Of a stretch of DNA of 30,437 nucleotides, positions 1 to 30,437 are shown in pieces. A program made the position numbers and the translations under genes. The notes beneath the pieces were generated by a model. The model searched no databases and was not told the DNA's origin. It saw only the letters and a program-made list of their open reading frames with translations. Within the stretch, counting starts at the first letter, position 1. The number at the start of each line of letters is the position of its first letter. Source of the DNA: a virus; IMG/VR virus record IMGVR_UViG_3300036828_000831, positions 1 to 30,437 of that record. One strand, given 5' to 3'.

Positions 1-22
1 TTCCCCTGGACGGCGACTATAG
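1..22 (+). CDS. 3' end of an upstream gene (partial, tentative)
   Basis: The frame starting at base 2 reads SPGRRL and then stops at TAG (20-22), just before the terminator-like hairpins at 25-93. A gene ending here would explain the terminators, and in siphophages a head-completion or tail-terminator gene commonly precedes the tail tube gene. Only six codons are visible, so the frame cannot be confirmed and no function can be given. Confidence 0.25.
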
Positions 23-24
23 GC

Positions 25-59
25 GGGCGCGGACCCCCGAAAATCGCGTCCGCCCCTTT
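25..59 (+). terminator. Terminator-like hairpin, first of a stacked set
   Basis: GCGGAC (29-34) pairs with GTCCGC (48-53). With one bulged C the stem extends through GGG 25-27 and CCC 54-56, and TTT follows at 57-59. The U-tract is short, so on its own this would be a weak terminator. It sits directly before the strong one at 61-93. Confidence 0.35.
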
Positions 60-60
60 A

Positions 61-93
61 ATCCCCAGGCTCCCCACAGCCTGGGGATTTTTT
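61..93 (+). terminator. Rho-independent terminator
   Basis: ATCCCCAGGC (61-70) and GCCTGGGGAT (79-88) form a perfect 10-bp stem with an 8-nt loop, followed by a run of six T (88-93). This is a textbook intrinsic terminator for + strand transcription. It would insulate the tail tube gene from upstream genes, or set the ratio of the units before and after it. Confidence 0.85.
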
Positions 94-101
94 ATTACCC
101 G

Positions 102-126
102 CCCCCGCGGGACCCAGCGGGGGTTT
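102..126 (+). terminator. GC-rich hairpin before the tail tube gene
   Basis: CCCCCGC (102-108) pairs with GCGGGGG (117-123) and TTT follows. It lies about 32 nt before the ATG of the tail tube gene. It could be a third weak terminator or a 5' structure that stabilises the abundant tube-protein mRNA. The sequence does not decide between these. Confidence 0.3.
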
Positions 127-157
127 ACCGCGCCATCGAAAACGAAAGGTAGAGTAA

Positions 158-1636
158 ATGCCAAATTCGGCTTCCGCGAACAGAATTCGGATGAGTCTCG
201 TAAGGGAAACGGTGGCGGGAACCACGCCGACGACCCCGCGTATGAGACTAGTCAGAACGACCGACCAGCGGCTGACTTTTGCGCCGCAGTACATCGACTC
301 CAACGAATTGCGCTTCGACCGCATGTCCGCCGACCCGATCAAGGTCATGCAAAGCGCCGGCGGCAGTTTCTCGTTCGAATTCTCGTATCCCGAGGATAAC
401 TCCCCGCTCTCGGAGCTTTACCGCTCGGCGTTCTACAATACCTGGGTCAATACGCCCACCTGGGATAACGACGGAGTTGCCGCTAGCGTGATCACTGCAG
501 TTGCTGCAACTACGCTCACCGTGATACCGCAGTTGTCTGGCGATGTCGCTGTTGGCCATTTAATCAAGCTTGCGGGCTTCGCGGCGGCGGCAAACAATAC
601 CGTCGCGCGAGTCACCACGGCGGCGACTTCTGCCGGGGCATCGATTGTTTGCGCAGGAGCTACATTTACCGTCGATGCCTCTCCCGCGGCTGGTGCCAAG
701 GTTAAGGTTGTCGGCTTCGAAGGCGCAGTCGGCGATATCGTCGCGACCTCGGCCGGCCTCACGTCGACCCTGCTCGATTTCCGCCTGCTCGGGCTGCATG
801 TCGGACAGTGGATCAAGATCGGCGGCACCCTTGCGGTTAATCAATTCCCGCACGCGCCAAACAACGACTTCTGTCGCGTGGCAGCTATCGCACAAAATCT
901 TCTGACGCTAGACAACAAACCGACGGGTTGGGCGGCCGATGCGGCGGGCAGTGGCAATAATATTCGCGTGTGGGTCGGAGATACTATTACCAACGGAGCC
1001 ATTCAGACGACTGTTACTCTGGAAGTCGGGTTTATGGACCAGGCGACCCCGACGTATATTATAAATACTGGAATGACGGTTAATACTTTGGATCACAATT
1101 TGACGGCGCGTCAGACGATTACTGGCACGTTCGCCTTCACCGGGCAAGGCGGAGGGCAATCGACGGCGACGGTTGATAGCTCGCCAGATGCAGCAACGAC
1201 AAATAGAGTTATGGCGGCGCACGCAAACGTCGGTCGCCTAGCTGAGGCGGGCGCGCCGCTGGTTGCGCCGAATTGGGCGAGATCTCTGACGTTCCAAGTC
1301 AATAATAACAATAGAACAGTCGAAGACATCGCGTCGTCAACGCCGCAAGCCATCAACGTCGGCGAGTGCACTGTAACGGGCCGCGTCGAAAGTTATTTCG
1401 GCGATAACGTCATGTTGCAAAAGATGTATCTCGGCACGCCGTCGTCGTTGTCGACCCGCTGGCAGAAAGATAATCAGGCGGTAATTTGGCAGTTCCCGCG
1501 CGTAACCTTCCGTGCCGGCGATCCGCAAGCCACCGGGAAGAACACCGACATCGCGCTGGCCCTAGATTTCCAGGCGGCAATGGATCCCGTCACTAACAGC
1601 CAAGTTATTCTCGACAGGTTTTACTATTACGAGTGA
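158..1636 (+). CDS. Phage tail tube (major tail) protein
   Basis: This 492-aa protein has the look of the phage tail tube family: an N-terminal RIRMSLVRETVAGTTPTTPR segment, then LRFDRMSADPIKVMQSAGGS and a conserved beta-rich body with ARQTITGTFAFTGQGG and RWQKDNQAVIWQFPRVTF near the end. Tube proteins polymerise into rings forming the tail channel around the tape measure protein. Residues about 107-280 look like extra beta-rich, Ala/Thr/Val-rich material inserted between the conserved halves. This would make the protein larger than a minimal tube subunit and could be a surface-decorating domain. ATG 158 is preceded by AAAGG at 145-149. The position before the chaperones and tape measure gene fits conserved siphophage order. 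Confidence 0.85.
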   Translation: MPNSASANRIRMSLVRETVAGTTPTTPRMRLVRTTDQRLTFAPQYIDSNELRFDRMSADPIKVMQSAGGSFSFEFSYPEDNSPLSELYRSAFYNTWVNTPTWDNDGVAASVITAVAATTLTVIPQLSGDVAVGHLIKLAGFAAAANNTVARVTTAATSAGASIVCAGATFTVDASPAAGAKVKVVGFEGAVGDIVATSAGLTSTLLDFRLLGLHVGQWIKIGGTLAVNQFPHAPNNDFCRVAAIAQNLLTLDNKPTGWAADAAGSGNNIRVWVGDTITNGAIQTTVTLEVGFMDQATPTYIINTGMTVNTLDHNLTARQTITGTFAFTGQGGGQSTATVDSSPDAATTNRVMAAHANVGRLAEAGAPLVAPNWARSLTFQVNNNNRTVEDIASSTPQAINVGECTVTGRVESYFGDNVMLQKMYLGTPSSLSTRWQKDNQAVIWQFPRVTFRAGDPQATGKNTDIALALDFQAAMDPVTNSQVILDRFYYYE

Positions 1637-1647
1637 GCGAGACAACG

Positions 1648-1680
1648 AAAGGCCGCCTGTGTGATTGAGCGGCCTTTCCT
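1648..1680 (+). terminator. Hairpin terminator after the tail tube gene
   Basis: AAAGGCCGC (1648-1656) pairs perfectly with GCGGCCTTT (1669-1677) around a 12-nt loop. The upstream A-run and downstream TTTCCT make it possibly bidirectional. The U-tract is short, so readthrough is likely. It would make the highly expressed tube gene partly monocistronic. Confidence 0.55.
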
Positions 1681-1696
1681 CCTTGCTGCCTAGCCA

Positions 1697-1729
1697 GTTT
1701 TCACGAACTTTTTACGTTGTTTTCACGAA
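1697..1729. repeat. Pair of 11-bp direct repeats, candidate regulatory site
   Basis: GTTTTCACGAA occurs exactly at 1697-1707 and again at 1719-1729, 22 bp apart, about two helical turns. They lie in the AT-richer gap between the tail tube terminator and the membrane-protein cluster. The spacing suits a dimeric DNA-binding protein on one face of the helix. I see no convincing sigma70 promoter at consensus spacing here. Confidence 0.5.
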
Positions 1730-1780
1730 AGCGCGAATATTGCGGATCAGATTCCTGACGAAATTTGGTAACATTGTGAG

Positions 1781-2236
1781 ATGTTTGGAAGATATCGCGT
1801 GAACAGGTTCCTCGCTCTTTGTGCTTCGGCGCCGATTTGGGGAGTGGCGACAGTTAAGCTAGTCGTGGCAATGATCGTGATTTCCGGCCCGCATGAAGAG
1901 CTGATGAAAGAGCCGTCCGTCCTGATTTGGCATTCGTTCATTACCAGCGATTTTTGGCTCGCGACGCTTTTGTTCGGCAGCGTGGCGCTGGCTGTCACCG
2001 CTTACTGCATCCGGAGTAGAGCACCAATTTTGGCGCTCGCCATGTTCATGCCGGATCAATTCTGGCTCTGCTGGCGGGTGTTCGGAATTATCGCCTTGAT
2101 GTTCGCCGGCGAATTTCATCACGGCTGGAAATTTATGGTCGCGGCCGAGGCTTCCGAAATCGTGATGATGTTCACCAATGCCGCGGCGATCATTTTCTGC
2201 ATTAGCCGATCCGGCCGATCGTTGCGGCTTATATGA
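1781..2236 (+). CDS. Four-helix small membrane protein, function unknown
   Basis: This 151-aa protein has four hydrophobic stretches at about residues 10-35, 57-76, 82-110 and 120-143, with short charged loops (SGPHEELMKEPS and GEFHHGWKF). I do not recognise the family. Its end overlaps the start of the next gene (ATG 2233, stop 2234-2236), so it is the first gene of a translationally coupled cluster. No clear Shine-Dalgarno precedes ATG 1781. A holin, a superinfection-exclusion protein or a membrane anchor would all fit the topology. Position between tail tube and chaperone genes is not usual for lysis genes. Confidence 0.7.
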   Translation: MFGRYRVNRFLALCASAPIWGVATVKLVVAMIVISGPHEELMKEPSVLIWHSFITSDFWLATLLFGSVALAVTAYCIRSRAPILALAMFMPDQFWLCWRVFGIIALMFAGEFHHGWKFMVAAEASEIVMMFTNAAAIIFCISRSGRSLRLI

Positions 2237-2505
2237 CCATGGAGGCCGCGGGCGTCGGAGTCGTTTCGTTGATTTTTACCGGCATCATGGTCGTGATCGC
2301 CGTGATCAGCTTGAAAAGCCGCGGACCGCAGGATACGTTAACATTTCTTAACGTCCGCGTTGCCGAAATCACCAAGGAGCGTGACGAGGCTCGTCGCGAA
2401 ATCGAACACCTCAGGGAGACGCTCGCTGAACTGAGGAGCGAGAATATGGAACTCATGCGCCGCGTGTTTCAAATGAGGAACGGAGTTCCTGGCCACACGC
2501 AATGA
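2233..2505 (+). CDS. Small protein with one membrane helix and a coiled coil
   Basis: The 90-aa product has one N-terminal hydrophobic helix (residues about 8-26, VVSLIFTGIMVVIAVISL). A strongly charged heptad-like coiled coil follows (about 43-78, with KERDEARREIEHLRETLAEL). It overlaps the preceding gene by 4 bases and the next gene also starts by ATGA overlap (2502-2505). Its organisation matches the two downstream paralogs, though the sequence is more divergent. Function is unknown. A membrane-anchored coiled-coil protein could be spanin-like or act in exclusion; neither is shown. Confidence 0.7.
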   Translation: MTMEAAGVGVVSLIFTGIMVVIAVISLKSRGPQDTLTFLNVRVAEITKERDEARREIEHLRETLAELRSENMELMRRVFQMRNGVPGHTQ

Positions 2506-2744
2506 ACGATCTTCTCTTATTGGAGTTGGCCGCCGAGGGGCTGGTCCAGATCCTGGTCGTCGCCGGGCTCTACTTATGGATAATGTTCAAGCTGCGTGGA
2601 GAGATTAGAGTTGAAGTAGCCTCTCAAAGGGGGATTATTCGCCACGAGGCCGATAGGCTCGAGGCCGAGTTGACTAATCTCCGCGCATCGCTCACAGAAC
2701 TTCACGCTCGTTTCGACCGCATGACGGCCGTTACCCCCGGCTGA
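2502..2744 (+). CDS. Membrane/coiled-coil protein, paralog 1
   Basis: This 80-aa protein has an N-terminal helix ending in LYLWIMFKLRGEIRVEVASQ, then a coiled coil rich in Glu, Arg and Leu and a motif ELHARFDRM near the C-terminus. The same pattern recurs in the next gene (LYLWVLFKLRAEIRNEVRSQ and EMHARLDRI), so the two arose by tandem duplication. Start and stop overlap both neighbours, implying coupled and near-stoichiometric synthesis. The topology is probably N-out/C-in, because basic residues follow the helix. Function is unknown. Confidence 0.75.
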   Translation: MNDLLLLELAAEGLVQILVVAGLYLWIMFKLRGEIRVEVASQRGIIRHEADRLEAELTNLRASLTELHARFDRMTAVTPG

Positions 2745-2992
2745 TGTTTGACGGATCTCTCGTGTGGGAACTGGTCGCGGTTTTCAGCCAGGTGGTGCTT
2801 GTTGCCGCTCTTTATTTATGGGTGTTGTTCAAACTCCGCGCTGAAATCAGGAACGAAGTTCGGTCGCAGCGTGCGCTGATTGAGCGGGAAATTGAACGGT
2901 TACAAGCCGAGTTGGCTCGGCTCCGCATGTCATTCGAGGAGATGCACGCCAGGCTTGACCGGATAGTTGACGAACCGGCCTCACAAATGTAA
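2744..2992 (+). CDS. Membrane/coiled-coil protein, paralog 2
   Basis: The 82-aa product is a clear paralog of the preceding gene: one membrane helix (residues about 7-30), LYLWVLFKLRAEIRNEVRSQ, a coiled coil (about 40-65) and EMHARLDRI near the end. The stop of the previous gene and this ATG share one base (TGATG, 2742-2746). The pair may form a hetero-oligomer through the coiled coils. It is the last gene of the membrane cluster; a 115-bp gap follows before the chaperone gene. Confidence 0.75.
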   Translation: MFDGSLVWELVAVFSQVVLVAALYLWVLFKLRAEIRNEVRSQRALIEREIERLQAELARLRMSFEEMHARLDRIVDEPASQM

Positions 2993-3039
2993 AAGCTGCG
3001 GACGCAGGAACTGCGGATTGGTGTCGTCGCGCCTGCCCT

Positions 3040-3093
3040 CTAGGGGCGCGCATGATCCCGGCCCTCCGACCTAGGGGGTGCGCATTCGGGATC
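3040..3093. repeat. Imperfect direct repeat and inverted repeat upstream of the chaperone gene
   Basis: CTAGGGGCGCGCATGATC (3040-3057) is echoed by a similar block at 3071-3093 (CTAGGGGGTGCGCATTCGGG and on). Separately, GATCCCG (3054-3060) is the inverse of CGGGATC (3087-3093). The structure sits in the leader of the tail chaperone mRNA. It may be a processing or regulatory site or decayed sequence; there is no T-tract. Confidence 0.3.
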
Positions 3094-3107
3094 GTAGAGA
3101 CACTCGC

Positions 3108-3575
3108 ATGGCAATCAAGCTTTCGAGCATTCGCCGCGACGTCGCCCGCGAGACCGAGGGCGACTGGGTAGAAATACCCGAATTGATCGATCCCGCGACC
3201 GGCGAAACTCCGGCATTCCGCGTTCGCGGCCTGGGTTACGGGCCGTTTTCGTTGGCTGTTTCTGCAATGCGCGGTCGGCTCCAGCGACGATATGGGGCTC
3301 CCGAAAGCATCCCAAACGACGCGTTTCATCGCGAGCATGGCAAACTTCTGGCGCAGCACATTTTGCTCGATTGGCGCGGGGTGTCCGAGCCCTACACCCG
3401 CGACCTGGCTGAAGAGATTTTGTGCGATCCGGCGAGTCCGGTGCAGCTTCACTGTATCCGGTGTTCGAGCGAGCTTTCTGAGGTCGCGCAGGCATTTGAC
3501 TCGGACGCGGCAAAAAACTCCGAGCCCGCATCCGCTGGCAGCTCGAAGGACGCGAAAGTCAGGCTAGCTGGTTAG
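3108..3575 (+). CDS. Tail assembly chaperone, gpG-like frame
   Basis: This 155-aa protein is the first of the two overlapping tail chaperone frames that precede the tape measure gene in most siphophages. In lambda, gpG and the frameshift product gpGT bind the tape measure protein and recruit tube subunits. The start MAIKLSSIRRDVARETEGDW and the body with PAFRVRGLGYGPFSLA look like the alphaproteobacterial-phage version. I chose ATG 3108 over the upstream GTG 3078, which would add ten Arg-rich residues (MRIRDRRDTR) unlike a chaperone start. The SD before either is weak. A slippery site at 3512-3518 allows entry into the next frame. Confidence 0.8.
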   Translation: MAIKLSSIRRDVARETEGDWVEIPELIDPATGETPAFRVRGLGYGPFSLAVSAMRGRLQRRYGAPESIPNDAFHREHGKLLAQHILLDWRGVSEPYTRDLAEEILCDPASPVQLHCIRCSSELSEVAQAFDSDAAKNSEPASAGSSKDAKVRLAG

Positions 3576-3907
3576 CCGATCTCGCTGACGAGGAAGCGGA
3601 TGCGCACTATCTGGCGTCGGCGATCGAGCCGCCCCCGAGCGTGCCTGATGGTTATGATTGGGCGATCGGAGCGTTCTGGCGCCTTAGCGGTGACCGGCCG
3701 ATGTATTCGCGAGGCGCGGGCGGCGCGGGGGGGGGCGTAATCGAGCTGGTGCCTGGGCGGATCCCATTTGTCGCGATCGATGCGTTTGCGCGGCGCATGC
3801 GGATCAATGGCGAGGAATTCGATCGCCTTATCAGGCTGATGTCAGAGCTGGACAGCGAATTCATTGCGGTATGGGAAGAGAGGGCGAATGCAAACCGAAC
3901 CAAGTAG
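3108..3907 (+). CDS. Tail assembly chaperone, gpGT-like frameshift fusion
   Basis: Joining 3108-3518 to the -1 frame from 3518 to 3907 gives a fusion of about 266 aa. The T portion reads naturally across the junction, with LADLADEEADAHYLASAIEP, then DWAIGAFWRLSGDRPMY and GRIPFVAIDAFARRMRINGE. These are the expected features of the T domain that contacts tail tube subunits in phages of this kind. The T part has no convincing independent start: the first ATG in its frame lies internally at 3698, and the GTG at 3641 has no SD. A run of eight G at 3727-3734 inside the T frame is a possible sequencing or slippage hotspot. Confidence 0.8.
3512..3518 (+). promoter_or_regulatory. Programmed -1 ribosomal frameshift site (A AAA AAC)
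   Basis: In the chaperone frame the codons read GCA AAA AAC TCC (3510-3521), so the heptamer A AAA AAC has the canonical X XXY YYZ phase. A -1 slip continues at CTC 3518 in a frame that stays open to TAG 3905-3907 and encodes the conserved T-type sequence. CGAGC (3521-3525) can pair with GCTCG (3541-3545) just downstream, a modest stimulatory stem. An identical type of heptamer is used by several bacterial and phage -1 frameshift genes. Confidence 0.85.
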
Positions 3908-4100
3908 CGGCGAGAAATGCTCGCACTGCGGAAGTGTCCACGTCGGGAAATGCCCGTTCATCCGCGCCGTCGAATTCTACAAAGACGGCAAGATCCGCAG
4001 GATTGAGTACTGGTCGCTCCACGAAATGCTGGCGTTTACGCCCAGCCCCGGCAAGCCGCATCTCGCATGGAGCGGCGGCGAGCCTCCCGGCGCCGCGTAA
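3888..4100 (+). CDS. Small Cys-rich (zinc-ribbon-like) phage protein
   Basis: This 70-aa protein starts at ATG 3888 behind a good SD (GAGAGGG, spaced about 4 nt), which I prefer to TTG 3864. It overlaps the end of the chaperone T frame by 20 bases. It has CSHCGSVHVGKCPFIRAVEF, a CxxC plus a further Cys that may bind zinc, then a basic strand-like KDGKIRRIEY. Small proteins with the pattern C-H-C-G then H-x-G-x-C-P-x-(V/I)-x-A-(V/I)-E-(Y/F) recur next to tape measure genes in related phages. Their role is unknown to me. Confidence 0.75.
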   Translation: MQTEPSSGEKCSHCGSVHVGKCPFIRAVEFYKDGKIRRIEYWSLHEMLAFTPSPGKPHLAWSGGEPPGAA

Positions 4101-4106
4101 GCCATG

Positions 4107-4553
4107 TCAGGGGCTTGTGTAGCAGCGAATAAGGTCGAGGTAGCGGGTACAGGATGTCGTCGTCGCGCGCGGAGCTGGGGGGCCCACAGCGGCTTCTGTG
4201 CGGGCGGCATCCATGATTTGGTGAACCTGAGGCTGGATACGCTTTGCGAGTTGTTCGTCCGTTTCGATCCACGAATAGCGGCCGGTCTGCGCCATGCATT
4301 TTTCTTGCAGGCTGCGCTTTTCGATGTCGACGGGATCGATACCAGTGCCAACCGCAGCCAGACGTGCCAGTTCTGCTGGGTTTGCAAATTTGACCTGTTG
4401 TTCCGCGACCGTTTTGCAACGGGTTTCGTCCGCCAGATATTGATTATGCGGGGCATCGTGCGCCGCCTGCATTTCGGGCGTCCAATAGTGTGGCGCCTCG
4501 ACGCACGCGGCGGCCGTAGCCCACATCAAAAGTACAGCAAAAGCTTGTTGCAT
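4107..4553 (-). CDS. Reverse-strand small exported protein (moron candidate)
   Basis: This 148-aa protein is encoded opposite to all neighbouring tail genes. ATG 4553 is preceded by a very strong SD (GAGAGGGAG), preferred over the longer start at 4607. The N-terminus MQQAFAVLLMWATAAACVEA is a short hydrophobic leader with a Cys at 16, so it may be a signal peptide or a non-canonical lipoprotein signal (A at -3 is not ideal, and no Lys/Arg precedes the core). The mature part is hydrophilic with Cys in RCKTV, EKCMA, TSCTR and IRCYT, consistent with disulfides outside the cytoplasm. It lies divergently from the tape measure gene, with 80 bp between them. A single reverse gene inside a late operon is typical of lysogenic-conversion or exclusion genes; function is inferred only. 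Confidence 0.7.
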   Translation of the reverse strand: MQQAFAVLLMWATAAACVEAPHYWTPEMQAAHDAPHNQYLADETRCKTVAEQQVKFANPAELARLAAVGTGIDPVDIEKRSLQEKCMAQTGRYSWIETDEQLAKRIQPQVHQIMDAARTEAAVGPPAPRATTTSCTRYLDLIRCYTSP

Positions 4554-4568
4554 GGCTCCCTCTCTATC

Positions 4569-4584
4569 CGTCAAAAATTTGACG
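4569..4584. promoter_or_regulatory. Operator-like palindrome
   Basis: CGTCAAA-AA-TTTGACG is a perfect 7-bp inverted repeat around AA. It lies 16-31 nt upstream of the reverse gene's ATG, in the 80-bp divergent gap with the tape measure gene. Its position suggests a repressor site or a short stem in the mRNA leader. I cannot assign promoter boxes with confidence. Confidence 0.55.
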
Positions 4585-4633
4585 CCATCGATACATATGG
4601 GGTGCACGTCGCGAAATTTATAGGCCTTTCGGC

Positions 4634-7600
4634 ATGCCTGTCGCCCTGACGCAGCTGCGCGTCGAGGCGAGCCTCGACGCCTCGGATTACATCAACGAGG
4701 CCGAGCGCAAGGCGGCCGCCGACAAGAAGATGATCGACAGCGGCGGCCAGGTTGCCGCGTCGATCGATCAAACCGAGCGTCGGCTTACGCAATCATCGAC
4801 CACATTTGACCGTCTCGCGCGATCGATCGACCCGGTTACCAAGGCGCAGACCGACTTCACCCGCAACTCGGCCACTCTACAACGGGCGCTCGACAGTGGC
4901 ACGGTCAGCGTCGCCCGATACAACGAGCTGCTCCAGATCCTGCAGCGCCGATATGCCGATCAGACCAAGGCCACCGGTGAGCATGGTGCTTCGCTCGAGT
5001 ATCTTGGGGTACGGTATCGCAGCCTCGGTAGCGGCGTGCGCGAATTCATTTCGCAGCTTCAGGAAGGCGTCGACCCGATGACGGCGCTGTCTGCGTCCGG
5101 CGTCAGGCTGGCCGAGGCGTTCAAATCGATCGAGTACTTCATTTCGCCGGCCGGGATTGCGATCGCCGGACTTAGCACGTTGCTTTACCTGGCTATCTCG
5201 CGGGCGCAGGAAACCGAGCAGAGTGTCCGAACGCTGAACCTGCAGTTGCAGGCGGTCGGCGGCACGGGTCAGGTCACCGGCCAACAGCTTCACGAACTCG
5301 TAGAGCACTTGCACGACACGGGCACCGGCCTGGCCGAAGCGAATACAATGGTTCAAGTGCTCGCGCGCAGCATGCCTACATTGCGGTTCGACCCGACGCT
5401 CGCTGCTAACATCGCGGAGATTTCTCGCGGTCTCTCGACGCTATACGGCGGCGACGCCGCATCTTGGGAACAGAAATTCGTCACGGCGCTGGCAAACGGA
5501 ACCGCGGGCGTCAAATCGCTTGCGCACGAAACGCACACGCTTACACCGGCGGTCGCGGAAGCGACGGCTGGCCTCGGCGCCAACGCCGGAGCGCTTGGTG
5601 CCCTGCAGCTGGTGCTGCAGGAATTGCAACAGCGTGGCCTAATGACTGCCTTCGCCGACAATATGTCCGAATGGCAAAAACAGATTATCGTGTTGTCCGC
5701 GGCGTGGTCGCATTTCCTCGACACTCTCGGGCAGAGCGACATCATTACAAGCATTCGGAACACGATAACCGCCGGCCTCACCTCGGCAGCGAAGGCGGTC
5801 GAGGACTTCAAATGGCCGACGATGACTTTGCCGACCGGCCAGGTGGTTACCGATTGGGAGTCCATCGGCGCCTCGGCGGGAAAAGCCTTCGCTTCAGGGT
5901 TTACTACCCAGGAAGGCGACACCGCTCGAGCGATCAGAACGGCTTTCGAGGGCTTCGGAAAGGGCGCTGGCGAGGCATTTTATGCGGCCATAAGGGAGCA
6001 GATAAAATCTCAGTTCACCATAGAAAATCTGAAAAATCTGTTGCCGTTTGCTCCTGGGTATCAGCCACAGACCCAAGCGCCGCCGGGGTTTGAGGAGGGC
6101 GGCACGACTGTGCCAAACAATTGGTATGATCGGTTTCAGCAGTGGCGCAACCCGACCGCTCCGTCTGCCAGCGCGGCGCTGCCGCCCGTTTCGACGTACA
6201 CATTTCCCTCTTATGACCTGGCGCCCACGCCCCAAGGCGGGTCAGCGTTACCCGGCAATCTTGGTTTGCCGACGGCATCGTTTTGGGATGGGATAGGGAG
6301 CTTCTTCAAAAATTTCAATCCGATCGGCTCCGCCCAGGGTGCGGAGATGGGCCCGAAGTCTTCCGCGGCCAGCCCGGGGATTGTCGAGAGCAATACCGAC
6401 GCGCTCAAGGCGAACACGGCCGAGGGCGCCGCGGCAGATACGGTCGTCGGCGAAAATACGCGGGCGCTGAACGCGAACACCGAAAAGATTTCCTGGGTGC
6501 CGACAGGCATTGGTGACGCGATCGCCACGCAGGGTACCCGCGCGCTCCAGTACATGATGGATAAGCTGCTGACGGGAACGACCATAGTTGGTGCGGCCGG
6601 TCAAATGCAGCAGGCGCCTCCCGAGCGTTTTCAGCCCGGCTCTCCCGAAACCACAGCTCAAGGCCAAGCGACTTGGAACAAATGGTTCGGCTGGACCGGC
6701 GTGCAGGATAATCCCGTCATTTTCCCGGGCATCCTTGGCACTGGCGGGCAGACGCCGGCGAGGACGCCTACGGCTACGGTCGATCCAAATCAGCCGCTGA
6801 TCTCGGGCCTGAAAGATGCGCAGGTGTCCGTCGACAAGCTCAGCGAGGCGCTTGCGAAGCTCGACGAAACGATTGCCGGCATGCCGCAGGTCCTCGGCAC
6901 CGCAATCGCGACCGCTGTCGGCAATATGCTAAGCAGCCTAGAGCCTCGCGGTAGGATGGGCGGCATGCAGCTGGCGTCCTACTCAGCAGGCGGCGGTGAC
7001 CAGGTTATTCCCAGTGGCAGCGGGCTCATAGCATCGCTAATCCAGCTGGAAAGCGGCAACCAAAATATCACGCAGAGGATTTCGGATATAAACTCAGCTC
7101 GCGGTACGCCTGCGCAGGGCTACCTGCAGATTACCGATCCGACCTGGCGGCAGTATGCGCCGCCGCAGATTTACGCCCAATACGCGAGCGCGATTCAGGC
7201 TTCGCGGGATGTACAAATAGCGGTAGGCTCCAACATTCCATTGTCGCGGTTTGGCACCAAAGATGCGCTACAAGCGCGATATGGTCCGCTAGACACGTCC
7301 AAGACTATTGGGCAGCTCGACGCCGAAAATAAGAGCACTGAGACATACATCAATCTCACGAAGGAGGCCGATCGCGCCGAAAAGGATCGCGCCGCCAACT
7401 TCGATTTGGTTGGCGTAGGGCTGCGCGCAAACCAAGCGTTCCAGCAATCCTACAATCAAGCGCTCGCTGCGGGAGCGAAAGATTATGAGGCCTGGGGCCT
7501 GGCGAATCGTGCGTATGACGCCGTGTTTACGGAAGCTGTCGTTACTCGCGACCGCCTCGCCAAGGCCGATCAAGCGCGGCTCCAGGGCCAGGCGGCGGCC

Positions 7601-10600
7601 CAGCAGGCCTACCAGACAGAAAACGGCTATATCGAAGCTAATGTTGCCGCGATAGAGGCTCTCGCTCGAGCTCAGGCTCAAGCCGAAGTAACGCAAAGAG
7701 GCCGCACCGAGAATGCTCGCGGGCTGACGAACGCAATCCAGGATCAGAATTCGGTAAACGAGCGCGCTGCGCAAATTACCATAGACCAGTCAGCTGCGGC
7801 GGCTACCGCTGCGGCAAAAACCGTTCCGGATCTAAAACAGCAGATCGAGCTGCAAAATCAGCTCGCGGATGCCTATGCGGAAAGCACCAAGACGGGGATC
7901 GAGACGCAGGCGAATCAGGCCTCCTCAATCAGATTCCAGGCGGCGCGTGCAGACGCATTGGCGGCGGTTAATTTAGCGCAAGCGACCGATAATCAACAGA
8001 TAAAGGAAAATGCCGCGCGGCAGCTTGAAAATGTCGATGCCACGATCAAAGCAACCAATGCACAAACCGCCGCCAATACGGCGGCGCGCGAAAATCTTCA
8101 GCTTGGCAGAGAAATCGGTCAAACCAAAACCGACATTACACTCGATCAAAGGCGTGTTGCGCTGGTCGGCGAGACGACGGTCGAAACGCAGCGCCAGCTG
8201 ACGATTTACCAGGCCATCCTGCACACGCAAACGGACATGGCCGGCGCTTCCGAGCAGATGAAACAGCTATATATCGACGAGCGGACCGCCCTCGCCGACG
8301 TGAATGTGCAGCTGCAATTGCAACTGCAGCAGCAGGCTCGCATCAACGAAATGTACCGAGGCATGGCCGACACGATCGATCAGACGATCGGAACGGCGCT
8401 CAACGACGTGTTCTCCGGCACCAAAATCAACGATTGGGGTCAGCGTATGCAGTCGATGCTGTCTCAGATCGGGCAGCAATGGCTGCAGACGACGCTGATC
8501 AAACCGGCGATCGGCTCCGCATTCGGCGGAACCGTAGGAGAGCAATTCGGAACACTTGGTCAATCGCTCGGCGGGCTGAGCAAGCTCGGCGATCTGTTCG
8601 GCGGCGGTGGCGGTAGCACTGGCGGTGGCGGGTTCCTAAGCGGCCTTGGCAGTCTATTCGGTGGCGGCGGCGCGGCAGCGGCCGCCGGACCGAGCGCCTT
8701 TATGATCCCAGGCACAGAAACAGCTCTCGCCGGCGAGGCGGTGGGGGCTGTGGCTGGCGGGGGCGGCATCCTGGGAGGCCTCGGCGGCATGCTGGGCGGC
8801 ATTGCCCCGTTCTTGGGGCCGCTTTCCCTGCTCACGAGCCTGTTCAAGATCGGCGGCCCACCTCCGTCGAACGCAAGCGGCGGCAACATTAACCTCACCA
8901 GTCCCGGCGGGACCGTCAACATTCAAACCAGCGGAAGCAACGTCAACGCCGGCGCCGCGACCGGGATGCTCAACGAGATCAACACATTCGCGGCTGCGCT
9001 TAAACAGCAAACTGGCGGCTACGTCGGCGGAACGCTTTCGGGTCAGGCCTTCACGAACAAGCAAGGGCAGCAGGTTTATCAGCTCGATTACGGCGCGGTC
9101 AAAGCACAGTTCTCCTCGGCCGCCGATGCGGTGAAGGCCGCGGAAGTCGCGATGCTCAACAATATCCAGGGCGTCGACGATAACTTTAAGGCCGCCGCGA
9201 GCCACATCACCGATCCGTCTCAACTGCAGGACATGCTCACTTTCTTGAACACTTATGAGAAAGTGCAAACAGCATTCGACGGTATTCTGGTTTCGTTCGA
9301 TGACGTCGGCAAGCAAGCGGGGCCATTCAGCCAAGCTCTCGACAAGATGAATTCGCAGTATCAACAGCTCATTGTTGACACTGCGAAGTGGGGGATTGAC
9401 TTCAAGCCGGTAAACGACGCGTGGTTCCAGGCGCTGCAGCGGCTACAGGGCGATTTCAACGAAAACATTACCAAAATGACGCGGGCGGCGAATGATTCGT
9501 TTGCCGGAACCCTGGAGGCGGAAAAGCAGGCGGGCTTGCAGCGCGTCACGGACGCGTTGAAGGTAGGCGGCGATATTGCCGCCGTTGATAGATACAACGC
9601 GGCCAACCTCGAAAAGGTTGCGCTCGACGCGTCTGCTCAGCTTGGTCAGATGTCCAACGACTTCGGGGATACGATCGGCGCGCTCTCCGATACGCTGAAC
9701 AATACGTTCAAACAGATTGAGCAGCAGGCGACGACCGCGTTTCAAAGCACCGGCGGGGTCACGCAGTCGACCGGGACGGATCCGATCTCTCAGGCCTTCA
9801 ACGCGATCCAAACGCAGTACGCGGCGGCCGCGCAAGCTGCGGCGACGTCGTTTCCCACGTCGACCGCTGGCTTCCAGACGCAAATCGATGCGGCCAACAA
9901 GGCCGTTTCGGATCTTACGCAGCAAGCCGACGATTTCACCAAGGCCACGACATATGTCAACGAGGCCCTGCAAGGCGTAATTGGTACTGCTCAGAAATAT
10001 GCTAGCGATCTCCAGCGGGCCGTCGACTTGGCCGCGACGTTTGGCCAAGTCGTGCAGGACTCGCTCGCCGGCGTCGAGCAGGCTGCTCTCAATCGGCTGA
10101 AGGTGGATTTCGATGCGAATATCAGCGGTCTCTTTACGGCGCTCACGGATCCGGTGCAGGCGGCCGTCACGACCGAGTATCTCGCGGGGCAGAACCGGAT
10201 AGCGATCGCCAAGCAGGTCGGCGGCGATCTCGATCAGGTCAATCGCTATAACGACGCGAACCTTAAGCGAGTTGCTCAGCAGGCGGCGACCGCGACGACG
10301 GACATCACCGTGGCGATCGAGGCGGCGGTCGGCAAGATCGGCACGCTCGCGACGACGGGCAATCTTGGTCAAACCGGCACCTTTGGCCAGGCGATCTCCT
10401 CAGCGGTGGGGACATCCGGACAAACCGCGGGTGTCTTCACGCAAGCGATGGCGGCTCTTAACGACGCCTTTGGCGTGGCGATCGCGAACGTTACCGCGCT
10501 GAGCCAGGATACGCCCGATTTTACGGCGCTGCTGCGGGGCTATGCGAGTTCGATTGACCAGTTGCGCTCGGCCTTCTCGGATCAAATAACGACGGCGCTC

Positions 10601-12172
10601 GAGGCGCTTACCGACCCGGTGCAGGCAGCTCTCAACGCCGAACTCAAGGCGGGACAACAGCGCGTGGCCGACGCGCAGGCCATCGGCGCCGACATGGCGC
10701 AGGTCGACGCTTTCAATGCGGCCAACCTCCAGAAAGTAGGCGCGGCGGCCCTTGCGGCGGCCGACAACGTCGCAGACCTGTCGACTCAGCTACAAACCCT
10801 CAATGACGCCATCAAGCAATTGACGTCCGGGACGGTTTCGGGATTGACGCCGGCGCAAAATGTCACGGCCCAACAGAACCAGTTTCAACAGCTCCTCGCG
10901 GCCGTCCAAAGTGGCGATCTCACTCAGCTTGGGGCCCTCGGTACGGCCGGCACGGGCGCCGTACAGGCATCCCAGGCAGCCTATGGCAACGCGCCGCAGA
11001 CGGCACAGCTGCGCGCGCAAGTGCTTGCGGGGCTACAGGGCGTGCAGGCTATGCCAGGCGTCCAGGGCATCACCGCGGCAAACGCGGTCCAGGAAAACAC
11101 GCCGGCTCTGGTTGCTGCGTTCAAAAAGCAGGTCGACGCGGCCGAGACGCTCGCCGCTCAGCTCGAGAACGCATCTCTCCAATACCAGCAGCAACACGGC
11201 GTCGTCAGCAGTCAGCTGCAAAGCCAATCGTCTGCGGCGCGCGCCGTCGCGGATAATATGCGGTCGCAGTATTACGCGCAAAACAACATCACGCAAACTA
11301 CCGTCGATCAGGGTAAGGTCACGGTTGCGAATTTCCAGCAGCAAGCGGATGCCGCAGGGCGCACAACCGCCGCCGCGCAAGGAACGTCGGACACGACGAT
11401 GAGTTCCTTTCAGCTGGCTCAGCAGATGCTGGCATTCCAGCAAAATCTCGCGACTCAAAACCAGCAAAGCCAAAGCTCGTCGCTAGCTGCGCAGGTTGCC
11501 ATTGCTCAGCAGGTAATAGCGGCGCAGCAGGCGGCGGCAGATGCGTTCACGGCAGCGGTCAATGCGTACAAGGCTACTGTAGCCGCTGCTGCAGCTGCCG
11601 CGGTGCTGCCGCCAGCTCCGAACGTGACGAATTGGGGAAGCTACCACATTGCGGCGCAAACCGGTTGGTCCGGGACGTTCTTTCTGACACCCGCGGAGGC
11701 CGCCAATTGGTCGGCGCAGCAATACGTCGTCGCGTACCAGTACGCCATCCCGGAGCACCCCGGATACAATCGGTATGACGTTTATCTGACGCATCCGATC
11801 GAAACTGACGTTATGGGATCGTCCGACCTAGCAGCCTATTGGCGATCGCAAGGGCTCAGTGTGCGGCCAAATCAGCTCGGCGGGAAAATGCCGATGCCCG
11901 GATGGACGCTCGTCGGCGAGGCCGGGCCCGAACTCATGCACGTTCCAGGCGGCACTCAAGTACTCGCGCATGGCATCACGCCGCCGGCGGCTGCCAACGA
12001 CGATGCCGTCGTTGAGCTGCGGCTCTTGCGTTCTGCGGTCGAGGCCCTGCTCAAGCAGACCCAGGGCGGGCACGTTCAGGCCGTCGGCGACGCGAAGATG
12101 ATCGCCGCGACCGTGGATCAAGTGAAGCGTGAATTGCAACTCGGTGGCCCGATGCAGCGACGGGTGGTCTGA
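4634..12172 (+). CDS. Tail tape measure protein with internal lytic-transglycosylase-like segment
   Basis: At 2512 aa this is the largest gene. It opens with VALTQLRVEASLDASDYINE, typical of tape measure proteins, is rich in Ala/Gln helical sequence, and ends with WTLVGEAGPELMHVPGGTQV (about residue 2420 on), a common tape measure end motif. Hydrophobic stretches lie near 173-190 and, with a Gly-rich linker, near 1330-1410. Residues about 795-890 resemble a transglycosylase/lysozyme-like fold: LIQLESGNQN with Glu806, then QGYLQITDPTW (G829-Y830 onward), which would cut peptidoglycan during DNA entry. Three diverged copies of an about 60-residue helical repeat occur near 1619, 1838 and 1994, with the pattern AGxxRxxxAxxxGxDxxxVxxxNxANLxKV. 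At about 0.15 nm per residue the predicted tail is near 375 nm. The SD before ATG 4634 is poor. Confidence 0.93.
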   Translation: MPVALTQLRVEASLDASDYINEAERKAAADKKMIDSGGQVAASIDQTERRLTQSSTTFDRLARSIDPVTKAQTDFTRNSATLQRALDSGTVSVARYNELLQILQRRYADQTKATGEHGASLEYLGVRYRSLGSGVREFISQLQEGVDPMTALSASGVRLAEAFKSIEYFISPAGIAIAGLSTLLYLAISRAQETEQSVRTLNLQLQAVGGTGQVTGQQLHELVEHLHDTGTGLAEANTMVQVLARSMPTLRFDPTLAANIAEISRGLSTLYGGDAASWEQKFVTALANGTAGVKSLAHETHTLTPAVAEATAGLGANAGALGALQLVLQELQQRGLMTAFADNMSEWQKQIIVLSAAWSHFLDTLGQSDIITSIRNTITAGLTSAAKAVEDFKWPTMTLPTGQVVTDWESIGASAGKAFASGFTTQEGDTARAIRTAFEGFGKGAGEAFYAAIREQIKSQFTIENLKNLLPFAPGYQPQTQAPPGFEEGGTTVPNNWYDRFQQWRNPTAPSASAALPPVSTYTFPSYDLAPTPQGGSALPGNLGLPTASFWDGIGSFFKNFNPIGSAQGAEMGPKSSAASPGIVESNTDALKANTAEGAAADTVVGENTRALNANTEKISWVPTGIGDAIATQGTRALQYMMDKLLTGTTIVGAAGQMQQAPPERFQPGSPETTAQGQATWNKWFGWTGVQDNPVIFPGILGTGGQTPARTPTATVDPNQPLISGLKDAQVSVDKLSEALAKLDETIAGMPQVLGTAIATAVGNMLSSLEPRGRMGGMQLASYSAGGGDQVIPSGSGLIASLIQLESGNQNITQRISDINSARGTPAQGYLQITDPTWRQYAPPQIYAQYASAIQASRDVQIAVGSNIPLSRFGTKDALQARYGPLDTSKTIGQLDAENKSTETYINLTKEADRAEKDRAANFDLVGVGLRANQAFQQSYNQALAAGAKDYEAWGLANRAYDAVFTEAVVTRDRLAKADQARLQGQAAAQQAYQTENGYIEANVAAIEALARAQAQAEVTQRGRTENARGLTNAIQDQNSVNERAAQITIDQSAAAATAAAKTVPDLKQQIELQNQLADAYAESTKTGIETQANQASSIRFQAARADALAAVNLAQATDNQQIKENAARQLENVDATIKATNAQTAANTAARENLQLGREIGQTKTDITLDQRRVALVGETTVETQRQLTIYQAILHTQTDMAGASEQMKQLYIDERTALADVNVQLQLQLQQQARINEMYRGMADTIDQTIGTALNDVFSGTKINDWGQRMQSMLSQIGQQWLQTTLIKPAIGSAFGGTVGEQFGTLGQSLGGLSKLGDLFGGGGGSTGGGGFLSGLGSLFGGGGAAAAAGPSAFMIPGTETALAGEAVGAVAGGGGILGGLGGMLGGIAPFLGPLSLLTSLFKIGGPPPSNASGGNINLTSPGGTVNIQTSGSNVNAGAATGMLNEINTFAAALKQQTGGYVGGTLSGQAFTNKQGQQVYQLDYGAVKAQFSSAADAVKAAEVAMLNNIQGVDDNFKAAASHITDPSQLQDMLTFLNTYEKVQTAFDGILVSFDDVGKQAGPFSQALDKMNSQYQQLIVDTAKWGIDFKPVNDAWFQALQRLQGDFNENITKMTRAANDSFAGTLEAEKQAGLQRVTDALKVGGDIAAVDRYNAANLEKVALDASAQLGQMSNDFGDTIGALSDTLNNTFKQIEQQATTAFQSTGGVTQSTGTDPISQAFNAIQTQYAAAAQAAATSFPTSTAGFQTQIDAANKAVSDLTQQADDFTKATTYVNEALQGVIGTAQKYASDLQRAVDLAATFGQVVQDSLAGVEQAALNRLKVDFDANISGLFTALTDPVQAAVTTEYLAGQNRIAIAKQVGGDLDQVNRYNDANLKRVAQQAATATTDITVAIEAAVGKIGTLATTGNLGQTGTFGQAISSAVGTSGQTAGVFTQAMAALNDAFGVAIANVTALSQDTPDFTALLRGYASSIDQLRSAFSDQITTALEALTDPVQAALNAELKAGQQRVADAQAIGADMAQVDAFNAANLQKVGAAALAAADNVADLSTQLQTLNDAIKQLTSGTVSGLTPAQNVTAQQNQFQQLLAAVQSGDLTQLGALGTAGTGAVQASQAAYGNAPQTAQLRAQVLAGLQGVQAMPGVQGITAANAVQENTPALVAAFKKQVDAAETLAAQLENASLQYQQQHGVVSSQLQSQSSAARAVADNMRSQYYAQNNITQTTVDQGKVTVANFQQQADAAGRTTAAAQGTSDTTMSSFQLAQQMLAFQQNLATQNQQSQSSSLAAQVAIAQQVIAAQQAAADAFTAAVNAYKATVAAAAAAAVLPPAPNVTNWGSYHIAAQTGWSGTFFLTPAEAANWSAQQYVVAYQYAIPEHPGYNRYDVYLTHPIETDVMGSSDLAAYWRSQGLSVRPNQLGGKMPMPGWTLVGEAGPELMHVPGGTQVLAHGITPPAAANDDAVVELRLLRSAVEALLKQTQGGHVQAVGDAKMIAATVDQVKRELQLGGPMQRRVV

Positions 12173-12175
12173 GCC

Positions 12176-13666
12176 ATGGCTTCGCCGATCGAGCAGCTCG
12201 GCCACTGCGTAGCGGTCGAAATCGATCTGTACAGCGATCGCGCCGGCGGCGTTGACATGCTGCGTCTGTGCAACTTCGGTCCGTTGTTTTCATCCACGAC
12301 GCTGGAGCAATATCAAGCGAAGTTGAGCGATGCGGCGATTGCGGTCGGCACTTCAATCTCGATTTCAAGCTATGGCCAGCCTATGCGGGCGCTCTCTAAT
12401 CAAGGGCGCATAGCCTTTGCGATCGATGACGAAATCTACCCCTATCTTGGCGCAGACTACCACTGGATAGGCGTTGAATTCCGCGTCTACCAGGGTGCTC
12501 TGCAGCCGGGTAATTGGCGTGAGGATTTGGCGCTGGTTTATGTCGGGCGCGTCACCAATCTGACGCACGATACGCGCGTCGCCACCGTGCAGTTAGGTGA
12601 CGCAAGCGTCGACTTGGACGTGCCAATCATCGATGAAATGTACCCGACCGTCGCGCCAGACAGTGGTGACTTGGCTGGCGAAAATATCGCCAATACGCCC
12701 AAGCCGCAGGTGTGGGGCTCAGTCATTTGCGTGCAACCAGTGCTCATAGACAGCGCGAATTTTGTCTACGATGTTTCGCCGTTGACTGGCCTTACCGCCG
12801 TCAACGAGGTGCGAATCGGCGATATTCCGTGGGAGGCGTCGGGATCATATCCGCCGGCGGCAGGCACCTTCTACGCCAATCTTCCTGCCGGCACTATTCA
12901 GCTGGGATCGGATCCGCTCGGCGGCGACGTGCGGGTCGACGCGCAAGGCGTGCCAGTGGCCGGCGTAGGCGATCTTGTCCGAAAGATTGCCGCGAAGTTT
13001 GGCGTTCCCGCGGATGATACGGCAATAAATTACGTTGACCAAACGCTCGCTTTGGCCGTCGGGTATTATCTCGACAATACGAGCGTCAATGCATTGAATG
13101 TTTTAGACGATATCGTGACCGGGGCGGGCGCCTATTGGGGCATCGATAATTTTGGCAAAATCATTGTCGGAATCGTCGCTGCGCCGGCCGGCGTCGCTGA
13201 TATCGACACGCCGGCAACCTACGACAATGTTGTAAGCATCCAGCTGTCGCAAATGTTGCCGCCGGTGTGGCGACTGAAGCTCGAATATGAGCGGCATTGG
13301 CAACCGGCCGGCACCCCGTTTGGTGCTGTGCTGGCGGAAGATCAGCAGCGCTGGAGATCCACGGGGCGCACAATCTCTAAGGAAGACGCGAGCATCAAAA
13401 CTGCCGAGCCGCGCGCGTTTGATGTGCCCGCGCTGCGCAGCGTCGCGACGTTCCTTGCTAATGCCAATGAGGTGCTCAACCAGTTGTGGCTCGCGTGGAG
13501 CGTCCCGCGTCGCGGCTACAATATAACGTTGTGGATCGACCCATCAACGATCGGGCTTTATCGAACCATCAACGTCGACTACCATCCCGTCAGCGGCAAT
13601 TTCCGCGTGCTCTCGGCCGTGCCGGCGATTGGCGGTGGGCCTGCTACGCTGATCGTGTGGGGGTGA
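12176..13666 (+). CDS. Putative tail-tip (distal tail/hub) protein
   Basis: This 496-aa protein begins three bases after the tape measure stop, so it is probably translationally coupled. Its beta-rich content, the Trp/Tyr-rich section GADYHWIGVEFRVYQG, the segment VGRVTNLTHDTRVATVQLGD and the late MLPPVWRLKLEYERHWQPAG suggest a baseplate or hub protein of the siphophage tail tip. Position directly after the tape measure gene is where distal tail and hub proteins occur. I do not recognise a specific domain family, so the assignment rests mainly on position and composition. Confidence 0.65.
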   Translation: MASPIEQLGHCVAVEIDLYSDRAGGVDMLRLCNFGPLFSSTTLEQYQAKLSDAAIAVGTSISISSYGQPMRALSNQGRIAFAIDDEIYPYLGADYHWIGVEFRVYQGALQPGNWREDLALVYVGRVTNLTHDTRVATVQLGDASVDLDVPIIDEMYPTVAPDSGDLAGENIANTPKPQVWGSVICVQPVLIDSANFVYDVSPLTGLTAVNEVRIGDIPWEASGSYPPAAGTFYANLPAGTIQLGSDPLGGDVRVDAQGVPVAGVGDLVRKIAAKFGVPADDTAINYVDQTLALAVGYYLDNTSVNALNVLDDIVTGAGAYWGIDNFGKIIVGIVAAPAGVADIDTPATYDNVVSIQLSQMLPPVWRLKLEYERHWQPAGTPFGAVLAEDQQRWRSTGRTISKEDASIKTAEPRAFDVPALRSVATFLANANEVLNQLWLAWSVPRRGYNITLWIDPSTIGLYRTINVDYHPVSGNFRVLSAVPAIGGGPATLIVWG

Positions 13667-13734
13667 AAATTGAGCAGTTTTACGACTTGCTCAAGATCGG
13701 AAATCTGCGGGAGCAGGCAAGACGCCACGTATAA
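13663..13734 (+). CDS. Very small ORF or gene remnant
   Basis: GTG 13663 overlaps the stop of the preceding gene (GTGA) and opens a 23-codon ORF reading KIEQFYDLLKIGNLREQARR, a plausible amphipathic helical sequence. GGGG just before the start could act as an SD but is close. It may be a genuine micro-protein or the surviving start of a gene disrupted by the AT-rich islet that follows. It is too short to decide. Confidence 0.3.
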   Translation: MKIEQFYDLLKIGNLREQARRHV

Positions 13735-13748
13735 TTTCGGAGAGTCAA

Positions 13749-14018
13749 GTGAGTGCTACATCAGGACCAGAATATTGGTGGTGCTCTGTAAGTGGCGGAT
13801 CGCCCGAACCGTGCGCACTTTTACGCGAAAACAACAAACAGTTAGGTCAAAGGGTTGTTGCATACACAGTAAAATGTCCTGACCCGTTCGACGTAGATGA
13901 AGAAAATTGTCCACTCAAACTATTGGAACAAATCCCAGGCACAAAAAAGAAACCCACACAAAATATCAATGTTCCAAGCCGATTCCATGGTTATCATAGA
14001 TTTCGAGAATTCAAATGA
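13749..14018 (+). CDS. Small Cys-containing protein in an AT-rich islet
   Basis: An 89-aa ORF starts at GTG 13749 behind a strong SD (GGAGAG). Four Cys are present (in WWCSVSGGSPEPC, VKCPD and ENCPL) and the C-terminal half is basic (PGTKKKPTQNINV). Codon use is unlike the neighbours: AAA, CAA, GTA, TTA and ACA are common, whereas flanking tail genes prefer GC-ending codons. This suggests recent transfer into the tail-tip operon. The product has no recognised domain, signal peptide or membrane helix. Overlapping ORFs in other frames (13670-13882 and 13897-14094) look less coherent. Confidence 0.5.
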   Translation: MSATSGPEYWWCSVSGGSPEPCALLRENNKQLGQRVVAYTVKCPDPFDVDEENCPLKLLEQIPGTKKKPTQNINVPSRFHGYHRFREFK

Positions 14019-14047
14019 CCCTTCCTACCTCCTGTCTCCCGTCACCA

Positions 14048-14065
14048 TGCTGCGTGTCCGCAGCA
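14048..14065 (+). other. Stable hairpin in the islet 3' end
   Basis: TGCTGCG (14048-14054) pairs perfectly with CGCAGCA (14059-14065) around a TGTC tetraloop. No T-run follows, so it is not a typical intrinsic terminator. It lies between the 89-aa ORF and the next tail gene and could be an mRNA stability or processing element. Confidence 0.4.
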
Positions 14066-14114
14066 GGATGTCACGGCTTCTTAGCGTCGTTTAGATAGGG
14101 GCACAATTTTTATC

Positions 14115-14975
14115 ATGGCAAGGACTCTTTTGATCACGCGCCGCGATTTTATCACCGACCCAGCGGCAAGTTTTTCCGGCGGAAATTGGTTGACGCCCTT
14201 CTCCGTGCTGACCGACCCGAGGCCGCAAACTGTAATGATGGCAAGATCTCCCGCTCCTGACGACACGACATTTACAATAGATCTGGGCGTGCAGCGTACA
14301 GTGGGCCTTTTCCATTTTCAGCGGCTCGGAACAACGCGGTTCGGTTTCTTGCGATTACGCTTTGGCAACGATCCGACGTTTGCGACGACCACATACGACA
14401 GCGGACTTATTACTGCGTGGCCGCGCGATAAGGCGATCGGCGCAAACGATCCGTGGGGCCAATTCTCGCCCGACGGCTTGATTGTCGCCGACGAATATGC
14501 GGCAATGGGATTGCCGAGGTTTCTTATCCCGCCAGCGCCGATAGACGGTCGGTATATCCGCGTTGATATTGAGGATACGACGAATTCGCAGCCGCCGTAT
14601 ATTGGATGTTTTGGTGCGTGTGAAACCTGGTCGCCAATACAATCCCCGGCATTTGGGTGGGGCATTGCCACGGTCGATGAGAGCGATGTGCAAACGGTGC
14701 CTTATGGCTCGCGCTTTATTGTGCCGCGTAGCAAACGCCGGAGATTGTCGCTTGGCTTCAATGCGACGCTTAGCGAGAGCGAAGTTGCGAATATCATTTA
14801 CGGCTGGTGCCTCTTGGTCGGGAAAAGTCGCCCATTCATAATCTCAGTGTTCCCGGACGACACGCCAGCAGTCGAGAAGCGCACCATTTGGGGCACGCTT
14901 TCGCAAGACCCGGAAATCACTAACCCGTACTATGCGCGCTATTCGATGCCGCTGACTTTGGAGCAGCTCGTGTGA
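14115..14975 (+). CDS. Putative tail protein, beta-sandwich/tail-tip type
   Basis: This 286-aa protein is beta-rich with a discoidin-like feel in its N-terminal two thirds: DDTTFTIDLGVQRTVGLFHF, a hydrophobic strand after a Pro-rich loop, then PIDGRYIRVDIED. The C-terminal part (RRRLSLGFNATLSESEVANI, then KRTIWGTLSQDPEI) resembles tail-tip proteins that follow the tape measure gene. It lacks a signal peptide, unlike the next genes. It probably sits at the tail tip and may bind carbohydrate; this is inferred from context. AGGGG lies 13-17 nt upstream of ATG 14115, a rather long spacing. Confidence 0.6.
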   Translation: MARTLLITRRDFITDPAASFSGGNWLTPFSVLTDPRPQTVMMARSPAPDDTTFTIDLGVQRTVGLFHFQRLGTTRFGFLRLRFGNDPTFATTTYDSGLITAWPRDKAIGANDPWGQFSPDGLIVADEYAAMGLPRFLIPPAPIDGRYIRVDIEDTTNSQPPYIGCFGACETWSPIQSPAFGWGIATVDESDVQTVPYGSRFIVPRSKRRRLSLGFNATLSESEVANIIYGWCLLVGKSRPFIISVFPDDTPAVEKRTIWGTLSQDPEITNPYYARYSMPLTLEQLV

Positions 14976-15625
14976 TGTTTAGAACAGTTCTTGCCTTCCT
15001 CCTGGCGCTGTTGCTGTCCGGTGTTGCCGGCGCGCAATCGAGCGGAGGTCGATATTGGAAAATCGGAACCGACAATGCGCACGTGTGGTCGCTTACGGAC
15101 AATGCGCTTGTGGCTAACAGCAATGCCGGTTATTTGGCGTGGCTTGCGGCGGGCAATCGGGTTGCCACGATTGGATCGACGGCCGAATTATATGACGTGC
15201 TGTCGCAATCCTTTTCCACCAATTTGCTGGCTTCGGCGCCCGGGCTCGAAGCGATTGCGCCACTTAATCCTCTGCAATCCTTTTTATGGCGAAGAGGCGT
15301 CGGCGTCGCGATTACCTATACCGGGAACGCCGGACTTAGTGGTCAATATCCGATCGACGATCAATGGCTCGGCGGTTTGATGAGCGGAGCGCTTCTCCGA
15401 TGCGGGACAACGCCGCTTGAGGCATGCTTGTTTCCGATGCCACTGGGCAGTAGTACGTATACCTATTTTGCCATGGGGATGCAGCCCAAGATTATGTCAG
15501 TTGTGCAAATGCGGACAATCGTACTCGGTATTCAGGACTACGTCGCCAACCTTCAGCTGCTATTGGCGGCGGGTTTAACTGGCGGTTCGCCGACATGGCC
15601 CGCTCCTGCGATCACGGTGCCATGA
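14975..15625 (+). CDS. Signal-peptide-bearing tail fibre-associated protein (DUF4376-like)
   Basis: ATG 14975 overlaps the previous stop by one base (TGATG). The 216-aa product starts MFRTVLAFLLALLLSGVAGA and then Q, a classic Sec signal peptide with A-G-A before the cleavage point. The mature part (YWKIGTDNAHVWSLTDNALV, then STAELYDVLSQ) resembles the N-terminal half of phage fibre-assembly or fibre proteins that carry a DUF4376-like domain, which normally have no signal peptide. A Cys pair (LLRCGTTPLEACLF) may form a disulfide. It ends in PAITVP, the same terminal motif as the short modules downstream, and its end sequence GGTGCCATGA recurs at other junctions. Confidence 0.7.
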   Translation: MFRTVLAFLLALLLSGVAGAQSSGGRYWKIGTDNAHVWSLTDNALVANSNAGYLAWLAAGNRVATIGSTAELYDVLSQSFSTNLLASAPGLEAIAPLNPLQSFLWRRGVGVAITYTGNAGLSGQYPIDDQWLGGLMSGALLRCGTTPLEACLFPMPLGSSTYTYFAMGMQPKIMSVVQMRTIVLGIQDYVANLQLLLAAGLTGGSPTWPAPAITVP

Positions 15626-15626
15626 A

Positions 15627-16643
15627 ATGAAAAAGTTTATCAAAATTGCCGGACTCCTGGCTGGGCTAACTATCGCCGCTGCCGCTGTGGCGCAGATCGT
15701 GATCAATCCGCCAGTGCCGGATATCCACATCAATGGCCACACCTACACCAATCAAAACTGGCAACTCAATTCGGCCGCCACGCTAGCGGCGATCGCCAAC
15801 GACGTCGGCCTGATCACGGCTCAGTATCCGCAGGGCCGATTTTCGCCGCGCGTGGTGTTAACCTCGGATATCAGCCTGTATGTTTCGACCGGCGGATCAG
15901 ACGCCAATAATTGCCTGGTCAACAACCCATGCGCCAGCATACAGCGTGCATGGGATCTTTTGCAGGGTGGTTATGATCTTGCGCTTCATACGGCGCACAT
16001 TGAAATCGGGGCTGGAAATTATACGGCCGGGGGTCTGTCGCCATCAGGGTATTTATGGCTAACCGGGGGCATATTGGGGCAGAAAAACGATCAATCTATT
16101 ATTTTCCACGGCAATTCGTCCAATCCGGCGGGTGTAACGCTCACGGGCGGGGCGGGGCTTGCCAATGTGGTTGTAGCGCAAGGAAGTTACGCCACGTTTG
16201 ACGGGGTAAAACTTGTCGGCCCTCCGACAGCGGTTTGTCTGTTTGCAGATCAGGCTGCGCGCATCCTCATTAAAAACGTGGAATTTGGAAGCTGCGGGTA
16301 TCAACTCACCGCCGATTTAGCTGGCGCCATTATCGGCGTTGGACCGATAACCTTTTCCGGCGCCAACATTCAGGGAGCAAGAGCCGGAAATTTTGGATTG
16401 ATTTTTATGAACACGGACTTTGGGGCGACGACAACATTTGCGTCCGGCGCGAGCTATAGCAGCGCGTTCGTAGTTGCCACCGTACTAGGTGCGGTCAATT
16501 GGGTGACGCCATTTACTGGCTCATTTACTGGGGCGCGATATTATGTGGACGGCAATGGAGTTATATACACTGCGGGGCAGGGAGCAAACTATTTTCCCGG
16601 CACCCAGGCCGGGACAACCTACACTGGCGGGCAATATATGTAA
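15627..16643 (+). CDS. Signal-peptide-bearing beta-helix tailspike-like protein
   Basis: The 338-aa product begins MKKFIKIAGLLAGLTIAAAA and continues VAQ: two lysines, a hydrophobic core and A-V-A before the predicted cut. Residues about 75-110 carry the start motif of right-handed beta-helix phage proteins (ISLYVSTGGSDANNCLVNNP, then CASIQRAWDLL). Repeating Gly/Asn/Val strands follow, such as NPAGVTLTGGAGLANVVVAQ. Beta-helix tailspikes bind or cleave host polysaccharide. Cys 93 and 98 lie in NNCLVNNPCAS and could pair. The gene starts one base after the previous stop and ends at TAAGGGAGAT, a junction sequence seen again at 22137. Confidence 0.72.
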   Translation: MKKFIKIAGLLAGLTIAAAAVAQIVINPPVPDIHINGHTYTNQNWQLNSAATLAAIANDVGLITAQYPQGRFSPRVVLTSDISLYVSTGGSDANNCLVNNPCASIQRAWDLLQGGYDLALHTAHIEIGAGNYTAGGLSPSGYLWLTGGILGQKNDQSIIFHGNSSNPAGVTLTGGAGLANVVVAQGSYATFDGVKLVGPPTAVCLFADQAARILIKNVEFGSCGYQLTADLAGAIIGVGPITFSGANIQGARAGNFGLIFMNTDFGATTTFASGASYSSAFVVATVLGAVNWVTPFTGSFTGARYYVDGNGVIYTAGQGANYFPGTQAGTTYTGGQYM

Positions 16644-16655
16644 GGGAGATCCGGT

Positions 16656-17105
16656 GTGGCCCAAAGTACAGTCACTTACGACGGTCACCCAGCAGGCTCG
16701 CTGCCGCTGGACGGCACGGAAGAATTGCCGGCCTGGCAGGGCGGCGCGGCGCGTAAGTTGATCGGGCCGCATTTGCGTCACCTGCGGCTTAACCCGTCGT
16801 CGGTGTTGGCGGCGGGCTCTGATCAGAGCGGCGCTACGGTGCTGTCGGACAGCTACGAAATCCACCGGGTTGGCACCGTGGTAGCCGGTAACGATGGGGT
16901 AAAGTTCGCCGCTCAAGCGGCCGGCATCATTGGGGCGCCGCGGGTCGTCCGATGCGATGAGGCAGCGGCGACCGATCTCCTGCTATACCCGCCGTTGGGC
17001 GGGAAATTAAACGGTCTCGCGGCGAACACGTCGATGACCATCCCGCGTGGCACGGCGGCCTACTTGTTGAACATCTCGACAACCGATTGGATTACAGTGC
17101 CATGA
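16656..17105 (+). CDS. DWITVP module protein, copy 1
   Basis: This 149-aa protein starts at GTG 16656 behind AGGGAGA. It is one of three paralogs. Shared features are LPLDGTEELPAWQ, LRLNPSSV, a Gly-Val strand (AGNDGVKFAAQAAG), VRC, LLLYPPLGG, N-rich turn and the ending ISTTDWITVP. The body resembles the short beta-sandwich domain found in phage structural proteins, with the pattern TVxAGxGVxLxxxAAG...YPxxGGxIN...W. No signal peptide is present. Its stop overlaps the start of the exported protein at 17102 (CCATGA). It probably acts as a fibre adaptor or decoration; this is inferred. Confidence 0.7.
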   Translation: MAQSTVTYDGHPAGSLPLDGTEELPAWQGGAARKLIGPHLRHLRLNPSSVLAAGSDQSGATVLSDSYEIHRVGTVVAGNDGVKFAAQAAGIIGAPRVVRCDEAAATDLLLYPPLGGKLNGLAANTSMTIPRGTAAYLLNISTTDWITVP

Positions 17106-18748
17106 TGGCGAAGTTCCTAGCGGCCGGCATCGCCGGGGTGGTAATCGGCAGCGCCATCCTGGCCATCGCTCAGCAAAACCCGGTGGCTGTGCGGCCGCCG
17201 TTTCCGCTGAATTATCTCGCTAATCAAGGTGCGCACAGTTTCCTATGCAACCCAACTGCAGGGTCGGCTGCATTGCAGGCGTGCGGTCTTTCGAGCGCCT
17301 TTTCGTGGAATGGGTCGACGTTGGATGTAACGAGCGGCGGCGGCGGACCTACGGGATGGCATTATTTGACGCCGTCGGGCGGCGGTGCCGGATCTGATTA
17401 CAATCAAATTCAAACCGCATTGAATACCGGCAACCCGGTAATGCTGAGCGGCGGCGGTTTCGATGTGTGCCAGACGCTCGCCATGAACGTGCCTGGGCAA
17501 CTCTTTGCCGGGGTTGGCGTCAACTGGATAGGCGATTGGGGGTTCCAGCACCCTAATCCAAACACGTGGATTCACTGCGGCGGCAGCGGGTTTACCGGCA
17601 CTGCGTACGTACAAGACAATGCAAATTATTCCGAGATTAGAGGCATCAACGTCATGGGAAGCAGCGGCGATCATGCGGATTGCTTTCAGGTCACTACCCC
17701 CGCTTCCGGCGCTACGTTGAGCAATCTTATGGGCCAGAACTGCGACGGCAATGGAATCCATGTTGTCTCGGATGGCAATGTGTTGGGCGAGGAAAATGCC
17801 TATGGGCGCCTGGGTCAAACTCATATCTTCTACAGTTGGATGGCCAATAACCGAACGCACGGGTTGTTCTTAGACACTGTGAACGGCGGCAATGTTGTCG
17901 ATCCTATAGTCGATTTTTTCAACGCCGGTGCCAATGGTGGCGATGGTATTCGCTTGGGCCTGCATGACGGGGGCCAAATCCAGATCATAAATACGAAAAT
18001 GGATTACAACCTCGGCCGATGCTACACCCAGCTGGCCGAGTCTTACGTCAACATCAATCTAATGATTTGTGACAACAATTACTGCGCCACATATTGTGAG
18101 GAAGGCAACACGCAGTTTTTTATGGCTGGAGGGGCGGAATGGACTCCAATCGTATTGACGAATATGTATTTCATGAACCGCAACGGTACAGTGCCCACGG
18201 CGATCACAATCGATTATCCGTATAACTATCCAGTAAACCTTATTGTGAGCGGGGTATCTAATACAAACCTGCCGGCTCTATTCAAGCTAACGCCCAATAC
18301 GATATTGTTGCCGACCAGTTCGTTGCAAGTGACGGCTTCCACCTCCTATGCTGGGCTATTTGCCGATACTCATACCGCTCAGCAGCTTGAGCCGTTGCTG
18401 GCACTGCAAGGAACGCGGAGTGTTCAGCCGGTCCTAACGGGCGCGACGTTTGGCGCGTGGTCGTTCGCGGGCGGCGTCCGAAGCATCGAATTCAACCTGT
18501 CGACGTCGTGCACGCCTTGCACGATCCCAAGTCCGGCGTTCGTTCCTACCCCGGGTGTTATTTCCGGCCAAATAATCGTCAGACAGAGTGCGTCGGGAAA
18601 CGGAACTGTCAACTGGCCTAGTGATTTCCTCACATCAACGCTGCCGACGCTCAGTACCGCGGCCGGTGCCGCGGATCACATGCCGTTTGTGACCGATGCA
18701 GCAACAGGCAAGATTATTCTCTTTGCGCCGGCGCTCAATGTCCATTAG
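17102..18748 (+). CDS. Signal-peptide-bearing beta-helix receptor-binding protein candidate
   Basis: The 548-aa product starts at ATG 17102, overlapping the previous stop; the longer start (TTG 17087) would disrupt the signal peptide. MMAKFLAAGIAGVVIGSAIL continues to AIAQQ with A-I-A before cleavage. An adaptor follows, VRPPFPLN, a conserved CNPT...QAC Cys pair and WNGST, that is repeated in the protein at 23145. The rest reads as a beta-helix: YSEIRGINVMGSSGDHADCF, MGQNCDGNGIHVVSDGN, and RTHGLFLDTVNGGNVVDPIV. Many Cys occur, in ICDNNYCATYCEEG and SCTPCTIP among others, fitting oxidising surroundings. It is likely a tailspike or depolymerase; the enzyme activity is not shown. Confidence 0.75.
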   Translation: MMAKFLAAGIAGVVIGSAILAIAQQNPVAVRPPFPLNYLANQGAHSFLCNPTAGSAALQACGLSSAFSWNGSTLDVTSGGGGPTGWHYLTPSGGGAGSDYNQIQTALNTGNPVMLSGGGFDVCQTLAMNVPGQLFAGVGVNWIGDWGFQHPNPNTWIHCGGSGFTGTAYVQDNANYSEIRGINVMGSSGDHADCFQVTTPASGATLSNLMGQNCDGNGIHVVSDGNVLGEENAYGRLGQTHIFYSWMANNRTHGLFLDTVNGGNVVDPIVDFFNAGANGGDGIRLGLHDGGQIQIINTKMDYNLGRCYTQLAESYVNINLMICDNNYCATYCEEGNTQFFMAGGAEWTPIVLTNMYFMNRNGTVPTAITIDYPYNYPVNLIVSGVSNTNLPALFKLTPNTILLPTSSLQVTASTSYAGLFADTHTAQQLEPLLALQGTRSVQPVLTGATFGAWSFAGGVRSIEFNLSTSCTPCTIPSPAFVPTPGVISGQIIVRQSASGNGTVNWPSDFLTSTLPTLSTAAGAADHMPFVTDAATGKIILFAPALNVH

Positions 18749-20993
18749 GCTGGCGTTTGCCCTCTGCCTGTTATGGGCAATTGGCGCGCAAGCGCGGGTA
18801 ATCGGACACGGCGCGAACGTCGACCCGCTTCCGGGCGCACAATTAGTTCAGACGTCCACGTTGCAATACACCGGTGGCCCAGTCACGTCGGTTACCGTGA
18901 GCCTGACCAGTGTCGCGGCCGGCAGTTCCATATTGGTGCCGGTAACGTATTGCCGCGACACCTATTGTTCGCCGCCAGGGACCGGCGCGCAGGTGTCGAG
19001 CGTTGCAGGGGCCGGAACTTGTTCGCTTTTGACCGGCCCTTCGCCGGGCACGTTCCCGATCGAAGTATGGAATTGCCCAAATGTGTCGGCCGGTTCACCG
19101 ACGTTGACGGTAACCTTTACCGCCGACGCTTATTACATAAATACTAGAGCGATCGAGGTCGTGGCGGGCGCCGTGCCGGTTGACGCCGGCGTCGCCAATA
19201 ATGTCGGGTATCCCTACGGTGCGCCCGGAGACATGACCATATCGACCGCCGCGCCCGCCACATTTAACGATTTCGTATATTCAATGGTCCGCACGTCCTC
19301 TTACACTCCGGTAAACGGGTGGCCGCAATGGAACTATTTGGCCGGAACCGACTGCGGCTACAGCAATGGCGCGGTTTGTGATATATATAAGGCCGGCGCG
19401 CCGGCTGGGCCGTATACGTTGCTGTGGGGATCTGGCTATAATTCGCCAGTGTACGATGCCGCGATTGTGGCTCTGAAGGGTCCGACAACGTTCCCGGCTG
19501 GAGCGATTTCCTATATCTTGATGAACGATGTTTTACATTTCAATGTCGGAGATCCGGATGGAACGCTGATCTCCCCGATCATTGTACGAAAGAATTTTGG
19601 CGTCTTTACCGGCAATATATCGCTTTCGGACAACGTCCATTTCAAACTTAGTTCGACCACGCTTCCGTCGACTATCTTGCTCAACGGAACTGGCGTAGCG
19701 GGAATTTTCCCGCTTGACGTGGTCGCAACTCAGGCCGGCCTGATAGATTCTCCGAAAACGAAATCTGTAACGGTTTCCGCGGGTGGTATTGGTGTTGTTA
19801 GAACACTAGACGGGTCACCGCTGGTGGTCAATGGCGTTACGAGCGGCAATAAGATGCTGGTGAGAGTTAACGCATGTGGCGACGCATCCTGCGTTTCGCC
19901 GGCTACTGCAACATACGTCACTGGCCTTACTCCATCGGGCATTACTCCTGGCACCTGCGTGCATATACCAAATTCCCACGACAATAGCACCATCACGGTT
20001 GGTGACATTTGGCTTTGCTCGGGGGGGCATGGAGACATAACATATACCGCAGCAATAACTGGAACGCCCTATTACACGACGGTTACCGGAACTGAACTAA
20101 CTAACGCGGGAGCTGTCGAGGCGTTCGCGTCGAATTCAGGCAATACCAGTCCCGCGACGGCGACGACCGGAACATTGAGTGCGGCAGGAGAATTCGTTTA
20201 TTCGCTTCTTTCAATATCGGGCCCTGCCATTCCGCAACAAACCCCATTAAACGCTGGGTGGGGGGGCGGCGAATATCAAATCAGCACAAACACGTCGCCA
20301 GTCACAAACACTTACACTTTTTCTGGAACCACGCCGTGGGTTGAAAAAATTTTCGGCATACCGCTCGCGACAGGCGCTGAGGTTGAGGCCGCGCGCACGG
20401 TGGCTAGTGGCGCCGGCGGTCAAAACAATTCGCCGGCAGTGACGCTAAATGGGGTGGAGGCCGGCAGCAAAGTGCTGGTCAGGATCCATGCCTGCGGCGA
20501 CGCGTCTTGCGCGGCGAACGCGACTGCCGCCACTACCAATAGCGTGACGCCGTCCGGTGCATCGCCTGGCACGTGCTCCCATATCGCTGGGTCAAACGAT
20601 AACAGCTACCTGTATTCGCTTGACCTGTGGTGGTGCACTGGCGGATCTGGGAATATAACCTATACCGGTTCGATGAACGGCACGCCGTACTACACAACCA
20701 TAATGGCTACCGAGTTTCTGAACGCCGGAGTTATCGAGGGATTCGCGTCGAATTCCGGTTCGTCCGGGGCAGGAACCGCCACAACCGGGGCATTAAGCCA
20801 AAGTTCCGGCGAACTCATTTATTCAGCGATCACAAACGGAAATCCGACATTAACGGTTTTAGATGGAGTGGGCGGCTGGGGTGGGTCGGAATTTCAAATC
20901 AACACAAGCCAGGCACCGCAAACAAACACATACACGCCGTTCAATAACGGGCCGTGGGTCGAGAAGATTTTTGCGATCACGCATTCGCCATGA
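18738..20993 (+). CDS. Signal-peptide-bearing three-repeat protein, fibre or adhesin
   Basis: ATG 18738 gives 751 aa; it overlaps the previous gene by 11 bases. MSIRLAFALCLLWAIGAQA and then R is a short Sec signal with A-Q-A. Three diverged domains of about 180-200 aa follow. Each has a double Cys pattern, HACGDASCAANATAATTNS or similar, then SPGTC, W-C, YTG...GTPYYTT and VEKIF. The first repeat (residues about 28-180) is most divergent and has CRDTYCS and EVWNCP. The two later repeats (about 355-550 and 555-751) are close to each other. Cys pairing suggests disulfide-stabilised Ig-like or beta-sandwich domains. I do not recognise a catalytic motif. The function is probably surface binding. 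Confidence 0.75.
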   Translation: MSIRLAFALCLLWAIGAQARVIGHGANVDPLPGAQLVQTSTLQYTGGPVTSVTVSLTSVAAGSSILVPVTYCRDTYCSPPGTGAQVSSVAGAGTCSLLTGPSPGTFPIEVWNCPNVSAGSPTLTVTFTADAYYINTRAIEVVAGAVPVDAGVANNVGYPYGAPGDMTISTAAPATFNDFVYSMVRTSSYTPVNGWPQWNYLAGTDCGYSNGAVCDIYKAGAPAGPYTLLWGSGYNSPVYDAAIVALKGPTTFPAGAISYILMNDVLHFNVGDPDGTLISPIIVRKNFGVFTGNISLSDNVHFKLSSTTLPSTILLNGTGVAGIFPLDVVATQAGLIDSPKTKSVTVSAGGIGVVRTLDGSPLVVNGVTSGNKMLVRVNACGDASCVSPATATYVTGLTPSGITPGTCVHIPNSHDNSTITVGDIWLCSGGHGDITYTAAITGTPYYTTVTGTELTNAGAVEAFASNSGNTSPATATTGTLSAAGEFVYSLLSISGPAIPQQTPLNAGWGGGEYQISTNTSPVTNTYTFSGTTPWVEKIFGIPLATGAEVEAARTVASGAGGQNNSPAVTLNGVEAGSKVLVRIHACGDASCAANATAATTNSVTPSGASPGTCSHIAGSNDNSYLYSLDLWWCTGGSGNITYTGSMNGTPYYTTIMATEFLNAGVIEGFASNSGSSGAGTATTGALSQSSGELIYSAITNGNPTLTVLDGVGGWGGSEFQINTSQAPQTNTYTPFNNGPWVEKIFAITHSP

Positions 20994-21002
20994 GTCCGTG
21001 AC

Positions 21003-22139
21003 GTGCCGTTCGATATTGCGACCTCCTTACTCATTCAGGAGAGTGCCGCCGCAAGCGGCCTAGCACCATACGCAGTGCAGCGGGTCGGGCGGTTCGGCCG
21101 CTTTTCGGATTTCTTCGCGCCCGGCGAAGAGGTGCCCTATGCGGCTGACGATAATGGCGGGCTTGCCGAGTTCGCCATCGGCATCATGGGCGCCGATGGA
21201 ACAATCCTTCGGCCGCCGACGGCAATTTGGAGTTCGCGCGGCGGGTTAGGCGGCGCTTGCATTAACTGGCCGATTGGCCGGCGCTTGATAATCCGGGCCC
21301 TGGTCATCGGCGGCGGCGGCGGCGGGATTACGATCGGCGGCGGCCAAGCTAACATTGCCGGGTTTTGGAACGGCACCGTTCCGGCAAACACCGCGATTGA
21401 GCGGTTTATCTTTACGCAGCCAGCCACGATTTCGGTGGCCTTTACCGCCAGTCGCGCCATCTGCGGCACGCCGGCATCTGGTTCGATCGTGGTTGCAACG
21501 TCTGGCGCCGGGACCGCGAACGCCTCCAGCGCTGCGTCCGCAGTGTCGGCGGTCCTCGCGAGAGGCATGGGCCAGGCCATCGCTATCAGCGGCGCCTCCA
21601 GCGTGTCTGGGCTCATCGGGGCGGCCGGAGCCGCTAGCACAGCGGCAGGCGTATCGGCGGCCATCGAAAGCGCGCCAGGCACGGCCGACGCTACCAGCGC
21701 TGCATCCGGCGCGTCGGCTGCTATCGATAGTTCCGTCGGAGCTGCCGGCGCCAGTAGCACTGCGATCGCCATCTCGCTGGGCGGCTCGTCTGGTGCCGGC
21801 GGTGCGCCGGCAACTTCAACGGCGAATGCTGCCTCGAGGAGCGACGATCGCGCAACGGCAGCCGGCGCCGGCACCTCGACGGCGAGCGCCGCGGCGATCA
21901 GTAGCGCTACCGCCGTGGCATCTGCCGCCGGCACATCAACGGCAAGCGCCACGGCGACGAGCAGCGAGCTTGCGACGGCTACGGCGGCGGCAACGTCGAC
22001 CGCGGTGGGCCACGCCGGCAGCCGCGGTGCGGCAGCGGCGACGAGCGCGGCAGATGGGGTAGCCTTCTTCGTCTTCGTCGACGACGATCTCGGCGCGCAG
22101 CTCGTCGACGAAGCCGGCCGCTTGATAGTGGCGGGGTAA
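21003..22139 (+). CDS. Tail fibre protein with Ala/Ser/Thr-rich repeat shaft
   Basis: The 378-aa product starts at GTG 21003, nine bases after the previous stop, without a clear SD. The N-terminal 150 residues are globular and fibre-like: PPTAIWSSRGGLGGACINWP, IRALVIGGGGGGITIGGGQ and FWNGTVPANTAIERFIFTQP. After ASRAICGTPASG the protein becomes an Ala/Ser/Thr-rich low-complexity shaft with repeats of about 20 residues, ending FFVFVDDDLGAQLVDEAGRL. No signal peptide is visible, unlike its neighbours. The globular part looks like the front half of a known fibre domain whose back half (EVVFTVLKNN...) is in the next gene, so this gene may be one half of a split fibre. Confidence 0.65.
   Translation: MPFDIATSLLIQESAAASGLAPYAVQRVGRFGRFSDFFAPGEEVPYAADDNGGLAEFAIGIMGADGTILRPPTAIWSSRGGLGGACINWPIGRRLIIRALVIGGGGGGITIGGGQANIAGFWNGTVPANTAIERFIFTQPATISVAFTASRAICGTPASGSIVVATSGAGTANASSAASAVSAVLARGMGQAIAISGASSVSGLIGAAGAASTAAGVSAAIESAPGTADATSAASGASAAIDSSVGAAGASSTAIAISLGGSSGAGGAPATSTANAASRSDDRATAAGAGTSTASAAAISSATAVASAAGTSTASATATSSELATATAAATSTAVGHAGSRGAAAATSAADGVAFFVFVDDDLGAQLVDEAGRLIVAG
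21500..22063 (+). repeat. Degenerate repeats encoding Ala/Ser/Thr-rich shaft
   Basis: About 560 bp of GC-rich, imperfect tandem repeats of roughly 60 bp. The clearest pair begins at GCCGGCACCTCGACGGCGAG (21866) and its counterpart at 21929 (GCCGGCACATCAACGGCAAG), followed by near-identical Ala/Ser/Thr codons. Earlier units share GCCGGCGCC and GGC(C/G)ATCG cores. Such arrays are prone to slippage and copy-number change, which would alter shaft length. Confidence 0.65.
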
Positions 22140-22144
22140 GGGAG

Positions 22145-22714
22145 ATGGCAGGCGAGGTTGTCTTTACGGTTCTCAAAAACAACGTCACGCAGATCGGGAC
22201 GTTGACCTTTTCCCCGGGCAACACCGAAGGCGTTTTCGAGTCAGATACGGCGCAGACTTTTGCGGCAGGCGACGTTCTTTCGATCGTTTCCCCGATGGTT
22301 TCCGATGGATCGCTGGCCGATCTGACGTGGACAATCCAGCTTGGCACCGCTACCGGCACCGGCGCTACCTTCTCGACCGGCGCGCCCACGCCGATGCGCG
22401 TCAGCCCCAGCCCGATCACGGCCGCCGGGCACAACCAAGAGAACGCTGCGCCGCTCTCAGACAACTACGACTTTTACGACGTCGCGACGGTTCCCTCGGG
22501 CGCGGGGGTGCGGCTGCTCCGACAGACCTCGGGCGTGATCGGGCAGTGGCGGGCTATCCGCTGCAACGCCGGCACGGCGGACGATTGCCTGGTTTATCCG
22601 CCGGTTGGCGGGCGCATCAACGACGAGATCATGAATCAGGCTATTTTGGTCATGCGCGGCACAACCTTGCTCCTCGCAAATACGTCAACGGTCGATTGGA
22701 TTACGGTCCCGTGA
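22145..22714 (+). CDS. DWITVP module protein, copy 2, with fibre-domain N-terminus
   Basis: The 189-aa product joins two parts. Residues 1-70 (EVVFTVLKNNVTQIGTLTF, then TFAAGDVLSIVSP and SLADLTW) match the back half of a common phage fibre domain with pattern KNGxxxGTxTF...TFAAGDVL...DATLAD. Residues about 85-189 are the paralogous module: LSDNYDFYDVATV, VIGQWRAIRCNAG, DCLVYPPVGGRIND and TSTVDWITVP. ATG 22145 directly abuts AGGGAG of the TAAGGGAGAT junction, so the SD spacing is poor; GGGG at 22133-22136 may serve instead. It has no signal peptide. The next gene starts by GTGA overlap at 22711. Confidence 0.7.
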   Translation: MAGEVVFTVLKNNVTQIGTLTFSPGNTEGVFESDTAQTFAAGDVLSIVSPMVSDGSLADLTWTIQLGTATGTGATFSTGAPTPMRVSPSPITAAGHNQENAAPLSDNYDFYDVATVPSGAGVRLLRQTSGVIGQWRAIRCNAGTADDCLVYPPVGGRINDEIMNQAILVMRGTTLLLANTSTVDWITVP

Positions 22715-23148
22715 GCAAAACCTATCACGATCACCTGGTTGCTGCGCTGCCCCTGGACGGCACGGAGGAAACGCCGCTATGGCAGGCGGCCGGCGCGCAC
22801 AAGGCGCCCCTGGCGGCCCTGAAGCGGCTCAGGATCAATCCTAGCCCCGTATCCGCCTCCGGCGCTAATCAAACCGGCGCCATGCCGCTTTCCGATGCCT
22901 ATGACTTCCACGCAATCGAAACGGTCGAGGCCGGCCAGGGAGTGCGGTTGCAGGTGCAAGCCGCCGGCGTCGTCGGAGAATGGCGCGTGATCCGCTGTGT
23001 CGCCGGAGCCGCCGATGATTGCCTCCTCTACCCACCCGCCGGCGGGTCCATCAATGACCAAATTGATAACGACCCGATCCTGATTATGCGCGGCAACACG
23101 ATGCTTTTGCTCAACACCTCTACTGTGGATTGGGTAACCGTTCCATGA
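22711..23148 (+). CDS. DWVTVP module protein, copy 3
   Basis: GTG 22711 overlaps the previous stop and gives 145 aa. The frame stays open far upstream (to 22327), but the upstream translation is Arg-rich and out of character, so the overlap start is preferred. It is the closest relative of copy 1, with AALPLDGTEETPLWQ, LKRLRINPSPV, MPLSDAYDFHAIETVEAGQG, EWRVIRCVAG, DCLLYPPAGGSIND and NTSTVDWVTVP. It has no signal peptide. Its stop overlaps the start of the exported protein at 23145 (CCATGA), as in copy 1. Function as adaptor or decoration is inferred. Confidence 0.72.
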   Translation: MSKTYHDHLVAALPLDGTEETPLWQAAGAHKAPLAALKRLRINPSPVSASGANQTGAMPLSDAYDFHAIETVEAGQGVRLQVQAAGVVGEWRVIRCVAGAADDCLLYPPAGGSINDQIDNDPILIMRGNTMLLLNTSTVDWVTVP

Positions 23149-26100
23149 CCCGTTATTTTTGGATTGTGCTAGCTATCCTGGTTGCGGCCGGTTCTGCGGT
23201 CGCGCAGCAGCCTATGGGCGGCGTGCGGCCGCCTTTCCCGCTCAACCTGGTCTCGCCGATGCAGTCGCACACCTTTCCGTGCAATCCGACGGGATCGCCG
23301 GCGCCGCCCCAAGAATGTACATTTTCGAACAACGCCCAGTGGAACGGCTCTACGGTGACAATTGCCGGCGGGTCGGGATCGCCTAGCATCACCGGGGCCT
23401 ATACGCTGACTGGTGATTCCGGCCCGCAGTGCTACACGTTTACCAGCGGAGTGCTGCAGTCCATCGTCGACGGCGCTTGCGGGGCGCCATCACAGACGAT
23501 TGCGTCGATTTCCCCAACAGCCTGCACCTTCACCTCAGGCATTGCGAACGGCGACCTTAATTCATGCGCGTTTTCGGTAACAATGAGCCCGAGTTCGCCG
23601 GCCTCCACCGCGGCCCTGTCGCTGACTGGCACGAACACCGGTGGCTTTCACCTCTCCGGCTCAGGATGCACCAATATTTCGCTCGGCGTTTGCAAGATGC
23701 AGCAGAGCGCGTCCGGCACCGCAGCCAATGTTTACACCGACGTTTCCGTCATCGCTGCCCAGCCCGGCATTACCGGCTCTGTCTCTCAGCAGCTCACTCT
23801 GACCGGCACCGAGGCGGGTCCCCCAGGCTCACAGGTGACGACCGCCACCTGGACGAATCACAGCGGCATCGCTCTAGCGGTGGGCTCGCCCATTTCCGGT
23901 GCACAGCCGTTCCGCTACAGCGACATTCCGGTAGGCCATCACCCACGCATTCAGGACGCCGTCACCCACGTTGCGCAGTCTCAACAATGGGATGAAATAG
24001 CCACCTGGAACGAGAATTTTGCCGCGTGGAACGGGCAAATTTCCGGGACCACGATGACGGTCAATTCGATTTCGTCGGGGCGCATCGCCATCGGGACCGG
24101 CGTCACCGGGGCGAATGTCGCGCCCAATACTTTCGTCATAGCGCTCGGCACCGCCACGGGCGGGACGGGAACCTATATCGTCAATAACTCTCAGTCGATC
24201 GCCGCCGAGGGCATGAGTTACGCCAACGACGGCTCATGGCGGCATGGGGTATGGACGATTTTGCTGCCCGTCGCCGTTCAGGCTGGGGCGTCCTACCAGA
24301 TCGAATTCACCGACGATCCGACGCCGTATTCGGCTGGGTCGGGGCCGGCGCTGAGCACGCTATGCTCTGGCGGGAACGCGCACGACCTCAAGATCCACCT
24401 GACGAACATCCGCAACCAGGATCTTTCGGTTCGCAAGACCGGTGACGCGACCTTCAGCTTTTGCACCGCGGTCTCGAACACCGGGCGGGACGCGCCGCGC
24501 ACCCTGCAGAACGGCGTGGTGGCGGCGATGTACGAGCTGCGCGGCAATTTCGTTTACACCGACGCGACGCAAGATCCGCTGCTGTACGCGCGCTGTCCAG
24601 TGAAGCTCTACACGACGGGCGACGTCGAATGGACGTGCCAGATTTACAACAGCTGGATGAACGTAGCCGCGGGCAGCGCCGGGAATTCGGGTAACCCCGG
24701 CCCTGTCGGGCTCACGAACGATCCGCAGGTGGTAACCTACCATCCCGAGATCGATGACGGCGCAACCAAGGTGTTGGCTTGGGATAACCTATCGTGGACC
24801 GTCGCTAGCTCGAGCAACCCGATCGTTCAGACCGGGGCTGGGCAGCACGCTACAGTCGGATGCGGGGAAGATTTCAGCGGCTACCTCGCGAATTGTTTCT
24901 TCAACGCCGCCTCGACGGGGACAGATGCGTGGTATTACGGGCAGGCCCTATGGGTAACGAGCACCGGAACGCCGCCGGGCGGCCTTGCTGCCAATAACCT
25001 CTACTGGGTGTATAATTCGAGTTCGGACAATTGGGGTAATGGGCCGGTAGACAGCTTTCTTCCCGGTGATACGACCCACTTCACGATGGGCAATTCGCCG
25101 AACCCATCAAATCATCCGGCTGCGGCGCTGACGAGTAGCCAGGGCAGCGGCACGACGACGTTCCAATACATGATTTGGCACCCCGTCCGCATGTCGTGGA
25201 CGACTGTTGACGCGACCACGGACGAAAATTGGGCACCTGCGGGTGGCGGCGCGACCCGCACGACGCGCCCCGTCTATCCGGGGTTGACCGCGCCGGAAAA
25301 GTTCTATTGGGAACAGACCGGGGTTGTTACCCCTATCACCAGCAATCAGCCGTCTCGCGCGATCTCATCAATTCGGTATGACCTTGGCCTCGATGGCAAT
25401 TATCATGCGATGGGCCGGAACAACGTTATAGGCGAAATCGGTGGCGCCAAGCGCCCGGATCTTGGCTTTCCGAACGAGTTCGGATCTTATTGTTGGGCGG
25501 TTCAGACGCTCGCCGCGTGCCGCGTGGCTCGGGTATTCAGCCTGTCGGCTTCAATGTATCCGATACGCTCCTTGCTCAACGAGGCAACGGGCAGCATCCC
25601 AGCGATAAACAATGGGCCGCCAACCGGACCTGGCGGCAATGGGGTTGGCGGCTCTTATTCTCAGCTAGGCGCTCCGATGCCGAGCACCGTCGTAAACAAG
25701 GCCGCTAATGTTGTCGCGCCACTAGAAGGCGTGCCGTCCTCTATTATGAGCAATTGGGAAAGTGGCGTTTTCGCTTCAACCGGCGGCACCTATATTTCAC
25801 ACGAGCCGAACTTCCCCGGTTTCACCTTTGCGATGTGGGGATGGCGCGGCTATCTCGACTTGCTGTGGCAAGAGACGAACGGAATCTTTTCGGTCATCGA
25901 CACCTATGCGTCGACGTCCGGCTTGGGTTTCGAGGGGGTGCGCAATATTCAGAGCAATGGCAATCTCCAGACCGGTCCGGTTTACGCCGCCGTGATGGTC
26001 AATTGCTGCCAGAACCGCGGGTCGGCCCGGATGCTATGGAACGATACGCTTGCTGCGGCGCTTGGCGCTGACGGCAATATCGAGCGCCAATACTTCCGCG

Positions 26101-27077
26101 ACATGCAAATCGAGAACGATAATTACGACACAGGCTACGAGCAATATCGGAACGGGACCAACTCCAATTTCACGGTGGGGATCAATCCTCCGAACACGCC
26201 GACTGGCGGGGGAACCGGCGGGGCGAATGCGCCGACCGGGCAGGATATGTTCATCATCAATTATGTTTTCTCTGCCGCATATATGATGGCGACTCTTCAA
26301 CATCAGCCGATGGGCAGGAAATGGCTGAGCAAGACAGCGCAGATAATTGAGGGCATCGTTGGCGCGCAGCTTCCTGGCATTAGCTTCAACGGCACCGTGA
26401 CTGGCTCTATATCTGACTTTTATTCGGTGGATTTTTCAAACAATTGGTCATTACACAATGGCGGCGCTGACTTCCGATTCGGCAATATTGGGCAATATAT
26501 GAACGGGGTTGATGCGACGGATTTTGCCGGGTTTTGCTGTTTCGCGAGCTTCAGCGGCAACGTATGGAATTTAGCATCTGGTGGTTGGGTGCAAACGGCT
26601 GGTGATACGGTCAAATTGATCAACGGGGCATGGTTCGCTGGCGCTTTCCTGCTGGACGAGCTGCAGGGGGACACGTTCTATTCGATCGTCCCGACAGCCA
26701 CTCCGTCAGATGGGCATTTCACAATTATCTGCCCCGCTGGACATGCAGTCACGGCGGGATGTCCGACGCCAGGTTCGGCCTTTACATCGTATCATCGCAG
26801 TGGCACTTTGATCCCGAGCGAAGGTGGTGAGGCGCTTATCGATCGCCCACAGTTTACGCCCGAGACCGCTGCGGGCTCAGACTACAACGACCCAAGCTAT
26901 ACCTGGGAAGCTGGCGAGATGGTAACGGCGATGCAGGTGCTAGGCGGGATCGCGCCGCACGCGCTTACCAACCACAACCTGCGCACCGGCTGCCCGACAC
27001 GGAACTGCTCAAATCAGTCGTACGAGAATTGGGATCCGACGGTGACGGTGCCGGGGGTAACGGGTACGATCCCATAG
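23145..27077 (+). CDS. Very large signal-peptide-bearing receptor-binding/depolymerase candidate
   Basis: ATG 23145 gives 1310 aa. The N-terminus MTRYFWIVLAILVAAGSAVA and QQ is a Sec signal with A-V-A. Next comes the same adaptor as in the protein at 17102 (VRPPFPLN, FPCNPT, QEC, WNGST). Residues about 85-230 are beta-rich and Cys-rich; about 230-600 look like a carbohydrate-binding or structural region; the C-terminal half has helical repeats with HEPNFPGFTFAMWGWRGYLD, SAAYMMATLQHQPMGRKWLS and QYFRDMQIENDNYDTGYEQY. This resembles phage proteins of an alpha/alpha-toroid type, a fold used by polysaccharide lyases; that assignment is from memory and is tentative. No catalytic residues are assigned. 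It is the last + strand gene, ending in GTIP. Confidence 0.72.
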   Translation: MTRYFWIVLAILVAAGSAVAQQPMGGVRPPFPLNLVSPMQSHTFPCNPTGSPAPPQECTFSNNAQWNGSTVTIAGGSGSPSITGAYTLTGDSGPQCYTFTSGVLQSIVDGACGAPSQTIASISPTACTFTSGIANGDLNSCAFSVTMSPSSPASTAALSLTGTNTGGFHLSGSGCTNISLGVCKMQQSASGTAANVYTDVSVIAAQPGITGSVSQQLTLTGTEAGPPGSQVTTATWTNHSGIALAVGSPISGAQPFRYSDIPVGHHPRIQDAVTHVAQSQQWDEIATWNENFAAWNGQISGTTMTVNSISSGRIAIGTGVTGANVAPNTFVIALGTATGGTGTYIVNNSQSIAAEGMSYANDGSWRHGVWTILLPVAVQAGASYQIEFTDDPTPYSAGSGPALSTLCSGGNAHDLKIHLTNIRNQDLSVRKTGDATFSFCTAVSNTGRDAPRTLQNGVVAAMYELRGNFVYTDATQDPLLYARCPVKLYTTGDVEWTCQIYNSWMNVAAGSAGNSGNPGPVGLTNDPQVVTYHPEIDDGATKVLAWDNLSWTVASSSNPIVQTGAGQHATVGCGEDFSGYLANCFFNAASTGTDAWYYGQALWVTSTGTPPGGLAANNLYWVYNSSSDNWGNGPVDSFLPGDTTHFTMGNSPNPSNHPAAALTSSQGSGTTTFQYMIWHPVRMSWTTVDATTDENWAPAGGGATRTTRPVYPGLTAPEKFYWEQTGVVTPITSNQPSRAISSIRYDLGLDGNYHAMGRNNVIGEIGGAKRPDLGFPNEFGSYCWAVQTLAACRVARVFSLSASMYPIRSLLNEATGSIPAINNGPPTGPGGNGVGGSYSQLGAPMPSTVVNKAANVVAPLEGVPSSIMSNWESGVFASTGGTYISHEPNFPGFTFAMWGWRGYLDLLWQETNGIFSVIDTYASTSGLGFEGVRNIQSNGNLQTGPVYAAVMVNCCQNRGSARMLWNDTLAAALGADGNIERQYFRDMQIENDNYDTGYEQYRNGTNSNFTVGINPPNTPTGGGTGGANAPTGQDMFIINYVFSAAYMMATLQHQPMGRKWLSKTAQIIEGIVGAQLPGISFNGTVTGSISDFYSVDFSNNWSLHNGGADFRFGNIGQYMNGVDATDFAGFCCFASFSGNVWNLASGGWVQTAGDTVKLINGAWFAGAFLLDELQGDTFYSIVPTATPSDGHFTIICPAGHAVTAGCPTPGSAFTSYHRSGTLIPSEGGEALIDRPQFTPETAAGSDYNDPSYTWEAGEMVTAMQVLGGIAPHALTNHNLRTGCPTRNCSNQSYENWDPTVTVPGVTGTIP

Positions 27078-27264
27078 GCCGCGTGATCCCCCGACTATCG
27101 ACGCGGTCGTCATATGCGCGGCCGTGCTCGGGCTCCCGGATCGGCGAGATCCTGCGTCCCTTGCCCGGGCGGCAACATCGCTGGCGTTAAAGCTCAGCCG
27201 TCAGCCGCCGACTCGGTGCCATGCGATCCTCCTTACGATGCAACCTAGCACGCCGAACCATATG
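27078..27264. other. Intergenic gap between convergent genes
   Basis: No convincing gene is seen in this 187-bp stretch. GGCCGCG (27077-27083) and CGCGGCC (27117-27123) are inverse and could form a long-loop stem, but no T-run follows. On the minus strand AAGGAGG precedes an ATG that opens only an 11-codon ORF (ending near 27189). A 27-codon GTG ORF with a hydrophobic stretch (VQWVTLIIWFGVLGC) also lies across this region. Both are too weak to call as genes. Confidence 0.4.
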
Positions 27265-27311
27265 ATAAGGGTCACCCACTGCACAGGGGATTTATATACA
27301 TGAGTCCCTCG
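27265..27311. repeat. 47-bp inverted repeat, left arm (downstream of methyltransferase)
   Basis: This arm matches the opposite strand of 28633-28679 at 38 of 47 positions, by manual alignment, with a 16-bp identical core CAGGGGATTTATATAC and a shared end TCCCTCG. It lies six bases beyond the methyltransferase stop codon. The arms bracket the methyltransferase gene together with its promoter and leader. Confidence 0.75.
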
Positions 27312-27316
27312 GTCGC

Positions 27317-28558
27317 TCATTCGGTGGCCACCTGGGCGAACATGCCGGCGTCATCGCGCAGCCGGCGCTCGGCCATCTCCGCATACCCGCTGTTGAGTTC
27401 GACGCCGATGCAGTCGCGCCCTAAGCGGTCAGCAACCAAAGCCGTCGTTCCGGCCCCGAGAAATGGGTCAAGCACCAGTCCGCGCTTTGGGCAACCGGCG
27501 AGGATGCAAGGCTCAACGAGAGCCGTCGGGAAGGTGGCGAAATGAGCTTCGGGAAACGGCGCGGTCGGAATCGTCCACACGGAGCGTCGGTTGCGCTTTC
27601 CGCTGGCAACGATCTCGTCATCACGGGTCATTGAAGCGTGCCAATTTTCGTGACCGATGCCGACATGCTCTCGCGGAGTGTCGCGCTTCGTGCCACGACC
27701 ATGCGTATTCGCGCGCCTAGTGAAGCCTTGACCGTAGGGAGATTTGATTGCGCCGGGAGCATTCGGCCCGCAGGGAAACTCGGAAGGCTCCTTGATTGCT
27801 TCGGCGTCGTACCAGTAACGCTTGCTCTTGCTAAGCAGAAACAGATATTCGTGAGCCTTGGTGCAACGGTCTTCAACGCTCTCGGGCATCGGATTCGGTT
27901 TCGACCAGATGATGTCCCGCCGGAGCCACCAGCCTGCGTCTCGCAAGGCGAAGGCCACGCGCCAAGGGATGCCGATGAGGTCTTTCGGCTTCAGGCCGAT
28001 CGGCGTTTCAGGTCGCCATTTGCGGCTTGCCTCCGCGCGACGATCACTTACGCCAACAAACAATCCGCGTTGATGAATGGCATCGCCTCGCGTTCCTGGC
28101 GCGGTAGAGCAATAGCTGTCGCCAAGATTCAGCCACACGACGCCATCGGGCCGAAGAACGCGCCTGATCTGATCAAAGACGATGACGAGGTGTTCGACAT
28201 AAAGCCGATAATCCGGTTCAAGGCCAAGGCGTCCGGCCCACGCGCCGCATCGTTCGCAGAACTGGCCTTGCGGGACGGCTGTTCGGAGCCATGCAACCCG
28301 GTTTTCGGTTGGCTGCTCTTCGTCGCGACCGTTCCGGGTGTGCTGCCAACGACGCTTGTCGGTGTGATTGGTCGCGTTGACGGCTATCGTTTCCGACCAT
28401 TGATGATCGCAATCATCGTCACCGCCCCAAGCGATCGGCTCAACTCCGTAATCACGAAGGCCCCAATAAGGCGGGCTCGTCACGACGCAATGAGCCGCCT
28501 CCGCGGGCAACTCCGCCAGCCTATCGAGAACATGGCCGCGAAGGATGCGCACGGTCAT
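27317..28558 (-). CDS. Orphan beta-class DNA methyltransferase (N4-C or N6-A)
   Basis: This 413-aa protein carries TSPPYWGLRDYG at residues 27-38 (catalytic motif IV) and DPFLGAGTTALVADRLGRD at about 364-382 (AdoMet-binding motif I). Catalytic-before-binding order marks the beta class. Between them, CDH (50-52) and CERC (101-104) could form a zinc site, then LYVEHLVIVFDQIRRVLRPD and WLNLGDSY. TSPPY is shared by N4-cytosine and some N6-adenine enzymes, so the modified base is not settled. No restriction gene is adjacent, so it is probably solitary and protects phage DNA or alters expression. ATG 28558 has SD AAGGG and is overlapped by a leader ORF stop. The antisense 308-aa ORF (27638-28564) is a shadow. 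Confidence 0.92.
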   Translation of the reverse strand: MTVRILRGHVLDRLAELPAEAAHCVVTSPPYWGLRDYGVEPIAWGGDDDCDHQWSETIAVNATNHTDKRRWQHTRNGRDEEQPTENRVAWLRTAVPQGQFCERCGAWAGRLGLEPDYRLYVEHLVIVFDQIRRVLRPDGVVWLNLGDSYCSTAPGTRGDAIHQRGLFVGVSDRRAEASRKWRPETPIGLKPKDLIGIPWRVAFALRDAGWWLRRDIIWSKPNPMPESVEDRCTKAHEYLFLLSKSKRYWYDAEAIKEPSEFPCGPNAPGAIKSPYGQGFTRRANTHGRGTKRDTPREHVGIGHENWHASMTRDDEIVASGKRNRRSVWTIPTAPFPEAHFATFPTALVEPCILAGCPKRGLVLDPFLGAGTTALVADRLGRDCIGVELNSGYAEMAERRLRDDAGMFAQVATE

Positions 28559-28590
28559 GCCTGACCCTTTGCGATCTTGCTGCGAGACAT
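28555..28590 (-). CDS. 11-aa leader ORF coupled to the methyltransferase
   Basis: ATG 28590 is preceded by AGAGGAT and opens MSRSKIAKGQA with its TGA overlapping the methyltransferase ATG (ATGA). The arrangement would couple translation of the two. It may be a genuine leader peptide that tunes methyltransferase level, or a chance ORF. The sequence alone cannot tell. Confidence 0.35.
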   Translation of the reverse strand: MSRSKIAKGQA

Positions 28591-28615
28591 CGGAAATCCT
28601 CTACTACCTCAGCCG

Positions 28616-28644
28616 AATATCGGTTTTTTCGGCGAGGGAGTCAA
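28616..28644 (-). promoter_or_regulatory. Sigma70-type promoter for the methyltransferase
   Basis: On the minus strand TTGACT (28644-28639) and GATATT (28621-28616) are separated by exactly 17 nt. Transcription would start near 28609, giving a leader of about 50 nt before ATG 28558. The -35 box lies at the edge of the right inverted-repeat arm, so a protein bound there would block it. Confidence 0.7.
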
Positions 28645-28679
28645 GTATATAAATCCCCTGCACAGCGGGCCACCAGTAT
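28633..28679. repeat. 47-bp inverted repeat, right arm (upstream of methyltransferase)
   Basis: Partner of 27265-27311 in the opposite orientation, 38 of 47 matches by manual alignment. It contains the -35 box of the methyltransferase promoter. The right-hand gap to the 340-aa gene (28680-28757) shows no feature I can support. Confidence 0.75.
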
Positions 28680-28757
28680 ACGCGGAGTAAGTGCCGCAAG
28701 AACACAATAGAGCGCGCCTGACAGACACTCACCAGAAATGGTTTCACTCGTTTGGCG

Positions 28758-29780
28758 TCAGAGTAAATCTGTCTTGCGATCCTCCTCGGGGATAACGCCG
28801 CGACGATCGTCGTCGATGTGGGTTTCTGGGGCCGTATTCGGCAGAGATTGGCCGGCGACACCGGACGACGCATTCACGCCACCTGTGGCGTCACCTGTGG
28901 CGCCATCTGGTTGTTGTCTCGCTTGCCGACGGGTGCGGAGCCTTTTTTCAAGACCTGCGCTACCAGCGGCCGGCGGTGGCGATTTCTGCGCTTCCGACGA
29001 CTCAGCCGATTCCGTCGCGGGCGTCGGGTCGAACCAGTCGGCCGGCTCTGACATCTCGTCGCGCAGCGAGGTGTAAATTCTCCGCAGCATTACCATCTGC
29101 GCCGGCCTAATGGCTTCGGCGCGGCGCTGACATCGGACCTCGATCTGCTGTTTGGTGATCCCGATCTCGCCAAAGGTTTCGAGCATCTTTTTGATCGCCT
29201 CCGGCGAGGTGTCGGCGCTGGCACGCAGAGTTTGCTCGCACTGAGCAACCGCCGCCTCGACAACGTCGCCAGGGATCACGGCCTGAAGACAGGCGCGCTT
29301 GCGGCGCTGCGCCATCGACGCCGTCGCCTCCAGAATGTCTCGCTCGTCAGTCGTGGCGTAACCGCCCTTTTTCGTATCCCGCCAATGCCTGACCGTAAAT
29401 TCACGCTCCTCGTAATACCCGGTTTCCAAATCATGCGCGTAGGCGAGACATTCGCTGTAGCCCTGGTGCCTGGCCACCTCTTTGATCCCGGCACTTAGGT
29501 TGCCCCAGCGCGCGGCGATCGCCTCCATAAGCCGGATGGACGGGCCGCTGATGTCGGTGCCGCCTCGGTTGAAAGCATAGAGTGCGTGCTCGGCCAGCGT
29601 TGGCCGCGTGCAATCCTGCAAGATCAGGTCCGTTGCCCTGAGCGGGTCGCGCGGGTTGGCGCGCGCCAGCAAATAGCGAGCCTGAATTTCAGCGACGCCG
29701 CGCTGCGATTGGACTACGGTGCCCGCCGTCCGCGGAACCTGCGGGGCTACGCTCGTTATCGAAAAAGGATTGTCAGCCAT
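28758..29780 (-). CDS. Phage early protein of possible recombination annealase family
   Basis: This 340-aa protein starts at ATG 29780 behind GGAG. Its N-terminal two thirds (ADNPFSITSVAPQ, TDLILQDCTRPTLAEHALY, NRGGTDISGPSIRLMEAIA, RWGNLSAGIKEVARHQGYSE, VIPGDVVEAAVAQCEQTL) belong to a phage protein family I recognise by pattern, usually unannotated but found among early DNA-metabolism genes. GPSIRLMEAIA and the following beta-strand-like region are consistent with RecT/Red-beta/Rad52-type single-strand annealing proteins, but I cannot confirm the fold. The C-terminal 90 residues are Pro/Ser/Ala/Asp-rich and disordered, as in DNA-binding tails. It would act in replication or recombination in the cytoplasm. 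Confidence 0.6.
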   Translation of the reverse strand: MADNPFSITSVAPQVPRTAGTVVQSQRGVAEIQARYLLARANPRDPLRATDLILQDCTRPTLAEHALYAFNRGGTDISGPSIRLMEAIAARWGNLSAGIKEVARHQGYSECLAYAHDLETGYYEEREFTVRHWRDTKKGGYATTDERDILEATASMAQRRKRACLQAVIPGDVVEAAVAQCEQTLRASADTSPEAIKKMLETFGEIGITKQQIEVRCQRRAEAIRPAQMVMLRRIYTSLRDEMSEPADWFDPTPATESAESSEAQKSPPPAAGSAGLEKRLRTRRQARQQPDGATGDATGGVNASSGVAGQSLPNTAPETHIDDDRRGVIPEEDRKTDLL

Positions 29781-29823
29781 AGCTATCTCCTAAGCGGTTT
29801 ATGATTGACGTTCTAACGATCAT

Positions 29824-30120
29824 TCAGCAGTCCTTCACGAGCAGCCCTGAACTCAGAGCCGCAATCTTTTCCATAAAATCTGGGTGGTGCCGTTCGGCGA
29901 TTGGAAAGTTGGTGACGCCGCAGACGACTCGCGCATGACAGTCCGGGCACTCCCAAAGATCGCCAACCCACAACTTGTATGGTTCCCATCCGACCGCGCC
30001 TTTGCCGCGCGCTTGAGCCGCAGGTTCTATGCTGCCGTCCGGCATGCCCTCCACAAAGTAATATCCGTTTTTGCGGGGCCGCATAAATCTCTCGCAGGGT
30101 ACGCAGACCGGCTTCAGCAT
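29824..30120 (-). CDS. Small Cys-rich zinc-binding-like phage protein
   Basis: The 98-aa product has CVPC at residues 6-9, then ERFMRPRKNGYYFVEGMPDG, YKLWVGDLWECPDCHARVVC (CxxC plus a further Cys), and ends in VKDC. Two Cys pairs suggest one zinc ribbon. Similar small proteins with a LWVGDLWEC core occur in alphaproteobacterial phages and prophages. ATG 30120 has an SD AAGGA about 10 nt upstream. Function is unknown; neighbours are early-type genes. Confidence 0.78.
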   Translation of the reverse strand: MLKPVCVPCERFMRPRKNGYYFVEGMPDGSIEPAAQARGKGAVGWEPYKLWVGDLWECPDCHARVVCGVTNFPIAERHHPDFMEKIAALSSGLLVKDC

Positions 30121-30209
30121 TCTTCTGTTTTCCTTCGCGCAAATCTCATAGCGTCAGCGACCGTAATGTTGTCACGTCTTGCGTTGTGGAAAGCCGGGCG
30201 CTCGGGCAA
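30114..30209 (-). CDS. 31-aa micro-ORF in the early block
   Basis: TTG 30209 opens PERPAFHNARRDNITVADAM and ends with RFARRKTEEC, stopping inside the next gene (7-base overlap). The composition is a plausible small basic, HTH-like helical protein. GGCGGA lies upstream at SD distance. The frame is the same as that of the preceding membrane protein, immediately after its stop, so a readthrough product would also be possible. Alternative overlapping mini-ORFs in other frames (17, 9 and 11 codons) look less coherent. Confidence 0.4.
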   Translation of the reverse strand: MPERPAFHNARRDNITVADAMRFARRKTEEC

Positions 30210-30221
30210 CGGATCCGCCGC

Positions 30222-30437
30222 TCATTTACCGCTTACTCGAGACGCCCACCAGCGGTCGAAGTCCGCCAGATCGCAGCCTACCTTGGCTGGCGCCACCACT
30301 GCCGGAGGCTGCTCGGAAACATGCATGAAAGTTACCGCCGCCGGGTACACTTGATCAGAGTTATCGACGTACGTAAACGCAGCACCGCAAACGATCATCA
30401 AAATGCCCCAAAACCAAAACATACCGAGCTGGACCAT
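30222..30437 (-). CDS. Small membrane-anchored protein (5' end at window edge)
   Basis: Seventy-one residues are visible from an ATG at the very edge of the window (30437); the true start could lie further out. The N-terminus has a hydrophobic helix (FWFWGILMIVCGAAFTYV) followed by a short polar tail ending in DLADFDRWWASRVSGK. It looks like a single-pass membrane protein. I do not recognise it. Its TGA lies immediately before the 31-aa ORF on the same strand. Confidence 0.55.
   Translation of the reverse strand: MVQLGMFWFWGILMIVCGAAFTYVDNSDQVYPAAVTFMHVSEQPPAVVAPAKVGCDLADFDRWWASRVSGK

Follow-up and report, generated by a model that had tools for sequence, protein, structure and literature searches.

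Five putative fibre-type proteins with predicted Sec leaders at the tail-fibre end of a viral tail module

So far as is known, phage tail assembly takes place in the cytoplasm, and the tail fibres and tailspikes, which set the host range, are thought to be built there too. The premise of the first-pass annotation of this DNA, that phage tail proteins normally carry no signal peptides, held in the tail genes examined for lambda, Azospirillum Cd and five others (AP1, ppBjS10J-1, Venkman, CRP-7 and ct2G2228), where no leader was detected. Phage DGR target proteins have no signal peptides either, according to a paper on DGRs (PMC6199706). The closest described systems are of other kinds. Secreted and SAR endolysins, such as Lys44 of fOg44, are phage proteins that go through Sec before lysis (PMC6116005). 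Lambda Lom, encoded between tail-fibre genes, carries a signal peptide (PMC12309495), and among bacterial enzymes, Pantoea WceF is exported and has a tailspike-like beta-helix fold (PMC7949094). In the open-licence papers searched, no report of leader-bearing tail-fibre blocks was found.

In the window, by which the whole 30,437-base virus record analysed here is meant, five genes encoding putative Sec preproteins close the tail module on its tail-fibre side, a place also taken by tailspike and fibre genes (Table 1; genes are named by their start positions). Opposite-strand genes come after this region. The genes from 14115 to 27077 overlap or are spaced by at most 12 nt, stop-start overlaps are present, and promoter and terminator matches in this stretch occur at chance level, with no excess. 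Such packing would fit genes co-expressed with the tail, rather than a lysogen gene expressed on its own. This bears on the possibility that the five are conversion genes of the Lom type, which would change the host surface, or block it, and so keep out superinfecting phages. The lambda precedent and the location of the five genes in the fibre region are in keeping with it, and fibre-type domains could bind the same receptor. However, the overlapping genes leave scant room for promoters of their own and the predicted fold of 15627 is that of a spike rather than an outer-membrane barrel, so that this explanation appears improbable. Lysogen expression, one of three options offered by the first-pass annotation, seems disfavoured by the short gaps, the stop-start overlaps and the lack of promoter or terminator excess. 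The tail tube of the window has its kin in Azospirillum phage Cd, EBPR siphovirus 3, viral contigs and Alphaproteobacteria prophages, those of Rhodoplanes, Xanthobacter, Mesorhizobium and Azospirillum among them. On the Rhodoplanes elegans contig NZ_NHSK01000074.1 a prophage is apparently present twice (L040 and L041), with about 63 kb between the copies and equal tail tube scores. Elsewhere in the window, three small membrane and coiled-coil genes are found between the tail tube and the tail chaperones (2233-2992, +); two of them look paralogous, and the first matches a hol-like chemotaxis PHROG. A 166-aa antisense ORF (4107-4607, -), with MQQAFAVLLMWATAAAC near its start, is situated between a tail chaperone and the tape measure; it is perhaps an envelope protein, although the leader scorer described below gave no hit in it.

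Table 1. Features of the tail module and the five-leader region (positions in the window; a slash marks the predicted cut)
Feature	Position	Strand	Length	Remarks
Tail tube	start 158			phrog_290
Tail chaperones	starts 3078, 3641			
Tape measure	start 4634			
Two tail-region proteins	starts 12176, 14115			5' of the five-leader region; the second is listed in the next row
Upstream tail protein	14115..14975	+		phrog_8610; opens the packed stretch
Preprotein 1	14975..15625	+	216 aa	mature part 2 Cys
Preprotein 1, predicted leader	14975-15034		20 aa	MFRTVLAFLLALLLSGVAGA/QSS, AGA/Q
Preprotein 2	15627..16643	+	338 aa	mature part 4 Cys; predicted tailspike-type beta-helix
Preprotein 2, predicted leader	15627-15692		22 aa	MKKFIKIAGLLAGLTIAAAAVA/QIV, AVA/Q
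Preprotein 2, fibre domain (predicted beta-helix)	~15840-16640			
Small protein without leader	16656..17105	+		paralogue of 22711 and of the 22145 C-terminal part; ends STTDWITVP
Preprotein 3	17102..18748	+	548 aa	mature part 12 Cys; start overlaps the 16656 stop
Preprotein 3, predicted leader	17102-17170		23 aa	MMAKFLAAGIAGVVIGSAILAIA/QQN, AIA/Q
Preprotein 4	18738..20993	+	751 aa	mature part 14 Cys
Preprotein 4, predicted leader	18738-18794		19 aa	MSIRLAFALCLLWAIGAQA/RVI, AQA/R
Ala/Ser/Thr-rich protein without leader	21003..22139	+	378 aa	
Fibre-type protein without leader	22145..22714	+		phrog_7049 tail fiber hit (E 1e-5) in its N-terminal part
Small protein without leader	22711..23148	+		16656 paralogue; adjoins 23145 upstream, stop and start overlapping
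Preprotein 5	23145..27077	+	1310 aa	mature part 24 Cys
Preprotein 5, predicted leader	23145-23204		20 aa	MTRYFWIVLAILVAAGSAVA/QQP, AVA/Q

Leader detection was performed with a home-made, rule-based scorer for Sec/signal peptidase I leaders, calibrated on E. coli K-12 (2 x 50 kb) and lambda. High scorers across the 100 kb of E. coli K-12 were exported or membrane proteins (OmpA 11.6, PotD 10.8, CsgI 10.5), and the hits included no cytoplasmic protein; in lambda, only Lom, Rz and Bor scored high and the best tail protein reached 7.3. The five preproteins score 10.9-11.9, at the level of OmpA, and a six-frame scan of the window found 10 of 814 start codons with at least 10.9, all of them alternative starts of the five preprotein genes. 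All five ORFs with the starts given in the first-pass annotation were confirmed in the sequence. The scores bore out the Sec leaders that it had assigned to these ORFs, and the A-X-A motifs that it read before the cut (AGA, AVA, AIA, AQA and AVA) are present in all five. Each leader has the positive n-region and short hydrophobic core that, with the A-X-A site, characterise Sec leaders cut by signal peptidase I. When the first 30 residues are shuffled, 0-5% of the shuffles score as high as the real sequence, which makes the leaders of 17102 and 15627 less striking when taken singly. A Tat twin-arginine or lipobox motif is absent from all five leaders, and a lipoprotein reading was ruled out on sequence. 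The possibility that the five are lysis proteins (endolysin, spanin) was also rejected, none of them having a Pfam, PHROG or NCBIfam lysis family. As had been claimed, no signal was scored in 16656, 21003, 22145 or 22711. The 'five in a row' of the first-pass annotation should accordingly be read as five of nine genes in one region, with the four leaderless ones interleaved. At the level of sequence, export of the five proteins is well supported.

Export means that a protein folds where disulfides form, so that an even number of cysteines is expected, and the parity of cysteine counts is a test independent of the leader sequence. The mature parts of the five proteins hold even numbers of cysteines (5/5), often in close pairs. 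Cysteine makes up 1.83% of these mature parts, compared with 0.39% in ten tail proteins of the window that lack a leader (Fisher p=2e-10; p=0.0014 once the Cys-free tape measure is omitted), in line with the earlier description of mature parts rich in paired Cys. When the proteins of the window were combined with L069, a prophage, and with the neighbourhoods of beta-helix fibres, 18 of 21 leader-bearing proteins had an even count, versus 36 of 75 leaderless fibres. In the set of proteins with the PTAxQWNxYF module described below the proportion was 27/31, and for the leader-bearing sets combined it was 44/51, against the same 36/75. Because the sequences within sets are related, the p-values for parity are too small, and the parity evidence is strong, though below what those values say. 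Counting against the reading preferred here, the beta-helix spike of the viral contig L096 and the L069 protein have few cysteines (2 and 1, respectively).

Of the two preproteins modelled, 15627 and 17102, the mature part of 15627 was predicted by AlphaFold to be a right-handed beta-helix (pLDDT 89.5), while a single-sequence structure model of 17102 had a pLDDT of 36. Foldseek matched the 15627 model to viral proteins, among them one of Acidovorax phage ACP17. In VIA-align the top match was a glycoside hydrolase (Z 19.4), and the Staphylococcus phage Andhra tail protein (Z 18.7) and the periplasmic depolymerase VexL (Z 15.2) were also matched. The nearest structures are phage tailspikes and polysaccharide lyases, alginate and pectate lyases included. 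The earlier claim that the mature parts resemble beta-helix tailspikes or fibres is thus backed by a predicted fold for 15627, whereas 14975, 17102, 18738 and 23145 are candidate fibre proteins on the strength of position, composition and weak matches. Searches of Pfam and NCBIfam gave no significant family for any of the five preproteins. Directly after the leader, 17102 and 23145 share an N-module (VRPPFPLN...CNPT...WNGST) with 42% identity; exact patterns and tblastn found zero close relatives of these two proteins and their N-modules among viral contigs and phages. The matches of 23145 elsewhere are confined to a short repeated domain. A short domain of 23145 (phrog_21413, residues ~293-355) also ends a baseplate protein in L248 and occurs in several copies in a 6731-aa ORF of genome G342 (L202, L205, L207). 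Protein 18738 contains two clear repeats with cysteines at equivalent positions (380/385/407/427 and 586/591/613/633) and a divergent first copy (72/77/95/113); a search without positive control gave zero matches to it among 297 genomes of one family. A profile search with the small paralogues 16656 and 22711 yielded three weak matches only, two of them in DUF2793-like prophage fibres.

Homologues of 15627 were found in 40 of 392 genomes of one family. In the 30 examined, the homologous region is mostly the C-terminal domain of leaderless fibres starting MTDTxxLxLPFIEGSQAQKHVTHNEALRILD, which we take, from this N-terminal motif alone, to be DUF2793. These fibres of Alphaproteobacteria prophages share with 15627 the C-terminal beta-helix domain (30-40% identity), but they begin with the DUF2793-like module and no leader, whereas 15627 has its leader there instead; no N-terminal DUF2793 module or any Pfam family was found in it. 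One of the 30, the prophage protein of L069, begins MKLFARLLAAALALALASSSFA/QTNPG in place of the DUF2793 motif. A leader-like start recognised by eye, MRYLDRILIAINLFFLLSSTADA/QTNPG, is also found between baseplate genes of L248 (3964-4920, +). Relatives of 15627 are encoded by 239 stretches of viral contigs, and in one of the 80 examined (L096) the beta-helix protein itself carries a strong leader. A leader in place of DUF2793 or another ordinary fibre N-terminus is seen in the window, in L069 and in L096. Eight of the 80 loci hold 13 leader-bearing fibre-region genes of at least 180 aa, the L096 beta-helix gene among them, after exclusion of three matches resembling an outer-membrane protein, an endolysin and a tail-tip protein. 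L096 has three consecutive leader-bearing genes, and another virus (L099) encodes seven or eight consecutive leader-bearing proteins, in some of which the leader precedes fibre repeats of the GGTGAATFTAHG type. Some of the leader-bearing genes at these viral loci match families that PHROG annotates as tail fiber or as EPS depolymerase. In the fibre regions of the tail-tube relatives, no leader was detected on any recognisable tail fibre. Purely local gain of the leaders, which the first-pass annotation had raised, is disfavoured, because leaders recur on other fibres in other viruses, despite their absence from the nearest tail-tube relatives.

Further evidence came from a fibre N-module (SPNLxxGQVPTAAQWNSYFAAK) on other viruses. 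A scan with PTAxQWNxYF found it on 47 viral contigs, and it was absent from 279 genomes of one class. In 38 of the 47 contigs a leader scoring at least 9 ends directly before the module, as in L134, where the leader is followed by QSNPGFVTGQVPTATQWNSYFSAKQ; six further contigs have a leader by eye, which brings the total to about 44/47. Sequence identity is 74% within the module and 25% within the preceding 18 residues, which are still leader-like. In L250, L246 and L235 the protein starts with Met and the module, without a leader. Leaderless L250 is found at the same locus as leader-bearing L249 and both match PHROG tail-spike families, so that the leader seems to be optional on apparently one and the same spike. 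The N-termini of the five might also stay uncleaved and serve in the virion as a hydrophobic anchor or trimer nucleus; some other tail proteins (for example L105) begin with hydrophobic Gly/Ala-rich segments. Contrary to this, the five have A-X-A sites without exception and short hydrophobic cores, the leaders diverge yet remain leaders, and cysteine parity points to export, which makes an uncleaved N-terminus very improbable. The modules also bear on whether the five proteins act free of the virion, as secreted depolymerases or adhesins stored in the periplasm, released at lysis and cutting or coating the glycans of neighbours or debris. Several points would fit such free action: 15627 is without the DUF2793 anchor present in many relatives, its predicted beta-helix is near alginate/pectate lyases and VexL, one leader-bearing relative matches an EPS depolymerase PHROG, and WceF demonstrates that an exported bacterial enzyme can have a tailspike fold (PMC7949094). 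The conserved modules after the leader (VRPPFPLN and PTAxQWNxYF) and the leaderless twin spike suggest docking instead, and free action as the sole role is somewhat less likely.

We consider it probable, at roughly 0.6, that the five proteins are fibre- or spike-type Sec preproteins that acquire disulfide bonds in the periplasm and are set free when the cell lyses. Among the three options of the first-pass annotation, export of disulfide-bonded fibres is the best supported, by the leaders, the parity, the 15627 fold and the recurrence. The preproteins would be made along with the tail genes, presumably late; each would cross the inner membrane and lose its leader to signal peptidase I, and the mature proteins would fold with disulfide bonds in the periplasm. 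Their release at lysis is suggested by the tail-operon position together with a Sec route that ends in the periplasm. Their subsequent docking on virions, upon lysis or later, is a guess; it is the most likely outcome, with free action nearly as likely. Docking is favoured because the module at the mature N-terminus of leader-bearing spikes elsewhere also opens a leaderless spike that another phage encodes at the same locus. Against it, cytoplasmic tail assembly means that an exported fibre could meet virions only after lysis. The recurrence of such leaders in dozens of uncultured phages suggests that in some phages host-recognition proteins reach their mature form outside the cytoplasm. It can be put forward only tentatively that a broad class of tailed phages exports fibres or spikes via Sec, locks them with disulfides in the periplasm and adds them to finished virions at or after lysis. 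If this were true, receptor-binding parts would be assembled outside the producing cell, and part of virion assembly, or of the attack on surface sugars, would use the host export and disulfide machinery. Leader cleavage, Dsb dependence and post-lysis docking are predicted by it. The recognition of fibre genes in metagenomes would also change, because annotators may mistake leader-bearing fibres for host genes.

In comparison with the known systems, 15627 shares its predicted beta-helix fold with the tailspikes of cyanophage Pam1 (Z 17.3), Acinetobacter phage Fri1 (gp49, Z 16.2) and CBA120 (TSP2, Z 15.2), and its placement at the end of the tail module with phage beta-helix tailspikes. It differs from them in having a Sec/signal peptidase I leader and Cys pairs and no recognised virion anchor domain. 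WceF resembles 15627 in being exported with a tailspike-like fold, but it is the product of a bacterial exopolysaccharide gene, has a Tat signal and is encoded outside phage operons. Secreted and SAR endolysins have in common with the five proteins a passage through Sec, whereas they are muralytic enzymes, unrelated in sequence and gene place. Finally, Lom, like the five genes, is a signal-peptide gene inside a phage tail-fibre region; in contrast to them, it is a single outer-membrane barrel, made by the lysogen and not fibre-like.
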